NCBI GenBank assembly: GCA_026989505.1
Contig: JALSJF010000068.1
Coordinates: 1-64,000, forward strand
Direction of reading: 5' to 3'
Source of the DNA: Cyclobacteriaceae bacterium
GTDB lineage: Bacteria; Bacteroidota; Bacteroidia; Cytophagales; Cyclobacteriaceae
Length of the DNA: 64,000 bases
The notes beneath the pieces were generated by a model that saw only the letters and a list, made by a program, of their open reading frames with translations, did not search any database and was not told the DNA's origin. Of this stretch, positions 1 to 64,000 are shown piece by piece. The first letter of the stretch is position 1, and every line of letters begins with the position of its first letter. Both the position numbers and the translations under genes were made by a program.

Positions 1-362
1 TGCCGCACTGGTCGGGGGGCACTACCATAGGCCAGTGCCTGCAAGCTTTTACCAACGAGTACGGCTATGCCCTGGTGAACAAAAAAACCATCGTTATCAT
101 ATTGAGTGATGGCTGGGACAAAGGCGCACCCGCTGTGATGCGGGAAGCAATGCGGGTTATCCATAAAAACAGCCGCAAAGTTATTTGGCTTAACCCGCTT
201 GCCGGCAGTCCGCAATTTTCGCCTGCCACTACAGGTATGGATGCCGCCCTGCCCTATATCGATGTGCTGGCTTCAGCCCATAACCTGGAAAGCCTGAAAA
301 ATGCCATGGTACACCTGACCAGAAGAAGGAACCTGCTGGCCGGCCCGGCCTTGGCTTATTAA
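1..362 (+). CDS. CoxE-like VWA domain protein, C-terminal part (truncated by window edge)
   Basis: The reading frame is open from base 3 and its start lies outside the window, leaving about 119 residues. The fragment opens with PHWSGGTTIG, which fits the MIDAS threonine segment of a von Willebrand factor A domain, and continues with IILSDGWDKG, the later MIDAS aspartate segment. This pairing is typical of CoxE proteins, which act with a MoxR-type AAA ATPase (CoxD) in maturation of CO-dehydrogenase-like molybdenum enzymes. The CoxS, CoxL, CoxM, CoxG and XdhC genes just downstream support that reading. A CoxD-like ATPase would be expected upstream, outside the window. Metal binding cannot be judged because the first MIDAS motif is missing. 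Confidence 0.75.
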   Translation, partial: PHWSGGTTIGQCLQAFTNEYGYALVNKKTIVIILSDGWDKGAPAVMREAMRVIHKNSRKVIWLNPLAGSPQFSPATTGMDAALPYIDVLASAHNLESLKNAMVHLTRRRNLLAGPALAY

Positions 363-407
363 CCTGAGTTGTAAGGCCATCATTTTAGCTGCCGGCCCTT
401 TCACCCG

Positions 408-459
408 TACCGTCATGCAGCGTGGTGCGTCCGGCCGCCTTTGGCGGGAATGCATCCCC
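408..459 (+). repeat. GTCATGC...GCATCCCC repeat, copy A
   Basis: Starts with TACCGTCATGCAG and ends with GCATCCCC, as does a second copy at 537-578; the middles differ. The ATGC and GCAT ends are complementary, so each copy can form a short hairpin. From memory, related GTCATGCTGAGC...GCATC sequences are scattered between genes in many Bacteroidota genomes. Confidence 0.5.
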
Positions 460-470
460 ATTAGTGGCCA

Positions 471-521
471 ACGCCAGGGGAGGGCCCGCCCTATTTCCCA
501 TGATGTTTCGTTTGGGTAGCC
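471..521 (+). repeat. 51-bp direct repeat, left copy
   Basis: This 51-bp unit begins ACGCCAGGGGAGGGCCCG and ends TTTGGGTAGCC. It recurs at 853-903 with four substitutions and no gaps. The two copies lie in the same orientation, 382 bp apart, and bracket repeat copy B and the multi-hairpin element. Confidence 0.8.
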
Positions 522-536
522 TTCCTCCCCAATAGA

Positions 537-578
537 TACCGTCATGCAGAGCAGAACGTAGTGGAGCGAAGCATCCCC
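537..578 (+). repeat. GTCATGC...GCATCCCC repeat, copy B
   Basis: Shares TACCGTCATGCAG at its left end and GCATCCCC at its right end with copy A (408-459). This copy contains GAGCGAAGCATCC, close to the core of the dispersed intergenic repeat I recall from other Bacteroidota. Confidence 0.5.
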
Positions 579-664
579 CTCGGTAATGCAAAGGTTTACC
601 AACCCTCTACTTCCGGGCCTAAATCCTTCTACCCGGGGTTTGTCCCGGCAATCAGTTGTTCTTT

Positions 665-703
665 AGCCCGAAAAATTCATATGAATTTTTCGCCCACAGG
701 GCT
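665..703 (+). repeat. Perfect 20-bp palindrome with outer stem
   Basis: AAAAATTCAT at 671-680 is followed directly by its reverse complement at 681-690. An outer AGCCC (665-669) can pair with GGGCT (699-703), lengthening the hairpin. It sits at the left edge of the 691-844 element; the corresponding position left of the copy at 19481 is degenerate, so this hairpin may or may not belong to the element. Confidence 0.6.
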
Positions 704-844
704 GATAACCCCGAGCCCTCGGGGCATCAGGTCCTTAGACTCCGCTGAACCGGAGTTTAAAGGGCCTGATGTAATTAACTGACAAACAATCGTTTGTCGG
801 TTAATTTACCTCATTATTCACGATTTTCATGAATAATCCGGGTT
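691..844 (+). repeat. Multi-hairpin dispersed element, copy 1
   Basis: The 154-bp unit runs from CGCCCACAGGGC to CCGGGTT and aligns along its whole length with 19481-19632. It contains four inverted repeats: CCCCGAG/CTCGGGG (709-715 with 718-724); a long arm CATCAGG/CCTGATG (725-731 with 765-771) enclosing CTCCG/CGGAG (740-744 with 751-755) around a CTGAAC loop; a 15-bp stem at 773-787 with 792-806 around an AATC loop, with one G-T pair; and ATTATTCA/TGAATAAT (813-820 with 830-837). No protein-coding frame is apparent. It may be a structured RNA, a small non-autonomous mobile element or a REP-like sequence; the sequence alone does not decide. Confidence 0.75.
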
Positions 845-852
845 AGTAGCCC

Positions 853-903
853 ACGCCAGGGGAGGGCCCGCTCTACTTCCCATGACGTTTCATTTGGGTA
901 GCC
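853..903 (+). repeat. 51-bp direct repeat, right copy
   Basis: Matches 471-521 at 47 of 51 positions without gaps. It starts only eight bases after the end of the multi-hairpin element and 80 bp before the cysteine desulfurase start. Confidence 0.8.
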
Positions 904-983
904 CTGCGCAAGAATAGCTGCCTGTACCAGGGAGGAAAACATAATTTTGTATTTTTAATTTTAGTTGCCAACGTACCGATCGT

Positions 984-2126
984 ATGATTTACCTTGACTA
1001 TAATGCCACTACCCCGGTAGCGCAGGCTGTTCTGGAAGAGATGCTGCCGTACTTCACCACCATGTACGGCAATGCCGCCAGCCGCACCCACCTGGCCGGC
1101 TGGGATGCCCTGGAGGGGGTAAACATTGCCCGTGAGCGCCTGGCCCGGTTTCTCGGGGTTAGTACCGGGGAAATTGTTTTTACCAGCGGGGCCACCGAAG
1201 CGGTGAACCTGGCCATTAAAGGCCTGTATGAAAAACAGCAGCCGGAGGGCAAGCAGCATATTATTACCGCGGCTACCGAGCACAAAGCCGTGCTCGACAC
1301 CTGTCGTTACCTGGAGCAGCACCGCGGGGCTAGCCTCACTTACCTGCCGGTAGATGGCAAAGGCCACATTAACCTTGACGACCTGGAGAAGGCCATTACC
1401 GACAATACCTTAATGGTTGCCCTGATGCAGGTAAACAACGAAACCGGCCTCGTTCATCCGGTGGCCGAAATTGGCCGCATATGCCACCAGCACGGGGTGG
1501 CCTTTTTTTGTGATGCTACCCAGGCAGCAGGTAAGATACCGCTGCAGCCGGCCCGGGAGGGCATAACTTTGATGGCCTTGTCGGCCCACAAAATGTATGG
1601 TCCCAAGGGGGTAGGGGCCTTGTATGTAGCCCGGGATACAGACCTGATGGAGCAACTGCACGGGGGTGGGCATGAACGAAAAAGGCGTTCCGGCACACTG
1701 AATGTGCCCGGGATTGTGGGGTTGGGCAAAGCGGCCGAACTGGCTGCTGCCGGTGGCGAAAAAGATACCACCCGGCTCATGCTGCTGCGCAACCGGCTGG
1801 AAAAGGCCCTGATGCGGACACTGGCAGAAGTAGTGGTAAATGGCGATGCCACTAACCGGGTGGCCCATGTGAGCAACCTGCACCTTAAAGGGGTAGAAGC
1901 CGAGAAACTTATGCTGGCCCTGGGTAACCACGTGGCTATCTCATCCGGAGCGGCCTGTACCTCGGCTGCCATCCTGCCTTCCCATGTACTTAAAGCCATG
2001 GGGCTGACCGATGAAGAAGCCTTGTCTTCAATAAGAATTAGCTTAGGGCGGCTTACCACCGAAGCCGAAATTGACCAGGCCGCTGAAAAGATCATCGAGG
2101 CGGCAGCCCGGATCCGGAATAGCTGA
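984..2126 (+). CDS. Cysteine desulfurase, NifS/IscS family
   Basis: A PLP enzyme of 380 residues that takes sulfur from L-cysteine as a protein-bound persulfide and releases alanine. Visible hallmarks are the N-terminal YLDYNATTP, the TEHKAVLDTC histidine segment (about 98-107), LSAHKMYGPKG with the PLP lysine near K203, and SGAACTSAAILPSHVL with the catalytic cysteine near C325. Length is normal for the family. It lies inside a molybdenum hydroxylase locus, 9 bp from the convergent xdhC gene, rather than with Fe-S assembly (suf/isc) genes. I therefore infer that it supplies sulfur for the terminal sulfido ligand of the molybdenum cofactor, as proposed for desulfurases beside xanthine dehydrogenase genes. 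A housekeeping Fe-S role cannot be excluded. Confidence 0.93.
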   Translation: MIYLDYNATTPVAQAVLEEMLPYFTTMYGNAASRTHLAGWDALEGVNIARERLARFLGVSTGEIVFTSGATEAVNLAIKGLYEKQQPEGKQHIITAATEHKAVLDTCRYLEQHRGASLTYLPVDGKGHINLDDLEKAITDNTLMVALMQVNNETGLVHPVAEIGRICHQHGVAFFCDATQAAGKIPLQPAREGITLMALSAHKMYGPKGVGALYVARDTDLMEQLHGGGHERKRRSGTLNVPGIVGLGKAAELAAAGGEKDTTRLMLLRNRLEKALMRTLAEVVVNGDATNRVAHVSNLHLKGVEAEKLMLALGNHVAISSGAACTSAAILPSHVLKAMGLTDEEALSSIRISLGRLTTEAEIDQAAEKIIEAAARIRNS

Positions 2127-2134
2127 ACCGGCAC

Positions 2135-3202
2135 CTATGCCCGCGCATGGATGGGGCCTTCCTTATCCCGTAAAACCCCGCCCTGTTTGCCGGTGAAATG
2201 TGCCCTTATTTCGGCCAGTACGGCCAACGCAATTTCCTCCGGGGTGGTGGCGCCTATATCAAGCCCCACCGGGTTATACAGCCGGTTTAATTCCCTTTCA
2301 CTAATTTGCCGGCCGTTATGCCTTAGCTCGGCCAGGGTTTTCTCCCTGCGCTTACGGGGCCCCAGCATGCCGATGTAGGGTACCTGGCTGTCAAAAGCCC
2401 GCAGCAGGTTGTTCTTGTCGGTTTCGTAGTCATGCGCCATCAGCACAAAGGCCGTATAGGGGTCAACCGGTATGGGGGCGTTTTTGTCGTATATATGCTG
2501 GCACAGGGCCTTCATCTTGGCGGTAACTGCGGCCGGGCCGGCTGCTACGGCCATGTTCCAGCCCAGTTCGTTGCCGATCTGCAAAAGCGGGTAGATATCA
2601 TAGCCGCTGCCCAGTAGTACCACATTGATGGCCGGCTGCAGGATCTCGATGAAAACCTCCAGGTCGTCATACTTTTTTACCACCGATTGGCCTGACGCCA
2701 GGGCCGCCCGTGCATCGGTTTTGGCGGCAGCGGGCAAGGGCAGGTTGTCCTCGTAGCGGAACATGCTGCCGGGGGTGAACGTGGTGCTGCCGGAACGGAT
2801 AACCGTGAGCAAACAGAGGTCTTCGCGGGTATCGGCACAGGCTTCCAGCACGTTTACCGGGTTGTTGGGGTCAGCCGGGTCAATGGGCGACAGCAGCACA
2901 TCGATTACCCCTTCGCAACCCAGGCCCACACCTATCTGCTCTTCGTCATTATTGGTGGTGTCGTAGCGTACCAGGTCAACCCGGTTGCGGGCTATGCAGT
3001 GGTTGGCCTTGCGCAGGGCATCACCTTCGAGGCAGCCCCCGCTGATACCCCCTGTCCATACGCCATTGTCCTGGATAAGCATCCTGGCGCCCGCCCTCCG
3101 GTAAGAAGAGCCCGCCACATTTACCACTGTCGCCAGCGCCACTTTGTGGGTGGCGGTATCGATTTGCCGGTACAACCGGATAATGTCTTTTATTTCCTTC
3201 AT
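2135..3202 (-). CDS. XdhC/CoxF family molybdenum-cofactor maturation factor
   Basis: The 355-residue protein has the N-terminal XdhC/CoxI motif GSSYRRAGARM (about 31-41) followed by GGISGGCLEGD (about 51-61), then a C-terminal XdhC Rossmann-like half beginning near NVVLLGSGYDIYPL. Members bind the Mo-molybdopterin cofactor, promote its sulfuration by a cysteine desulfurase and deliver it to the apo-enzyme. The order here is desulfurase (+), xdhC (-), coxG (+), so xdhC needs its own promoter; reading its strand, TAAATTTG at 3228-3235 matches the Bacteroidota -7 box. Named CoxF in CO-dehydrogenase clusters and XdhC in xanthine dehydrogenase clusters; the substrate enzyme here is presumably the neighbouring CoxSLM. 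Confidence 0.9.
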   Translation of the reverse strand: MKEIKDIIRLYRQIDTATHKVALATVVNVAGSSYRRAGARMLIQDNGVWTGGISGGCLEGDALRKANHCIARNRVDLVRYDTTNNDEEQIGVGLGCEGVIDVLLSPIDPADPNNPVNVLEACADTREDLCLLTVIRSGSTTFTPGSMFRYEDNLPLPAAAKTDARAALASGQSVVKKYDDLEVFIEILQPAINVVLLGSGYDIYPLLQIGNELGWNMAVAAGPAAVTAKMKALCQHIYDKNAPIPVDPYTAFVLMAHDYETDKNNLLRAFDSQVPYIGMLGPRKRREKTLAELRHNGRQISERELNRLYNPVGLDIGATTPEEIALAVLAEIRAHFTGKQGGVLRDKEGPIHARA

Positions 3203-3227
3203 GCTAATTGGCTTATTGCCGCCTGTA

Positions 3228-3235
3228 CAAATTTA
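3228..3235 (-). promoter_or_regulatory. Candidate -7 box for xdhC
   Basis: On the minus strand this reads TAAATTTG, an exact match to TAnnTTTG, about 26 bp before the xdhC start. No clear -33 TTTG lies at the right distance, so this is a half-site prediction. Confidence 0.35.
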
Positions 3236-3356
3236 AGTGGATTTATGGATAAATGTTAACCCGAATTATTTCCTGCCATTAGGCATCCTGTTGTTTTTTT
3301 ATTAAATTGGCAAACTAACCCCGGTGGGATTGGTTAACAAACATCCTGATTAGGTA

Positions 3357-3797
3357 ATGAAGATAAGCGGTAAACATATTATCGAGGCACCCGTTGAGGC
3401 CGTATGGCAAAAAATCCTCGACCCGGCTGTGCTGGAACGGGTAACCCCGGGAATAGATCAGTTAGAAAAGCTGGCAGCAGACCGTTACAAAGCCATAGCC
3501 GATATCCGCATGGGGCCGGTTAAAGGCCGGTTTACCGGGAGCCTGGCTATTGAAGATAAAGTAGCGCCTGAAAGTTGCACCATCGTCCTTGACCAAAAGA
3601 GCAAAATAGGTAATGTAAAAGCTAGCATAACCCTGAAATTGGTACCGTTGGCCGACCACCAAACGGCAGTGGGTTACACAGGGGAGGCCCGGATGTCGGG
3701 CATGCTGGCGCGTATGGGGCAAAGGCTGCTTGGCGGGGTGGTAAGCACCCTGGCGAAGCAGTTTTTCAGTGCTTTTGAGAAAGAAGTAAACGGCTAA
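3357..3797 (+). CDS. CoxG-like SRPBCC family protein
   Basis: The 146-residue protein starts MKISGKHIIEAPVEAVWQKI, the standard opening of the CoxG (carbon monoxide dehydrogenase subunit G) branch of the START/SRPBCC fold. The segments LERVTPGIDQLEKL and DIRMGPVKGRFTGS are also typical. CoxG has been linked to membrane attachment or quinone-dependent electron transfer of CO dehydrogenase in other bacteria. It ends with GMLARMGQRLLGGVVSTLAKQFF, an amphipathic helix. It lies 69 bp before coxS on the same strand and is probably co-transcribed with coxSLM. The assignment to the family is firm; its exact role in form II loci is not established. Confidence 0.88.
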   Translation: MKISGKHIIEAPVEAVWQKILDPAVLERVTPGIDQLEKLAADRYKAIADIRMGPVKGRFTGSLAIEDKVAPESCTIVLDQKSKIGNVKASITLKLVPLADHQTAVGYTGEARMSGMLARMGQRLLGGVVSTLAKQFFSAFEKEVNG

Positions 3798-3866
3798 GAA
3801 CAGGCCCCGATTGATGAATATAACGAACCTGAACCATAAATAAATTTCTTATCAAACTACAAGATT

Positions 3867-4328
3867 ATGCGTGTAACATTAACAGTCAATGGCAAGCCGT
3901 ATTCCGATGATTTGGAGCCGCGCACTTTGCTGGCCCACTATCTGCGGGATACGCTCAACCTTACGGGTACCCACGTGGGGTGCGACACCAGCAATTGTGG
4001 TGCCTGCACTATTCTTATGGATGGCAAAGCGGTAAAATCCTGTACTATCCTGGCCGTACAGGCCGATGGCAGTGAGATTACCACCATCGAGGGTATGGCC
4101 AACGGAGGTGAACTGCACCCCATTCAGCAGGCTTTTAAAGAAAATCATGGCTTGCAATGTGGGTTTTGCACCCCGGGCATGGTGATGACGGCTGCCGACA
4201 TTCTGCAAAATAACCCCAACCCTACCGAACAGGAGGTGCGGCACGGATTGGAAGGTAATTTCTGCCGGTGTACCGGTTATCACAATATTGTTAAGTCAGT
4301 TCTTCATGCCTCCGAACTAATAAAATAA
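3867..4328 (+). CDS. coxS: Aerobic CO-dehydrogenase-like small subunit, 2x[2Fe-2S]
   Basis: This 153-residue protein has both iron-sulfur sites of the molybdenum hydroxylase small subunit. The N-terminal plant-ferredoxin-type cluster is at C39, C44, C47 and C59 ([11 protein letters not shown]...KSC). The C-terminal helical cluster is at C98, C101, C133 and C135 (QCGFCTPG and NFCRCTGY). It passes electrons from the Mo site of CoxL to the FAD of CoxM. Length and spacing are those of CoxS/CutS proteins. It is followed by coxL after 6 bp and coxM after a further 12 bp, giving the S-L-M order I associate with form II loci; form I is M-S-L. Confidence 0.93.
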
Positions 4329-4334
4329 CTCGCT

Positions 4335-6704
4335 ATGGAAACGTATATAGGAAAACCAATAAAGCGCAGGGAAGACAACCGTTTTCTCACGGGTAAGGGA
4401 AGATATACCGATGATATTAAACTGCCGGGAATGTGCCATGCAGCTTTTGTCAGAAGCCCTTATGCGCATGCAAAAATTTTACGTATTAACACCGAAGCAG
4501 CCCGAAATGCCGAAGGTGTGGTAACAGTGTTTACCGCAGCCGATGGCCCCGGTGACTTCGGGGTGCCCTGTGGCTGGCAGGTTAATTTTAAAAACGGGGA
4601 TACAATGCGCGAACCGCAACACCCCTTGCTGGCCAAAGATAAGGTGCGGCACCTCGGTGAGCCCGTGGCCGTGGTGATAGCCGCAACCATGGCCCTGGCC
4701 AGGGATGCAGCCGAATTGGTAGAAGTGGACTATGAAGAACTGCCCGCAGTTACCAACCCGCAGGAAGCTATGGCAGCCGGGGCACCCCTGGTGCATGATG
4801 CATGGGAGGACAATGCCGCTTTCGACTGGTGTATCGGCAACGACCGGGCCGAAGTAGAGGCAGCCCTCAAAGATGCCTATCACGTTACCGAACTCGAGTT
4901 TGTTAACCAGCGGCTGGCACCCAATGCCATTGAGCCGCGCAGCTACATTGCCGACTATGATGTAAATGCCGATAAGTGGACCCTGTACTCCAGCACTCAG
5001 AACCCCCACCTGATCAGGCTGCTGCTCTGTGCCTTTGCCCTCGGCATCCCCGAACACAAGGTGCGGGTGGTATCGTATGATGTAGGCGGTGGCTTCGGCA
5101 GCAAGATTTACCACTATACCGAGGAAGCCTTGCTGATCTGGGCGACTAAAGAAATAGGCCGGCCGGTGAAGTGGACAGCCGACCGCAGCGAGGCCTTCCT
5201 CACCGATGCCCATGGCCGTGACCATGTAGTGAAATCGAAGATGGGGTTCGATAAGGACGGCAAGATCGTGGCCCACCTTACCGATGAGTACTGTGCCATG
5301 GGCGCTTACTTGTCAACGTTTGCCCCCGCCATACCTACCTATTTGCACGGCACCCTGTTCCAGGGGCTCTATACCACGCCACTCATTCACCTGAATGTAG
5401 TGGCCCCCTTTACCCATACCGTGCCCGTTGATGCTTACCGCGGGGCCGGACGCCCGGAGGCTACCTATTTAATTGAGCGGTTGGTTTCCAAGGCAGCCAA
5501 AGAAATGGGTATAGACCCGGCCGAAATCCGTTTTAAAAACTTCATCCCAGCGTTTGACGGGGTCAAGCAGCCCGGCTATCAAACCCAGGTAGCCTTGCAG
5601 TACGACAGCGGTAATTATGCCCCCACACTGGAGAAAGCCCTCGAAATTGTGGACTATAAAGGTTTCCGCCAGGAGCAGGCAGAGGCCCGCAAGCAGGGCA
5701 AGTTGCTGGGTATCGGTATCTCCACCTGGATTGAGGGCTGCGGCATTGCGCCCTCGGCAGTGGTAGGCGCCCTCGGTGCCCGGGCCGGGCTTTATGAGGT
5801 AGGCCATGTGCGCGTGCAGCCCACCGGTAAGGTAACGGTGTTTACCGGCACCCACTCGCACGGCCAGGGCCATGAAACCGTTTTCGCCCAGTTTGTGGCC
5901 GACCGCCTCGGCATTCCCATTGAAGATGTGGATATAGCCCATGGCGACACCAATGAAGTGGCCTTTGGCATGGGCACCTACGGCTCACGCTCGCTGGCAG
6001 TGGGTGGCTCCGCCATTGTGAAAAGTATTGACAAAGTGTTGGAAAAAGGCGCCAAAATTGCCGCTCACAAACTCGAAGCTGCAGTGGAGGATATTGAATA
6101 TGCCCAGGGTAAATGGACGGTGAAGGGCACCGATAAGTCCATCAGCTTTGGTGATGTTTCACTTACCGCTTACGTACCGCACGATTACCCCGAAGGGTTG
6201 GAACCGGGACTTGATTTTTCCAGTTTTTACGATCCGGCCAATTTTACCTTCCCCTTCGGTACACACATAGCCATAGTGGAAGTAAACGCTGATACGGGCA
6301 AGGTTACCCTTAAGCGCTTTGTAGCCGTAGATGACGTGGGTAATGTAATGAACCCCATGATTGTAGATGGCCAGATTCATGGCGGTGTGGTGCAAGGCAT
6401 TGGCCAGGCCTTGCTCGAAGAAGTGGTTTACGATGACCATGGGCAAATGTTAACCGGCTCGTATATGGACTACGCCATGCCCCGGGCAGATGATTTGCCT
6501 TTTATTGAGACCGACCGGACGGTAACACCTTGTCCGCATAACCCGCTGGGGGCCAAAGGTGCCGGGGAAGCGGGTACCATCGGGGCTACCCCGGCTGTGG
6601 TGAATGCGGTGGTGGATGCCCTGCACCACCTGGGCGTGGATGATATTCAGATGCCGTTAACCCCGCAGCGTGTTTGGGCGGCTATGCAAAATGTTCAACG
6701 TTAA
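4335..6704 (+). CDS. coxL: CO-dehydrogenase-like molybdenum hydroxylase large subunit, form II
   Basis: A 789-residue catalytic subunit of the xanthine oxidase family. The N-terminal hammerhead domain ([20 protein letters not shown]) is followed by two molybdopterin-binding domains with GGGFGSK (251-257) and the active-site loop AYRGAGR (367-373). The C-terminal [13 protein letters not shown] provides the conserved base, about E745. Form I enzymes proven to oxidise CO carry AYXCSFR with a copper-ligating cysteine; that cysteine is absent here, so this is form II. Form II proteins are often annotated as CO dehydrogenases, but their substrate is usually unknown and may be another small carbonyl compound or heterocycle. 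Membership is certain; activity on CO is doubtful. Confidence 0.93.
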
Positions 6705-6716
6705 ACAATTGGAATT

Positions 6717-7517
6717 ATGATACCTGCAAAATTTGACTATATAAAAGCAACTTCGCTGGACCAGGCCATAGAACTGCTGGCCAAACACGGGTTCGATGCC
6801 AAAGTGGTGGCGGGAGGCCACAGCCTTATCCCGGCCATGAAATTAAGGCTGAACCGCCCCGCGGTCCTGATTGATATCAAGGGTATTGAAGGGCTGGACG
6901 GAATCACCGAAGAAGGTGGCCACATAGTTGTGGGCGCTAACTGTACCCATAACCAGATTGCCTCTTCGGAGTTGGTTAATCAGCATGTGGGAATTCTGGC
7001 CACCACGGCCAGAACCATTGGCGATGTTCAGGTGCGCAACAAGGGCACTATTGGCGGCAGCCTGGCCCATGCCGACCCTGCGGCCGACTACCCGGCTACC
7101 GTGCTGGCCTGCGAGGCCATTATAGAGGTGTTGGGCAGTAACGGCCAAAGGAGTATTCCTGCTGTCGATTTTTTCACCGGCATGTTTACCACGGCCCTGG
7201 AGGATGATGAAATCATTACTGCGGTGCGTTTTCCCAAAGTAGCCGATGGTAATTACCAGAAGTTCTATCAGTCGGCCTCGCGGTTTGCTGTGGTAGGCGT
7301 GGCTACGGTTAAAAACGGCTCTTCCGTAAAAGTGGGTATTACCGGAGTGAGCGACAGCCCTTACCGGGCAACGGCTGTGGAGCAGGCGTATGATGGTACT
7401 GGTTCGGCAGCCGAACATGCCGTGGATGGTGTTGACGTAATGAGTGATCATTTTGCCAATGCCGAATACCGGGCCCACCTTGCTAAAGTAATGGTGAAAA
7501 AAGGGCTGGAAGGGTAA
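6717..7517 (+). CDS. coxM: CO-dehydrogenase-like medium subunit, FAD-binding
   Basis: This 266-residue flavoprotein completes the heterotrimer. VAGGHSLIPAMKLRL (AGGHS at 32-36) and NKGTIGGSLAHADPAADYP (109-127) are the two FAD-binding signatures of the family. The C-terminal third corresponds to the CO_deh_flav_C domain. It would accept electrons from CoxS and reduce the external acceptor. It is the last gene of the coxG-S-L-M run; a strong hairpin terminator begins 31 bp after its stop codon. Confidence 0.92.
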   Translation: MIPAKFDYIKATSLDQAIELLAKHGFDAKVVAGGHSLIPAMKLRLNRPAVLIDIKGIEGLDGITEEGGHIVVGANCTHNQIASSELVNQHVGILATTARTIGDVQVRNKGTIGGSLAHADPAADYPATVLACEAIIEVLGSNGQRSIPAVDFFTGMFTTALEDDEIITAVRFPKVADGNYQKFYQSASRFAVVGVATVKNGSSVKVGITGVSDSPYRATAVEQAYDGTGSAAEHAVDGVDVMSDHFANAEYRAHLAKVMVKKGLEG

Positions 7518-7547
7518 AAGCTACCCATCCCTTTTTGGGCTAATGCC

Positions 7548-7598
7548 AAAAGGCACCGGCAACGGGGTAACCTGCCCTGCGATGCCGGTGCCTTTTTT
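7548..7598 (+). terminator. Rho-independent terminator after coxM
   Basis: AAAAGGCACCGGCA (7548-7561) pairs with TGCCGGTGCC plus TTTT at 7583-7596; the run of six T ends at 7598. The 21-nt loop is partly self-complementary. The A-rich left arm lets it act in both directions, but the only gene ending here is coxM. Confidence 0.85.
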
Positions 7599-7670
7599 GG
7601 TGCACAAGTATCCGCAGCGATGGTTTCCCTTAGCTGAAAAATTCAGATATTAGCAGCCTGAACAGAAACT

Positions 7671-8996
7671 ATGAACTGGCAACAACTTCTATCACCGTAC
7701 CGGGCCGGCAGCAAGCATGGGGCGGAATCCATCCGCAGCGAGTTTGAAAAAGATTTCGACCGTATTATTTTTTCCCTGCCGTTCAGGCGGATGCAGGACA
7801 AAACCCAGGTTTTCCCCTTACCGGAAGATGATTTTGTGCATAACCGGCTTACCCACAGTCTCGAAGTAGCTTCGGTTGGCCGCTCGCTCGGCAAGCTGGC
7901 CGGTGAACAGCTTATTGCCCGTCACCGGCAACTTTCCGGCCAGGTTACCCCGGCCGATTTTGGTGCTATCGTCAGTGCTGCTTCCCTGGCGCACGATGTC
8001 GGCAACCCGCCCTTTGGCCATGCCGGGGAGAAAGCCATTTCGGGATTTTACCAAAGTTGTGCCGCAAAAGATGAAATAAAAAACCATATTACCGGTGACG
8101 AGTGGGCCGACCTGGTTGATTTTGAGGGTAACGCCCAGGGCTTCCGCCTGCTAAACCAGTCGTTACACGGCCTCAAGCTCACCTTTGCCACCCTCGGGGC
8201 ATTTACCAAATATCCGCGGCAGTCGGCTGTAAAACAACAGGATAAGCACCGGATAAGTCAGAAAAAATACGGCTTTTTTCAAACAGAAAAGGAACTTTTT
8301 AGTGCGGTGGCCGATGGCCTGGGGCTGTTACCGCAAAGCAGGGAAACAGCCTGGTTGCGGCACCCATTGGCATTTTTGGTAGAAGCAGCTGATGATATCT
8401 GTTATCATATCATCGATCTTGAGGATGGCTGCACCCTGGGTTTGGTGAGCCTTGAGGAAACCATTGAACTGCTCAGGCCCATCATTGGTAAGCGGTTTAA
8501 CCGGCAAAAGCTTACGGCCAAAGCATCGTTGCATGAAAAACTCGGCACCCTGCGGGCCCTGGCTATTAATGAATTGATTAACGAAACGGTGGCTATATTC
8601 ACCGGGCAGGAAGAAGGCCTGCTCAGCGGCAGCTTTGACGAGCCGCTGACCGGCCGGATTTCCGCAGCCGGGTCTTTACAGGAAATACGGCAATTGTCCG
8701 TAGAGCGCATTTACCGCGCCAGGGTGGTACTGGAAAAAGAAGTGGCGGGCTTTGAGGTGATAGAAGGGCTGCTGGAAACCTTGCACAGGGCCGTACATAA
8801 TTTTACCCTGGGCAAGATGTCGGCCAGAGACAAAACCCTGATGGGCTTGTTACCACAGGCGGTGAAAGTTGGCCTGGCACCCGACAACTACTATGGCAAT
8901 ATCCGCGTAATGCTTGATTTTGTCTCCGGGATGACCGATTCCTACGCCCTGACCATGTACCGCAAACTAAAAGGGATGACCCTGCCTTCGTGGTAA
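7671..8996 (+). CDS. dgt: Deoxyguanosinetriphosphate triphosphohydrolase (dGTPase)
   Basis: The 441-residue HD-domain protein hydrolyses dGTP to deoxyguanosine and triphosphate and so affects dNTP balance. Hallmarks: the start MNWQQLLSPYR, SIRSEFEKDFDRIIFSLPFRRMQDKTQV (20-47), metal ligand H62 in NRLTHSLEV, and the HD pair H108-D109 in LAHDVGNPPFGH. Length is within the dGTPase range. A small inverted repeat, GATAATT/AATTATC at 8997-9014, begins right after the stop and may be a weak terminator. Neighbours are not functionally related. Confidence 0.93.
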   Translation: MNWQQLLSPYRAGSKHGAESIRSEFEKDFDRIIFSLPFRRMQDKTQVFPLPEDDFVHNRLTHSLEVASVGRSLGKLAGEQLIARHRQLSGQVTPADFGAIVSAASLAHDVGNPPFGHAGEKAISGFYQSCAAKDEIKNHITGDEWADLVDFEGNAQGFRLLNQSLHGLKLTFATLGAFTKYPRQSAVKQQDKHRISQKKYGFFQTEKELFSAVADGLGLLPQSRETAWLRHPLAFLVEAADDICYHIIDLEDGCTLGLVSLEETIELLRPIIGKRFNRQKLTAKASLHEKLGTLRALAINELINETVAIFTGQEEGLLSGSFDEPLTGRISAAGSLQEIRQLSVERIYRARVVLEKEVAGFEVIEGLLETLHRAVHNFTLGKMSARDKTLMGLLPQAVKVGLAPDNYYGNIRVMLDFVSGMTDSYALTMYRKLKGMTLPSW

Positions 8997-9058
8997 GATA
9001 ATTGCTAAATTATCTCGATATCAGGGATTTCAAGCGGCTTTATTCCCCAAAAAATCCC

Positions 9059-9066
9059 TACATTTG
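9059..9066 (+). promoter_or_regulatory. Candidate -7 box for the RND transporter gene
   Basis: TACATTTG matches the Bacteroidota -7 consensus TAnnTTTG and lies 17 bp before the ATG at 9084. A clear -33 TTTG is not seen. Confidence 0.35.
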
Positions 9067-9083
9067 TGCTCAGTTTTTGAGTT

Positions 9084-11513
9084 ATGTGGAGTAAACTCGC
9101 AGATTTCATTATTAAGAACCGGTTGCTGCTGATTATAGTAATTGCAGCAATTACCGTTTTTATGGGCTTCAATGCCCGTAAGGCACAGTTGAATTACGAT
9201 TTTGCCAAAATTGTGCCGAAGTCCGACCCGGACATGATTGACTTCATGAACTTTAAGGAACTGTTTGGCGAAGACGGTTCCATCCTGGCCATTGGCATCA
9301 GAGACAGCAGCGTATTTACCCCCACAAATTTTAACCGGCTAAAGTTTCTCAGCGATGAAATTGCCAGCCTGCCGGGAATTACCGATGTGTTGTCGTTGCC
9401 CAACCTGCCGCGCATGGTAAAAGATACTGTGGAGAAGAAATTTAAGGTAGTGCCCATTTTTACAGAAATACCGGGGGACCAGCCCACCCTCGACAGCTTG
9501 CTGAAGATAGTGATGGACCAGAAGTTGTACTCAGGGCAGTTGATAAACGAAGAAAACGGCATGGTGCTGATGTTGGTTTCTTATGATCGCAGCGTGCTTA
9601 ACTCCGATAAGCGAATTGGCCTCACCGAAGATATTATGCATGCCGGGGCGTTGTTTACCGAACACACGGGCATTAAACTTTATTATGCGGGCATGCCTTT
9701 TATCCGCTCGGTAATTGCCGGAAAGGTGAAGGATGAACTGGAGATGTTTTTGTTGTTTTCGGCCCTGATTACCGCCTTTATCATGCTGCTCTTTTTCCGC
9801 TCATGGATGGCGGTGGTCTTTCCGATGATCATTATTGCCGTAATCGTAACCTGGGTGCTGGGCACCCTGGTGCTGTTCGATTACCGCATCACCCTGCTCA
9901 CCGGCCTCATACCTTCGGTGATTGTAGTCATCGGCATCCCCAATAGCATTTACCTGATTAATAAATACCACCATGAATTTTTGCTGCATGGCGACAAAAT
10001 GCGGGCCATACGTACGGTAACCCAGAAAATCGGCCTGGTTACCCTGATTACCAACGGCACTACGGCTGTCGGCTTTGGGGTGCTCATCTTTACCGATATC
10101 ACCATTTTGCGTGAATTTGGTATTGTGGCCAGTATCAATATCATGGCAACGTTTGTAGTCAGTATTATTCTGCTGCCCAGTGTTTTCAGCTACCTGCCCG
10201 CCCCCACCGAAAAGCAGTTGAAGCACCTGAGTTTTGCCCCGTTGGGGGGTGTCCTCGATTTTTTTGATTTTGTGGTACAGAGGCGCAGGTACCTGGTTTT
10301 TGCCGTTACCGCCATCGTGGTAACCTTTGCCGTAATCGGGGTGTATAAGGTACATTCGGTATCGTTTATGGTTGATGATATTCCCGAAGAAAGCCAGGTG
10401 AAACAGGATTTGCGCTATTTCGAGCATAATTTCTCCGGGATGATGCCGCTGGAGATTGTGGTGGATACGCATAAAAAACGCGGGGTTACCGATTTACGCA
10501 ACCTGAAAAAAATTGATGAATTTGAACAGTTTCTGGCCGCCCAGCCCGATATTTCCAACCCTATTTCCATTACCAACTTTATTAAAGCCGCCCGCCAGGC
10601 CTTTTATAACGGCAACCCGGCCCGCTATGCCCTGCCCCGGAATAACAACGAAAAGAACTTTATCCTTAACTACCTGAAAAACAACGAGTCGGATAATTCA
10701 GGGTTATTGAAGTCTTTTGTGGATTCAACGGGGCAAAAGGTGCGGATCTCGTTGAAAATAAAAGATATCGGCTCCAATAAAATGGATTCGCTGGTAAACC
10801 GGGTGATCCGGCCGAAGCAGGAAGAGATTTTCGGCAAGTCAAAACTCACGGCCAGTATTACCGGTACCACCTTGCTGTTTATCAAGGGCAACTCGTATTT
10901 GATAGACAACCTGAAGATGAGCTTTGTGCTGGCCTTCTTCATCATTTCCATCATCATGGGTATGCTCTTTGCCAACCTGCGGATGATTGTCCTGTCGCTG
11001 ATACCCAATGTTATTCCACTGGCCATTACGGCTGGTATTATGGGCTTTTTCGATATCCCGCTGAAACCCAGTACGGCCATTATTTTCAGTATAGCCTTTG
11101 GTATCTCGGTGGACTACGCCATTCACTTTCTGGCTAAATACCGGCAGGAACTTTTTGCCAATAATTTTGATGTGCGGGTAGCCATCAGCCATAGTTTGCA
11201 TGAAACAGGCACCAGCATGATCTATACCTCCATCGTGCTCTTTGCCGGCTTTGTTATCTTTACGGCCTCAGACTTTGGCGGCACCGTGGCGTTGGGCTTT
11301 CTTACCTCTATTACCCTGCTTATTTCCATGTTTACCAATCTTATTGTGTTGCCCTCATTATTGTTAACCTTTGATTCCGGCAAGCGTAACCTTAAAATAC
11401 ATCCACCGATTGAAGAATATGATGGTGTTTATGACGATGACGAAGAAATTGATTTGGGCCGGATCGTGTTGAGTGAGAACGGTGTAAGCGAGGAGTATAA
11501 GGTAAAGAAATAG
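9084..11513 (+). CDS. RND/MMPL superfamily membrane transporter
   Basis: An 809-residue protein with the two-fold layout of RND exporters of the HpnN/MMPL branch. TM1 (about 11-28) is followed by a large periplasmic loop with FAKIVPKSDPD, five TM segments (about 220-370), another TM near 405-425, a second large loop, and a final group of TM segments near 625-770. The second half keeps the GISVDYAIHF motif whose aspartate is used for proton relay in MMPL proteins; the first half has GIPNSIYLI, with asparagine in that position. Likely substrates are hydrophobic or lipid molecules, but none can be named. It lies 13 bp before ileS and may be co-transcribed with it. Confidence 0.85.
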   Translation: MWSKLADFIIKNRLLLIIVIAAITVFMGFNARKAQLNYDFAKIVPKSDPDMIDFMNFKELFGEDGSILAIGIRDSSVFTPTNFNRLKFLSDEIASLPGITDVLSLPNLPRMVKDTVEKKFKVVPIFTEIPGDQPTLDSLLKIVMDQKLYSGQLINEENGMVLMLVSYDRSVLNSDKRIGLTEDIMHAGALFTEHTGIKLYYAGMPFIRSVIAGKVKDELEMFLLFSALITAFIMLLFFRSWMAVVFPMIIIAVIVTWVLGTLVLFDYRITLLTGLIPSVIVVIGIPNSIYLINKYHHEFLLHGDKMRAIRTVTQKIGLVTLITNGTTAVGFGVLIFTDITILREFGIVASINIMATFVVSIILLPSVFSYLPAPTEKQLKHLSFAPLGGVLDFFDFVVQRRRYLVFAVTAIVVTFAVIGVYKVHSVSFMVDDIPEESQVKQDLRYFEHNFSGMMPLEIVVDTHKKRGVTDLRNLKKIDEFEQFLAAQPDISNPISITNFIKAARQAFYNGNPARYALPRNNNEKNFILNYLKNNESDNSGLLKSFVDSTGQKVRISLKIKDIGSNKMDSLVNRVIRPKQEEIFGKSKLTASITGTTLLFIKGNSYLIDNLKMSFVLAFFIISIIMGMLFANLRMIVLSLIPNVIPLAITAGIMGFFDIPLKPSTAIIFSIAFGISVDYAIHFLAKYRQELFANNFDVRVAISHSLHETGTSMIYTSIVLFAGFVIFTASDFGGTVALGFLTSITLLISMFTNLIVLPSLLLTFDSGKRNLKIHPPIEEYDGVYDDDEEIDLGRIVLSENGVSEEYKVKK

Positions 11514-11526
11514 GCACTTTTTTAGC

Positions 11527-14500
11527 ATGAAGTATAAAGAATACAAGGGGATAAACTATGCGGAAATGGCGGCAGAGGTGCTGGCCGGATGGAAAGAACA
11601 GGACATTTTCGGCCAGTCGGTAGCTAACCGCCAGGGGGCACCGTCATTTACTTTTTATGAAGGGCCGCCTTCGGCCAACGGCACCCCCGGTATCCACCAT
11701 GTGATGGCGCGGGCGGTAAAAGATATATTTTGCCGTTATAAAACACTCAAGGGGTTTCAGGTAAAGCGTAAAGGCGGCTGGGACACGCATGGCCTGCCGG
11801 TAGAGTTGCAGGTAGAGAAGGAACTGGGTATCACCAAAGAGGATATCGGCAAGAAAATTTCCGTAGAAGAGTATAACCGTAAGTGTAAGGAGGCGGTAAT
11901 GAAATTTAAGGATGAATGGGATGACCTTACCGAAAAGATGGGCTACTGGGTTGACCTTGACGACCCCTATATTACCTTCAACCGTGATTATATGGAGAGC
12001 CTGTGGTACCTGTTGAAAAAGCTCTACGACAAGGGCCTGCTCTATGAGGGTTTTACCATCCAGCCGTACTCCCCGGCAGCCGGTACCGGCCTCAGCTCGC
12101 ATGAACTTAACCAGCCGGGCTGCTATCGTGACGTAAAAGACACTACCGTGGTGGCGCAGTTTAAACGGGCAGATAAGGAAGACGAGTTTTTTCTGGCCTG
12201 GACCACCACCCCCTGGACCCTGGCCGCCAACACCGGCCTGGCTGTGGGCCGCAATATCGACTATGTTAAGGTAGCTACCTTCAACCCTTATACCTATGAA
12301 CCGGTCAAGGTGATTGCAGCCAAAGACCGCTTACCCTATTTATTCAATCCCAAGGCAGCCGGCTTGTCCCTCGCTGACTATCAGGCGGGGGATAAGCTTA
12401 TTCCGTATGCGGTTATGGAAGCGTTTAAAGGGAAAGACCTTGTGGGTATCCGCTATGAGCAGTTGTTGCCCTATGTACAGCCCAAGGGCGATGCCTTCCG
12501 GGTAGTGGAAGGCGATTTTGTTACTACCGAAGAAGGAACGGGCATTGTGCATATCTCACCAACCTTTGGGGCCGATGACTTCCGGGCAGCCAAAAAAGCC
12601 GGCCTGGGGGCTGTTCTGGTAAAAGATGAGGAAGGCAAGGATGCCCCCATTGTAGATAAACAGGGCCGCTATGTGCAGGAAATGGGCGAGTTTGCCGGGA
12701 TGTATGTAAAAAACGAGTACTATGGCAAAGATGCCCCGGAAAAATCACTGGATGTACTGCTGGCCATCAAATTAAAGGAAGAAGGGCGGGCTTTTAAAGT
12801 GGAAAAATACGTGCACTCCTACCCGCACTGCTGGCGTACCGATAAGCCGGTGCTGTACTACCCCCTTGATTCGTGGTTTGTTAAAACCACCGCTTTCAAA
12901 GACCGCCTGGTTGAGCTTAACAACACCATCAACTGGAAACCTGCTGCTACCGGTACCGGCCGCTTTGGCAACTGGTTGGAGAACCTGGTTGACTGGAACC
13001 TTTCGCGGTCGCGGTTTTGGGGCACCCCCCTGCCCATCTGGAAATCGGAGGATAAGACCGAAGAAAAATGTATTGGCTCGCTGCAGGAGCTGCGCCAGGA
13101 GGTGGACAAAGCGGTGGCGGCCGGCTTTATGGAGGCTCCCCTGCCGGAAGACTTTGACCTGCACCGCCCTTATGTTGACGATGTAGTGCTGGTGAGTGAC
13201 AGCGGCCGCAAAATGTACCGCGTACCCGACCTGATTGATGTGTGGTTCGACTCCGGGGCCATGCCCTATGCCCAGTGGCATTACCCGTTTGAGAACCAGG
13301 ATGTTTTTGCCGAAAGCTATCCGGCTGATTTTATTGCCGAGGGGGTGGACCAGACCCGGGGTTGGTTTTTTACCCTGCACGCCATAGCCGGTATCCTCTT
13401 TGATTCGGTGGCCTTTAAAAATGTAATTGCCAATGGCCTGGTGCTGGATAAAAAGGGCAATAAGATGTCGAAAAGGCTGGGCAATGCCGTGGACCCGTTC
13501 ACCACGATGGAAAAATACGGCCCCGATGCCACCCGCTGGTACATGATTGCCAATGCCAACCCCTGGGACAACCTGAAATTTAACCTGGATGGCGTGGCCG
13601 AAGTGCAGCGCAGGTTCTTCGGCACCTTGCACAATACCTATTCTTTTTTTGCCCTCTACGCTAACCTCGATGGCTATGCCGGGGAAGAGGCCGGCAAAGA
13701 CGATTACACCGAAAGCGACCGCTGGGTGCTTTCAAAACTCAACAGCCTGATTGCTAACGTGGATAAGGCCTATGCCGATTACGAGCCCACCAAAGCGGCC
13801 CGGGCCATCCAGCACTTCACCATCGATGATTTAAGCAACTGGTATGTGCGGCTGAACCGCAAACGTTTCTGGAAAGGCGAGTTTAACGGGGACAAGCGGG
13901 CGGCCTACCATACCCTGTACACCTGCCTGGTAAACCTGGCCCACCTGGCCTCGCCCATAGCCCCGTTTTATACCGATGCGCTGTTCAATAACCTGAATGA
14001 AGTGTCGCAGAAAATCGACAGGGCCTCGGTGCACTTATCGGATTTTCCGCGGGCCGATGAAAGCCGGATAGATAAAGACCTGGAAGAAAAAATGGGCCTG
14101 GCACAGAAAATATCTTCATTGGTGCATTCGTTGCGTAAAAAACACAATATCAAGGTACGGCAGCCCCTGGCGAAAATCCTTATCCCGGTGCTGAATGAGG
14201 GTTTTAAGCACCATTTGCAGGAGGTGGAAAGCCTTATTTTATCGGAAACCAACACCAAAAGCATTGAATACCTCGACCACGGTTCGGGGGTTTTTGTGAA
14301 GAAGATTAAACCCAATTTCAGGAAGCTGGGCAAGCAATACGGCCCTAAGATGAAAGAAATCTCCGCAGCCATTGCCGCCTTCACGGCTGATGATATTACG
14401 GCTATAGAAAGTGCCGGCAGTTACCGGCTGGCCCTGGGTGATGAAACCATTACCCTTAACCTGGATGAGGTGGAAATCGTTAGTGAAGATATCCCCGGCT

Positions 14501-14817
14501 GGGTAGTGGCCAGCGAGGGTAAAATTACCGTGGCCTTAGACGTGGAGATTACCGATGAATTACGCGCAGAAGGCCTGGCACGGGATTTGGTAAACCGTAT
14601 CCAGAATATGCGTAAAGATATGGGCCTGGAGGTGCAGGATAAAATCAAACTTAACATTGGCAACACCGACCCGCTGGTGGGCCAGGCCCTCGACAGGTTT
14701 GCCAACTATATTTGTGTGGAAACCCAGGCCAAAGAGTTTAACGTGGCCGAAGAACTGGCTGAAGGGGCCGAACTGGAAATAGACACGCATAAATTAAAAC
14801 TTAAAATAGAAGCCTAG
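11527..14817 (+). CDS. ileS: Isoleucyl-tRNA synthetase with altered HIGH motif
   Basis: A 1096-residue class I aminoacyl-tRNA synthetase that charges tRNA-Ile. GPPSANGTPGIHHVMAR (46-62) holds the ATP-site signature and KMSKR (646-650) is the KMSKS loop. DQTRGWFFTLH and the editing domain segment TTPWTLAANTGLAVG are also present. The length and large C-terminal region fit the type 2, eukaryote-like branch. The odd point is the HIGH motif: aligned with HVGH of ordinary enzymes it reads GIHH (55-58), first and third positions exchanged. I recall this exchange as the signature of type 2 enzymes with extreme mupirocin resistance. lspA follows with no gap. Confidence 0.95.
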   Translation: MKYKEYKGINYAEMAAEVLAGWKEQDIFGQSVANRQGAPSFTFYEGPPSANGTPGIHHVMARAVKDIFCRYKTLKGFQVKRKGGWDTHGLPVELQVEKELGITKEDIGKKISVEEYNRKCKEAVMKFKDEWDDLTEKMGYWVDLDDPYITFNRDYMESLWYLLKKLYDKGLLYEGFTIQPYSPAAGTGLSSHELNQPGCYRDVKDTTVVAQFKRADKEDEFFLAWTTTPWTLAANTGLAVGRNIDYVKVATFNPYTYEPVKVIAAKDRLPYLFNPKAAGLSLADYQAGDKLIPYAVMEAFKGKDLVGIRYEQLLPYVQPKGDAFRVVEGDFVTTEEGTGIVHISPTFGADDFRAAKKAGLGAVLVKDEEGKDAPIVDKQGRYVQEMGEFAGMYVKNEYYGKDAPEKSLDVLLAIKLKEEGRAFKVEKYVHSYPHCWRTDKPVLYYPLDSWFVKTTAFKDRLVELNNTINWKPAATGTGRFGNWLENLVDWNLSRSRFWGTPLPIWKSEDKTEEKCIGSLQELRQEVDKAVAAGFMEAPLPEDFDLHRPYVDDVVLVSDSGRKMYRVPDLIDVWFDSGAMPYAQWHYPFENQDVFAESYPADFIAEGVDQTRGWFFTLHAIAGILFDSVAFKNVIANGLVLDKKGNKMSKRLGNAVDPFTTMEKYGPDATRWYMIANANPWDNLKFNLDGVAEVQRRFFGTLHNTYSFFALYANLDGYAGEEAGKDDYTESDRWVLSKLNSLIANVDKAYADYEPTKAARAIQHFTIDDLSNWYVRLNRKRFWKGEFNGDKRAAYHTLYTCLVNLAHLASPIAPFYTDALFNNLNEVSQKIDRASVHLSDFPRADESRIDKDLEEKMGLAQKISSLVHSLRKKHNIKVRQPLAKILIPVLNEGFKHHLQEVESLILSETNTKSIEYLDHGSGVFVKKIKPNFRKLGKQYGPKMKEISAAIAAFTADDITAIESAGSYRLALGDETITLNLDEVEIVSEDIPGWVVASEGKITVALDVEITDELRAEGLARDLVNRIQNMRKDMGLEVQDKIKLNIGNTDPLVGQALDRFANYICVETQAKEFNVAEELAEGAELEIDTHKLKLKIEA

Positions 14818-15504
14818 GTGAAATACTATAAATATTATTTGCTCACCCTGGCCATTGTCTTGTTAGATCAGGGGGTGAAATTACTGGTACACTACAACAT
14901 GCACCTCTACGAAGAATTTAATGTGCTGGGAGAGTGGTTCAGGATTCATTATATCTTAAACGAGGGCATTGCTTTTGGCCTCAAAGCCGATTGGGCCTAC
15001 AGTAAGGTGGTGCTTACCCTGTTCCGCCTTGTGGCTTCGGTGGTGGGGGCATATTTGCTGTATAAGTATGCCCGCAAAGGTACCCATCCCGGGGCATTAT
15101 GGGCCGGGGCGCTTATTCTGGCCGGAGCCCTGGGCAACCTGATCGACAGCATGTTTTATGGTATTATTTTCGATAATATGCCCTATGATGCCCCTTTTGC
15201 CTTTTTAAACGGCCAGGTAATTGATATGCTGTACTTTCCGTTATTTACTTTTATGTGGCCCGATTGGGTGCCTTATGTAGGCGGCACTACTTTTCACTTT
15301 TTCAGCGCCATCTTCAATATTGCCGATTCCTCTATTTTTGTCGGGGTGATGATTTTGCTTATCTGGCAGAAAAAGTTTTTCCCCGAGCATAAAAAAAGCA
15401 GTGCCGGACAACAGCCTGCTGCTACTACTGCCCGGGCCACAGCCGATAGGCAGTTGCAAAAAGCCATTGAAGGCACCGAGGACGATTGCTGTATTCCTGA
15501 GTAA
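14818..15504 (+). CDS. lspA: Lipoprotein signal peptidase (signal peptidase II)
   Basis: The 228-residue inner-membrane aspartyl protease cleaves signal peptides of prolipoproteins after lipid modification. Motifs: LLDQGVKLL (15-23), LNEGIAFGL (48-55), catalytic D110 in GALGNLID and catalytic D170 in FNIADSSIFVG. It begins with GTG directly after the ileS stop codon, so it is translationally coupled. The loop between the two aspartates is about 60 residues compared with about 19 in E. coli LspA, and there is a hydrophilic tail rich in Ala and Thr ending DDCCIPE. A long loop is, as I recall, common in Bacteroidota LspA. Several lipoproteins in this window would be substrates. Confidence 0.93.
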   Translation: MKYYKYYLLTLAIVLLDQGVKLLVHYNMHLYEEFNVLGEWFRIHYILNEGIAFGLKADWAYSKVVLTLFRLVASVVGAYLLYKYARKGTHPGALWAGALILAGALGNLIDSMFYGIIFDNMPYDAPFAFLNGQVIDMLYFPLFTFMWPDWVPYVGGTTFHFFSAIFNIADSSIFVGVMILLIWQKKFFPEHKKSSAGQQPAATTARATADRQLQKAIEGTEDDCCIPE

Positions 15505-15872
15505 GGGATTCTTTTGCCCGGAACACCCCGCTTTGTGCGGGGAACCGCCCCGTGAAACCCTGGCGCCCGGGGAAAATACCCGGCAGCCTTTTGTACTATT
15601 TTTGCCAAAATGGCCGGATAACAAAACCATCATTGGGGTTTCATCATTAAATGAAAAATTGGCTAAAAATTATCTTGTTTTTACGCCTAAATAATTGTTA
15701 TTTGCATCCAATAGTTAGCGCTGGATATTGATGTTAAGAAATCGTTATTTCTGCTGTTTATCAGGTACCAAAATCATAATATTTCTGGGGAAAATTCATG
15801 GGTTAGATTTACTAACCTTGCAAAGATTATATTGTAAAAATTTAAATTTAAGTTAAACCAAACCAAACAAAC
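15505..15872. other. Intergenic region with two hairpins upstream of the TonB receptor
   Basis: No gene is seen. CCCCGC (15526-15531) and GCGGGG (15537-15542) form a GC-rich hairpin just after lspA that may end its transcript, although no T run follows at once. A perfect inverted repeat GGTTAG/CTAACC (15801-15817, loop ATTTA) lies 55 bp before the receptor start and could be an operator or leader hairpin. The last 50 bp are strongly A/T-rich, as is usual for leaders of highly translated Bacteroidota genes. Confidence 0.5.
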
Positions 15873-18800
15873 ATGAAAAGAAGTTTACTAATTCTCTGTT
15901 TTATGGCTGTTGCTGTTATTGGTTTTGGCCAGGGGCTTACCACTGCCTCCATTAACGGCCGGATAACCGATTCTTCAGGCCAGCCTTTGCCCGGGGCAAC
16001 GGTGATTGCTGTACACGTGCCTACGGGTTCGCAGTATGGCAATGTTACCGATGCTGACGGCTATTTCAGGATCCCCAACATGAACGTTGGCGGCCCTTAC
16101 ACCATTACGGTTTCTTTTGTCGGCTTCCAGGACTATAAGGAAGAAGGTGTTTACCTTTCTTTGGGCCAGACCTTTAAATTAAACAAGTCACTTTCTGAAT
16201 CCGCTACTGAATTGCAGGAGATTGTGATCACTTCCGGAGGAATATTTGACGGTAACCGTACCGGGGCAGAAACCACCCTCAATACCGAGGATATTAACCT
16301 TACCCCAACCGTTGGCCGTGCCATAGGCGATTTTGCCCGTTTTGAGCCGATGGCCAGAATCCAGGAAGGTAATGACGGCTTTGAGATTTCTGTGGCCGGT
16401 ATGAACAACCGGCTGAATGCCATTTACATTGACGGGGCAGTAAACAACGATGTGTTTGGCCTGGCCGGTAGCGGTACCAATGGTGGCCAAACCGGGGTCT
16501 CGCCTTATCCTATTGATGCGATTGCCCAGTTTAATATCTCGGTAGCGCCATTCGATATCCGTCAGAGTGGTTTTGCCGGGGCTTCCATTAATGCGGTAAC
16601 CCGTAGTGGCACCAACGAGGTAAGCGGTAGCGCCTATTACTATTTCCGTAACCAGAATATGGCCGGCAGAACCCCGGCTGAGGATTTTAACGGGGTAACC
16701 CGGGAGAAACTTTCTGACTATAGCGCTACTACGTTTGGTGTGCGTGTAGGCGGGCCGATAGTAAAGGACAAAGTGTTCTTCTTTATCAATGCCGAAATGC
16801 AACGGGATGAAACCCCGCAACCATTCGATTTTAACAACTATACCGGAGATGCCACCCAGGCAGATGTAAATAACCTGATCTCCAAAATTAACAGCTATGG
16901 GTATGATCCTGGAAAGTACCTTGATAACACGGCTTTCCTGAATAGTGATAAGATCATTGCCAAGCTCGATTTCAACCTGGGCAAGCAGCATAAATTATCG
17001 GTAAGGCATTCGTTTGTAAAGGCTGAAAACCTGGAAGCCCGAAGGTCAGGGATTACCTCGCTGCAGTTTATTAATGGCTCGGAGTATTTTAACTCCACCA
17101 CCAACTCATCGGCCATAGAGTTGAAGTCGAATTTTGATAAGGCGTCCAACCATTTCACTTTTGGCATGACCCTGGTACGCGATGACCGTGACCCTATGGG
17201 AGACCCTTTCCCATCGGTAACCATTGATGATGGTGAAGGCCGCATTGTATTTGGTGCCGAGCCGTTTTCTACCGCCAACCTGCTCAACCAGGATATCATT
17301 ACCTTTACCAATAACTTCGAAATGTACCTCGGTAAGCATACCCTGTTAATTGGGGGTAATGCCGAATTTTACAAAACCAAGAACCTGTTTATCCCCTTCA
17401 ACTACGGCAGTTACCAGTTTAATAGCGTGAATGACTACCTGACGGACCAGTCAGCCTGGGTGTATTTGCGCGGTTATTCATTGCTGGCCAATATAGTGGG
17501 CGATGAGTCACCTTCGGGTATTGAGTTTAAATCACAGCTTTTAGGACTTTATGTACAAGATAGCTGGAATGTGACTGACAACTTTAAACTCACCCTGGGC
17601 TTAAGGGCCGATATGCAGTTGTTTGAAGATACTCCGGAAAACCAGCGGTTTAACGATAATACCATTCCGTTGATTGAAGCGGCCGGCTATGACCTGAAAG
17701 GGGCCAGGACCGGTTCGTTTATTAAGCCGCAGGTATTGCTGGCCCCCAGGGTAGGCTTTAACTGGGATGTGAAAGGCAACCAGGAAACCCAATTGCGCGG
17801 AGGCATAGGCTTGTTTACCAGTAGGATTCCCCTGGTATGGCCCGGTGGCGCTTATAATAATAACGGCTTAAACCAGGGCTTTGAGTTCAGGGGAGGCTGG
17901 TTTACCTCTACTCCCTTTGTTGCTGACGTAAACAATCAGTACCCGGGGGCAATAGACCCCAGCAACCCTCCGGAGTCAGGTAATATCGACTTGTTTGCCA
18001 GTGACTTTAAAATCCCGCAGGTGCTTAAGGCCAACCTGGCTGTCGATCAAAAATTACCAGGCGGTATTATAGCCACTTTCGATGCGATTTATACCAAGTT
18101 TATCAATAATATTTATTATGAAAACGTTAACCTGCAACCTTCCTGGGGGAACCTGGATCAGCCTTCTGACCAACGGCCGTTATTTAACCGCAGGGATTTA
18201 ATTAACAGCGATTATGGCAGGATATCGCTGGCCTCGAATACCAACAAAGGTTATGCCTATAACTTCAGTTTATTGCTGAGAAAGGCTTTCGATAATGGGT
18301 TTAACACCTCATTGTCCTACTCGTATGGCGACTCGTACTCGATCTACGATGGAACTTCTTCACAGAACTCCTCACAGTGGCGTTATAACCAAACTGTCAG
18401 CGACAGGAACGTAGTAACCCAGGTAAGGCGTTCGGCTTTTGCGGCCGGCCACAGGGTGCTGGGTACTATTTCTTACCGCAAGGAGTATGCCAACCACCTC
18501 GCTACCCAGATCGGGCTGGTGTATGAAGGCCGCTCAGGTGATGCCTATAGCTTCCTCATTGGCGATGGTGACGACATGATCAATGCCGACAGCCGTACCC
18601 CGGAATTGGCGTATGTTCCGGTAGATCAGAATGATATCACTATGGCCAGCCAGGAAGACTGGGACCGCCTGAATGCGTTTATCTCGCAGGACAAATATTT
18701 AAGCACCGTACGTGGCCAGTATGTTGACCGTAACCAGAACCGTACCCCATGGGAAAATATCTTTGACCTGAAATTCTTACAGGATTTCTACATCACCACA

Positions 18801-19091
18801 GCCGGGGGCAAGCGTAACACCTTGCAACTGTCGGTTGATATCTTTAATGTAGGTAACCTGTTGAATAAAAAATGGGGCAAGATGTACCGCAGGGAAGATA
18901 CCCGCTTTAACTACGCCCTGTACAGGTTTGAGGGTTGGGTACAGGATAACAATGGCGATGATACCCGTGAGCCAATCTACTCGTTCCCCGGTTACATCGA
19001 CAACAAGCCTTACTACAATAACCTGGATGATGCAGGTTTGCGCAGCTCAAGGTGGCAGATGCAAATTGGTGTCCGGTATATCTTCAACTAA
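15873..19091 (+). CDS. Oar-like TonB-dependent outer-membrane receptor
   Basis: A 1072-residue protein with a signal peptide (MKRSLLILCFMAVAVIGFGQ), a CarboxypepD-regulatory-like beta-sandwich (about 25-105, INGRITDSSGQPLPGATV), the segment ELQEIVIT leading into a plug domain (about 115-245, with YIDGAVNNDVFG), and a large beta-barrel ending in GVRYIFN, whose C-terminal aromatic residue is typical of outer-membrane proteins. This layout matches Oar proteins. No susD-like gene follows, so it is not a standard glycan-uptake pair. Two TonB genes lie convergently downstream. The ligand is unknown; Oar proteins have been linked to secretion or export of proteins in some bacteria. Confidence 0.9.
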   Translation: MKRSLLILCFMAVAVIGFGQGLTTASINGRITDSSGQPLPGATVIAVHVPTGSQYGNVTDADGYFRIPNMNVGGPYTITVSFVGFQDYKEEGVYLSLGQTFKLNKSLSESATELQEIVITSGGIFDGNRTGAETTLNTEDINLTPTVGRAIGDFARFEPMARIQEGNDGFEISVAGMNNRLNAIYIDGAVNNDVFGLAGSGTNGGQTGVSPYPIDAIAQFNISVAPFDIRQSGFAGASINAVTRSGTNEVSGSAYYYFRNQNMAGRTPAEDFNGVTREKLSDYSATTFGVRVGGPIVKDKVFFFINAEMQRDETPQPFDFNNYTGDATQADVNNLISKINSYGYDPGKYLDNTAFLNSDKIIAKLDFNLGKQHKLSVRHSFVKAENLEARRSGITSLQFINGSEYFNSTTNSSAIELKSNFDKASNHFTFGMTLVRDDRDPMGDPFPSVTIDDGEGRIVFGAEPFSTANLLNQDIITFTNNFEMYLGKHTLLIGGNAEFYKTKNLFIPFNYGSYQFNSVNDYLTDQSAWVYLRGYSLLANIVGDESPSGIEFKSQLLGLYVQDSWNVTDNFKLTLGLRADMQLFEDTPENQRFNDNTIPLIEAAGYDLKGARTGSFIKPQVLLAPRVGFNWDVKGNQETQLRGGIGLFTSRIPLVWPGGAYNNNGLNQGFEFRGGWFTSTPFVADVNNQYPGAIDPSNPPESGNIDLFASDFKIPQVLKANLAVDQKLPGGIIATFDAIYTKFINNIYYENVNLQPSWGNLDQPSDQRPLFNRRDLINSDYGRISLASNTNKGYAYNFSLLLRKAFDNGFNTSLSYSYGDSYSIYDGTSSQNSSQWRYNQTVSDRNVVTQVRRSAFAAGHRVLGTISYRKEYANHLATQIGLVYEGRSGDAYSFLIGDGDDMINADSRTPELAYVPVDQNDITMASQEDWDRLNAFISQDKYLSTVRGQYVDRNQNRTPWENIFDLKFLQDFYITTAGGKRNTLQLSVDIFNVGNLLNKKWGKMYRREDTRFNYALYRFEGWVQDNNGDDTREPIYSFPGYIDNKPYYNNLDDAGLRSSRWQMQIGVRYIFN

Positions 19092-19113
19092 GCTTAGTTA
19101 ACAGTTACAGTAA

Positions 19114-19144
19114 GCCGCACCGGGTAACCGGTGCGGCTTTTTTT
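19114..19144 (+). terminator. Rho-independent terminator after the TonB receptor
   Basis: A perfect 10-bp stem GCCGCACCGG (19114-19123) with CCGGTGCGGC (19128-19137), loop GTAA, is followed by seven T. It lies 22 bp after the receptor stop codon. Confidence 0.92.
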
Positions 19145-19180
19145 ATTTCACGGGTCCGGGCCGTAAGGCTATGGCCCAGG

Positions 19181-19292
19181 CCTCGGAACATCGGGGTTAA
19201 CCTCCGCTGAACCTCCGCTGAACCTCCGCTGAACCGGAGTTTAAGGACCTGATGTAATTAGCTGACAAGCAGTTGTCTGGCGGTTGATTTAC
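19181..19292 (+). repeat. Multi-hairpin dispersed element, decayed copy 3
   Basis: It aligns with the middle of copies 1 and 2 from the first stem to the AATTA...GACAA hairpin, but its left stem is damaged and the right-hand hairpin and CCGGGTT end are missing. An 11-bp unit, CCTCCGCTGAA, occurs three times in tandem (19201-19233) where the other copies have it once. The shared GGACCTGATGTAATTA (19244-19260 region) shows closer relation to copy 2. Confidence 0.65.
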
Positions 19293-19480
19293 AGCTATTT
19301 AAACTATAACCAAAAAAGGGAATTTAGTTGCAGAACAAATGCCATCTGCTTTGCAATGAAAAGTAGATAGTCCAGTTGTGGGTATTGGTCAATTTAGTGT
19401 AAGGGTAAACTGATTAGTAAACAGGAATACTTCTACTGGAGATTGGAATTAGGCCTGCTAAAACTACATGAAGAATTATT

Positions 19481-19632
19481 CGCCCACAGGGCCGATGACC
19501 CCGAGGTCTCGGGGCATCAGGGGTTAACCTCCGCTGAACCGGAGTCTAAGGACCTGATGTAATTAAATGATAAACATATGTTTATCATTTAATTTACGTC
19601 ATTATTCACGAAAGTTGTGAATAAACCGGGTT
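19481..19632 (+). repeat. Multi-hairpin dispersed element, copy 2
   Basis: The unit runs from CGCCCACAGGGC to CCGGGTT and matches copy 1 at about four of five positions by eye. Stem 1 is CCCCGAG/CTCGGGG around GT. Stem 2 is CATCAGG/CCTGATG enclosing CTCCG/CGGAG with the same CTGAAC loop. Stem 3 is a perfect 34-bp palindrome (19561-19594). Stem 4 is TTATTCAC/GTGAATAA (19602-19609 with 19617-19624). In stem 3, C-G pairs of copy 1 are replaced by A-T and T-A pairs here, so pairing has been kept while sequence changed. Confidence 0.75.
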
Positions 19633-19781
19633 AAAAAACACCTGCCTGCGGGTTGTGTGGTTACCGTTTAGCCGTCTGCCTGTTAGCCCTCTATATACCG
19701 GCAGAGCCACTTGCTGAGGACTGAAAGCGGGGGATGTGCCGGGGAAGGCTTTCTTTGCGGGCGCAATTAAATGGCATAAAA

Positions 19782-19810
19782 AAACCCTGAAGGTATATCC
19801 TTCAGGGTTT
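19782..19810 (-). terminator. Terminator of the tonB gene at 19814
   Basis: AAACCCTGAAGG (19782-19793) pairs with CCTTCAGGGTTT (19799-19810), a perfect 12-bp stem. Read on the minus strand it is followed by a T run, the complement of the A tract just left of the stem, immediately after the TonB stop codon. It could also stop plus-strand readthrough. Confidence 0.88.
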
Positions 19811-19813
19811 CTT

Positions 19814-20488
19814 TTAGTTCAGTTTAAAGGTAATGGGCAGTACCATACGCTGGCGTACCGGGCGCCCGCGTTGTTTGCCGGGGTTCCAGGCCGGGGAGTT
19901 TTTCAATACCCTTACGGCCTCTTCATCGCAGCCGGCCCCAATACCGCGTAATACTTTTACATCGGTAATCTTGCCGTCTTTGCCTACCACAAACTCTACA
20001 AACACGCGGCCTTCCATGCCCATACGCTGGGCTTGCGAAGGGTACTTCAGGTTTTTCTGCACATAGGCATAAAAGGCCTGTACCCCGCCTTTAAACGTAG
20101 CCGGGTTCTCAACGATCTGAAATATTTCATCGGTTTCTTCTTCCTCTTCCGGCTCGTCAAAAATTATTTCTTCAATTTCGGTTTCCTCGGTAATCTCTAC
20201 GTCAAGGTCTACCTCAATTTCCTCTTCAATTTCTTCTTCATCCGGCACCTCTATAATTTCGGGCTGTTTGATCTTGGGGGGTGGTGGCGGAGGCTGCTGG
20301 GTAATCGGCACCTCAGTCATTTCGTCAAAATCATCATTGATCTGGCCCATATCCAACAAATCGGTATTGTCGTATGAGCGCCATTCAAAGGCCACAATCA
20401 CCAACAACAAACTAACCACAAAGCCTATATTCAAAAACAGGCCGGTTTTTTTTGATAAATCTACATCCGGGTTCTTCTTCGCTTCCAT
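19814..20488 (-). CDS. tonB: Energy transducer TonB with acidic linker
   Basis: This 224-residue protein has one N-terminal membrane anchor (about 17-36, FLNIGFVVSLLLVIVAFEW), a short proline stretch (QQPPPPPPKIKQP, about 63-75), an unusually acidic linker of about 60 residues dominated by Glu, Asp and Ile, and a C-terminal TonB domain (about 130-224) with YPSQAQRMGMEGRVFVEFVV, IGAGCDEEAVRVL and the end LPITFKLN. It would couple the proton motive force to outer-membrane receptors, perhaps the convergent Oar-like protein next door. The Pro/Lys linker of classic TonB is largely replaced by an acidic one. A second TonB of nearly equal length lies 136 bp upstream. Confidence 0.92.
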   Translation of the reverse strand: MEAKKNPDVDLSKKTGLFLNIGFVVSLLLVIVAFEWRSYDNTDLLDMGQINDDFDEMTEVPITQQPPPPPPKIKQPEIIEVPDEEEIEEEIEVDLDVEITEETEIEEIIFDEPEEEEETDEIFQIVENPATFKGGVQAFYAYVQKNLKYPSQAQRMGMEGRVFVEFVVGKDGKITDVKVLRGIGAGCDEEAVRVLKNSPAWNPGKQRGRPVRQRMVLPITFKLN

Positions 20489-20521
20489 ACTTTTTTTACT
20501 TTATGCTACTCCTCGAAGCTT

Positions 20522-20529
20522 CAAATATA
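20522..20529 (-). promoter_or_regulatory. Candidate -7 box for tonB
   Basis: On the minus strand this reads TATATTTG, an exact match to TAnnTTTG, 33 bp before the start at 20488. The nearest TTTG upstream is 26 bp away, longer than the usual 19-21. Confidence 0.45.
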
Positions 20530-20624
20530 ACTATATTGCTGTAATATTTTTACGCCAAAGCAGATAAAATGTTACCATCTTCGTTTAAATGTACTTGCCA
20601 ATCCCCGTAAAATACAAAATCTGA

Positions 20625-21302
20625 TTAATGAAGTTTAAACGTTATCGGTACCACCATGCGCACCTTTACCGGCTTGCCCCTTTGCCTGCCCGGCTGCCAG
20701 CCGGGGGCAGCCAGCACTACCCGCAAGGCTTCTTCATCACAACCGGCCCCGATGCCTTTTATTACCGTGGCCTCACGTATCCGGCCGTCTGTATCCACAA
20801 CAAATTGCAGGGTAACCCGGCCTTCGATGCCCAACCGTTTGGCCCGCTTCGGGTACCGCAGGTGCTGCTTGATATAGTGGTAAAAAGCGTTCATACCACC
20901 ATGGTAGGAGGGCATTATTTCCGCATTATACGGAATTTCATCGGGAATTTCATCGGGAAGGTCGTCCGGTACCAGGGCAAAGCTTTGCCCGGGCAATAGG
21001 GTTGCTACTTCTGCCACCAGCGGCTTGGTTTCCGGCAACTCGGTTTCGGCTGCCGTGGGGGTTAATACCAATTTCTTTGGCGCTGCCGGGGGTGGGGGCG
21101 GCTTTGGCTTTTGGCTGGTGATGGGGATATCAACTACTTCCATAATATCTGCCACGGGGGCCCTGCCCATCACTTCCTTGTCGAAAGGGGATTTATATTC
21201 AAAGGCCAGGATGACCAGGGCCAGGGAGATAACCAGGCCCAGGTTGAAGAACAGGCCTGAATGACGGTTGATATTCGGGTGTTTGGGATGAGGCTTTTGC
21301 AT
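20625..21302 (-). CDS. Energy transducer TonB, second paralog
   Basis: Starting at the ATG ending at 21302 gives 225 residues: MQKPHPKHPNINRHSGLFFN leads into a membrane anchor, matching the N-terminus of the adjacent TonB. An upstream start at 21404 would add a 34-residue extension overlapping the VanZ gene and is less likely. The linker starts with proline (KPKPPPPPAAPKK) and continues with Leu, Pro and acidic residues. The C-terminal domain has YPKRAKRLGIEGRVTLQFVV, IGAGCDEEALRVV and ends LPITFKLH-like (VPITFKLH). It probably arose by tandem duplication with the gene at 19814, and it closes the gcvH-vanZ-tonB run. Confidence 0.9.
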   Translation of the reverse strand: MQKPHPKHPNINRHSGLFFNLGLVISLALVILAFEYKSPFDKEVMGRAPVADIMEVVDIPITSQKPKPPPPPAAPKKLVLTPTAAETELPETKPLVAEVATLLPGQSFALVPDDLPDEIPDEIPYNAEIMPSYHGGMNAFYHYIKQHLRYPKRAKRLGIEGRVTLQFVVDTDGRIREATVIKGIGAGCDEEALRVVLAAPGWQPGRQRGKPVKVRMVVPITFKLH

Positions 21303-21357
21303 AGCTGTAGGGTTTACGTACGGGCCGGCCGTATTACCGGATTTATAAACGTAACGG

Positions 21358-21759
21358 CTATTGGTTAAGTTTATTGTTAAAAAACATGAATAACAGCACA
21401 CCAAAGCAGGCTCCGGTAGCGTTGGCCGTCAGATCGGCATAGTCAAAAGTACGTTGCGGCACCAGGGCCTGGGTGAATTCCAGGGCGGTGCCGTAGGCAA
21501 GGGCCACTAATACGCTGGTAAGCACCGGGTAGGCAACTTTTTGCCGCCAGCGGCCATATTTTAAGCTAATGCCCCCAAGTAATGACAACACGGTAAAAAC
21601 CGTAAAATGAATAATTTTATCGAGGGAGAGGAAGTTCCAATCAATAATATTGGGGATCAACTGCCCGGGCAGCAAGGTGAGCAGGGCAATAAAAAGTACC
21701 CAACCGATATACAGTTGGGTACTCAGTGTAATCAGTTTACGGGTAAATTTATTCTCCAA
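21358..21759 (-). CDS. VanZ-like family membrane protein
   Basis: A 133-residue protein with about four membrane segments. The conserved VanZ-like features LPGQLIP, LDKIIHFTVF (about 46-55), ALEFTQALVPQRTFDYADLTANATGACFG (about 92-120) are all visible. The biochemical role of VanZ-like proteins is unknown; the name comes from a gene in vancomycin clusters giving slight teicoplanin resistance, and nothing here implies resistance. It overlaps the end of gcvH by 11 bp, so the two are translated together, a pairing I recall from other Bacteroidota near sprA. Confidence 0.85.
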   Translation of the reverse strand: MENKFTRKLITLSTQLYIGWVLFIALLTLLPGQLIPNIIDWNFLSLDKIIHFTVFTVLSLLGGISLKYGRWRQKVAYPVLTSVLVALAYGTALEFTQALVPQRTFDYADLTANATGACFGVLLFMFFNNKLNQ

Positions 21760-22129
21760 TCACTTCTTTGTACTGGTCGGCACTTAACAAATCGCTGGTG
21801 TCGGCATCAGGGGCCAGTTCTACTTTTACCATCCAGCCCTCCCCATAGGGGTCCTGGTTTACTACTTCGGGAGTATCTTCCAGGCCTTCGTTTATTTCGG
21901 CAATGGTGCCGGCTACCGGCATAAACAGGTCAGAAACCGTTTTTACGGCTTCTACGGTACCAAATACATCGCCCACACTCAGGGTTTCCCCCTCGGTGTC
22001 AACTTCTACAAAAACTATATCGCCAAGTTCTTTCTGGGCAAAATCGGTAATACCAATAGTGGCCATAGTGCCGTCAATTTTCACCCATTCGTGGTCTTTG
22101 GTGTACTTTAAATCTGCCGGGATATTCAT
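21749..22129 (-). CDS. gcvH: Glycine cleavage system H protein
   Basis: The 126-residue lipoyl carrier shuttles the methylamine group of glycine between the P, T and L proteins. It opens NIPADLKYTKDHEWVKIDG, carries the lipoyl lysine K63 in TVEAVKTVSDL, and ends with QDPYGEGWMVKVELA plus the usual C-terminal helices. Length is standard. The other glycine cleavage genes are not in the window. It is followed by the overlapping VanZ-like gene, and sprA ends 147 bp upstream on the same strand, so transcription could run from sprA into gcvH unless the hairpin at 22183 stops it. Confidence 0.95.
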   Translation of the reverse strand: MNIPADLKYTKDHEWVKIDGTMATIGITDFAQKELGDIVFVEVDTEGETLSVGDVFGTVEAVKTVSDLFMPVAGTIAEINEGLEDTPEVVNQDPYGEGWMVKVELAPDADTSDLLSADQYKEVIGE

Positions 22130-22182
22130 AAGTTAACTGTTTTCAGGTTTTGTACTTCAAATGTACATTATATTCTAAAATA

Positions 22183-22217
22183 TTAACCCGAAAATTATTG
22201 TGAATTTTCCGGGTTAA
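22183..22217 (-). terminator. Hairpin between sprA and gcvH
   Basis: TTAACCCG-AAAATT (22183-22196) pairs with AATTTT-CCGGGTTAA (22203-22217) with one bulged C. There is no strong T run, so termination of sprA is only possible. The right arm and its GTGAAT...CCGGGTTAAAA context resemble the right end of the multi-hairpin element, and the CCCGAAAATT arm resembles the palindrome at 665-703, so this may be a remnant of that family. Confidence 0.45.
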
Positions 22218-22275
22218 AACCAAGGCAGGGTAAACCCTTTTTTGTTAGCACCAACCAATCGGGCACAGGTTGGCA

Positions 22276-25200
22276 TTACTGGGCTAAACTAAACCGTACC
22301 TGCACGCCAAAAGCGGTGGTGGTACGCCTGAAGGAGGTGGTAATGCGGGGCTCGTTAATGCTTCTTTCATAATAGGCCTGCAGGGTAAGCCGGTTGTTCA
22401 GGGCATAGCCAATGTTGGGCCGTACCTGGATATTTACGTTACCATTGGTAATGGTATTTACCGATACCTCTTCCCCGTTGGTGTCCACATTAAATTTTCG
22501 CTGGATGGTCTTGGTGTCTTTAATGGTTAGGTCCATCCTGAAATCCAGGTCGTTTTCCAGGGTGGCCGTGCGCCCTTTAATCTTGAAGGGCACTTTTACA
22601 TTTGATTTGGTAAAGCCCAGCGACAGCACCAGGTCTTTGCTGTTTAGTTCGGTTATCTGCACGTTGGCCAGGTTAAGGGCCAGGTTGCGTTCGGTTTTGT
22701 ATTCAATGGAGGCATTCAGGCGGCTGCGGGTGCGCATACTTATCTTAATCAACGGGGCAAACCGTTCGGTAATAATAATTTGCTGCACAACATACTGGGG
22801 TATAAGCTGCCCTTCATCATTTACTTTCGTGGCCGGCCCGGTATTTTCCACATTGTTGTTCAGCAATAGGTCCTCGGGGGTTTGGTAGAGCAGGGAGTTG
22901 GTATAATTACTCACACTGTAGGTTGACGAATAGGCATGGGTGATGGTAAAGGAAGAAAACTGTTTGCGCATTGACGGCAGTTTGCCCAGGCCGGTATAAT
23001 CTAACCGCCAGTTGGGCAAAGGGGTAGCGGGGAAGGTACGCAAACTCACCTCATTGGCCGATTTACCCGAGTAGGCGGCAAGAAAAGCCGGGGTCAGCAC
23101 ATCCTGGCTATTGGGGTCGTAGTTGTTGCCGGTTTGGTCAAACAGCCGTTGCCCGATGATGGCCCGGTTACGCACAAACGCTTCAAATAAAGGTGAAATG
23201 TCGTCCTGGTTATCGTTTACGAAGGCGGTTTTTATGGCCAGGAAGGTTATGCTGTAAGCCCCGGAGCGGGTTGGGTTAAAAGATTGGTAAGCGCCTAATG
23301 AATCGGTACGGAAGATCTCCTGATACTGGGAAGATTTCTTTTTCTTGATATCAACCTGTAGTTTAAAGCTGCTGAAAGGTTCAATGATACCCTTAATGTT
23401 TAAATCGATGGTTTGTATCTGCCGGAAAGGGTCGGAAAGAATGGGGTTATCAACCAGCCAGCCGTTATTGGCTGCATCATAGCGGATGCCGGGGTTCTGG
23501 TCGCCCAGAATAAACCCTGCCCCGGGCGATGACCAGGTGGTATCCATACCCAGCAGGTAGGGGCTTTTCCTGAACCCGGGCAAACTGGTACCATCTTTGA
23601 TATCGTAGGTAATGTTTACAGACCGTAACATCATCAACGACCGCAGTAACCCTTTAACGAGTTTATTGTCTTTTCTCACCACCGTATCCCGGGTGGCCGT
23701 GGGCCTGCGGCTGGCGCGCCTCCGTGGCGGGGAATTGATTTTTTTCAGGTAAGGCACCTTATTGTAGAGTTTAACCAGATCGAACTTTCCTGAAGCGGTA
23801 ATGGTGCGGTTATTTTCAATGCGGTTGCCCAGGGTATCAATCTGGTCCAGGGCTGCGGAGGTCCAGAGATAACCTACACTATAACGCACATCGGCATTGG
23901 TCCAGTCGGTAAGCGGTATTTTATCCAGCGGCAGGCGGAAGTTGGCCCCCAGGGTCTGGTTGAAGGACTTCATCCGCCCGAATTGTTTCAGGTTGGTCAG
24001 GATAATGTCCCTGCCTTCGGTGGTGATCTCACCGTCCGGCTCATCTACCAGGGCATTGGCCCGGGCACTGTAATCCAACGAAATAGCCTTGGTAATATTC
24101 CATTTAAGGCCGTAAATACGGTTAAAAACAAAAGATTTTTCATAATTGGCCGCTACACCTTCACTGGTTAAATCTTTGTTCCGGTAAAGGGTTTTTATAT
24201 ACGTTCTTTTCAACTCGCCCCTGATGGTAACATTAGATAAAACAGGGTTAAAATTAATATCTTTAATAAGTTTCAGCCAGTCTGATTTAAAGGCATCCAT
24301 ATCCTTGAAAGGTTGCAGGGAAACCTCCTGCGGGCTGAAGGTATAGGCAAGGGAGCCGGTGTAATTGCGGTTTTGATAGGTGGCAATATTATAATTACTG
24401 CGGGTTTTATCGCTATAGGCAAACGATACGGCAAAGTTCTCGATGTTGTAAAACCTTTTGCTCTTATCGGGGTTGGTGTGCTCTTTGCGCAAGTTGGTGA
24501 GGTTGATACTGCGTTGCTCGGTGCGGTCGATAACCGCATTTTTGAAATCGTTGCGCTCTTGGGTATCTTCTATGGCCTCCAGGTTGCTTTCCAGGGGGAT
24601 GTCAGAGTCTAACGGGTTATATTCGGGGGTTATGGTTTTTCTTTCATAGCTGGCAAATACCGGGATTTTTATCCCTGATTTCGAAGGCAGGAATTTGTCC
24701 AGGTTTACATTGCCCGAAACATCGTACTCAAAGGTGGTTTCCTGGGTGCGTTCGGCAATTTTTGATTGTACATTACCAAAGCCATAGGCGGTGTAGCGTG
24801 TAGAGGCCGAAATATTGGCAAAATCGGCCAGTCTGGCGTTGAGGCTGGCATTGCCGGCCCAGCCGGCCTGGCGGTCAAAATCGGTAACCCTGAGTTCATT
24901 GGCCCAGATGCATACATCGTAAGCGCTTTCATCGGCACTTTCAGGGTTACGGATACCAATCATTAAACTGGTTATTACACTCATTTTAGGGTTACCAACC
25001 ACGGTAATTTTATATTGGTTATAGGTGGTGGTAAAGGGCAGGTCCAGGGAAACCCCGGCTGCATTACGCATCGATTTAGCTTTATACAACTCGCCAAAAG
25101 GCATGTCTATTTCATTTTCTGTTGGCCATATTTCCCCGGGGCTGCTGGAGTTAAAGGGGGTAATGGTCAGCGGCACTTCTATTTCATAATAATTGTCGAA

Positions 25201-28200
25201 GCCGGAACTCAGGCGCAGGAAGGCCCGCAGGTCACCACTTTGGGCATTGGGGCTCTGGGCATGGATAAACATCTTCACCCGGCCGTAATTAACCAGGTTA
25301 AGGTCAATGTTTTTAAAGGCGGCCCGGGCGTTTTTGTCTTGCAGGTCTTCCACACAAAGTTGCATGGATTGCTCGTTTAAGCGCCTTTCAATAACCGAGG
25401 TGTTATCCCGGTCGCGGATAATGCCGGGGGGTAAAACATACGGGATGCCCGACTCGCCACCCTGGCCGTTTTCTTCTATATTCACTACCGAAATGGTGAA
25501 TTTGCTGTCTTCCCTCTCCGGGATCTCGTCAAACCGTTTATTCTCCAGGTTGTCCTCAAAGCGCCTCCACTGTGAGCCTACCAGGCGTAAATTGGCGGTC
25601 CTTAACACTACCGGTTGCGACCAGTTGGTAAAATACATCCGTACATAACGGATGGACTTAAAACCGCTGATGTTACCCACAATGGCATCGGGTTGCCTTA
25701 CGGGGATACGAAACAGGTACCAGTTAACCTCATCTCCGTTTTTAACATTCGATACCTTATCTACAATGTACCCTTCCCCAACCTTTAGTTGCCCCGGGCG
25801 CAGGTTAACCCGGTATTCGTAATATTCTTCGAGGTCACCCAGGGTGTTGTCAATGTTCAGGTCTTCGTTATCGGGCAGGGTAGAGCCCGAAGGCGAATAG
25901 GGTAAAACATTATTGCTGAGATCGGGGGAGTTCTCTTCAAGGCCGTTGAAGTTTTTATAACGTTCTACAACATTGGCGCCTTTTTGGTCCAGTTCGGGGC
26001 CAAGAAAGTAGTTAAAGTTATCGGCTGAGGGGTCGCTTCTTATCTGGTCCACGGCCCCGGGTGCCAGGTTAGGGGGCAGGTTATTGATAAAATCCGTGAA
26101 CTTAGTTAGCTCTTCATCGTCAGCAAGGCCGTCCAGGCCGATATCCTGGTTTACCCGTGCCCCCGGTTCATTGTTAAAGGCGTTGTTAATGTACTGCTGG
26201 TTGGTAACAAAGCCCCAGTTGTTTTCGGTAACATTATCGGGGGTTTTTACCCCATCGGCCGGCAGGCCGTTTTCAAAGGCCATGCGCCTGTCGCGCATCA
26301 CGTCTTCCGAGACGCTGCCCAGGTTGAATATCAGTTCGCCTCCGGTGAAATTGGGTTGCGGGTTAGGGCTGCCATCGTCAACCACCCCATACGGGCTGTT
26401 AATGAAGGGGTCCATCAGCCAGAACTCAAGGTACTCAATATTTGATTTGTCAAAATCCACTTCCGAACGAATGGCTGTGGTTATCCCGGCCCAATTGCTT
26501 TGGGGGTCTTTTAACTTGCCCTGGGAGGTAAGGTCGGGGTTGTAGTTGTAGGGGCCTCTTTCGTCAGGGAAATAAGCCAGGTCGAGAATCGGATAGTTGG
26601 TGTTTATTACTTCAAGTTGTTTGCCGGGGAATATTTCCTGAGGCTCAATAGGCCGCACGTAATGGTTTTTCAAGGCTTCTTCTGAAATGGGTGGTTTTGC
26701 CGGCCCCCCGGTACGGTAGAACACATTATCAATAATGTACCAGGCCAGCTTAGCCCTTTTATACGAAAACCTGAGGTCATCATTGGCCCCCTCGCTCAGG
26801 TCAAAACGGTTGTCGGGGGTGGTGGGGGTGGCAGCTACCTTCCACATGATCCAGTTACTCAGGCTGAAAGGGGTAACGGTGTTTTCAAAATCATCGATAT
26901 AGGAAGTGCCCTCACCATTAACAATATTGGAGGTGCCCGGTATTAGCTGGGCAAACTCCCCGCTGAAAGTGATTTTTGAGGGTTCCTTGGTCTGGATCAA
27001 CGGCAGGGCATCAATCATTTTGGTCAGGAACCGGGATTCGGTACTATAGTTCATATCGAACCCGTATTTGGTGTTTTTGGCCGGCTCATTGCCAATGGAA
27101 GGCCGGGTGTACAGGGGCCGCTCATAATGATAGAGTACGGTGGCGCCAAGGTTAAAATTATCGTTGATCCGGTATTCGGCCCGTGCCCCTACCAGGGTGC
27201 GCGACTGGAAATTAAATAAATCGGCTTTTTCGTAGGTTACTTTAATGGTTTTGCCGGAGTTGATAATGCTTTCGTTAAGGATCTGTACCTTACCAAAGTT
27301 ATAGTCAACCGTATAGTCAACCCCTTCGGTGAGGGTTATGCCCCCGGCTGTGACCACTACCGAGCCTTCGGCAATCTTGATACCGTCTAATAAGATCTCG
27401 CTTGACGACCCGGACTTTAACGAGCCGGAGAGGAAATATTTATCTTTGGTCACATCCAGGACGGCATCGGCTTTGGTAGTGCCGTACAGGGTATCGTAAA
27501 CGTAGCGTTGGATAAGTTCTACCTCCCCGGGGTCAAACAAGCTTTTTAAATGACTACCGAAAGGTTCGAGCTTAGGGAAAAATATTACTCCTGTGGTGGT
27601 GTTAATGGTTACCCCGTCAATAAAGTCGAAATTCCCGTCTTTCGGAGGGTCTCCGTTAACGTTCAACTGGTCAAGCCCCAATAGTTCAATCAGGGGGATG
27701 TCTTTGGTGTTCACGCCTTCGTTCAAATTAGGGTTGTCAAGGCCGGTGCGGTCGTCACGGTAGGTAATGCGTAACTGAAACCCTTCCTGGTTTACCTGGC
27801 TGGCATTCAGGTTATAGGCATTTTTCATCATCAGGTCCCAGGTAGGTATGCGTTTATTGTTTTGGTCGCGGGTGGCAATTTTACTCGGCCGCAGCATCTT
27901 CATAAAGATCACTTCGTCCTCGGGGCGGTTGGCATAGTCTTCGGTAAGTTCACCTACTTTATAGGTAATACCGTTGTAGCTGTATTCGTAGGCTACGGCC
28001 AGCACCTCATCGCTGCTCAGGGGCCGGTTAAGGGTGATATAGCCGAGTTGTTGATGCACGGTAAATTCCCGGTCTTCCAGCTTGCGGGCCCCGTTGATTT
28101 TGTCATAGTGGGTAGCCTTTACCATATTGAACGGTGATGTGTCAAGGATACCATCAATATTGTCAACATTACGGTCCAGGTTAACAATGGCATTAAACAA

Positions 28201-29445
28201 TTGGTTGGCATCGTTGCGGTTGGGCACATCGCCCAGGCCGGGGGCAACCACTCCGTCAAACGCCTGATAGATAACCTTGCCTTCGGCCAGGTCCATAAAA
28301 GCTACGATATTACGTTGCGAACGGGTGTCGTTATTGCGGTTGATAATATACACCTCAACCCGGGATATTTGCACCCCGGAGGTAATGCGCGGGATGTTGG
28401 CCAGCCATTTCTCATAATTGTCGCGAAAGAAATGGCCGAGGAAAAAGTGCCGGTTTTCATCGTAATTTGAGGCTTTTATTTCAAACTCACGGCCTTGCAC
28501 GCCTCCGCCCTCAACCGTTACCTGGTCGCTTTTACCCCGCTGGGTAGAGGCCACCCCGGTAATGAACAATTTGCCAAACTGCAACTGGGTTTTCACACCA
28601 AAGAGGTTTTGGGCCCCGGTCATCAGGCTATTGCTTACCGGCATGGTAACATTGCCCACCTCAAGTTTTTTGATGATATCCTCTTCAAAGCCGGTGAATT
28701 CTACCTTCAGGTTGTTTTGAAAGTCGAAGGAGTTATTATTATCGAAGTTAGCCGTAACTTTTAATTTTTCACCGATTTTGCCTACGACATTCATGCTTAT
28801 TTGCTGGTCGAACTCAAAGCCGCCATTGCGCTGCTGGGTAATGGGGATGGCGGGATTGTTGATGCGCTGAAACCGGGCCCCGAAATCCAGGTTTACCATA
28901 CCCCGCGGGTTGATTTCCACATAGCTGCCGCCAAAAATACGGTCGAATACCGGGCTGATGTAAACTTTTGGTATCAGGCGTTTGCTGGTCAGGGCGGTTT
29001 CGCCATCTACGGCCACTGCCCGTTCCTGCCAGTAGGCTTTCAGCAGGTCCTTGGTTTGGTAGGCCGAGTACTCGGCAAACGAAATAGTTGTTGGCGGCCG
29101 GTAATCGAAGGTGCCGATTCTTTCAGTGATAGAGAAATTCAGGCCGGTATCCAGCGATACAATGCGTTCGAGGTTGCTGGGGTCACCAAATAACAGGGGC
29201 GAGTACCCGATGCGGTTAGAAAAAGGATCGCCATAGCGGTCGCGGGGCTCAAAATCGGGCCGGGTTGAGGGTGTGTAAGGCAGGTTTCGCAGGCTGTCGC
29301 TGAGGCGGGTGGCCGGCCGAGGCGGGAGGGTGTCCTGGGCTACGGTGCTTTGCTGGCCATACGCAACCCTGCTGCCCAGGATAACCAACAGGGTTATTAT
29401 CCTGACGACAGGTGGTTTCCGGTTATGCAGCGATGTAATTGCCAA
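22276..29445 (-). CDS. sprA: SprA, type IX secretion outer-membrane translocon
   Basis: At 2389 residues this is among the largest genes in a Bacteroidota genome; SprA of Flavobacterium johnsoniae is of almost the same size. SprA (Sov in Porphyromonas) is the very large beta-barrel through which folded T9SS cargo leaves the periplasm, and it is needed for gliding in gliding species. The N-terminus has a signal-peptide-like segment (about 12-30), then YSPLLFGDPSN and FPGKQLEV-type SprA N-terminal blocks; the C-terminus ends TTTAFGVQVRFSLAQ, typical of a barrel strand. It lies 15 bp after ruvA, forming a unit with maeB and ruvA. Two proteins with T9SS sorting domains (42473, 47036) are likely clients. 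Confidence 0.95.
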   Translation of the reverse strand: MAITSLHNRKPPVVRIITLLVILGSRVAYGQQSTVAQDTLPPRPATRLSDSLRNLPYTPSTRPDFEPRDRYGDPFSNRIGYSPLLFGDPSNLERIVSLDTGLNFSITERIGTFDYRPPTTISFAEYSAYQTKDLLKAYWQERAVAVDGETALTSKRLIPKVYISPVFDRIFGGSYVEINPRGMVNLDFGARFQRINNPAIPITQQRNGGFEFDQQISMNVVGKIGEKLKVTANFDNNNSFDFQNNLKVEFTGFEEDIIKKLEVGNVTMPVSNSLMTGAQNLFGVKTQLQFGKLFITGVASTQRGKSDQVTVEGGGVQGREFEIKASNYDENRHFFLGHFFRDNYEKWLANIPRITSGVQISRVEVYIINRNNDTRSQRNIVAFMDLAEGKVIYQAFDGVVAPGLGDVPNRNDANQLFNAIVNLDRNVDNIDGILDTSPFNMVKATHYDKINGARKLEDREFTVHQQLGYITLNRPLSSDEVLAVAYEYSYNGITYKVGELTEDYANRPEDEVIFMKMLRPSKIATRDQNNKRIPTWDLMMKNAYNLNASQVNQEGFQLRITYRDDRTGLDNPNLNEGVNTKDIPLIELLGLDQLNVNGDPPKDGNFDFIDGVTINTTTGVIFFPKLEPFGSHLKSLFDPGEVELIQRYVYDTLYGTTKADAVLDVTKDKYFLSGSLKSGSSSEILLDGIKIAEGSVVVTAGGITLTEGVDYTVDYNFGKVQILNESIINSGKTIKVTYEKADLFNFQSRTLVGARAEYRINDNFNLGATVLYHYERPLYTRPSIGNEPAKNTKYGFDMNYSTESRFLTKMIDALPLIQTKEPSKITFSGEFAQLIPGTSNIVNGEGTSYIDDFENTVTPFSLSNWIMWKVAATPTTPDNRFDLSEGANDDLRFSYKRAKLAWYIIDNVFYRTGGPAKPPISEEALKNHYVRPIEPQEIFPGKQLEVINTNYPILDLAYFPDERGPYNYNPDLTSQGKLKDPQSNWAGITTAIRSEVDFDKSNIEYLEFWLMDPFINSPYGVVDDGSPNPQPNFTGGELIFNLGSVSEDVMRDRRMAFENGLPADGVKTPDNVTENNWGFVTNQQYINNAFNNEPGARVNQDIGLDGLADDEELTKFTDFINNLPPNLAPGAVDQIRSDPSADNFNYFLGPELDQKGANVVERYKNFNGLEENSPDLSNNVLPYSPSGSTLPDNEDLNIDNTLGDLEEYYEYRVNLRPGQLKVGEGYIVDKVSNVKNGDEVNWYLFRIPVRQPDAIVGNISGFKSIRYVRMYFTNWSQPVVLRTANLRLVGSQWRRFEDNLENKRFDEIPEREDSKFTISVVNIEENGQGGESGIPYVLPPGIIRDRDNTSVIERRLNEQSMQLCVEDLQDKNARAAFKNIDLNLVNYGRVKMFIHAQSPNAQSGDLRAFLRLSSGFDNYYEIEVPLTITPFNSSSPGEIWPTENEIDMPFGELYKAKSMRNAAGVSLDLPFTTTYNQYKITVVGNPKMSVITSLMIGIRNPESADESAYDVCIWANELRVTDFDRQAGWAGNASLNARLADFANISASTRYTAYGFGNVQSKIAERTQETTFEYDVSGNVNLDKFLPSKSGIKIPVFASYERKTITPEYNPLDSDIPLESNLEAIEDTQERNDFKNAVIDRTEQRSINLTNLRKEHTNPDKSKRFYNIENFAVSFAYSDKTRSNYNIATYQNRNYTGSLAYTFSPQEVSLQPFKDMDAFKSDWLKLIKDINFNPVLSNVTIRGELKRTYIKTLYRNKDLTSEGVAANYEKSFVFNRIYGLKWNITKAISLDYSARANALVDEPDGEITTEGRDIILTNLKQFGRMKSFNQTLGANFRLPLDKIPLTDWTNADVRYSVGYLWTSAALDQIDTLGNRIENNRTITASGKFDLVKLYNKVPYLKKINSPPRRRASRRPTATRDTVVRKDNKLVKGLLRSLMMLRSVNITYDIKDGTSLPGFRKSPYLLGMDTTWSSPGAGFILGDQNPGIRYDAANNGWLVDNPILSDPFRQIQTIDLNIKGIIEPFSSFKLQVDIKKKKSSQYQEIFRTDSLGAYQSFNPTRSGAYSITFLAIKTAFVNDNQDDISPLFEAFVRNRAIIGQRLFDQTGNNYDPNSQDVLTPAFLAAYSGKSANEVSLRTFPATPLPNWRLDYTGLGKLPSMRKQFSSFTITHAYSSTYSVSNYTNSLLYQTPEDLLLNNNVENTGPATKVNDEGQLIPQYVVQQIIITERFAPLIKISMRTRSRLNASIEYKTERNLALNLANVQITELNSKDLVLSLGFTKSNVKVPFKIKGRTATLENDLDFRMDLTIKDTKTIQRKFNVDTNGEEVSVNTITNGNVNIQVRPNIGYALNNRLTLQAYYERSINEPRITTSFRRTTTAFGVQVRFSLAQ

Positions 29446-29460
29446 CGGTGGTTAAGTGCG

Positions 29461-30054
29461 TTAAGAAGCTTGTAATGACCGTTTAATTAACTCTTCCAAA
29501 GTAATATTCCCCTCCGACCTTCGCAGGACCGCCTCAATGCTTTTTTGGGCGGTACTTTTGTTAATTCCCAGCATTACCAATGCTGACAACGCTTCGCTAC
29601 GCAAATTATTATCAAAATTACCCGAAATCTGGCGGGTATCGGCAGCAAAACCTTCTTTCCTGATTTTATCTTTTAGCTCGAGGATCACCCGCTGGGCGGT
29701 TTTGGCGCCTATGCCTTTAATTTTTTGGATGGCGGCCACGTCTTCGGCCACAATGGCGGCTTTAAGCTCATTGGTGGTCATCGAAGACTGCATAATAATG
29801 CCGGTGCTGGGGCCGATACCGGAAACGGAAATCAAATCCATAAAAAATAGTTTATCTGCTTCGGTTAAAAACCCGTACAATGCCTGGCTGTCTTCCTTTA
29901 CATGGAAGTAAGTGTACAGCATACAGGCTTCTTCATCTTTAATTTTACCATAGGTAGCCAGGGAAATAAAAACGTGATAGCCGATGCCATTCACCTCAAT
30001 TACCACATGGGTGGCTTCTTTTTGTACTAACCTTCCTTTTACAAACGCAATCAT
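29461..30054 (-). CDS. ruvA: Holliday junction DNA helicase subunit RuvA
   Basis: The 197-residue protein has the N-terminal OB fold ([31 protein letters not shown]), helix-hairpin-helix pair with [12 protein letters not shown] (about 75-86) and [22 protein letters not shown] (about 109-130), and the flexible C-terminal domain III that contacts RuvB (about 150-197). It binds Holliday junctions as a tetramer for branch migration with RuvB. Its ATG overlaps the maeB stop codon as ATGA, so it is translationally coupled. The ruvA-sprA neighbourhood is, as I recall, common in this phylum. Confidence 0.95.
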
Positions 30055-32333
30055 TTAGCGGTTTTAGTCAATATTTGTGAATGAATTACGGCAATGGCAG
30101 CAATATTAACAATTTCCCGGATAGAACTGCCAAGTTGCAGGATATGAACCGGTTTTTTCATGCCGGTAAGAATTGGCCCGATGGCGTGGGCGCCCCCCAG
30201 TTCCATCACCAGCTTATAGGCAATATTGCCGGAGGCCAGGTCGGGGAACACCAGGGTGTTGGCCCCGGTAGCGGCCAGATGGCTGAAAGGGTACATCTCT
30301 TGTTGCAATTCTTTGTTTACGGCAATATTGGCTTGTATATCGCCATCAATTACCAGGTCGGGAAACTTCTTCCGCGCCAGTTCCACGGCTTTCCGGGCCT
30401 TGGCGGGCACTTCTCCTTTGGCTGAGCCAAAATTACTGTAGGAGAGCACGGCTACCCGCGGTTCTTCATAAAATATTTTTACGGCCCGGGCGGTAAGGTC
30501 AATGATTTCTACCAGCTCTTCGGCACTGGGGTTTTCCTGCACGGTGGTATCGGCAAAAAAGTAATTTTTGTCTTTGCGGGAAACAATAAACATCCCCGAC
30601 ACTTTTTTGTACCCCTCGGCCACCCCGGTGATTTGCAGGGCGGGGATCAGCGATTTGGAATACTCTTTGGTCAGGCCGGTAACCAGGGCATCGCCATGGC
30701 CTTCGTGCAGCATCATGTTGCCGAAGTAATTCCGGCTTTGCATGAGCTTATAACATTCTTCATAGGTAAGCCCTTTGCGTTTACGCATGTGGTAAAAAAG
30801 TTGTGCATAGTGCCGCAGGGTAGGTTCGTTGGCGGGCTCGCTCAGGTCAAGGATTTCACAATGGGTCATTTCAATGTGATGTTCAGCGCAGATGGCCTTG
30901 ATTTTATCCCTTTTACCCAATAAAACCGGTTCGCCAATGCCTTCGGCTTTGAGGGTTTCGGCTGCCTTAATGATTTTATAATTGTCGCCTTCGGTGAAGA
31001 TAATCCTCTTAGGGTTATTCCTGGCGCGGGAAATAACCCCCATCATCAGCTTGTGGTCGTTGCCCAATCTGGTTTGCAGTTCCTGGTCATACATTTCCCA
31101 ATCCTCAATAACCTTACGCGCCACCCCGGTGCTGATGGCGGCTTTGGCCACGGCCGGGGAAACGGTGGAAATTAAGCGAGGGTCGAGTGGTTTGGGGATT
31201 AAATATTGTTTGCCAAACGACATATTCTTGTTGTTGTAGGCCCTTTTTACAATTTCGGGAACGGGCTCCTTGGCCAGCTCGGCCAGCGCTTTTACGGCCG
31301 CCAGTTTCATCTCTTCGTTGATGGTGGTGGCCCGCACGTCCAGGGCGCCACGGAAAATGTAAGGGAACCCCAAAACATTATTTACCTGGTTGGGGTGGTC
31401 GGACCGGCCGGTAGCCATGATCAGGTCTTTACGTACCCCAACAGCCAGTGCATAGTCAATTTCGGGATTGGGGTTGGCCAGGGCAAAAACTATTGGGTTG
31501 GCCGCCATGGCCTGCAGGTGTTCTGCAGTGAGCACATCAGCTACCGAAAGGCCGATAAACACATCGGCACCCTGCATAATTTCCGACAAGGTTTTGGCTT
31601 TGGTTTCCCGGGCAAATTGTTTTTTTGCCGGGGGCAGTTCGGCCCTGTCGGTAGTGATAACCCCCTTGCTGTCCAGCATAAAAAGGTTTTCCTCCTGCAG
31701 GCCGAGCGAGAAGTATAGCCGGGCACAGGAAATGGCTGCCGCCCCGGCCCCGTTAACCACTACCTTTACTTCGTTAATCTTTTTGTTGACCAGTTCAAGG
31801 GCATTTAGTAAGCCGGCAGCAGAGATGATGGCCGTACCATGCTGGTCATCGTGCATCACCGGGATATTCATTGCCTCGCGTAATTCCTGCTCAATTTTAA
31901 AACTTTCCGGGGCTTTGATGTCTTCTAAGTTGATACCGCCAAAAGTGGGCTCCATGGCTTTTACAATGCGGATGAACGCATCGGGGTCGGTGGTGTCCAG
32001 TTCAATATCAAACACATCTATGCCGGCAAATTTTTTAAAGAGCACGCCTTTGCCTTCCATCACCGGTTTGGCGGCATCGGGGCCGATATTGCCCAGCCCC
32101 AACACGGCCGTGCCATTGGTGACCACGCCAACCAGGTTGCCTTTGGCGGTATAGCGGTACACGTCTTCTTTGTTCTTTTCAATGGCCTTACAGGGTACGG
32201 CTACCCCCGGGGAGTAGGCCAGCGCCAGGTCGAGCTGGGAACTGAGCACTTTGGTAGGCACCACCTCGATTTTTCCGGGTTGGTCGAATTCATGATAATC
32301 AAGGGCATCTTTTTCATTTATATCGAGCTTCAT
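30051..32333 (-). CDS. maeB: NADP-dependent malic enzyme, MaeB type
   Basis: The start [16 protein letters not shown] gives 760 residues, the usual MaeB length; an earlier start at 32360 is not conserved in style. The N-terminal malic enzyme half (about 1-420) has [22 protein letters not shown] and [16 protein letters not shown] for nucleotide binding. The C-terminal half (about 430-760) is the phosphotransacetylase-like regulatory domain, with RIIFTEGD and [17 protein letters not shown]. It decarboxylates malate to pyruvate with NADP, supplying NADPH; the C-terminal domain senses acetyl-CoA in studied homologues. It heads the maeB-ruvA-sprA unit. Confidence 0.93.
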
Positions 32334-32472
32334 GGTAGTTAGTGTTTTTAGTGCAGGCAACAGCTTACCGGTACACCATAAATGAATTTACGCAAAAAGT
32401 TGCCCGCATACCTTAATGAGGGCAATACTATCCGGTAGTTATGCGGATAACCTATAATAAGAGGCGAAAAAT

Positions 32473-33567
32473 TTACGTTTTGGCCTCTTGTTTTTCTTTT
32501 TTTTCGGCAGTGCTAAAGGTTTTTAAAATAACTTCGAGTTCACGCAGGGCCTCACGTTTTTTACGTCCGGGGCTGGCTACAAAGCCATCCAGGTAATAAA
32601 GCCTGTTGGTGCCGGGGTCAACAAAAACATAGCTGATAAACGACCCGCCCAGGTTGATGCCGGTTTGCCAGATGCCCCGGATATGTTTGGCATATTGCCC
32701 CTGGAATTTTGTGGTAGTATAAATAGTTTCTATATGCAGGGTATCCACCCGCATATAGGTGTCGGGGTCGGCCGGGTCTTCAAAGATATTGTAGCGGGTT
32801 ATGCTGTCGCGCAGGCCAATCAGGTTGTGGTTCTTAAAGATATCTTCGCTGGTATAATCTCGGTAGGCAACAAAAATATTTTTATCTATCTCGCCTACGT
32901 TGCGTATCCAGAAAAAGGCTGAATCATGGGCTTCAATACGGTAGCCGTTGGGCACCCGCAGCGAAAATCCATAGGTTTTGCGCGTATATTCGCCTACGGC
33001 TTTTTCTTCCTTAGCCTTGTACAGGGCCTTGAAAAGCCGTTCATTTTCTTTTTGATTGAAGAAGTTTTGGATGGTAGCTTTATTGTTCCTTATTTTTTCG
33101 GCCAGGCCCTTCTCCGTAGCCGAAAAAAGATAAAGCACATCCTGGCCCGCGGCATAGATGTCTTTTTGCGAGATAATAAATTTGTCAGGGTGTTCCTGGA
33201 TATAATTTTTGGTCATAAAATTTCTTACCGTGGTGCCCCCCTGGGTTTTGCTGTCGAGGGTGGCCACAAAAATTACATTGCGGGCTTTGTTTAAAACCGA
33301 GTTAAACAGGGTGGGCTCAATATAACGTACGGTAAAAAGTTTTTCGGGCCGTGCTACCCCGGGCAGGTCGGCTTCCAGGGTTTCCCGCAGGGCATCGCCT
33401 AGTTCCCCCTGCCATTGCAGGGAGTCGATGACCAGGATGATTTCGCCCGGTTTGCCGGAAGCGTTCACCAGCAATCTTTGTGATCCTTCTTCCAGGTCAC
33501 AAGCAAACATGAGGCTGCTGAGCCCCAGCAGCACTATACACTTTAACGTTGGAGTCATTTTTCGCAT
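32473..33567 (-). CDS. DUF4837 family lipoprotein
   Basis: Starting at MRKMTPTLK gives 364 residues with a lipoprotein signal peptide ending LSSLMFAC; the first start at 33606 would put an odd hydrophobic extension in front. Sequence features such as GKPGEIILVIDSLQW, EADLPGVARPEKLFTVRYIEP and the C-terminal YFTTAEK-like charged tail match DUF4837, a family confined to Bacteroidota. No function is known. It probably sits on the inner face of the outer membrane after lipidation. It follows the lytic transglycosylase by 42 bp on the same strand and may share its transcript, hinting at an envelope role. Confidence 0.82.
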   Translation of the reverse strand: MRKMTPTLKCIVLLGLSSLMFACDLEEGSQRLLVNASGKPGEIILVIDSLQWQGELGDALRETLEADLPGVARPEKLFTVRYIEPTLFNSVLNKARNVIFVATLDSKTQGGTTVRNFMTKNYIQEHPDKFIISQKDIYAAGQDVLYLFSATEKGLAEKIRNNKATIQNFFNQKENERLFKALYKAKEEKAVGEYTRKTYGFSLRVPNGYRIEAHDSAFFWIRNVGEIDKNIFVAYRDYTSEDIFKNHNLIGLRDSITRYNIFEDPADPDTYMRVDTLHIETIYTTTKFQGQYAKHIRGIWQTGINLGGSFISYVFVDPGTNRLYYLDGFVASPGRKKREALRELEVILKTFSTAEKKEKQEAKT

Positions 33568-33609
33568 AACCAGAATTTTGGATATAAAGATAATAAAATA
33601 GTGCATAGA

Positions 33610-34953
33610 TTAGCCAATTATCAGCTTTTGACCCGGCTTAATTTTCGAGTTTTTCAAGTTATTGAGTTTTTTAATCTTCTCAATATCAAGTCCTTCGTAT
33701 TTTTTGGCGATATCCCACAGGGTGTCGCCCGGTTGTACGGTGTAAATTTTTTTACCCGCATAGTCAAGGGTAACAGGGGCAGCCGGCTTTTTTTTGGCCA
33801 CGGCTACCGGCCGGGTGCCCGGATATACCCAAATGTTCAACCGTTGGCCGATCCTGATCATATTGCCCCGCAGGTGGTTCCATTTCCTGATGTCGGATAC
33901 CCTGACCCGGTACCGTTGGGCAATGGTACCCAGCACATCACCACTTTTCACCCGATAGACGACCCGCTCACGGCCAAACGTGCTGCCCACCGAGTTGCGG
34001 GCCTGGTATTCAAGCTCTTTTTTACCTTCGGCTGCGGCCAGCAATAAAATTGAATCGCGCTGGTTATGGAACCGGGGCAGCACATCTACCGGCAGGTTAA
34101 CCGGATAAAAGCGGTTGTTGGTTTTGATGCCGTACCGTTTCAGGTTGGGGTTTAACTTTTTCAGGTCATCATAACACAGGCCGAGGTGGCTGGCCAGTAG
34201 TTTCAGGTTGACAAACCCTTTTACCAAAATGGTGTCAGAGGCCATCCGGTAGTGTGGTGCAGCGGGCAGCAGGTTGTGCTCTTCGGCATACGTAAAGGCG
34301 TAAACGATAGCTACATATTGCGGTACATACGAGCGGGTTTCCCGGGGCAGGTAGCGGTAAATCTCCCAGAATTTTTTCTTGTAGCCCGACCTGCGGATGG
34401 CTTTGCGCACGTTGCCGGGGCCCGAATTGTAGGCGGCCAGGGCCAGTTCCCAGTCGCCAAACATGGTATAAAGCTGGCTGAGGTACTGGCAGGCGGCAGC
34501 CGTAGCCTTGTAGGGGTCAAAGCGCTCATCTATATACCAGTCCTGGTGCAGTTTGTACGACCGGCCGGTGTAGGGCATAAACTGCCACAAGCCCCCGGCC
34601 CCGGCCCGCGATATGGCCTGGGCATTCAGCCCCGACTCCACGATGGCGAGGTACTTAAGCTCATCGGGCAGGTTATATTTGGCCAGGTACTTTTCTATGA
34701 TGGGAAAATACAGGCTGCTGCGGGCAATTACTTCTTTGGTGTAAGACCGGTTCCGGACAATGAAGTAATCGATAAAAGAATAGACTTGCTCATTAAATTC
34801 CAGGGGCACTTCCCCCTGCACACAACTAAGGCGGTCGGCCACCAGGTCATAGGTGTAGTTTTCCGGGTAGGCATCATACGGCTGGGCTTCGGTTTCCTGG
34901 GCCTGTGTGGCGCTGCCTGCCAGCCATAAAACAATAAGCAGTCCTGCTCTCAT
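33610..34953 (-). CDS. Membrane-bound lytic transglycosylase with LysM repeats (MltD type)
   Basis: This 447-residue murein lytic transglycosylase cleaves peptidoglycan glycan strands to form anhydro-muropeptides. A signal peptide (1-18) precedes the SLT domain (about 80-235) with catalytic E106 in LAIVESGLNAQAISRAGAGGLWQ (split as AIVESGLN and AGAGGLWQFMP) and the AYNSGPGNVRKAI motif. The C-terminal part carries LysM modules: YRVKSGDVLGTIAQRYRV (about 333-350) and YTVQPGDTLWDIAKKYE (about 399-415), with a weaker one near 230-275. LysM units bind GlcNAc in peptidoglycan. It lies upstream of the DUF4837 gene. Confidence 0.92.
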   Translation of the reverse strand: MRAGLLIVLWLAGSATQAQETEAQPYDAYPENYTYDLVADRLSCVQGEVPLEFNEQVYSFIDYFIVRNRSYTKEVIARSSLYFPIIEKYLAKYNLPDELKYLAIVESGLNAQAISRAGAGGLWQFMPYTGRSYKLHQDWYIDERFDPYKATAAACQYLSQLYTMFGDWELALAAYNSGPGNVRKAIRRSGYKKKFWEIYRYLPRETRSYVPQYVAIVYAFTYAEEHNLLPAAPHYRMASDTILVKGFVNLKLLASHLGLCYDDLKKLNPNLKRYGIKTNNRFYPVNLPVDVLPRFHNQRDSILLLAAAEGKKELEYQARNSVGSTFGRERVVYRVKSGDVLGTIAQRYRVRVSDIRKWNHLRGNMIRIGQRLNIWVYPGTRPVAVAKKKPAAPVTLDYAGKKIYTVQPGDTLWDIAKKYEGLDIEKIKKLNNLKNSKIKPGQKLIIG

Positions 34954-35160
34954 AAATTTTTAACTTTCCGGTGTTGCCCTGTAGTAGTTAACGAAATAAT
35001 TGCCTGATCATTGAAAAAAAACCCTGCCGGTAATATTTTATTCCTGCCTACTGTAAAAACAAGCTTATTTCCCGCTGTGGTTACGGTTAGCATAAAGCGT
35101 AACCCGGTAAAAACGACAAACCGCACTGACCCTTATGGCTAATGGCCGGGGATTGGCAGG

Positions 35161-35181
35161 CAAAAGGCATTGTTGCAATGC
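35161..35181 (-). terminator. Candidate terminator after tatA
   Basis: GCATTG (35167-35172) and CAATGC (35176-35181) form a short stem just after the tatA stop; on the minus strand it is followed by CTTTTG. The stem is short, so termination is only probable. The rest of 34954-35184 shows no other feature. Confidence 0.4.
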
Positions 35182-35184
35182 TGC

Positions 35185-35382
35185 TTACTTGCTGTCATCT
35201 TTGATGCCACCTTCTTCGATCTCGTCTTTGATTTCTTTGGTAGCATCTTTAAACTCTCTGATTCCACGGCCCATACCTCTGGCAAGCTCAGGGATTTTTT
35301 TTGCCCCAAACAGCAACAGGATTGCGAAAAGAACGATAAATACTTCAGGGCCACCCAATGTAAATGCGAATAGTGTTTGCAT
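35185..35382 (-). CDS. tatA: Sec-independent translocase protein TatA
   Basis: The 65-residue protein has one membrane helix (about 9-27, GGPEVFIVLFAILLLFGAKK), the hinge KIPELARGMGRGIREFKDA and an acidic amphipathic tail (TKEIKDEIEEGG). These are the defining features of TatA/TatE, which forms the pore for folded twin-arginine substrates. tatC is not in the window. It sits alone between the EnvC-like gene and the transglycosylase on the same strand. Confidence 0.93.
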   Translation of the reverse strand: MQTLFAFTLGGPEVFIVLFAILLLFGAKKIPELARGMGRGIREFKDATKEIKDEIEEGGIKDDSK

Positions 35383-35467
35383 TAGTCCACAGTTTAAAAT
35401 TCAAGCGTAAAGATAACGATTTCTTGTCTAAACAAGGTTAAAATACTTTTTTTGCTGTAAAAAGCTG

Positions 35468-36673
35468 TTATTTTTTACGCAGCCACAGCTCCGGGTTGAG
35501 CTTTACCGTACCGTTTTCACGGAACTCCCATAACTCAAAGTGGAGCTCGGCAATGCCGTCACTATCGGTAAAAACCTTGCCGATTTTATCGCCTACATTT
35601 ACCTGCTGGCCTTTTTTTACATATACTTCCGCCAGTTTGGCATAAACCGTAAAATAATCGCCATGCTTAACAATTACGGCTTTATTAAAGCCCTGGATCA
35701 GGGCTACCGCCCGTACTTCGCCTTTAAACACGCTGGTAGCTTCGGCAGCCGGGCTGGTTTGTATTTCAATGCCGGGGCTGTCGCGTTCTACCATTTTCAG
35801 TACCGGATCGCGCGAACGGCCGAATTTCTGGGAGATGAAGCCCTCGGTAGGCCAGGGCAGTTTAAGTTTATTTTTCGAAAAGTCTTCCGACAGAGCAGCT
35901 ACGGCCTTGGAGTTGGCCAGGGCCGCAGCTTTGGCGGCAGCCTCGGCCTCACGCCTGATCAGGTCGTCAATCAGCTTATCTAACGCTTTTAACGACTTAC
36001 GCCTGGCGGCCAACTCTTTACGCAACTTTTTTTCCTCCTTTTGCAGGCTGGTAAGCAGTGTTTGCTGCTTTTGGCGCATCTGTTGCAGGTTGGCATTTTC
36101 GGCAATTTGCTCAGCCAGCAGGTCGCCTTTGGCCAGTTTTTTGGCTTCTACAGCTTTATTTTCGGCCAGCAGCATGTCTTGCACGGCCATTATCTGGGCC
36201 ACTTGTTTTTTTCTGGCCTCACTGTATTGTTCCAGGTATTGCATTCTGCGCAGCAACTGGTTAAAGGAGGCAGCCGAAAACAGGAAGGTAAGTTTGCTTT
36301 GGCCGCTTTTGGCTTTATAGGCGGCATATACCATGGCTGCGTATTCTTGTTTTAAGTTGCTCAGGTCGCGCTCCAGGGCGGCCACTATCTCCAGGTTATC
36401 GGCAATTTCATCATCAAGCAATTTAATTTCTTCTTTAATGCCGGCAATCACCTTTTTACGTACCGCTATCTGGTATTTAAGGGCATTCAACTGGCCAACG
36501 CTGGCCTTCTTTTTGCTGGCTGTTTGCCGCAGGGTTTGTTCTGCCTCTTTTATTTTTTGCAGGTTTTCAGCCCGCTCTTGCTGTAGTTGCTCCTTGGTTT
36601 TTTGTTGCCCGAAAGCAGCAGTTGCTGTAATTGCCAGTAGAAATAAGACCAGTAAATACTTATTTCCGGACAT
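35468..36673 (-). CDS. EnvC-like murein hydrolase activator, degenerate M23 domain
   Basis: This 401-residue protein has a signal peptide (1-22), a long coiled coil (about 25-255, rich in Lys, Glu, Gln and Ala) and a C-terminal LytM/M23 domain (about 285-401). The zinc ligands of active M23 peptidases are not kept: the HxGxD position reads SPGIEI and the HxH position reads ELHFEL. That matches EnvC and NlpD, which do not cut peptidoglycan but activate amidases at division sites. Its start overlaps the DUF4292 gene by 14 bp, and the gene order with TPR, dut and flippase genes is familiar from other Bacteroidota. Confidence 0.88.
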   Translation of the reverse strand: MSGNKYLLVLFLLAITATAAFGQQKTKEQLQQERAENLQKIKEAEQTLRQTASKKKASVGQLNALKYQIAVRKKVIAGIKEEIKLLDDEIADNLEIVAALERDLSNLKQEYAAMVYAAYKAKSGQSKLTFLFSAASFNQLLRRMQYLEQYSEARKKQVAQIMAVQDMLLAENKAVEAKKLAKGDLLAEQIAENANLQQMRQKQQTLLTSLQKEEKKLRKELAARRKSLKALDKLIDDLIRREAEAAAKAAALANSKAVAALSEDFSKNKLKLPWPTEGFISQKFGRSRDPVLKMVERDSPGIEIQTSPAAEATSVFKGEVRAVALIQGFNKAVIVKHGDYFTVYAKLAEVYVKKGQQVNVGDKIGKVFTDSDGIAELHFELWEFRENGTVKLNPELWLRKK

Positions 36674-37451
36674 ATTTGTTGGGAATATTAAAAGGGAACC
36701 TAAGTTCTTTTTCCGGGGCTTCCACCCGGTTGTGCTCGATGGTCATCTGGGTTTCTAACTGGCCGAACTCATTGTGGTGGATTAAAGAGACAAAGGCGGC
36801 AAACGGAAATGCCTGGCCGTTGATCTCTTTAAAATCTTTGTACAGCAGTTTTAAGGCATTGTCGGTTTCCCTTTCGGTTACCTGCACCTCCACCAGCTTC
36901 ATGTTGGTGTCATCAATATAGTTTTCAATAAAAATATTGTTGATATTTTGTTTGATGATGTACTGTTTCCCCTCGTGCACTATCGCCTGGTCCGGCTCAT
37001 CGGGCTTGGGCATATTGCCCACGATCATCGACTGGATAAGGGCAAAGTCAATAGGGAAGTTAAATTCGTGGGCTACATCCTTAAAACTATAAATACTGTA
37101 CTCTTTATCTACCCGGTTAATAATAAACACCGAGTCCTGGGTGATGATGCCCCGCATACCCTGCACCCCCAATGCCCCGGAGAGGTTAAACCAGATGATG
37201 CTGTCTTTCTTTAGCCGTACCAGGGCGGTTACCTTGGTGGTTTTATGTGGCTCCCGCAGTTCAATCTTCGATTTTATACTCAAATAATCAAACTCCAGTT
37301 GTTGTATTTTCAGCGATTCACGGTCGTAGGTTTTGGTAAACAGGGCAATCTTTTTCCCGCAAGAGGTGAGCAAGGGGAGGATGATGATAAGGCTGAGCAG
37401 GAGATTACTGAATAATCTTGCGTTGGCTGATTTTCTGGTCAATGTTTTCAA
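36660..37451 (-). CDS. DUF4292 family lipoprotein
   Basis: The 263-residue protein begins with a lipoprotein signal ending LPLLTSC (C31), followed by GKKIALFTKTYDRESLKIQQLEF. The repeated beta-strand pattern with SIKSKIEL, DSIIWFNLSGALGVQGMRGIITQDS and LVEVQVTERETD fits DUF4292, an outer-membrane lipoprotein-like family of Bacteroidota related in fold to LolA/LolB-type lipid carriers. I infer an envelope role only from the fold and neighbours. It overlaps the TPR gene by 47 bp at its start and the EnvC-like gene by 14 bp at its end, so the three are co-translated. Confidence 0.85.
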   Translation of the reverse strand: MKTLTRKSANARLFSNLLLSLIIILPLLTSCGKKIALFTKTYDRESLKIQQLEFDYLSIKSKIELREPHKTTKVTALVRLKKDSIIWFNLSGALGVQGMRGIITQDSVFIINRVDKEYSIYSFKDVAHEFNFPIDFALIQSMIVGNMPKPDEPDQAIVHEGKQYIIKQNINNIFIENYIDDTNMKLVEVQVTERETDNALKLLYKDFKEINGQAFPFAAFVSLIHHNEFGQLETQMTIEHNRVEAPEKELRFPFNIPNKYVRK

Positions 37452-39219
37452 GGTTTTTATCTAATTCGCGGGCCTTTATCCATTGTTTAACGGCCTCATC
37501 TGGTTTGCCTAATTTATATAGGGTATCACCATAATGGTCATAGTAAACCCCTTCATTAACGCCACTGGCAATTATTTTTTCAAAAATCCTGTTGGCCTCC
37601 TCGTAGTCGCCCAGGGTATAATGCACCCAGGCGTAGGTATCTAAGTAAGTATTGTTGTCAGGGTTATTCCTGATCAACGTGGTACTCATCTTTTTGGCCT
37701 TGTCGAGGTTTTCTCCCCGCAAAGATAAATAATAGCTATAATTATTCAGGACAACAAAATTCAGGGGGTCTAATTCCAGGGCGGCTTCGTAGGCCTCATC
37801 CGATTTTTCGTATTCCTGCAACGCATTATAGATATCGCCCAGGTAACTATAAAACATTACCAGCAGCCCCTTGTTGCTGCCCGAACGCTTGCGGCCCATT
37901 TCCAGCATCAGCGCTGCCTGCCGGTTGTTCTTCTTGTTCATTTGCACAATGCCGTTGACCAGGTAGAGCCAGGCTTGGTTAGGGTAAAGCTCCAGGGCTT
38001 GTTGGGCATGTACGGCCAGGCTGTCCTGCCGGTTTAATTGCAGTTCGAGGTTGAGCAGGTTCTGCCAGACGGCAAAATTCGAGGGGTCGAGGTTGACAAA
38101 CCGGGCATAGGCATCGGCAGCTTTGTTTTTGGCCGCTTCTACCTCCTCGTCCGGCACCAGTTTTTTATCCAGCAGGGTGCCATATACATCCCCGGTTATT
38201 AGATAGGCATTATGGTCATCGGGGTGTTGTATTACCAGAATATCTACCAGTTGCGGGATAAGGCTGTTCAGATGCGTGTTCGGCAGATAAGCGAGGTACT
38301 TCATCACCGTGTTTATCTTGGCGTTCAGGTTTAACCCCTTATCGTTAAAGGCCAATTTGAGCTCATCCCCAAACTTCCCGTAGGCTTGTTGCTTCCAGTA
38401 AATATCGGCCAGTTGCAGGCGGGCAACAGCATAATCCGGGTTGTCCGTTAATAATTTTTGCAGTTCGGCCACCGCTTCTTCATAGCGGCCATTGGAGGAA
38501 AGTATTTCTACCAGGTTAAGTACGTAATTGCTATTGGCCGGGTACCGGGCTATTAACCGTTTACTTTCTTTAATAGCCTCCGCCAGGTTGTTTTGTTGCA
38601 GGAAGATCTTTTGTTTTTGGTAAGAAATCTCTTCCGTCAGCCCAAACGCTTTTTCTGCCCGGTCATAGGTGGCCAGGGCTTTGTCGAAATCCTGCATATA
38701 CAGGTAAACCGCGGCCAGGCTGAACAGGTAAGCTTCGGCATCGGGCACTAGTTTAATCAATTGTTCATAATTCGCTGCCGCTTCCGGCAGGTTGCCCAGA
38801 TTGGTATAAATATCAACAGCCAGCAGGTAGTAGTATTTGTTGGTTTTATTAAGACGGATGGCCTGGGTAATATATTTTTCTGCTTCGCTGAATTGTTCGG
38901 TCAGGTTACTGATTTCAGCCAGCTTGTAATAGATCACATCGTTATCGGGTTGCAGCGCCAGGCACTTATTCAGCACCTCGGTAGCCCGGGCATAGTTTTT
39001 CAGGATATAAAGTTTTTCTGCTTCAATAAACAGGTACTCTGTTTCCTGGGCAATTGATTTGGCGCTGCGTTCGGGTTGTTTTTTATTTTTCTTGTGGCGT
39101 TGACCAAAGCTGTCTGTGGCCGGCAGCAGTGCCAGCAACAGGCAAAAAGTGGTTAGTATGGCGGTAGATTTTCTCAAGAGAATTTCAGGTTGGCACAAAA
39201 GTAATAATTTAAGTGCCAT
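37405..39219 (-). CDS. TPR-repeat periplasmic or envelope protein
   Basis: This 604-residue protein starts with a signal-peptide-like segment (about 16-40, KSTAILTTFCLLLALLPATDSFG) and then consists mainly of tetratricopeptide repeats, for example about 60-140 (NYARATEVLNKCLALQPDN, AEKYITQAIRLNKTN) and about 445-600 (EYEKSDEAYEAALELDPLN, PDEAVKQWIKARELDKN). TPRs form superhelical protein-binding scaffolds. In other Bacteroidota this gene is fixed between dut and DUF4292 genes. No specific partner can be named. dut ends 6 bp upstream. Confidence 0.88.
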   Translation of the reverse strand: MALKLLLLCQPEILLRKSTAILTTFCLLLALLPATDSFGQRHKKNKKQPERSAKSIAQETEYLFIEAEKLYILKNYARATEVLNKCLALQPDNDVIYYKLAEISNLTEQFSEAEKYITQAIRLNKTNKYYYLLAVDIYTNLGNLPEAAANYEQLIKLVPDAEAYLFSLAAVYLYMQDFDKALATYDRAEKAFGLTEEISYQKQKIFLQQNNLAEAIKESKRLIARYPANSNYVLNLVEILSSNGRYEEAVAELQKLLTDNPDYAVARLQLADIYWKQQAYGKFGDELKLAFNDKGLNLNAKINTVMKYLAYLPNTHLNSLIPQLVDILVIQHPDDHNAYLITGDVYGTLLDKKLVPDEEVEAAKNKAADAYARFVNLDPSNFAVWQNLLNLELQLNRQDSLAVHAQQALELYPNQAWLYLVNGIVQMNKKNNRQAALMLEMGRKRSGSNKGLLVMFYSYLGDIYNALQEYEKSDEAYEAALELDPLNFVVLNNYSYYLSLRGENLDKAKKMSTTLIRNNPDNNTYLDTYAWVHYTLGDYEEANRIFEKIIASGVNEGVYYDHYGDTLYKLGKPDEAVKQWIKARELDKNLENIDQKISQRKIIQ

Positions 39220-39225
39220 TTATGC

Positions 39226-39669
39226 TTATTTTGTGCCGGTGCTGCCAAATCCCCCGCCTGCCCTGGCTGAACCGGCCAGTTGCTCAACAGCCTGCCATTC
39301 GGCCCGGGCATGCTGTGAAACAATCATTTGGGCGATACGCTCACCGTTTTTGATGGTGTAGGGTTGGCTGGAGAGGTTAACCAGCAGGATTTTTATCTCA
39401 CCCCGGTAATCGGCATCAATGGTGCCCGGGGTGTTGAGTACGGTTAGCCCGTGTTTGTAGGCCAGGCCGCTGCGGGGCCTGATCTGGGCTTCATAGCCAC
39501 CGGGTAGTTCAATATACAGGCCGGTGCCTACCAACTGCCGCTGTAAGGGGGCCAGTTCTATATCTTCATCGAGCATGGCCCGCAGGTCCATGCCGGCCGA
39601 TAATGCCGTCTGGTATTCGGGCAGGGCATTGGCCGATTTGTTGACCACGTTTACCTTAATATGTTCCAT
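39226..39669 (-). CDS. dut: Deoxyuridine 5'-triphosphate nucleotidohydrolase (dUTPase)
   Basis: A 147-residue trimeric dUTPase. The five motifs are in order: AGMDLRA (about 25-31), [12 protein letters not shown] (about 64-75), [11 protein letters not shown] (about 82-92), [10 protein letters not shown] (about 108-117) and the C-terminal GGFGSTG (about 138-144). It hydrolyses dUTP to dUMP, preventing uracil incorporation and feeding dTMP synthesis. Its ATG shares one base with the flippase stop codon (TAATG). Confidence 0.96.
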
Positions 39670-41162
39670 TAGTTCTCATCTACTTGTTGCACAATCTTTT
39701 TCTTTTCCAGCCGGTAAACCAGTACCAGTACCACTACCGGCAACAACAGGTTAAAGGCTATATCCAGGACAGGGTTGGCAAAGCCAATGTAAAAACTGGC
39801 AGCTACCATGGCCATAAAAATAACGGCATAGCCCAATAAGGGTAAAAATTTATACGGCACGGGCATAAACTTCCTGCCTGTAAAATAGCAGGCGATGCTC
39901 ATGGCGAGGTACGACAACACGATGGCGATGGCACTCCCCAGGATACCGATTCTGGGCAACAGCAAATAATTGCTGAGGATGGCCGTTACGGCCCCGATGA
40001 GGGTAAAATACAGCCCGTAAATGGTTTTGTCCTTTAGCTTAAACCAGATAGAGATATTGATATACACCCCATATAACAGCTTGCCGAACATGATGATCGG
40101 TACCAGGTAAAGGGCCGTCCGGAATTCGGCCTTGCGCAGGAATATCGGGGCCAGCCAATCAATATTTACACTTACTGCCAGCAATAGCAGCAAGCCAAAG
40201 ATAACAAAATAATGCAGCGTTTTGGCAAATAAGGCAGGCGCCTGCCTGTCGGCCGACTGGGAAAAAAAGAAAGGTTCGGCAGCATAACGGAAAGCCTGGA
40301 TGGCCAGCATCATCAGGGCACCCAGTTTAAACGTTTGCGTATAAACCCCCTGGTTGCTGAGGCCGTCTGCGGCCCATTTGGCCACCACTATTTTGTCCAT
40401 GTCGCTCACAAACCAGCCGGCAATACCGGTAACTACCAGCGGCAGGGTATATTTGAGCATGGGCCTGAGGGTTTGCCGGTTGAGGCGGAAGCGTAAGGTG
40501 ATAAATTCCCGGGCCAGCAGGGGGAACAACAGCAGGTTACTCAGGAGGTTGGCAATGAATATGTACTCAATGTCCAGGGAGGGATTATACAAGGTAGCTA
40601 CCAGCGGTTTCAGGCCGGCAAGGTATTCGCCAGTGGAAATGGCCGGGAAGACCACCAGAAAAAGGAGTTGTAAAACAATGTTGGCCACAATGGCGATTAT
40701 TTTGGCGGTGGCAAAATACCACGGCCGGTTTTCGATGCGCAGTTTGGCGAAGGGGATGGCCGTGAGGCCGTCAATAAGGATGATGGCGGCCACCAGTTGC
40801 ATCAGCATATAATGTTTGCCGGTAAACACCGGCCCGATGATCACCCTGCCAAAAAAACCGGCATATTGCGAAATGATCAGCGCCACCAGCAGTGTCACCA
40901 CAAAGACCACTGTGGCGGCTGTGTGATAGGCCGTATGCCCTTTTTCTTTGGTAGTAAACCGGAAGAAGGTGGTTTCCATGCCAAAAGTAACAATGATCAG
41001 CATCAGCGCCACCGAGCCGTAGAGTTCAGAGACCACGCCCATTTCATCGGCCAGAAATACCGTAGTATGCAGGCCTACGAGAAAATAATTGATAATCCGC
41101 CCAAGAATACTGCTTAAGCCGTAGATGGCAGTTTGACCGGCAAGCGCCTTAAGCTGGCTCAT
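39669..41162 (-). CDS. Wzx-like polysaccharide flippase / lipopolysaccharide biosynthesis protein
   Basis: A 497-residue integral membrane protein with about 12-14 TM segments. The N-terminal [23 protein letters not shown] is typical of the MATE/Wzx (polysaccharide biosynthesis) flippase family. These proteins move undecaprenyl-linked glycans or lipid II across the inner membrane. Position upstream of dut, TPR, DUF4292 and EnvC genes is conserved in Bacteroidota, which suggests a peptidoglycan or general envelope precursor rather than a strain-specific O antigen; that is inference. Enoyl-CoA hydratase lies 38 bp upstream of its start, on the same strand. Confidence 0.88.
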
Positions 41163-41200
41163 AGGGTAGGGTTGTTGGTGATTTGCACCGGGTAAAATTA

Positions 41201-41986
41201 CTATTTACCGGTGAATACGGGCTTACGTTTGTCCAGAAATGCTGTGGTGCCCTCCCGGAAATCCTGGGTGCTTACACAACGGGCAAAGGAGTTGGCTTCA
41301 ATCAGGTAGCCATCTTCTTCGGCATTGTCAGCAGCATTGGCGCTGGTGATCACCATGCCAATGGCCAGGGGTGCTTTGGCCAGGATTTTCCCCATCAGTT
41401 TTACCGCCAGGTCCATCATGCCGTCCTGGTCTTTGGCCACATGGTTTACCAGGCCTATGCGGTAAGCTTCTTCGGCAACAAGGGTGTTGCCGGTCATCAT
41501 TATCTCCAGGGCCCGGCCTTTGCCTACCAATTTGGTAAGGCGCTGGGTGCCGCCATAGCCGGGGATCAGCCCCAGGTTAACTTCGGGCTGCCCAAACTGG
41601 GCGGAGGCACTGGCAATGCGAAAGTGACAGGCCATAGCCAACTCACAGCCGCCCCCCAGGGCATAGCCGTTAACGGCTGCAATCACCGGTTTTTCAAAGT
41701 TTTCAATAGCGGCAAACAGGGCCTGGCCGCGTTCGGCAAATTTGCGCGCATTCAGTTCGTTCAGTTCGGCTATTTCTTTGATATCGGCCCCGGCTGCAAA
41801 AGCCTTTTCACCACTGCCGGTAATGATAATGCCCCCCACTTCAGGGTTGTCATAGGCGGCTTCTATAGCCGTTTGCAGTTCGGTCAGCAGTTCAATATTG
41901 AGGGCGTTCAGGGCCTCCGGGCGGTTGAGGGTTAGGGTAAGGATGCGGTTGTTAAGCCCCAGGGTCAGTGTGTTGAATGTTTCCAT
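41201..41986 (-). CDS. Enoyl-CoA hydratase
   Basis: Starting at METFNTLTLG gives 261 residues, the normal crotonase length. Earlier in-frame starts at 41995 or 42007 lie at or upstream of the transcription start predicted from the promoter at 42005-42037. The protein shows the oxyanion-hole segment AFAAGADIKEIAEL (about 61-74), the GGGCELAMACHFRIAS helix (about 104-119), and both catalytic glutamate regions with PEVNLGLIPGYGGTQRL (about 126-142). It hydrates trans-2-enoyl-CoA in fatty-acid beta-oxidation or related pathways. The exact chain-length preference cannot be read. Confidence 0.93.
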   Translation of the reverse strand: METFNTLTLGLNNRILTLTLNRPEALNALNIELLTELQTAIEAAYDNPEVGGIIITGSGEKAFAAGADIKEIAELNELNARKFAERGQALFAAIENFEKPVIAAVNGYALGGGCELAMACHFRIASASAQFGQPEVNLGLIPGYGGTQRLTKLVGKGRALEIMMTGNTLVAEEAYRIGLVNHVAKDQDGMMDLAVKLMGKILAKAPLAIGMVITSANAADNAEEDGYLIEANSFARCVSTQDFREGTTAFLDKRKPVFTGK

Positions 41987-42004
41987 GACGATCATTAAAA
42001 AAAC

Positions 42005-42037
42005 CAAATATACTACCTCCGCAGGTGAGAAGCCAAA
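42005..42037 (-). promoter_or_regulatory. Promoter of the enoyl-CoA hydratase gene
   Basis: On the minus strand the -33 box TTTG (42034-42037) and the -7 box TATATTTG (42005-42012) are separated by 21 bp, matching the Bacteroidota sigma-ABfr consensus. Transcription would start near 41998, which favours translation from the ATG at 41986. Confidence 0.7.
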
Positions 42038-42413
42038 GCCTGCGTAAGATTAGTTTTTCCTCCCGTAAATGGAAATATATTCCCAAAATGGGACAGGCCG
42101 AATTAATTTATTGCCCTGAAATAGCCATTTGGGGCATTTTCAGGGTATGGCACGGTTATTCCATTATAGCAAATGGTTTTGGTTAGATGCAAGCAAATTT
42201 CAAAACGTTGAAAATGTTTGCCGGCAAGTCCGGGCTCCCTGCCCGGGCTTGCTTATAAACCTGACAGATTGATTGACCACGATATTGGCGTATTAGTTGG
42301 CTATTTTTTAGCTGCCCTAACCATTTTTTGCCGGCCGGATTACGTGTTGATACCGGCCTGGCTTAGGGTAAAATTGAAACCCCTTTCAGTCTGTTCTTTT
42401 AGTAAAGTAATTA
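42038..42413. other. Intergenic region with strong hairpin
   Basis: No convincing gene is seen; the frame open through here in front of the T9SS protein lacks a plausible protein start. A stem GCAAGTCCGGGC (42224-42235) with GCCCGGGCTTGC (42241-42252), one G-T pair, loop TCCCT, is followed by TTATAAAC. It could end a transcript, but no plus-strand gene precedes it. Confidence 0.45.
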
Positions 42414-42421
42414 TAATTTTG
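42414..42421 (+). promoter_or_regulatory. Candidate -7 box for the T9SS cargo gene
   Basis: TAATTTTG matches TAnnTTTG, about 51 bp before the ATG at 42473 and far downstream of the first possible start at 42218. It supports the short form of the protein. No exact -33 TTTG is visible. Confidence 0.4.
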
Positions 42422-42472
42422 CTGCTCACGGTAATGTTTTGTGAGCGCCTTAATTCGGAAAAATTTACGAAG

Positions 42473-43462
42473 ATGAGGTTATTAGTTTTTGGCCTGGCAT
42501 TTTTTACGGGCGTTTTATCCTATGCGGCAACTTATACAGCCACGGTTACGGGTGGCGAATGGACGGACCCGGCTACCTGGGTGGGTGGCGTGGTGCCACC
42601 CTCTAATGGTGCCGGTGACATTGTGGAGATACCGGCAGGTTCTGTGGTTACCATTACCAACCAAACGGTTTTGTTTAATGGTACAGTTAATATTGGCGGC
42701 ACATTAAGCTTAATTGCCACCGGTTTTGGTTTTGCCGTATTGGACATGGACGCAACAAGTACGGTAAATATTTTGTCGGGAGGTCAGGTAACCAGTGGCG
42801 GTGGGGGCTTTTTGGCGTTTCTTAATGGTATTGAGATAGGGTCTGACCCATTTGCCTATTGGCCCCCTTTGGATGGTAATACAGTGACCGGGCCGGCAAC
42901 TATTACCGAAGGTACAGGCGTTCTTCCTATCGAATTGATATACTTCAATGCCCGGGCGAAGGGTTCCCTGGTAGAACTCACCTGGGCTACGGCCAGCGAA
43001 GAAAATTTTGATTATTTTGCCATTGAGCGCTCGGTGAATGGCGAGGATTTCCTGGAAATAGCCCGGGTAAACGGTACAGGCGAATCAGCTACGCGTGTTG
43101 ATTATGCCTATACCGATGCCTTTCCTATGCAAGGCCGGACCTACTACCGTTTGCGTGCGGTAGATTTTGATGGCTATACCGAGGTGTTTGACTATAAAAT
43201 GGTGGAGATTGACGGAATAACCAAAGATTTCAGCCTTTATCCTAACCCAATTGCGGATGGCCGGTTCTTCCTGCAAACCAATTTTGCTATTGAGGGGGAG
43301 GCAGAATTAATGGTTTACAACACTATGGGAGGTGTTGAGATGACACTACCGGTCAAGAACTGGATGAACTACTATGCGGTGCAGGGGTTAGATGCCGGCA
43401 CCTATTTGTTCCGCCTGGTAAGCGCGGAAGGAACAAGGGTAAAGCGGGTACTGGTACAGTAA
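42473..43462 (+). CDS. Secreted protein with T9SS type A sorting domain
   Basis: I choose the start MRLLVFGLAFFTGVLSYAA, a clean signal peptide, giving 329 residues; the frame extends to 42218 but that part reads as non-protein. After the signal, TVTGGEWTDPATWVGGVVPP resembles the beta-solenoid G8-like or adhesin start seen in many T9SS proteins (about 25-140). A fibronectin-like region (IELIYFNARAKGSLVELTW, about 150-240) precedes the C-terminal sorting domain (about 250-329) starting FSLYPNPIADGRF and ending RVKRVLVQ. SprA in this window would export it to the cell surface. Ligand unknown. Confidence 0.85.
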   Translation: MRLLVFGLAFFTGVLSYAATYTATVTGGEWTDPATWVGGVVPPSNGAGDIVEIPAGSVVTITNQTVLFNGTVNIGGTLSLIATGFGFAVLDMDATSTVNILSGGQVTSGGGGFLAFLNGIEIGSDPFAYWPPLDGNTVTGPATITEGTGVLPIELIYFNARAKGSLVELTWATASEENFDYFAIERSVNGEDFLEIARVNGTGESATRVDYAYTDAFPMQGRTYYRLRAVDFDGYTEVFDYKMVEIDGITKDFSLYPNPIADGRFFLQTNFAIEGEAELMVYNTMGGVEMTLPVKNWMNYYAVQGLDAGTYLFRLVSAEGTRVKRVLVQ

Positions 43463-43482
43463 AGGGCAATTTTCTCACCCTG

Positions 43483-44439
43483 TTATAAAGAAGGTTTAGC
43501 CGGGGCCAGCCGTTTTTCCAGGTTCAGCAGCATAACGTCCACCAGTTCATCAAGGCCAAACTTGTGCTGCCACCCCCAGTCCTGGCGGGCACAGGTGTCA
43601 TCAATAGATTGCGGCCAGGAAGCGGCAATATGTTGGCGGAAATCGGGCTGATAGGCAATTTTAAACTCCGGGTAACGGACCTTTATTTTAGCATATATCT
43701 CTGCCGGGCTAAAGCTCATCGAAGCCAGGTTATAACTGGAGCGTACCTTGATCTGTTCGGCCGGGGCCTGCATAATGGCAACCGTGGCATTTACGGCATC
43801 CTCCATATACATCATGGGCAGGTAGGTGTCTTCCTGCAGAAAACAGGTATAGGTTTCGCCCTGAATGGCCTTATAAAAGATATCCACGGCATAATCGGTG
43901 GTGCCGCCCCCGGGCAGTGATTTATAGCCGATTAACCCCGGGTAACGCAGGCTGCGTACATCTACTCCGTATTTTTCATAATAATACTGGCACCAGCGCT
44001 CCCCGGCCAGTTTCGATATCCCGTAAACCGTGTTGGGGTCCATAAGGGTATCTTGCGGGGTGTTCTGCTTGGGGGTGGAGGGGCCGAAGGCACCAATAGA
44101 GCTGGGCCAGAAAACTTTAAGCTGCGTATTTTCTTTGGCAAGGTTGAGTACATTCAGCAGGCCTGTCATGTTTAAGTCCCAGGCCAGTTGCGGGTGTTGC
44201 TCCCCCTTGGCGCTGAGCATGGCTGCCAGGTGGTAAATCTGGCCGATTTGGTGATGGGCGACAAAGGCCGCCAGTTCCTTGCCTTGCATTACGTCCAGCA
44301 GGGCAAATTGTCCCTCGCTGCTTTCCGGTTCACGGATATCGGTAGCCCACACGCTCTGCGCCCCAAAGTTAGCCCGCAAGGCTGCCACTAACTCCGAACC
44401 CAACTGGCCATTGGCCCCGATTACAAGAATGTTATCCAT
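43483..44439 (-). CDS. tdh: SDR-type L-threonine 3-dehydrogenase
   Basis: A 318-residue extended short-chain dehydrogenase with the NAD-binding GANGQLG (8-14), the [11 protein letters not shown] block (about 113-123) and the catalytic Y-x3-K in YGISKLAGE (about 140-148). The GAFGPSTPK...TPQDT pattern is characteristic of the epimerase-like threonine dehydrogenases rather than sugar epimerases. It oxidises L-threonine to 2-amino-3-ketobutyrate. The divergent neighbour is kbl, which splits that product, so context and motifs agree. Confidence 0.9.
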
Positions 44440-44455
44440 TGCCCTGTATTTTGTT

Positions 44456-44488
44456 CAAAAGTACGGCCTATACCCCCTACTTTACAAA
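44456..44488 (-). promoter_or_regulatory. Promoter of tdh
   Basis: On the minus strand the -33 box TTTG (44485-44488) lies 21 bp from the -7 box TACTTTTG (44456-44463). The predicted transcript starts about 10 bp before the tdh ATG. Confidence 0.65.
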
Positions 44489-44543
44489 TAAAAATGACAG
44501 AAGGTAAAAGCGGTTTTAATACCCCCGGAATTCCTGCATTAGC

Positions 44544-44551
44544 TATATTTG
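44544..44551 (+). promoter_or_regulatory. Candidate -7 box for kbl
   Basis: TATATTTG is an exact TAnnTTTG match 41 bp before the ATG at 44593 and downstream of an earlier in-frame ATG at 44494. It therefore supports the shorter kbl start. No exact -33 TTTG is present at the usual distance. Confidence 0.5.
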
Positions 44552-44592
44552 TGCATAACATTAATCACCCGGAATTTAACCAGCAGAACACC

Positions 44593-45786
44593 ATGTACGA
44601 TAACATCAAACCTCAATTGCAGGCTACCTTAGAAGAGATTAAAGCAGCCGGTTTGTATAAAACCGAGCGTATAATTACCACCCCGCAGGGGGCCGACATC
44701 CGCACCGATGACGGCCGGGAGGTGATAAATTTTTGCGCCAATAACTACCTGGGCCTGTCTTCCCACCCCAATGTTATTGCGGCTGCCAAAAAGGCCATTG
44801 ATTCCCATGGCTTTGGCATGTCATCGGTACGGTTTATTTGTGGCACCCAGGATATTCATAAAGAACTGGAAGCAAAAATAACCAAGTTTTTGGGCACGGA
44901 AGACACTATTTTGTATGCGGCTGCTTTTGATGCCAATGGGGGTGTTTTTGAGCCTCTGCTTGGCCCTGATGATGCCATTATTTCCGATGCCCTGAACCAT
45001 GCCAGTATTATTGATGGTGTGCGCCTGTGTAAAGCGAAGCGCTTTCGTTATGAAAACAGCAATATGGAAGATCTGGAGACTCAGTTAAAAGCTGCAGAAG
45101 CAGCCGGGGCCAAACAAAAGATTATTGTTACCGATGGGGTGTTTTCTATGGACGGCAACATTGCCAAATTAGACGAAATCTGTAACCTGGCCGATAAGTA
45201 TGGGGCCCTGGTGATGTCGGATGAGTGCCATGCTACCGGTTTTATGGGGGCTACCGGCCGGGGTGTGCATGAGTACCACGGGGTGATGGACAGAATTGAT
45301 ATTATTACCGGTACCCTGGGCAAAGCCCTGGGCGGGGCTTCCGGTGGTTTCACCTCCGGTCGTAAAGAGATTATCGATTTGTTGCGGCAGCGGTCACGCC
45401 CCTATTTGTTCTCCAATACCCTGGCGCCCTCTATTGTCGGGGCCTCTATTGCTGTGTTTGAGATGCTTAGCGAAACCACCGCCTTGCGCGACAAGCTGAT
45501 GGATAATACCCGCTACTTCCGGGAACAGATGACGGCTGCCGGCTTTGATATCAAGCCGGGTATCCACCCCATTACCCCCATCATGCTTTATGATGCCGTG
45601 CTGTCGCAGCAATTTGCCGAAAAGCTGCTGGCCAGGGGTATTTATGTTATTGGCTTCTACTATCCGGTGGTTCCCAGGGGGCAGGCCCGTATCAGGGTAC
45701 AGGTATCGGCTGCCCATGAGCGGCACCACTTAGATAAGGCCATTGCCGCTTTTACCGGGGTGGGCAAAGAGCTGAACGTTATTTAA
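44593..45786 (+). CDS. kbl: Glycine C-acetyltransferase (2-amino-3-ketobutyrate CoA ligase)
   Basis: Starting at [17 protein letters not shown] gives 397 residues, the standard length; an earlier ATG at 44494 adds 33 residues of unlike character and lies before the predicted promoter. This PLP enzyme of the alpha-oxoamine synthase family has [11 protein letters not shown] (about 50-60), [16 protein letters not shown] (about 71-86), [10 protein letters not shown] (about 210-219) and the PLP lysine K244 in [10 protein letters not shown]. It converts 2-amino-3-ketobutyrate and CoA to glycine and acetyl-CoA. With tdh it forms a complete threonine-to-glycine route. Confidence 0.95.
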
Positions 45787-45825
45787 GGCGGGGATGGTAT
45801 TGTTCTGCAACGCTCACCGGCCCCG

Positions 45826-47046
45826 ATGACCGGGAAAAATTTTACCGCCAGGTGGGCGCGGGTAGCCCTGCATTTTCTGGTGTTTTCGGCCCTGGCGGGC
45901 GTAGTATTGCGGTATTATAACCTGGCGGTTATTCCCGGCCTGAATTATAAGTACCTGCTGCATGCCCATTCGCATGTGGCCTTGCTGGGCTGGATGTTCT
46001 TTGCCTTTGCGGCCATGCTGGTGCACGTGTTCCTGCCCCGGCATACGGCCGCTTTTGCCAAAATATTCTGGCTTACCCTGGTGGCGGTCATCGGTATGAT
46101 GCTTTCCTTCCCGCTACAAGGCTATGGGGTGGTGTCGATTTCTTTCAGTACCTTGTTTTTGCTGGCCTCGTATTGGTTTGTCTATGTTTTTTATCAAAAG
46201 CTGCGGGTCAATAATGATTATTCCCCGCCTGCCCGCTGGGTACGCTGGGCGCTTTTCTTGCTGGTGGTTTCCAGTTTTGGCCCCTGGGCTTTGGGCCCTA
46301 TCGTAACCTTGGGTGAACCCCACGGCACCTTGTACAACCTGGCTATTTATTATTATCTGCACTTTTTGTACAACGGCTTTTTTGTGCCGGCTGCCTTCGG
46401 CCTGATGTTAAAACAGTTGGATAATGCCGGGCTGGCGTATAACAAGCGGCAGGCCAGGCGCTTTTTTCAGCTTACGGTTTATGCGGTCATACCCCTGTAC
46501 GCATTGTCGGTATTGTGGATAGTCCCTCCGGTAGGGGTTTATCTGGTATCCTTTCTTGCGGGGGCCATGCAATTGGCTGCGGTTTATTTTGCCTGGCCGC
46601 TTATGCGGCTTTATCGCCAGCAGTTGGGGGAACGGTTTTACCGCGTGGTTTTTACTTTGGCCTTGCTGGCTTATGGCCTGAAAGTACTGATGCAGGTAAT
46701 TTCATCGGTGCCGGTGGTGGCCCATTATGTGTATGAAACCCGGGTGTTTACGGCCATAGCCTATCTGCACATGGTGATGTTAGGCTTTTTAAGCCTGCTG
46801 GCCCTGGTTTATTATCTCCACAACCAGGTAGTTAAAAACCATCGTCTAAGCCGTGCCGGGCTGGGTGTTTTTATTGCCGGCCTGGTTACCAGCGTGGCCA
46901 TATTGTTTAGCAATGGTGTGGTCATGGCCCTGCAAGGCAGGTATATTCCTGCTTATGCTGACGGGATGTTCTACACCAGCCTGTTGATGCCGTTGGGCAT
47001 TTTACTCTTTTGGTTCGTACAGGTAAACAGAAAATTCAGCGCTTAA
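45826..47046 (+). CDS. Histidine-rich polytopic membrane protein, possibly heme-copper-oxidase-like
   Basis: A 406-residue protein with about 11-12 membrane segments and no recognised enzyme name. Histidines sit inside or next to the helices: LLHAHSHVALLGW (H46, H48, H50), YYYLHFLYNGFF (H179) and AIAYLHMVMLGF (H315). Histidine placed in helices followed by LGW or LGF recalls heme ligands of oxidase subunit I and NnrS-type proteins, so I infer a heme or metal-binding membrane protein. The full set of oxidase histidines is not evident. It begins 39 bp after kbl on the same strand. The assignment to a superfamily is uncertain. Confidence 0.5.
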   Translation: MTGKNFTARWARVALHFLVFSALAGVVLRYYNLAVIPGLNYKYLLHAHSHVALLGWMFFAFAAMLVHVFLPRHTAAFAKIFWLTLVAVIGMMLSFPLQGYGVVSISFSTLFLLASYWFVYVFYQKLRVNNDYSPPARWVRWALFLLVVSSFGPWALGPIVTLGEPHGTLYNLAIYYYLHFLYNGFFVPAAFGLMLKQLDNAGLAYNKRQARRFFQLTVYAVIPLYALSVLWIVPPVGVYLVSFLAGAMQLAAVYFAWPLMRLYRQQLGERFYRVVFTLALLAYGLKVLMQVISSVPVVAHYVYETRVFTAIAYLHMVMLGFLSLLALVYYLHNQVVKNHRLSRAGLGVFIAGLVTSVAILFSNGVVMALQGRYIPAYADGMFYTSLLMPLGILLFWFVQVNRKFSA

Positions 47047-47392
47047 GAAACTTAAACGTTTTGCTAAAATTGGCCGGGGCATCCTTGATGGAAAGCAGGT
47101 AGTAACCCGGAGGCAGGTTGCGTACATCAAGGCGGTATTGGTTTTCTTCCACCTTTTCAACCGGCACTTCAAACTTGCTGCCTATAATGTTGTGAACGAT
47201 AAGGTTGGTATTCGTCAGGTTAGAGTTTTCTATCTGTACAGTAAGAAAATCAACACTGGGGTTGGGGTAGATTTCAATTTTGTTTTTGCCGGCCAGCAAT
47301 TCATTCCCGAAAGACGGAAAATCCTGCCCACTTTGGGCATAACCGCCCCAGGCAAAAGCTAACAGTCCAACTACAAGTAAAAATCTTTTCAT
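47036..47392 (-). CDS. Small secreted protein made almost only of a T9SS sorting domain
   Basis: The start MKRFLLVVGLLAFAWGGYAQ gives a signal peptide and 118 residues in total; the longer frame from 47425 is less likely. After about 20 residues of linker comes the type A sorting domain (about 38-118): IEIYPNPSVDFLTVQIEN, LIVHNIIG, NLPPGYYLLSIKD and the end TFKFLKR. No separate passenger domain is present. Such a protein would be exported by SprA and have its C-terminal domain cut or attached. Its 3' end overlaps the convergent membrane-protein gene by 11 bp. Confidence 0.82.
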   Translation of the reverse strand: MKRFLLVVGLLAFAWGGYAQSGQDFPSFGNELLAGKNKIEIYPNPSVDFLTVQIENSNLTNTNLIVHNIIGSKFEVPVEKVEENQYRLDVRNLPPGYYLLSIKDAPANFSKTFKFLKR

Positions 47393-47488
47393 AAGCATTA
47401 CAACATTTACAAATATACGGCACAATAATAATGCCGGACTTACGTTTGCCGTTGTTTTTTTACTATATACGTTGAGGCTAATAAAAGG

Positions 47489-48988
47489 TTACCGTGAAAA
47501 CTCAAGAAAAACATCGCCCAGGGCGGCAATGATATCTCCGGCCTTGAGGGCGGTCATACTCTGGCGGGCAGCCGCCAGGTCTCCGGCCCGCCCATGCACC
47601 CAGGTGCCGGCCACCGCTGCCTGGAGGGCACCAAGCCCCTGGGCCCGCAACGAGGTGATGATACCCAGCAGGACATCGCCACTGCCTCCCGTGGCCATCC
47701 CCGGGTTGCCGGTGGTGGTAAACATTACCTGGCCTTGCGGGGTGATGATGGCCGTATGTGCCCCTTTCAGCACAATAACCACCTGCCAGGTGGAGGCAAA
47801 TTCCCGGGCCCGGCTAATTCTTTGCCAGTGGCTGCTACTTGGGCCGGCCAGGCGGTCAAATTCTTTTGGGTGGGGGGTGATAATGGTCTCTGGCGGCAGT
47901 AACGACAATAACGCGGGGGTATTGCTGAGGATGTTCAGGGCATCGGCATCAAGTACCAGCGGTTTATCATTTACCTGCAAAAAATCACCGTAAGCTTTTA
48001 CGGTTGCTTTTTCCTGCCCAAGGCCGGGGCCAAGGCCAATTGCCCCTGCCTGGGGTACGCTATTGAAGGCGGTAATATGGTGTTTTCCCGGTTGGGGCAG
48101 TACCATAGCTTCGGCCACACACATTTGCATTATAGGCATGCCTGAGGCGGGGATGGTGGTAGTGAGCAGCCCGGCCCCGGCCCGGACAAAGGCCCCGGCC
48201 GCCAACGTTATGGCGCCCATTTTACCGTAGCTGCCGCCAATGAGTTGCCCGTGGCCGAACGTACCCTTATGGGCAAACTTTGGCCGGGGGGGCAGCATAG
48301 CGCCTACTTCATCAGCCTCGATAGTGCTGTAGGCTGTCTCCTGCCGGGCAATAAAGTCCTGGTCAAGGCCTATATCCACAACCTGCCAGTGGCCCACGTA
48401 GCGGTAGTTTTCCGGCATCAGCAATGAGAGCTTAGGCAGTTGCAGGCTCACCGTTTCATCGGCACAGATAATGCCCCCCGCTGCTGCCGGCCGGTCAACA
48501 AACAGGCCGGAGGGAATATCTACGGCCACTACCTTGCAGCCGGAATTGTTGATGGCCCCGATAACCCGGGCATACAACCCTGTTACCTCCCGGCTAAGAC
48601 CGGAACCGAAGAGGGCATCAATAATAGTTTGATAAGGTTTAAAATCGGGAATATTACTTTCCTGCGCAATGAATAGCACCTCACCCAATTGCTGAAAGCG
48701 GGCCAGGTTTTCGAGGAAATCGGCCGAGCCACCTTCTTTGGTGCGCACAACATAAGGCTGTGCCTGATACCCTTTGCTTAACAATATGCGGCTGATGGCC
48801 AACCCATCGCCCCCGTTGTTGCCGGTACCGCAGATCACGGCAATTGGGTCTTTCGGGTCATGGTGACGATAAAAAGCAGCAACAAATCGCTGTGCGGCAC
48901 GCTCCATCAGGTCGATAGAAGCTATCGGTTCATGGGCGATGGTATAAGCATCGGCCTGGCGGATTTGTTCGGCACTAAGGATTTTCAT
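47489..48988 (-). CDS. nnr: Bifunctional NAD(P)H-hydrate epimerase / ADP-dependent dehydratase
   Basis: A 499-residue fusion of the two NAD(P)HX repair enzymes. The N-terminal NnrE/YjeF-N half (about 1-210) starts MKILSAEQIRQADAYT and has VICGTGNNGGDGLAISR (about 51-67). The C-terminal NnrD carbohydrate-kinase-like half (about 220-499) has AHKGTFGHGQLIGGSYGKMG (about 238-257), FVRAGAGLLTT and GNPGMATGGSGDVLLGI (about 430-446). The enzyme epimerises and dehydrates hydrated NAD(P)H back to NAD(P)H. Length and order are the normal bacterial fusion. Confidence 0.95.
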   Translation of the reverse strand: MKILSAEQIRQADAYTIAHEPIASIDLMERAAQRFVAAFYRHHDPKDPIAVICGTGNNGGDGLAISRILLSKGYQAQPYVVRTKEGGSADFLENLARFQQLGEVLFIAQESNIPDFKPYQTIIDALFGSGLSREVTGLYARVIGAINNSGCKVVAVDIPSGLFVDRPAAAGGIICADETVSLQLPKLSLLMPENYRYVGHWQVVDIGLDQDFIARQETAYSTIEADEVGAMLPPRPKFAHKGTFGHGQLIGGSYGKMGAITLAAGAFVRAGAGLLTTTIPASGMPIMQMCVAEAMVLPQPGKHHITAFNSVPQAGAIGLGPGLGQEKATVKAYGDFLQVNDKPLVLDADALNILSNTPALLSLLPPETIITPHPKEFDRLAGPSSSHWQRISRAREFASTWQVVIVLKGAHTAIITPQGQVMFTTTGNPGMATGGSGDVLLGIITSLRAQGLGALQAAVAGTWVHGRAGDLAAARQSMTALKAGDIIAALGDVFLEFSR

Positions 48989-49056
48989 GAACGGTGGCCG
49001 TTGGTTTGCGATAAGACAAATTTACAACAGCCAGCCGGGAAGGAAAAGGGGACAAG

Positions 49057-50010
49057 TCACCCGGGGGTAAACTTTTCTGCCAGCCGGTAGTTGCGAAAGC
49101 CACCGATCTCCCGGCCACTCAACAGGTTTAGTTCTATCCAGGTCCGCAGGCGGTATTTTAACCGTTCGTGTTTGTGCAACGGGCGTCCGCTTTGGGGGCG
49201 CCCTGCATATTGCAGGGCCTCACCCCAGTTGAAAGCTGCCAGTCGTTTGTGCATCACAGCCGGATGGGTGCCGGCAAAGCGGGGTACGCGGTTGAGCGGG
49301 CCGTAGTCGAACCGGCCGGTGTAGAGATCCCGGTTGGTGCCGCTGGAAGTACGGCTCATACGGTTTTGCTTGTCGCTCATGACGTGCGGAGGCCGCACCC
49401 AGCCGTAGTGGTAGATTTCGGCCGGCAGCAGGGCTACATTGAGCTTGCGGGTGCCGTCTTTGCGTAAATAATCTTCGGTAGAAGGGGTAAACCGGTCGTA
49501 ATACCGGAACGACTGGGCATCGCGCCAGGAATGGACCTGCGGCAGGTTACGGATAATCCTGATTTCGCGTGGATACCATCCGTGGTGGGTGAAACAATGG
49601 TTGTAATCGGCCCAGAAATGCCGGTAATGAAATAACAACCCTTCTATATCCGGGCGGTGGGCATAGTGCCTGCAGGCCTGACGGATGACCGGCAGGTATT
49701 TTTCATGAACCACCTCATCTGTTTGCAGATAAAACAGCCAGTCACCCCGGCAATGGCTTTTGGCTACGTCCGACAAGTAGGCGTACAGGGTGTTATGGCG
49801 AAATTTTTCCGGCTCCCAGGCAGCCTCAATGAGTTTTATTTTGGGGTGGTTCAGGTTTTGCAGTACCTCCAGGGTGTTGTCGTCTGCATCGCCCGGGCAC
49901 CAGGCTACCACATATTCATCTACCAGCTCGAGGATAGAAAGGATAGATTCCTGCAGGGGATAGGCCAGTTTAACTGCATTGCGCACAAAGGTATAGCCGC
50001 TGATGATCAT
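49057..50010 (-). CDS. Glycosyltransferase family 2-like protein
   Basis: The 317-residue protein starts MIISGYTFVRNAVKLAYPLQ and shows GT-A features: VDEYVVAWCPGDADDNTLEV (about 29-48), and FYLQTDEVVHEKYL (about 93-106), where TDE stands in the place of the usual metal-binding DxD. The rest, with WYPREIRIIR and YHYGWVRPP, matches GT2 proteins that act on glycans or glycoproteins in other Bacteroidota. Donor and acceptor are unknown. It is transcribed away from the GT4 gene 99 bp away and may belong to the surface-glycan island that follows. Confidence 0.78.
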   Translation of the reverse strand: MIISGYTFVRNAVKLAYPLQESILSILELVDEYVVAWCPGDADDNTLEVLQNLNHPKIKLIEAAWEPEKFRHNTLYAYLSDVAKSHCRGDWLFYLQTDEVVHEKYLPVIRQACRHYAHRPDIEGLLFHYRHFWADYNHCFTHHGWYPREIRIIRNLPQVHSWRDAQSFRYYDRFTPSTEDYLRKDGTRKLNVALLPAEIYHYGWVRPPHVMSDKQNRMSRTSSGTNRDLYTGRFDYGPLNRVPRFAGTHPAVMHKRLAAFNWGEALQYAGRPQSGRPLHKHERLKYRLRTWIELNLLSGREIGGFRNYRLAEKFTPG

Positions 50011-50109
50011 ACTGCAATGTTACGGCTTTCCCGGTGCTTACCGGGGGGAAAGGTATGAAAAACAGGGAATATTCTCTGTTTACTGGTTGGGCTGTTTTAG
50101 TTTTGGGCC

Positions 50110-51222
50110 ATGCGGATAGGATTTGATGCCAAAAGGCTTTTTCTGAATAACCGGGGCCTGGGAAACTATGCCCGTAATCTGCTCTATGGCCTGGAAAAAT
50201 ATTATCCGGAAAACGAGTATTATCTTTATACCCCTGAAATCAGCAATGAGCATGTTTCTCCTGCTTTGCTGAACAGCGCCAACGTACATGTGCGCACCCC
50301 GGCAGGCCCGGCAGCCTGGTTCAGCAGTTTTTGGCGGTCGGTACGGTTGGGTACGGTAGCCTGCAAGGATAACGTAGATGTTTTTCATGGCCTGGCACAG
50401 GAACTGCCCGGGAACATCCGCAGGGCCGGGGCAAAATCTGTGGTTACCATCCACGATATGATTTTTTTACGGCACCCGGAGTTTTATAAGCCGGTTGACC
50501 GCTGGATATATTTTCGTAAGGTGAAGTTTGCCGTGCGTAAGGCTGACCGCATCGTGGCTATTTCGCAGCAAACCAAACAGGATTTGATGGAAACATTTAA
50601 GATCAGCGATGACCGTATTGTTGTGGTGTACCAAAGCTGTAATGAGGTTTTTTATGAGCAGCGTACGGAGCGGGAGCGGCAGCAGGTAAAGGAAAAGTGG
50701 CAGTTACCCGGCAACTACCTGCTTTATGTGGGGGCGTTGAATGAGAACAAAAATGTACGGATTATCCTGGAAGCCCTCCGCCTGCTGCAAGGGAAAGTTG
50801 ATTTGCCGCTGGTGGTGGTAGGCCATGGCGCTGAGTATAAGCAAAAAATGCTGGCCTATGCCCGGCAGCATGGGCTGGAGCGCCAGTTGATTTTTGCCAG
50901 CGAAACCGCTAACCCTTCGCCCCGTGAGTTGTCGGCCATGTATCAAATGGCGGCCGTATTTATCTTCCCCAGTTTTTATGAAGGGTTTGGTATCCCCATT
51001 CTCGAAGCCCGGTTCAGCGGTACTCCCGTAATTGCTTCCAATTCTAGTTGTTTGCATGAGGCCGGGGGAGAGGATAGCCGTTACTTTAGCCCGCAGAACG
51101 GAGAAGAACTGGCTGGAAAAATTGTTGAGGTCCTGGCAGCAGGGAAAGAAGTTGATGACCGCGTAGCCAAATTTCATATAGAGCATAGCGTGCGGAAATA
51201 TATGCAGGTATATCAAGGGTGA
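50110..51222 (+). CDS. Glycosyltransferase family 4 (GT-B fold)
   Basis: A 370-residue protein with the N-terminal GT-B half starting MRIGFDAKRLFLNNRGLGNYAR and containing SVVTIHDMIFLRHPEFY (about 114-130). The C-terminal half has GALNENKNVRIILEALRLL (about 211-229) and the donor-site motif SFYEGFGIPILEARFSGTPV (about 295-314) with the two glutamates of the EX7E signature. It is closest in style to mannosyl- or galactosyl-transferases of O-antigen loci. It starts a three-gene plus-strand run, with 7 bp and 0 bp gaps to the next two genes. Confidence 0.88.
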   Translation: MRIGFDAKRLFLNNRGLGNYARNLLYGLEKYYPENEYYLYTPEISNEHVSPALLNSANVHVRTPAGPAAWFSSFWRSVRLGTVACKDNVDVFHGLAQELPGNIRRAGAKSVVTIHDMIFLRHPEFYKPVDRWIYFRKVKFAVRKADRIVAISQQTKQDLMETFKISDDRIVVVYQSCNEVFYEQRTERERQQVKEKWQLPGNYLLYVGALNENKNVRIILEALRLLQGKVDLPLVVVGHGAEYKQKMLAYARQHGLERQLIFASETANPSPRELSAMYQMAAVFIFPSFYEGFGIPILEARFSGTPVIASNSSCLHEAGGEDSRYFSPQNGEELAGKIVEVLAAGKEVDDRVAKFHIEHSVRKYMQVYQG

Positions 51223-51229
51223 GCGTGTG

Positions 51230-52354
51230 ATGAAGAAAAAAGTTGGCTTTATATACCTGGATGAGTTACAGCATGTGCCTCATTTCCTTCCTCCGGCAAT
51301 TGCGTTAGCGGCAAGAGGGGTTAGGGTGGATATTCTTACCTATGAGGGAGGGCACCGGTACTTAAAAACCATGCTAAACAAACTTGGTGGGGAGAAACTT
51401 AATATTGTGCAACTGAGCACCTTTTTTTATCGGAAGATTCTCGAGAAGTTGCGTGACCGGCAACAACCCAGTGCCTTCTATATCTATAGAAAGCATTTGC
51501 ACAAATTGTTAACTTATGATGCCCTGGTTTTTACGGACCACACTGCCGGGATTATTTACCAGGCCAGGGGGAAAGCAGCAAAGCCAAAGTTAGTTTTTAT
51601 TGACCACGGAGCAGGAGACGGGGCTTATGGCTATAAGGAGTCACATAATCTTTTTGATTTGGTATTGGTCGCAGGGATGAAAAAGGCGACAAGGCTTGTG
51701 CGGGATATTCCTGACCACCACTTTAAGTTAAAGGTAGCAGGGTATGCCAAATTTGACCTGCTTAATAATGAGAAGGAGGATATCCGGTTGTTTGAAGAGG
51801 GTAATCCGGTTGTGCTGTATTGCCCGCATTTTTCCCGCCAATTATCTTCCTGGTATAGTATGGGCAGAGATATTCTGAACTTTTTTCGCAACCATCCTGA
51901 GTATAACCTTATTTTTGCCCCTCACTTTAACCTGTTCAATAAAAAAGGCTTTGAGAAAAGGGCCGCAGTTGACAGAAAATACTATGATGCCCCGAATATT
52001 CATGTTGACCTGGGTAGCATTCGTAGTGTTAATATGACGTACGCCAGGTATGCCGATATTTACCTGGGGGATGTCTCCAGCCAGGTGTACGAATTCATGT
52101 ACCTCACCCGGCCGCTGATTTTTATTAACCACCAAAACATTTTCTGGCAGAAAGATGACAATTATTTAATGTGGCAGGCCGGCAAGGTAGTGACTAATGT
52201 AGCCGGGTTGGAAGAGGCCCTTGCAGGCTTAGATGTTTGGCCAATAGATTATACAGCCAGGCAAAAGGAACTTTTTACCCAAACCTTTTATAAGCCGGAT
52301 AGACCGGCCGGCCCCAGGGTAGCAAAGTTAATTGCAGATGAGATTTACGGTTAG
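51230..52354 (+). CDS. CDP-glycerol glycerophosphotransferase-like protein
   Basis: The ATG at 51230 gives 374 residues; a GTG three bases earlier adds one residue. The protein is a GT-B-like enzyme: VLYCPHFSRQLSSWYSMG, NLIFAPHFNLFNKKGFEKR (about 228-246) and VDLGSIRSVNMTYARYADIYLGDVSSQVYEFMYL (around 265-298) correspond to the TagF/CDP-glycerol glycerophosphotransferase fold, in which the histidine after AP and the D-SS-E segment bind the nucleotide. In Gram-negative species such proteins add phosphoglycerol or related groups to surface glycans. Composition is more A/T-rich than the Cox region. Confidence 0.78.
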   Translation: MKKKVGFIYLDELQHVPHFLPPAIALAARGVRVDILTYEGGHRYLKTMLNKLGGEKLNIVQLSTFFYRKILEKLRDRQQPSAFYIYRKHLHKLLTYDALVFTDHTAGIIYQARGKAAKPKLVFIDHGAGDGAYGYKESHNLFDLVLVAGMKKATRLVRDIPDHHFKLKVAGYAKFDLLNNEKEDIRLFEEGNPVVLYCPHFSRQLSSWYSMGRDILNFFRNHPEYNLIFAPHFNLFNKKGFEKRAAVDRKYYDAPNIHVDLGSIRSVNMTYARYADIYLGDVSSQVYEFMYLTRPLIFINHQNIFWQKDDNYLMWQAGKVVTNVAGLEEALAGLDVWPIDYTARQKELFTQTFYKPDRPAGPRVAKLIADEIYG

Positions 52355-53062
52355 ATGGTAAAAACATATATCATCCATGTAAGTGATGACCTTATCCGTG
52401 AGCGCCATATAATGGCCCAGCTTGCCGGTAAAGGGCTGGCGGCAACTTTTATTAATAAGGGGGATAAAAAGGACCTTACTGAGCAGGTATTAGACACCTA
52501 CTTTACCGGCAACCGGAAGAATGTTTCCAATTCTACTTCTTGTGTTTACAAGCATATCCTGGCGTATGAAAATATAGTGGCCAATAAGGATACACTGGCC
52601 CTGGTGTTGGAAGACGATATTGTGTTTTATAAGAATTTTAAAAAGTATTTGCCCAAAATTATTGCGGAGATCGCCAAAGAGGAATTGGCAGGGTTTATTG
52701 TTTCGCTGGAAGATTCCCTGCTCAGGTATATTCCCCGCAGTGAACGGGTCAGGGGCAAATATTTATATCCGCGCTCAGCAACCCGTTATGCCGGGGCCTA
52801 TTTAATAGATTACCAGGCTGCCAGGCGTATTTTACAGCGTATTGCAAAGGAGAAATGCCCGGTACCTATGGATTGGTATCATGATGATTGTGCCAAAAAG
52901 GGCATCTTGCAAATATTCTGGAGCCAGCCGACCCTGGCCATTCAGTACAGCCATACCGGCCGTATGGCTACGCTGCTTGATGACAAGGGGTCCGGTTTAC
53001 TGAGGGTTATATCGTTTTACCTGCAGTGGGGGTATAAACGCCTGTATTATTTTTTCAGATAA
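52355..53062 (+). CDS. Glycosyltransferase family 25 (LPS-type)
   Basis: A 235-residue protein starting MVKTYIIHVSDDLIRERHIM, with STSCVYKHILAYENIV (about 60-75), the DxD-type metal site LALVLEDDIVFYKNF (about 81-95) and DWYHDDCAKKGILQIFWSQP (about 170-189). These are the blocks of GT25 proteins that add galactose or glucose to lipooligosaccharide. It starts directly at the stop codon of the previous gene and ends with a basic, aromatic helix (YLQWGYKRLYYFFR) that may touch the membrane. Confidence 0.85.
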   Translation: MVKTYIIHVSDDLIRERHIMAQLAGKGLAATFINKGDKKDLTEQVLDTYFTGNRKNVSNSTSCVYKHILAYENIVANKDTLALVLEDDIVFYKNFKKYLPKIIAEIAKEELAGFIVSLEDSLLRYIPRSERVRGKYLYPRSATRYAGAYLIDYQAARRILQRIAKEKCPVPMDWYHDDCAKKGILQIFWSQPTLAIQYSHTGRMATLLDDKGSGLLRVISFYLQWGYKRLYYFFR

Positions 53063-53088
53063 GTGGTTGGCGGGCAAAAGGCCAGGGC

Positions 53089-53829
53089 TTACAATAACCC
53101 ACGGTTGATAAATACAGCGTTTTCGCCAACCGTACCTTCTGCGCGAAAATTACATTTTGCCAGGGCTGCTGTTACGGTTGCCGATGACCCGGGCCGCCAG
53201 CGGTCGTGGAACTCGATCACCAGGCACCTGACTTTGGGCAGCCAATGGGTATAATTTTCAGCAAAAAGCTCTACTTCCGCCCCTTCAATGTCAATTTTGA
53301 GCAAGTCAATAGTGGCAAGCCGGTAGCGGTTAAGGATATCGTTCATGGTAATACTAGCTACCGGGACACTGCCGTTGGCCAGGGTGTTATCTACCCGGTA
53401 GCCCCAGGGGCTCACGCCTTCCTGTTTAAATTTTAGTACTTCATTTTTAGGCCACAAGCCGGCATGCACGGTAGTTATACCGGGGTAGTGGCGGGTATTT
53501 TTGTTTAGCAGCCGGTAGTTTTCAGGGGATAGCTCAATGGCAATTATCCTGGCTTCGGGAAAACGGTTGGCAAAATAGATGGCCGACAGGCCGATGTTGG
53601 CCCCGGCATCAACGATTACCTTCGGGCCGGGGGTTATTTGCAGGTTGTAGTCGCCATGGGCGAAAATATGTTTAAAGGTGGCGATATCGGAGGTGCCCGG
53701 CCGCAGGGTTATAGGGCAGGTAAGTCCCTTTAACCTAAGGTTTTTGGTACACCCGGCTTTTATTTTAAAGAAGGCAATTACCCCGGAAAAACCAAACTGA
53801 CCAGCTAACTTAGTAAAGGTTCCCATCAT
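53089..53829 (-). CDS. FkbM family methyltransferase
   Basis: The 246-residue protein has the SAM-binding motif I VIVDAGANIGLSAIYFANRF (about 71-90), IIAIELSPENYRLL (about 95-108) and the FkbM hallmark TIDLLKIDIEGAEVELF (about 168-184). FkbM proteins methylate hydroxyl groups of sugars or small molecules; here the glycan context suggests O-methylation of a surface sugar. Its ATG overlaps the stop codon of the upstream GT2 gene (TGATG), so both are made together. It converges on the GT25 gene. Confidence 0.9.
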   Translation of the reverse strand: MMGTFTKLAGQFGFSGVIAFFKIKAGCTKNLRLKGLTCPITLRPGTSDIATFKHIFAHGDYNLQITPGPKVIVDAGANIGLSAIYFANRFPEARIIAIELSPENYRLLNKNTRHYPGITTVHAGLWPKNEVLKFKQEGVSPWGYRVDNTLANGSVPVASITMNDILNRYRLATIDLLKIDIEGAEVELFAENYTHWLPKVRCLVIEFHDRWRPGSSATVTAALAKCNFRAEGTVGENAVFINRGLL

Positions 53830-54812
53830 CAGGAGGATAGCTTATGGGTGGCAATAATAGTTTTTATTTTTCTGGTAACCTCTTTTAAAGAATAGCTTTC
53901 AGTATGGCCCTTTTGTAAAGTTTTATAGGAAGATTTGGCTCTTTTGAGGTCTTTTTTAGCAGCCTTGAACTGCCGAAAAGCGTACCTGTAATTTTTATCC
54001 CTCACGAGTATCCTAACCAATACTTTTAGGTTTAGTTTGATCAAATAATACCTAAGTTCGATTTTATTCAGGTGAAGGTAGTGGAGGTAAAACTTATTGC
54101 GTTTATATATAGTCTTCACCTTGCCTTTTTCTTCCTTGCATATTGTAGCAGATCCGGTATGATAACAGACGGCCCGGTTATCAAAATAAAGCTTAAACCC
54201 TAACCTCCAGGCCCTTAGTCCAAGGTCAACATCTTCATAATAATAGGGGTTAAACAGTTCATTAAACCCCATGAGCTGTAGTAATTTTTGTCTGTTAACC
54301 AAGGCGTTAGCCCCGGATAGGTAATAGGTTGGCAATGGGGAGGAAGCGTTGGCGCCATAGTTTTTCCCTGGGATTATTTTACCGAAACGGTACCCGGGGT
54401 ATTTGGCACCAACCGGTGCTTTTTGTAGCCCTGCATCAATAATCTTTCCCATAACCCCAAAGGTGTCGGACTGGGCAAAATAAGGCATTAGCGGCAAAAA
54501 ATAAGTTTCACTAAGTTGGATGTCGGAGTTTAAAACTAACACAAGGTCTTTTTTTGCTACCCGAATGCCCCTGTTAGTATTGCCGGCAAAGCCTTTGTTG
54601 ATTTTGTTTTCCAGCAAAATAATATTGGGGTAGGATTGCCGGATGAACCGAACGGAGCTATCGGAGGAGGCATCATCGGAGATGATGATTTCATAGTCTT
54701 TAATTCCCGAACTTTTAACTGCTTGATACACAGTTGGCAAGTTTTTCTCGAGCAACTTTTGCCCGTTATAATTGGGGATGACAATAGATAAGCTGTACAT
54801 GGTTTCAGGCAT
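53829..54812 (-). CDS. Glycosyltransferase family 2, rhamnosyltransferase-like
   Basis: A 327-residue GT-A enzyme: LSIVIPNYNGQKLLEKNLP (about 8-26), EIIISDDASSDSSVRFI (about 41-57), LVLVLNSDIQLSETYFL (about 90-106, SDI in the DxD place) and YYYEDVDLGLRAWRLGFKLYF (split around 195-215), the ED-x-DL segment near the catalytic base. It ends with a long basic, coiled region (about 255-327, rich in Lys and Arg). The type is common for rhamnose or similar transfer in O-antigen and S-layer glycans. The DNA is A/T-rich compared with most of the window. Confidence 0.88.
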   Translation of the reverse strand: MPETMYSLSIVIPNYNGQKLLEKNLPTVYQAVKSSGIKDYEIIISDDASSDSSVRFIRQSYPNIILLENKINKGFAGNTNRGIRVAKKDLVLVLNSDIQLSETYFLPLMPYFAQSDTFGVMGKIIDAGLQKAPVGAKYPGYRFGKIIPGKNYGANASSPLPTYYLSGANALVNRQKLLQLMGFNELFNPYYYEDVDLGLRAWRLGFKLYFDNRAVCYHTGSATICKEEKGKVKTIYKRNKFYLHYLHLNKIELRYYLIKLNLKVLVRILVRDKNYRYAFRQFKAAKKDLKRAKSSYKTLQKGHTESYSLKEVTRKIKTIIATHKLSS

Positions 54813-54843
54813 TCTGCATCAGGTTTTAACAATAAGTGCCGTG

Positions 54844-55482
54844 TTATGCGTTGTACCTGGCCCTTATGCCATACTGGATAAACTGCATGTCTTTATGGGT
54901 GCCGAAGGTTAAAAAATTGGGGATATAAAATTTCAGGGATTTACTCGGGTTTATTCCCCGGATTTCTTCTATGGCAAAACCATGGCGTTCCATTAAACGT
55001 ACCATGCTTTTTTTGGTAAAAAAACGTAGATGGGTGTTGTCCAGTATGCCTGCCTCACGATAGCGCCAGTCCTTTTCAAAAAGTAGTTCCCGGATGTTTT
55101 TCCAAAAACGCACATTAGGCAAAGAGCAAACGAGGGTGGCATTCTTGGCCAAAACGGGTTTTACAGCTTCAAGAAAGTCATCAGGATAGGCCAGGTGTTC
55201 AAGAAAATCGTTACAAATCAAACAATCGAAATAAGACGATGGTAACGACTTAATAACCTCAAACACGTCCCCCAAAATGGCTTTGTCCAAAACTATTTCT
55301 GCTTTTTTAATAGATTCTTCATCCAGGTCAACACCCCAGGCTTCAGTATGGAATTTCTCCTTGACCAAGGCCGAAAATTTACCGGCAGCACAGCCAAACT
55401 CAAGTGTCCGGCTTACCTGGCCCGGAATAAAAGCCAGCATTTCAGGCCGGCTTAATTCGTAGTATATTCTGTCGTTACTCAT
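54844..55482 (-). CDS. Class I SAM-dependent methyltransferase
   Basis: The 212-residue protein has motif I TLEFGCAAGKFSALVKE (about 26-42), the acidic end of strand 2 in WGVDLDEESIKKAE (about 49-62) and FDCLICNDFLEHLAYPDDFL (about 85-104), the EHL pattern of the methyltransferase type 11/12 group. Substrate is unknown; lying between two glycosyltransferase genes on the same strand, it probably modifies a sugar or glycolipid. Its start overlaps the tandem GT2 gene by 8 bp. Confidence 0.87.
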   Translation of the reverse strand: MSNDRIYYELSRPEMLAFIPGQVSRTLEFGCAAGKFSALVKEKFHTEAWGVDLDEESIKKAEIVLDKAILGDVFEVIKSLPSSYFDCLICNDFLEHLAYPDDFLEAVKPVLAKNATLVCSLPNVRFWKNIRELLFEKDWRYREAGILDNTHLRFFTKKSMVRLMERHGFAIEEIRGINPSKSLKFYIPNFLTFGTHKDMQFIQYGIRARYNA

Positions 55483-57067
55483 TGTTTAGTGCCATTTTTG
55501 GTTGTGGGTAAATGCCATGTTCACAGCGGGTTAGTTGATGTGCTATGGTTTGGTTCAGAATATCATCATTTTTCGTTAACAGCTTGCGGTCATATTCGGG
55601 GTGATAGAGGTGGTATTCAATGGCCCCTACCCGCAGGTTGCGCTTATACAAGCCATTGTTTACCAGGCGGGCAACAAACTCACTGTCTTCCCGGCCCCAG
55701 CCTTCAATATCCTCGTTATAGCCGTTTACCTTAAAAGCGTCATCTTTCCAGAAAGCCATGTTACACCCTCTGATGCCTTCAATAGACCTTCTTTTTACCC
55801 CTAACAGGTTATGTAATAAGGGTATTCTGATACCATTAAAAAAATTGGTTGCCCCCCGCATAAAAATATGGGGCCTTTTAATTTCACCGGTAAAAATTTT
55901 GTTGGAAACCTTCCGGGTGAGCAGCACCCTGCTGCCCCTGACAAAGCTGCCCCGCCTGGCAAATTTGAAGTGGTCATAGACAAAATACTTGTCCAATATA
56001 ATGTCACCGTCTATTTGCAGGATATAGTCATAATTCGCCAGCTTCAGGGCTTCGTTTCTTGATTTGGCCAACCGGAACCCCTTGTCTTCGATCCAGGCAT
56101 GGTAGAGCGGTACGGGGAAATCTTTTTGGTATTCTTCAATTAGTGCTTTGGTTTCGCTGCCGGAGCCATCATCGGCTATAATAACCTCGTTGGGCAGCAG
56201 ATACTGCCTTTTTACACTGGCCAGTGATTCTTTTAGCGCTTGCGGCCAGTTGTAGGTTGAAATGATTAACGAAATACTGGGGTCGGTTTGGCTTACCGGG
56301 GCCTCTTTTGTGTTGTTCAGGTTTTTGATGAGGGCCTTGGCATATTTCAGAAAAGTTTCCGCTGATGAAATTATGGCAATAGTCAGGCCATGCCAGCCGT
56401 CAAGAAAACCCAGGCGGCCAAGATAGCCAAACCAAAACCTCCATAAAGGGCTAAATAAAGCTTTAACAGTAAGAAAGAAAATGTGCTGGTCCTGGAGTTG
56501 CCGGGCGCCAATTTCAGAAAAATTATTCGCCTGCTTTACATGTTCGGCAACTGTTCTGAAAGTATAATGGTACAAGACACCGGGCAAAAGCGGGGTTTTG
56601 CTGTCGGTTTTGAGGATAAAGACATCGTGCGGGTTACGGCCGCCCCATGCCCCAACCCCTTTCCTGAACAAACGAATTTTTTTATCCGGGAACCAATGAC
56701 CGTACTTGATAAACCGGTCAACATAGTGTGACAACCGGTTGAGCATATAGGCATCATGCTTTGGGTCTTGTTTTACTTTCCGGATACTGCTGATAAGCTG
56801 ATTGGATAATACCTCGTCAGCATCCAGGGATAAGATCAGGTCGTAACTTGCCTTGGTGGCTGAGTAATTTTTTTGCTCGATATAGCCCACAAACTTGTTC
56901 TCATAGAATTTCACCCCTCTGGCCAGGCAAATTTCTTTGGTCCTGTCGGTGGAATAGGAATCGATTACCACAATCTCATCGGCAACCTGCCAGGCGGCAT
57001 CAAGACAGCGGCCAATATTCTTCTCCTCATTAAGGGTGATGATAACAACCGTGAGTTTGTAGGGCAT
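55475..57067 (-). CDS. Tandem glycosyltransferase with two GT2 domains
   Basis: A 530-residue fusion. Domain 1 (about 1-255) is WaaE/KdtX-like: LTVVIITLNEEKNIGRCLDA, EIVVIDSYSTDRTKEI and LILSLDADEVLSNQLI (DADE metal site). Domain 2 (about 265-525) is a second GT2 unit: SLIISTYNWPQALKESLASV, EVIIADDGSGSETKALI, YILQIDGDIILDKYF (DGDI) and GCNMAFWKDDAFKVNGYNED with WGREDSEF, the C-terminal acceptor block of galactosyltransferase-like GT2 proteins. Two complete active sites suggest that it adds two sugars in sequence. It heads the minus-strand run of the glycan island. Confidence 0.9.
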   Translation of the reverse strand: MPYKLTVVIITLNEEKNIGRCLDAAWQVADEIVVIDSYSTDRTKEICLARGVKFYENKFVGYIEQKNYSATKASYDLILSLDADEVLSNQLISSIRKVKQDPKHDAYMLNRLSHYVDRFIKYGHWFPDKKIRLFRKGVGAWGGRNPHDVFILKTDSKTPLLPGVLYHYTFRTVAEHVKQANNFSEIGARQLQDQHIFFLTVKALFSPLWRFWFGYLGRLGFLDGWHGLTIAIISSAETFLKYAKALIKNLNNTKEAPVSQTDPSISLIISTYNWPQALKESLASVKRQYLLPNEVIIADDGSGSETKALIEEYQKDFPVPLYHAWIEDKGFRLAKSRNEALKLANYDYILQIDGDIILDKYFVYDHFKFARRGSFVRGSRVLLTRKVSNKIFTGEIKRPHIFMRGATNFFNGIRIPLLHNLLGVKRRSIEGIRGCNMAFWKDDAFKVNGYNEDIEGWGREDSEFVARLVNNGLYKRNLRVGAIEYHLYHPEYDRKLLTKNDDILNQTIAHQLTRCEHGIYPQPKMALNNE

Positions 57068-57084
57068 AGATAAAGTTATTTTAA

Positions 57085-57105
57085 CGCAAAATTGCTAATT
57101 TTGCG
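57085..57105 (+). promoter_or_regulatory. Hairpin overlapping a -7 box upstream of ahcY
   Basis: A perfect inverted repeat CGCAAAATT/AATTTTGCG with loop GCT contains TAATTTTG (57096-57103), an exact TAnnTTTG -7 box, 32 bp before the ahcY start. If that box is used, the palindrome could be an operator. No -33 TTTG is seen, and no SAM or SAH riboswitch is recognisable in the short 68-bp gap. Confidence 0.4.
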
Positions 57106-57135
57106 CACGCAAATAGTAAAAATATTAAAATTAAC

Positions 57136-58434
57136 ATGGTTGAAACACAACAATACAAAGTAAAAGATATTTCTTTGGCCGGTTGGGGCAGAAAAGAAAT
57201 AAAACTGGCCGAGGCCGAAATGCCCGGCCTTATGGCCTTGCGTGCAGAGTATGGGCAAAGTAAGCCGCTGCGGGGGGCAAGGATTGCCGGTTGTTTGCAC
57301 ATGACTATTCAAACTGCGGTATTAATTGAAACGCTGACCGAGTTGGGGGCGGAAGTTTCCTGGTCGTCTTGTAATATTTTTTCTACGCAGGACCACGCGG
57401 CTGCCGCTATTGCCGAAACCAAGGTGCCGGTATTTGCCTGGAAAGGCATGAATGAGCAGGAGTTCGACTGGTGTATAGAGCAAACGCTGTTTGCTTTTGA
57501 AGGGGGCAAGCCGTTGAATATGATCCTTGATGATGGGGGTGACCTTACCAACATGGTGCTGGACAAATACCCCGAGCTGGTAGAAGGTATCCGCGGGATA
57601 TCCGAAGAAACCACCACAGGGGTACACCGGTTGCAGGAGCGTGAGGCCGAAGGCAAATTGCCAATCCCGGCCATCAATGTTAACGATTCGGTGACCAAAT
57701 CCAAGTTTGATAATAAATACGGCTGTAAAGAGTCGTTGGTAGATGCCATCAGGCGGGCTACCGATGTGATGATGGCCGGCAAGGTAGCGGTGGTTGCCGG
57801 CTATGGTGATGTGGGCAAAGGCTCGGCTGCCTCGCTGCGAGGTGCCGGGGCGCGGGTAATTGTTACCGAAATTGACCCTATATGTGCCTTGCAGGCCGCT
57901 ATGGATGGCTTTGAAGTGAAGAAAATGGACGATGCCGTGTTAGAAGCCGATATTGTGGTTACCGCTACCGGTAATAAGGATATTGTGGTGGGGCGGCATT
58001 TCAAGGCCATGAAAGACAAGACCATTGTATGCAATATAGGTCACTTTGATAATGAAATTGATGTGGCCTGGCTTAATGAGAATGCTGAAAAAACTACCAT
58101 TAAGCCGCAGGTTGACTTGTATGACCTGGCGGGCAAGGAGGTTATTCTACTGGCCGAGGGGCGTTTGGTCAACCTGGGTTGTGCTACCGGCCACCCATCG
58201 TTTGTGATGTCGAATTCGTTTACCAATCAAACGCTGGCACAAATTGAGTTGTGGAACAACCATGACCAATATGAAAACAAGGTGTATATGCTGCCCAAGC
58301 ACCTGGATGAAAAAGTAGCCCGCTTGCATTTGGCTAAAATTGGCGTTGAGTTGGAGGTGTTAACCCCCGAGCAGGCCGAGTACATCAATGTGAAAGTTGA
58401 CGGGCCGTATAAAGTAGATTATTATCGTTACTAA
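57136..58434 (+). CDS. ahcY: Adenosylhomocysteinase
   Basis: The 432-residue tetrameric enzyme splits S-adenosylhomocysteine into adenosine and homocysteine, removing the product inhibitor of methyltransferases. Features: [19 protein letters not shown] (H55 region), [15 protein letters not shown] (D86), the substrate lysine region [15 protein letters not shown] (about 188-202), the NAD-binding [18 protein letters not shown] (about 216-233) and the C-terminal [13 protein letters not shown] that reaches into the partner's NAD site. Length and ends are standard. A good terminator follows. Confidence 0.97.
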
Positions 58435-58458
58435 GGTGTAAAAACGTTAGTAGATGAG

Positions 58459-58490
58459 AGAGGCCGCTGATCTAAGGGGCCTCTTTTTTT
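58459..58490 (+). terminator. Rho-independent terminator after ahcY
   Basis: AGAGGCC (58459-58465) pairs with GGCCTCT (58478-58484) and a run of seven T follows. It sits between the convergent ahcY and ion-channel genes and touches the end of the latter. Confidence 0.85.
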
Positions 58491-59304
58491 ATGCCAGCCG
58501 GGTACCGCAATATTTGCAAAAGGCAGCTTCTTTGTCACGGATAACAGCATTACAATTGTTGCATACCTTTTCGCTAATATCCGGGGCGTGCACCGGGGTT
58601 TTGGCCATTTCGGAAGTAACAATGCCGGTGGGCACGGCAATGATACCATACCCCATAATCATGATAAGCGAGGCCAGTGTTTGCCCCAGTACGGTTGACG
58701 GGGCGATATCACCATAGCCCACTGTGGTTAAGGTAACAATGGCCCAATAAATTGAACGCGGAATGCTGGTAAAGCCGTTTTCCGGCCCTTCTACCAGGTA
58801 CATTATCGTGCCCATAATCACCACAATAATGCCTACCGCCATCAAAAACACAATAATTTTCGGGCGGCTGGCGCTTAATGCCCTGCGCAACTGCGAGGCC
58901 TCGCCAACAAACCGCACCAGCTTAAAAATCCTGAATACCCGCAATAAACGGAAACTGCGCAGGATGATCAGCGAATGCATGCCGGTAAAGACCAACGACA
59001 AATAGGCCGGCATAATAGAAAGCAAATCGATAATGCCAAAAAAGCTGAATACATATTTACGCCTGTGGGGGGAGATGAAAATACGCAGGAAATACTCCAG
59101 GGTAAAAACAAGGGTAAATATCCATTCGGCCAGGATAAAAACATCCGCATAATGTTGTGAGAACTCATCTACGCTTTCCAGCAGCACTACCCCCACACTA
59201 ACAAAAATGGCGATCAGCAGGCCCACATCAAAGGCCTTGCCCCCGGGGGTATTGGCCTCGAAGATAATGATGTACAGTTTTTTCTTACGTTCTTCCCTGG
59301 TCAT
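58489..59304 (-). CDS. Voltage-gated-like potassium channel with C-terminal zinc ribbon
   Basis: A 271-residue six-helix ion channel. The S4-like helix RSFRLLRVFRIFKLVR (116-131) carries regularly spaced basic residues, and the selectivity filter TTVGYGD (193-199) identifies potassium preference. The pore helix and S6 follow (IYWAIVTLT, LASLIMIMGYGIIAVPTGIV). After S6 the chain ends in a short four-cysteine module, C248-x2-C251 and C263-x2-C266 (VCNNCNAVIRDKEAAFCKYCG), which looks like a zinc ribbon. Most simple Kv-like bacterial channels end soon after S6, so this tail may sense metal or redox state. It lies 6 bp downstream of the acylase gene on the same strand. Confidence 0.92.
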   Translation of the reverse strand: MTREERKKKLYIIIFEANTPGGKAFDVGLLIAIFVSVGVVLLESVDEFSQHYADVFILAEWIFTLVFTLEYFLRIFISPHRRKYVFSFFGIIDLLSIMPAYLSLVFTGMHSLIILRSFRLLRVFRIFKLVRFVGEASQLRRALSASRPKIIVFLMAVGIIVVIMGTIMYLVEGPENGFTSIPRSIYWAIVTLTTVGYGDIAPSTVLGQTLASLIMIMGYGIIAVPTGIVTSEMAKTPVHAPDISEKVCNNCNAVIRDKEAAFCKYCGTRLA

Positions 59305-59310
59305 TCCCCT

Positions 59311-61686
59311 CTATTTTCCGGGCACTAAGCTAAGTTCCGTTACTTTGTTTTCTTCGATGGCCTGGCTGTTCATCAATTGCCCCCTGAATTGTACGTTGAC
59401 AAACATTTCGGCCTGGTCGCGGTAATGGCCGCTCAAAAAGTTTCCCGACTGGCCGGTGGGGTTAATGCTTTGTGCCCCGTCCATGTTGCTTAAATCTATT
59501 ACGGTACGCACGGCCGGCCCGGCAAATACCGGAAAATAGCCGGTGGTGTCCAGCTTGAACAACATATTGTTGATAACCTCAATGCCGCCATTCACCGGGA
59601 AGGGCCCCACATCAAAATATTTTTTCAGGGCCTCCACCTTGCCGAGCGGGTGGCCATGGGTGAGGGTGTGCACTTTGCCCCAGGCCCAGCCGGCAGCCGT
59701 TGCCGAGCCGGTGCTTGCCTGCAAGGTGGCCAGGGCCTTACGGCCGGCTTTGTTGATGATCGCATCACGGCTTTCGCTGGCCTCGGTGGTTACATCGTCC
59801 CACCACACCGATTGTTTATTGGTAATAAACATCAAATAGCTTCTTTGCATGACCTCGGAATTGACCAGGTTTTTATAGTCTTCATAGCCCAGTTCATCGG
59901 CCATGGCATAATAGAGTACCCACGAAAGCAGGTTGTAATATACCGTAGGCGCAATAGCGGTTTGCTGGTGGTCGCCATCCCAGCTATTAAGAATGCCGGC
60001 CAGGGCAACGAGCGCGGAATCGCCTGTTTGGTTGAGCACAGTTGCCAACTCCCGGGCAACCAGGGGGGCTATGGGCGAGGTAACATCAGCAGTCATTTGC
60101 TGTACTTCCGCGCTTGTCCAGTTGCTTTTGCCCTCTAGCAGGTTTTTAATCCGGCCGGCCCGGTTGATAGGCCGGTAGTAGCCGGGGTAGAGGATACCCT
60201 TTACCGTATCGGGTTGGTTGTTGGCTGAGTAAACATAGCCCCAGGGCGGGTTTTCGGCCTGGGGGTTGTGGCTGAAATCATAATACCCCAGGTAATCATC
60301 TTTGCCCGAGCTGCCGTCCAGCAGTAGTTTGGAGTTTACATGGGGCGGCCTGATGGCCAGGCGGGCAGCGGCCCACCAGGCAATATTGCCGTCCACATCG
60401 GCATACATTACGTTTAGCCCCGGGGCCTGTATGAGTGAGGCTGCGTGGCGGGCATCATCTATACTGGCGGCCTGTCCCAGGGTGTAGGTAGCCTCAAAAA
60501 GTTCTTTGTCGGCATGCAGGTATTCCCAATATACGGCTACTGGCTGGGTTGCTGTTTTTTCACTTAGCAGTACATCGTTGATGATGGGCCCGTGGTCGGA
60601 CTCCCGCACAGTGAAAGTTACCGGTTCCCCGTTTTTTACTTTGATAACCTCTTCGCGGGTTTTCAGCGCCTGCCACTGGTCAACCCGCCAGATTTGACTT
60701 TCGTTCTCCGGGTTGGCTTTTTCCTGGAATAAATCCACATCATCGTTTTCAAACATGGTCATACCCCAGGCGGCATAGCGGTTGTGGCCGAGGATGGCAA
60801 AGGGGAAACCGGCCAGGTAATGGCCATAGAGGGAAGTGCCGGGATATTCCAGGTGGGCTTCAAACCACACCGAGGGCTGCGAGAAACCAATGTGGGTGTC
60901 GTTCTCAAAAACCGGCTTGCCGCTGGCGGATTTGTCCGGGCCGATTACCCAACTGTTGCTACCCTGCAGCAGGGGTATGGGGATGGACTCGATTATCCGG
61001 GTTAAGCCGGTTAGCCTGGTGGCAGCTGGTTGAAAATAGGACTGAAGATAGGTGGAGTCGTAGAGGGTATGTAATCCCAGGTCGTTCAGGTACGGCATGC
61101 CCAGGGTAGCGGCAATTTTGGCCGCCAACGGGTCGGTGCGAAAACCATCGGCAAAGCCAAACGACATATAGCCGGCAGCATTATAGGCATCGGTTACCGA
61201 GAAATGTTCTTTGGGAATGCCAAGCAGGCTGAATTCAACCGGGGTGGGGCCATCGTCAATATAACGGTTGATGCCGGCAAAGTAGGCCAGGGCCGCCTGC
61301 TTGTACACTTGGTTGTGCTGCTCGAACTTTTGGGCAAAATAAGTTGATTTCCGGGCTATGCCCAGGGTGCGGAAAAGTTTATCGGTCTTGACAAATTCGG
61401 TACCAAATATTTCTGCCAGGGTACCTGTGGCCACCCTGCGGACCATCTCCATCTGAAACAGCCGCTCCTGGGCCTGCAGATAACCCAGGGCAAAATAGGC
61501 ATCGGCCTCGTTTTGGGCGTAGATATGTGGGATACCATACCGGTCGTATTTTACGGTTACCGTTTCCTGCAGCCCGGAAAGGGTTAATTTTCCTTCATAA
61601 ACCGGTTTGGTGCCGGACAAATACCAATAGCCGTAGGCAAAAACGGCCAGGAGCAAAACAAGGATAAACAGCAGCAGTTTTTTCAT
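59311..61686 (-). CDS. Penicillin acylase family protein (N-terminal nucleophile hydrolase)
   Basis: The start MKKLLLFILVLLLAVFAYGY gives 791 residues with an N-terminal signal or anchor; an earlier start at 61719 precedes it by 11 residues. The alpha part includes YDRYGIPHIYAQNEADAYFALG (about 47-68). The autocleavage site is GSNSWVIG, making S243-N244 the new N-terminus of the beta chain, and GNIAWWAAARLAIRP is in the expected place. The family hydrolyses amides, including penicillins, acyl-homoserine lactones and N-acyl amino acids, so the true substrate is unknown. Probably periplasmic. Confidence 0.9.
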   Translation of the reverse strand: MKKLLLFILVLLLAVFAYGYWYLSGTKPVYEGKLTLSGLQETVTVKYDRYGIPHIYAQNEADAYFALGYLQAQERLFQMEMVRRVATGTLAEIFGTEFVKTDKLFRTLGIARKSTYFAQKFEQHNQVYKQAALAYFAGINRYIDDGPTPVEFSLLGIPKEHFSVTDAYNAAGYMSFGFADGFRTDPLAAKIAATLGMPYLNDLGLHTLYDSTYLQSYFQPAATRLTGLTRIIESIPIPLLQGSNSWVIGPDKSASGKPVFENDTHIGFSQPSVWFEAHLEYPGTSLYGHYLAGFPFAILGHNRYAAWGMTMFENDDVDLFQEKANPENESQIWRVDQWQALKTREEVIKVKNGEPVTFTVRESDHGPIINDVLLSEKTATQPVAVYWEYLHADKELFEATYTLGQAASIDDARHAASLIQAPGLNVMYADVDGNIAWWAAARLAIRPPHVNSKLLLDGSSGKDDYLGYYDFSHNPQAENPPWGYVYSANNQPDTVKGILYPGYYRPINRAGRIKNLLEGKSNWTSAEVQQMTADVTSPIAPLVARELATVLNQTGDSALVALAGILNSWDGDHQQTAIAPTVYYNLLSWVLYYAMADELGYEDYKNLVNSEVMQRSYLMFITNKQSVWWDDVTTEASESRDAIINKAGRKALATLQASTGSATAAGWAWGKVHTLTHGHPLGKVEALKKYFDVGPFPVNGGIEVINNMLFKLDTTGYFPVFAGPAVRTVIDLSNMDGAQSINPTGQSGNFLSGHYRDQAEMFVNVQFRGQLMNSQAIEENKVTELSLVPGK

Positions 61687-61742
61687 AAGTTTAGGGTTAA
61701 GGGCTGAGTTACCTGCCAAGTTAGGGTTTTTTGGCTAAAAAA

Positions 61743-61765
61743 AAAGGAGGGCGTTTCCCTCCTTT
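61743..61765 (-). terminator. Terminator of the small gene at 61791
   Basis: AAAGGAGGG (61743-61751) pairs with CCCTCCTTT (61757-61765), loop CGTTT. On the minus strand the stem is followed by a T run, complement of the A tract at 61737-61745. It lies 26 bp past the stop codon. Confidence 0.85.
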
Positions 61766-61790
61766 CTTATTTAACCTAAACGAAAAGCCG

Positions 61791-62129
61791 TTAGTGTTTC
61801 AGGATGTAGATCCTGATTTGGTCAACTTCGGTGATAAAATCACTTTGGTTGATGAGTTGATTGAGGCGTTCATCGCAATCGTAATCTTGCGCGCATACGG
61901 TGACAGAAAAAACCAACTCAAAATTTTCATCATAAAACTTCAGGGTGATATCCCTGATGTACCCTATCGTATCATCCGGCACCTGATCAGGTACCGGTAT
62001 TGTTTTGATTTCTGTAGGGTTACCGGGGTAAACAACGGGTTCTGCTTTTACCACCGGGGAGGGCAGCATAGTGAGCAGGACGGCCAGTCGGGCCACCAGC
62101 AGCGGGAAAGTGTCAGCAAGCGTTTTCAT
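61791..62129 (-). CDS. Small exported protein of unknown function
   Basis: The 112-residue protein begins MKTLADTFPLLVARLAVLLT, a possible signal peptide with cleavage near VVKAEP. The mature part has one cysteine pair (CAQDYDC) and the ordered segments RDITLKFYDENFELVFSVTV and ITEVDQIRIYILKH. I recognise no family. The well-placed terminator and the absence of any longer overlapping frame support it as a real gene. Its upstream neighbour sucD is divergent, so it is transcribed alone. Confidence 0.65.
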   Translation of the reverse strand: MKTLADTFPLLVARLAVLLTMLPSPVVKAEPVVYPGNPTEIKTIPVPDQVPDDTIGYIRDITLKFYDENFELVFSVTVCAQDYDCDERLNQLINQSDFITEVDQIRIYILKH

Positions 62130-62330
62130 GTTGTTCGTATTTTGAGTTTTTGACCATCCTGCCTATGGCAACACCCGTGCCAGAATGAATAATTATTAGA
62201 TAATCAATAGGTTATAAAATTTAATCTAAGTAAAATAAAAGAAATAAGTACGAAAATGAACACTGCCCGCACGTAGTTGTACAGCCGACCCCCCCGGCCG
62301 GCTGCGGGCCAGATTCTTTGGCTCCGGCCC

Positions 62331-62361
62331 CTTTGATTAACAGCCTATTTAGGTTAGTTTT
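62331..62361 (+). promoter_or_regulatory. Promoter of sucD
   Basis: TTTG (62331-62334) and TAGTTTTG (62354-62361) are separated by 19 bp, an exact match to the Bacteroidota sigma-ABfr consensus TTTG-N19-TAnnTTTG. The transcript would start near 62368, giving a leader of about 39 nt before the ATG at 62407. Confidence 0.75.
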
Positions 62362-62406
62362 GTGGCACTTTAAACCGATAACAGTCAATATTAACCAGCA
62401 AACAAG

Positions 62407-63279
62407 ATGAGTGTTTTAGTCAACAAGGATTCTAAGGTGGTAGTGCAGGGGTTTACCGGCTCCGAGGGCACGTTCCATGCCGCGCAAATGATTGAGTATG
62501 GTACCCATGTGGTAGGCGGGGTAACGCCCGGCAAAGGCGGGCAAACTCATCTTGACCGGCCGGTATTTAATACGGTGGCCGATGCGGTGAATGAAGTTGG
62601 CGCCAATGTGTCAATTATCTTTGTGCCCCCGGCTTTTGCGGCCGATGCCATTATGGAGGCGGCCGATGCCGGTATCAAAGTGATTGTGGCCATTACCGAA
62701 GGCATCCCCACCAAAGATATGGTTACCGCCAAAGAGTACATCCGCACCAGGGAAGTTACCCTGGTGGGGCCCAATTGTCCGGGGGTAATTACCCCGGGAG
62801 AGGCCAAAGTAGGCATTATGCCGGGCTTTGTTTTTAAGCAAGGGAAGATCGGCATTGTGTCCAAATCGGGTACCTTAACGTATGAGGCAGCCGACCAGGT
62901 GGTAAAAGCCGGCCTGGGCATTTCCACGGCCATTGGCATTGGGGGCGACCCGATTATCGGCACCTCTACCAAAGAGGCGGTAGAACTGTTTATGAACGAC
63001 CCGGAAACGGAGGGGATTGTTATGATTGGTGAGATTGGCGGTAATTACGAGGCCGAGGCCGCCCGCTGGATCCAGGCCCAGGGGAACCCAAAGCCCGTGG
63101 TGGGCTTTATTGCCGGCCAGACTGCGCCCAAAGGCAAACGCATGGGCCATGCCGGGGCTATCATTGGCGGGGCCGATGATACCGCAGCCGCCAAGATGAA
63201 GATTATGGGCGAATGCGGCCTGCATGTAGTGGAATCCCCGGCCGATATCGGTGAGACCATGGCAAAAGTTTTAGCTTAG
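62407..63279 (+). CDS. sucD: Succinyl-CoA ligase (ADP/GDP-forming) alpha subunit
   Basis: A 290-residue TCA-cycle subunit that, with SucC, makes succinate and a nucleoside triphosphate from succinyl-CoA. Features: [21 protein letters not shown] with the CoA-binding fold, [12 protein letters not shown] (about 120-131), [10 protein letters not shown] (about 157-166) and the phosphohistidine in [12 protein letters not shown] (His about 247). Length is standard. It has its own promoter, and sucC is not adjacent, which I believe is usual in this phylum. Confidence 0.97.
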
Positions 63280-63310
63280 GCGCAAAATAAAACGCACTGA
63301 TGTGAGGAGG

Positions 63311-63335
63311 GGCCTCTCCGCAGGGGCCGTTTTTG
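63311..63335 (+). terminator. Candidate terminator after sucD
   Basis: GGCC (63311-63314) can pair with GGCC (63325-63328), and TTTTT follows after a G (63330-63334). The stem is short and the loop long, so confidence is modest. Confidence 0.45.
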
Positions 63336-63353
63336 TTCTGCCAAAGCCAAGCC

Positions 63354-63812
63354 CTACCCCAACCGTTTAAAGCCGATGGTGCTGCCCCCGCAGTAGGCTT
63401 TTGATTTCTCGAAGGTGTAGGTGATATAGTAGATGCCCGTGGCCGGGCAGGGGTAAGAAATGGCCTTAACAATTTTGCCATTTACCAGGTTGCTGGCTAC
63501 CTTATTGCGGTATTTGTCGTACAGGGTTACCACCACGCCATCGGGCGAGCTGCCGTCACCGCAGACATTTACCAGGTATTTGGTGCCTTTGGTAAACACA
63601 TACGAATACTCAATTTTGGTTTTAGTGCCGCCTTTGCCGTCCACCGCAAAACTTTTGATCAGCGTGTAGCCGGAGTCGGGGCTGGGGGTGCAGCCGGCTG
63701 CCTTGCTGGCCGCATCACACTGGGCCAGTACGCTGCCGGTAGCAAAACCAAAAAACGCCACTAAAAATACAAAGCCTTTCATCTTCCTCAAGTTCACTAT
63801 CCTGTTGTTCAT
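63354..63812 (-). CDS. Small secreted protein of unknown function, cysteine-containing
   Basis: From the ATG at 63812 it has 152 residues (MNNRIVNLRKMKGFVFLVAFF...); a start at 63782 (MKGFVFLVAFFGFATGSVLA) gives a cleaner signal peptide. The mature protein has cysteines in pairs (AQCDAASKAAGCTP and later VNVCGDG, YPCPATG, AYCGGS) and beta-type segments such as TKIEYSYVFTKGTKYLVNV and GIYYITYTF. The arrangement suggests a small disulfide-stabilised beta domain. I recognise no family. It lies 13 bp downstream of another gene on the same strand and may be co-transcribed with it. Confidence 0.7.
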   Translation of the reverse strand: MNNRIVNLRKMKGFVFLVAFFGFATGSVLAQCDAASKAAGCTPSPDSGYTLIKSFAVDGKGGTKTKIEYSYVFTKGTKYLVNVCGDGSSPDGVVVTLYDKYRNKVASNLVNGKIVKAISYPCPATGIYYITYTFEKSKAYCGGSTIGFKRLG

Positions 63813-63825
63813 TGTTTGCAATTAA

Positions 63826-64000
63826 TCAACTAATAATTTTATTCCTAACTTCTTCAACTGCCGCAGCAATTTTGTTTATGTCTTCATCGGTAATGTGCAC
63901 CTCGCTGGTGCTGTTGCTGGTTATTTCCAGCACGCCATCCACTACTTTCGAGGTGGATTCTTCGTATTTATAGGTGATATTAACATTTTCGTAAGCTTTT
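63826..64000 (-). CDS. C-terminal fragment of an unidentified protein (truncated by window edge)
   Basis: Read on the minus strand from base 63999, an open frame of 57 codons ends with TGA at 63826-63828. It encodes KAYENVNITYKYEESTSKVV followed by a polar strand rich in Ser and Thr and a final helix DEDINKIAAAVEEVRNKIIS. Nothing can be said of function. The close spacing to the next gene suggests one transcript. Confidence 0.55.
   Translation of the reverse strand, partial: KAYENVNITYKYEESTSKVVDGVLEITSNSTSEVHITDEDINKIAAAVEEVRNKIIS

Follow-up and report, generated by a model that had tools for sequence, protein, structure and literature searches.

The window analysed here, a stretch of 64,000 nt from a member of the Cyclobacteriaceae (host assembly of 3.51 Mb in 273 contigs), carries two complete copies of a short hairpin-rich element, together with the partial and decayed remains of a third (Table 1). 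A cysteine-desulfurase-like gene follows downstream of copy 1, copy 2 is situated between the convergent genes for a TonB-linked outer-membrane protein and a TonB_C protein, and the third copy follows a gene that ends at position 19091. The ORF list shows no open reading frame of 100 aa or more inside either of the two complete copies. The partial third copy is unusual in its hairpin D, one arm of which (19199-19235) consists of an 11-bp unit (AACCTCCGCTG) repeated 3.4 times, which resembles slippage copying of the arm. Two further features of the window should be mentioned. A second repeat of 87 bp, with 80% likeness between its copies at 454-540 and 836-922, brackets copy 1, and its 20-bp core found no match in the other fetched loci. 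On the minus strand, positions 22276-29445 hold a gene for an SprA-type gliding/secretion protein of 2,389 aa, which is typical of the Bacteroidota.

The original prediction had placed the two copies at 691-844 and 19481-19632 and described them as alignable end to end and folding into the same stems. Pairwise alignment and folding agreed with this description, both copies giving the same hairpins, with z scores relative to mononucleotide shuffles of about -10.7 and -6.6; the boundaries proved too short, since hairpin A at the left end had been missed. The paired changes reported for the third stem (hairpin E) were also found: in alignment A2 a C-G pair of copy 1 appears as A-T in copy 2 (columns 13/34) and another as T-A (columns 17/30). 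The CTGAAC loop is indeed unchanged between the copies of the window, but within the family as a whole it is also found as its reverse complement, as CTGAGC, as CTGAAT and in other forms.

Table 1. Element copies, hairpins and flanking target sequences in the window
Feature	Position	Strand	Basis
Left target-site duplication TTAG, copy 1	663..666	.	Direct sequence; left/right agreement across copies
Copy 1, complete element of 176 bp, CCCGAAAAATTC...GAATAATCCGGG	667..842	+	
Hairpin A, left-end, omitted from the original prediction	669..692	+	
Hairpin B, GCCC-aca-GGGC	691..702	+	
Short hairpin C' (CCCCGAGCCCTCGGGG), takes the position that the ~100-bp stem C has in longer copies	708..724	+	
Hairpin D, CTGAAC loop	725..772	+	
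Hairpin E, predicted earlier as stem 3, with paired changes	767..814	+	
Hairpin F, right-end	814..837	+	
Right target-site duplication TTAG, copy 1	843..846	.	
Partial third copy: hairpin D with 11-bp unit x3.4, hairpin E, decayed hairpin F	19199..19320 (approximate)	+	
Left flank TTAG, copy 2	19449..19452	.	
Copy 2, complete element, mutated left end	19453..19630	+	
Right flank TTAA, copy 2; one base off the left TTAG	19631..19634	.	

Copy number, modular anatomy and insertion sites

A genome-wide search for further copies had been proposed as a check on the element, and it identified more than 150 of them in the host genome, a count that refers to pattern searches and about 150 non-redundant fetched loci rather than to the whole assembly. 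A DNA search of the host genome returned 84 matching pieces in 40 scored places. The left end (CCCGAAAAATTC, one mismatch allowed) gave 222 matches, its reversed control 39; for the right end of 17 bp, searched with up to two mismatches, the numbers were 155 and none. Such counts greatly exceed chance. Altogether the element makes up of the order of 1% of the host genome, and its closest full-length copies are at most 98.7% identical. The ends are inverted, CCCG(A/G)AAAATTC...GAATAATCCGGG, and the outermost CCC pairs with GGG so that the entire element folds as a multi-branched loop.

Individual elements range from 34 bp with one hairpin to about 260 bp (261) with six. A line-up of the copies separated size classes, counted with the flanking TTA included, of 34 bp (hairpin A alone, CCCG...CGGG), 41 bp (F alone), about 118 bp (A-B-E-F), 178 bp (A-B-C-F), and 235 and 261 bp (A-B-C-D-E-F, with D short or long). 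The hairpin modules come and go as wholes, and the copies of the window represent a class of 176-178 bp in which the short stem CCCCGAGCCCTCGGGG substitutes for the long stem C.

The target duplication is 4 bp long and reads TTAA or TTAG/CTAA. Among 79 long copies of the host genome the 4-bp flanks were identical in 47 (29.3 expected). Identical flanks other than TTAA, counted separately because the palindromic TTAA/TTAA is uninformative, were seen in 14 of these copies against 2.7 expected, inverted ones in none against 2.5 expected, and none of 20,000 shuffles reached the observed values. When other genomes were added, 62 of 99 copies had identical flanks, with 17 identical pairs being other than TTAA. 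Both TTAG/TTAG and CTAA/CTAA are present. The identical flanks are a target-site duplication, and neither an extension of the inverted repeats nor a motif for single-strand insertion. Three copies of 34 bp (L016, L120 and L130) have inverted flanks, namely TTAC...GTAA, CTAC...GTAG and TTAT...ATAA, where the palindrome extends into the target; this may reflect palindrome correction or an end-hairpin intermediate.

Of 112 elements in the host genome only eight lie inside ORFs (the coding density of the window is 93%), and 32 are placed between convergent, 30 between tandem and eight between divergent genes as called by a simple ORF rule, the remainder being at contig edges. Convergent placement thus accounts for 32 of the 70 classified elements, compared with about one fifth of the intergenic bases in the window, and the gene ends facing the element are 3' ends in 111 cases versus 5' ends in 59. 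On 20 of 224 sides (8.9%) an ORF with a length of 100 codons or more terminates precisely in the flanking TAA, against a background of 3.7% of the YTAA/TTAG sites in the same loci. In three loci (L009, L144 and L160) this overlap occurs on both sides; here a convergent gene pair had one common TTAA, and both stops survived the insertion. A search of the congener for an empty insertion site, with the joined flanks of L160 as a query, did not reveal one; the two neighbour genes of L160 are on different contigs there, and the neighbours that were tried were not syntenic.

Distribution of the element and conservation of its fold

An initial DNA search of 28 relatives gave zero matches, and the sequence has therefore diverged while the plan was retained. 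A scan for the element with two mismatches across 397 genomes of the family identified it in ten genomes and in five of 85 genera, the reversed control giving zero throughout; genus g69 showed one poor match only, with the right end absent. Complete two-ended copies are present in the congener as well as in three further genera (g91, g66 and g15). The same architecture is found in at least four genera. An exact pattern scan of named genomes matched Cyclobacteriaceae bacterium S012_113 (the congener, G001), the Bacteroidetes MAGs B22T3L14 and B34T3L8, Marivirga sp. LH_M32 and Bacteroidota CSMAG_1309. The element was not found in viral contigs. Matches in Elusimicrobia, Parvibaculum and others to the palindromic pattern alone were set aside, the rest of the element being missing in those that were read; the Elusimicrobia loci (L172, L173, L214 and others) carry many palindromes of the form CCCGAAAAATTCNNNNGAATTTTTCGGG, which have the appearance of an unrelated repeat or of a convergent end.

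Conservation of pairing was analysed in an alignment of 20 sequences from several genera with a mean column identity of 51%. In this alignment 85.5% of cells are paired in the shared structure, compared with 78.6% when shuffled. Of the 66 base pairs, 26 have changed on both sides, and the covariation score is 0.218 versus 0.116 for shuffled and at most 0.077 for slid alignments; it should be noted that the copies are related and not independent, so that the shuffle controls overstate significance. The 15-bp stem C is paired across genera with compensating changes, and this pairing of the interior is not explained by simple mobility. A covariance model built from hairpins E and F of the host genome, a search that had been suggested together with the prediction, recovered the two complete copies of the window, the partial one, and copies in other genera. 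In the congener the pairing of hairpins E and F is largely gone, and the terminal sequence is retained.

Selection on an RNA should favour G-U over A-C departures from pairing on the transcribed strand, whereas mutation alone should yield them equally. Distinct departures over all stems of the host copies numbered 35 G-U versus 27 A-C. Without hairpin E (stems A-D and F) there were 16 versus 20, and in hairpin E alone 19 versus seven, one of the 19 being a consensus T-G pair. There is no overall strand bias, and a hint of one in hairpin E. Eighteen copies carry the hairpin D loop in forward orientation and four carry its reverse complement, as would be expected from template switching or from inversion within a cruciform. 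We take the pairing to be maintained mainly at the DNA level, because there is no overall G-U bias, the loop occurs both ways round, and the pairing of E and F has largely been lost in the congener. The paired changes had been attributed to selection on structure; the pattern itself is supported, but an overall RNA-level sign is missing from the strand test, and the inverted loops point to a process acting on DNA.

The same data bear on the possibility of a structured RNA, i.e., a regulatory or 3'-end element which was spread by a transposon and whose hairpins are kept for the folding of a transcript. Both the two-sided changes with their covariation score and the tolerance of G-U in hairpin E would suit such an RNA, and so would the excess of 3' gene ends facing the element, but the last would also result if insertions into promoters were selected against. 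The similar numbers of G-U and A-C departures in the other stems, the inverted loops of hairpin D and the congener copies that kept their ends and largely lost E and F all argue against it. A search against Rfam 15 with the window and five relatives produced no match at either gathering or loose thresholds, the best chance hit (E 0.94) being far below the cut-off. Taken together we regard a structured RNA as improbable.

An IS1380-family partner in related genomes

The combination of CCCG ends with a 4-bp duplication suggested the IS1380 family, and the transposase domain PF13701 was searched for in the genomes bearing the element and in further genomes of their genera. In genome G192 an IS1380 element is present in full (L249; 1,608 bp), which runs from CCCGAAAAATTCATTG to GTGAATAATGCGGG with TTAA on either side. 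Its outermost 12-14 bp are the same as those of the mini-element at both ends (CCCGAAAAATTCAT and GTGAATAATGCGGG), and its transposase of 432 aa matches PF13701 at 5.7e-110 and the NCBIfam model for IS1380 family transposases with 299 bits, the cut-off being 180. The same genome also carries two mini-elements (L218 and L228). A second IS1380 element, of which genome G091 holds two copies (L252 and L265), begins with the mini-element's left end, CCCGAAAAATTCAT, and it is exactly at this base that the sequences of the two copies diverge; its protein is 54% identical to that of L249, and this genome carries mini-elements too. The flanks of these two copies are TTCA and TTTC, not TTAA, and in one of them the transposase frame is broken and the right end was not found. 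More distant autonomous IS1380 relatives were seen at two other loci (L248 and L250), and the IS1380 transposases of the relatives exceed the curated NCBIfam cut-off.

The likeness to the IS1380 elements thus extends to both ends and the TTAA duplication for L249 and to the left end for the second element. The common sequence is confined to the last 12-16 bp or so, and while the IS1380 elements are about 1,600 bp long and encode a transposase, the mini-elements are gene-less, measure 34-261 bp and have an unrelated interior of hairpins. In the host assembly, which is 96% complete and whose contigs often end within repeats, no IS1380 transposase was detected either with PF13701 or with the partner's own profile, and a search for DDE_Tnp_1 (PF01609) in the host genome was also negative. 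With the profile of the partner transposase (E 1e-60) no related transposase was found in the order (391 genomes searched). A search of 151 non-redundant host loci for a longer form of the element with a transposase gave none; the one candidate of 717 bp that was read turned out to be an ordinary gene between element ends.

Nature of the element and related systems

The element is very probably a MITE, that is, a non-autonomous element moved in trans by a DDE transposase of the IS1380 family. It is short, lacks a transposase gene, is present in many copies, and has ends that match IS1380 and a duplication of fixed length. An autonomous partner in the same genome is found in the relatives G192 and G091 and not in the host; autonomous partners are often lost, and their presence is not a strict requirement for a MITE. 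Judging from the common ends, it is likely that an IS1380 element mobilised the copies in this host. The non-autonomous mobile element with a cruciform, which was among the kinds of element originally proposed, is thereby strongly supported by the number of copies, their inverted ends and target duplications, and an IS1380 partner with the same ends; the accompanying statement that no known family fits remains true of the sequence and does not hold for the kind, which is very probably an IS1380-type MITE. The repeat represents a new family within a type of mobile DNA that is already known, and not a new regulatory RNA.

According to this model the transposase would recognise the ends CCCG(A/G)AAAATTC and GAATAATNCGGG and insert the element into TTAA or TTAG/CTAA, duplicating this 4-bp target. 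As TAA is part of the target, an insertion can coincide with a stop codon, or with the TTAA in which the stops of two convergent genes overlap, and would then leave the proteins unchanged. The row of hairpins A-B-C-D-E-F would lose, shorten or exchange modules as wholes and so give rise to the size classes, and pairing would be upheld by DNA-level processes such as template switching in cruciforms or hairpins, perhaps together with selection by the transposase. A function for the interior hairpins in addition to mobility, with the multi-hairpin fold being retained in several genera through compensatory changes and used as a cruciform or single-stranded substrate of a transposase of IS1380/piggyBac type or as a transcript shielding the element, is rather unlikely.

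Intrinsic, bidirectional transcription terminators kept for that use would also account for strong hairpins and for their enrichment between convergent genes. A terminator-like module had been listed together with structured RNA among the initial proposals, and neither is borne out: besides the Rfam result, the last hairpin is not followed by a run of T on either strand, hairpin F being followed by CCGGGTTA on the plus strand and hairpin A by GGGCTAA on the other. As the copies are insertions with target duplications and with ends common to IS1380, a role as dedicated terminators is highly improbable, and termination could arise as a side effect of insertion. A palindrome of REP/REPIN type, mobilised by a Y1 tyrosine transposase (RAYT), or an element of IS200/IS605 type, would likewise be a high-copy intergenic hairpin, and one Y1_Tnp gene (L171) is present in the genome, but the genuine target duplication largely refutes this alternative, which we give next to no weight: IS200/IS605-type elements need an absence of duplication and a fixed target polarity, a single-strand mechanism would not yield TTAG/TTAG together with CTAA/CTAA, the Y1 gene at C2:34150 has none of the listed element ends nearby, and in place of the one-sided GTAG or CGTC tags that define the REP super-families (PMC3733652) there are CCCG...CGGG ends with duplicated TTAA, TTAG or CTAA.

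Returning to the IS1380-type MITE, comparison with described systems places it as follows. The pneumococcal BOX and the Correia/NEMIS elements of Neisseria are modular or hairpin-rich intergenic mini-elements with more than 100 copies; they differ in their hosts and in their ends, which are not known to be related to those of the present element. Among described elements the nearest in kind is MITEPye1 of Paracoccus yeei, an element of 159 bp with 4-bp repeats and IS1182-type ends (PMC11578231). Both are short, intergenic and without ORFs, fold strongly, and combine inverted ends borrowed from an IS with 4-bp duplications; MITEPye1 differs in belonging to another IS family, and the present element differs in its modular size classes and a multi-hairpin plan found in several genera. 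Within the IS1380 family, IS1247 is listed with a duplication of 5 bp (PMC3281130), compared with 4 bp here. Published trees use the transposases of this family as an outgroup to piggyBac (PMC10813416), and the eukaryotic piggyBac inserts almost only at TTAA by a targeting mode that is structurally understood (PMC7351741); duplication of TTAA is common to both, whereas the present element uses TTAG/CTAA as well. In the open-licence literature we found no published account of the present family, nor of an IS1380 MITE in this phylum.

These results name a likely mover for an apparently undescribed repeat family that occupies about 1% of a bacterial genome, and link this family, whose target is of the TTAA type, to the sister group of piggyBac among prokaryotes. 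With more than 100 copies in one genome and others in further genera, the family also offers a natural data set on the concerted change of palindromes, for which selection on RNA, selection on DNA shape and template switching during replication are the options, and it bears on how covariation within repeats is read as evidence for RNA.
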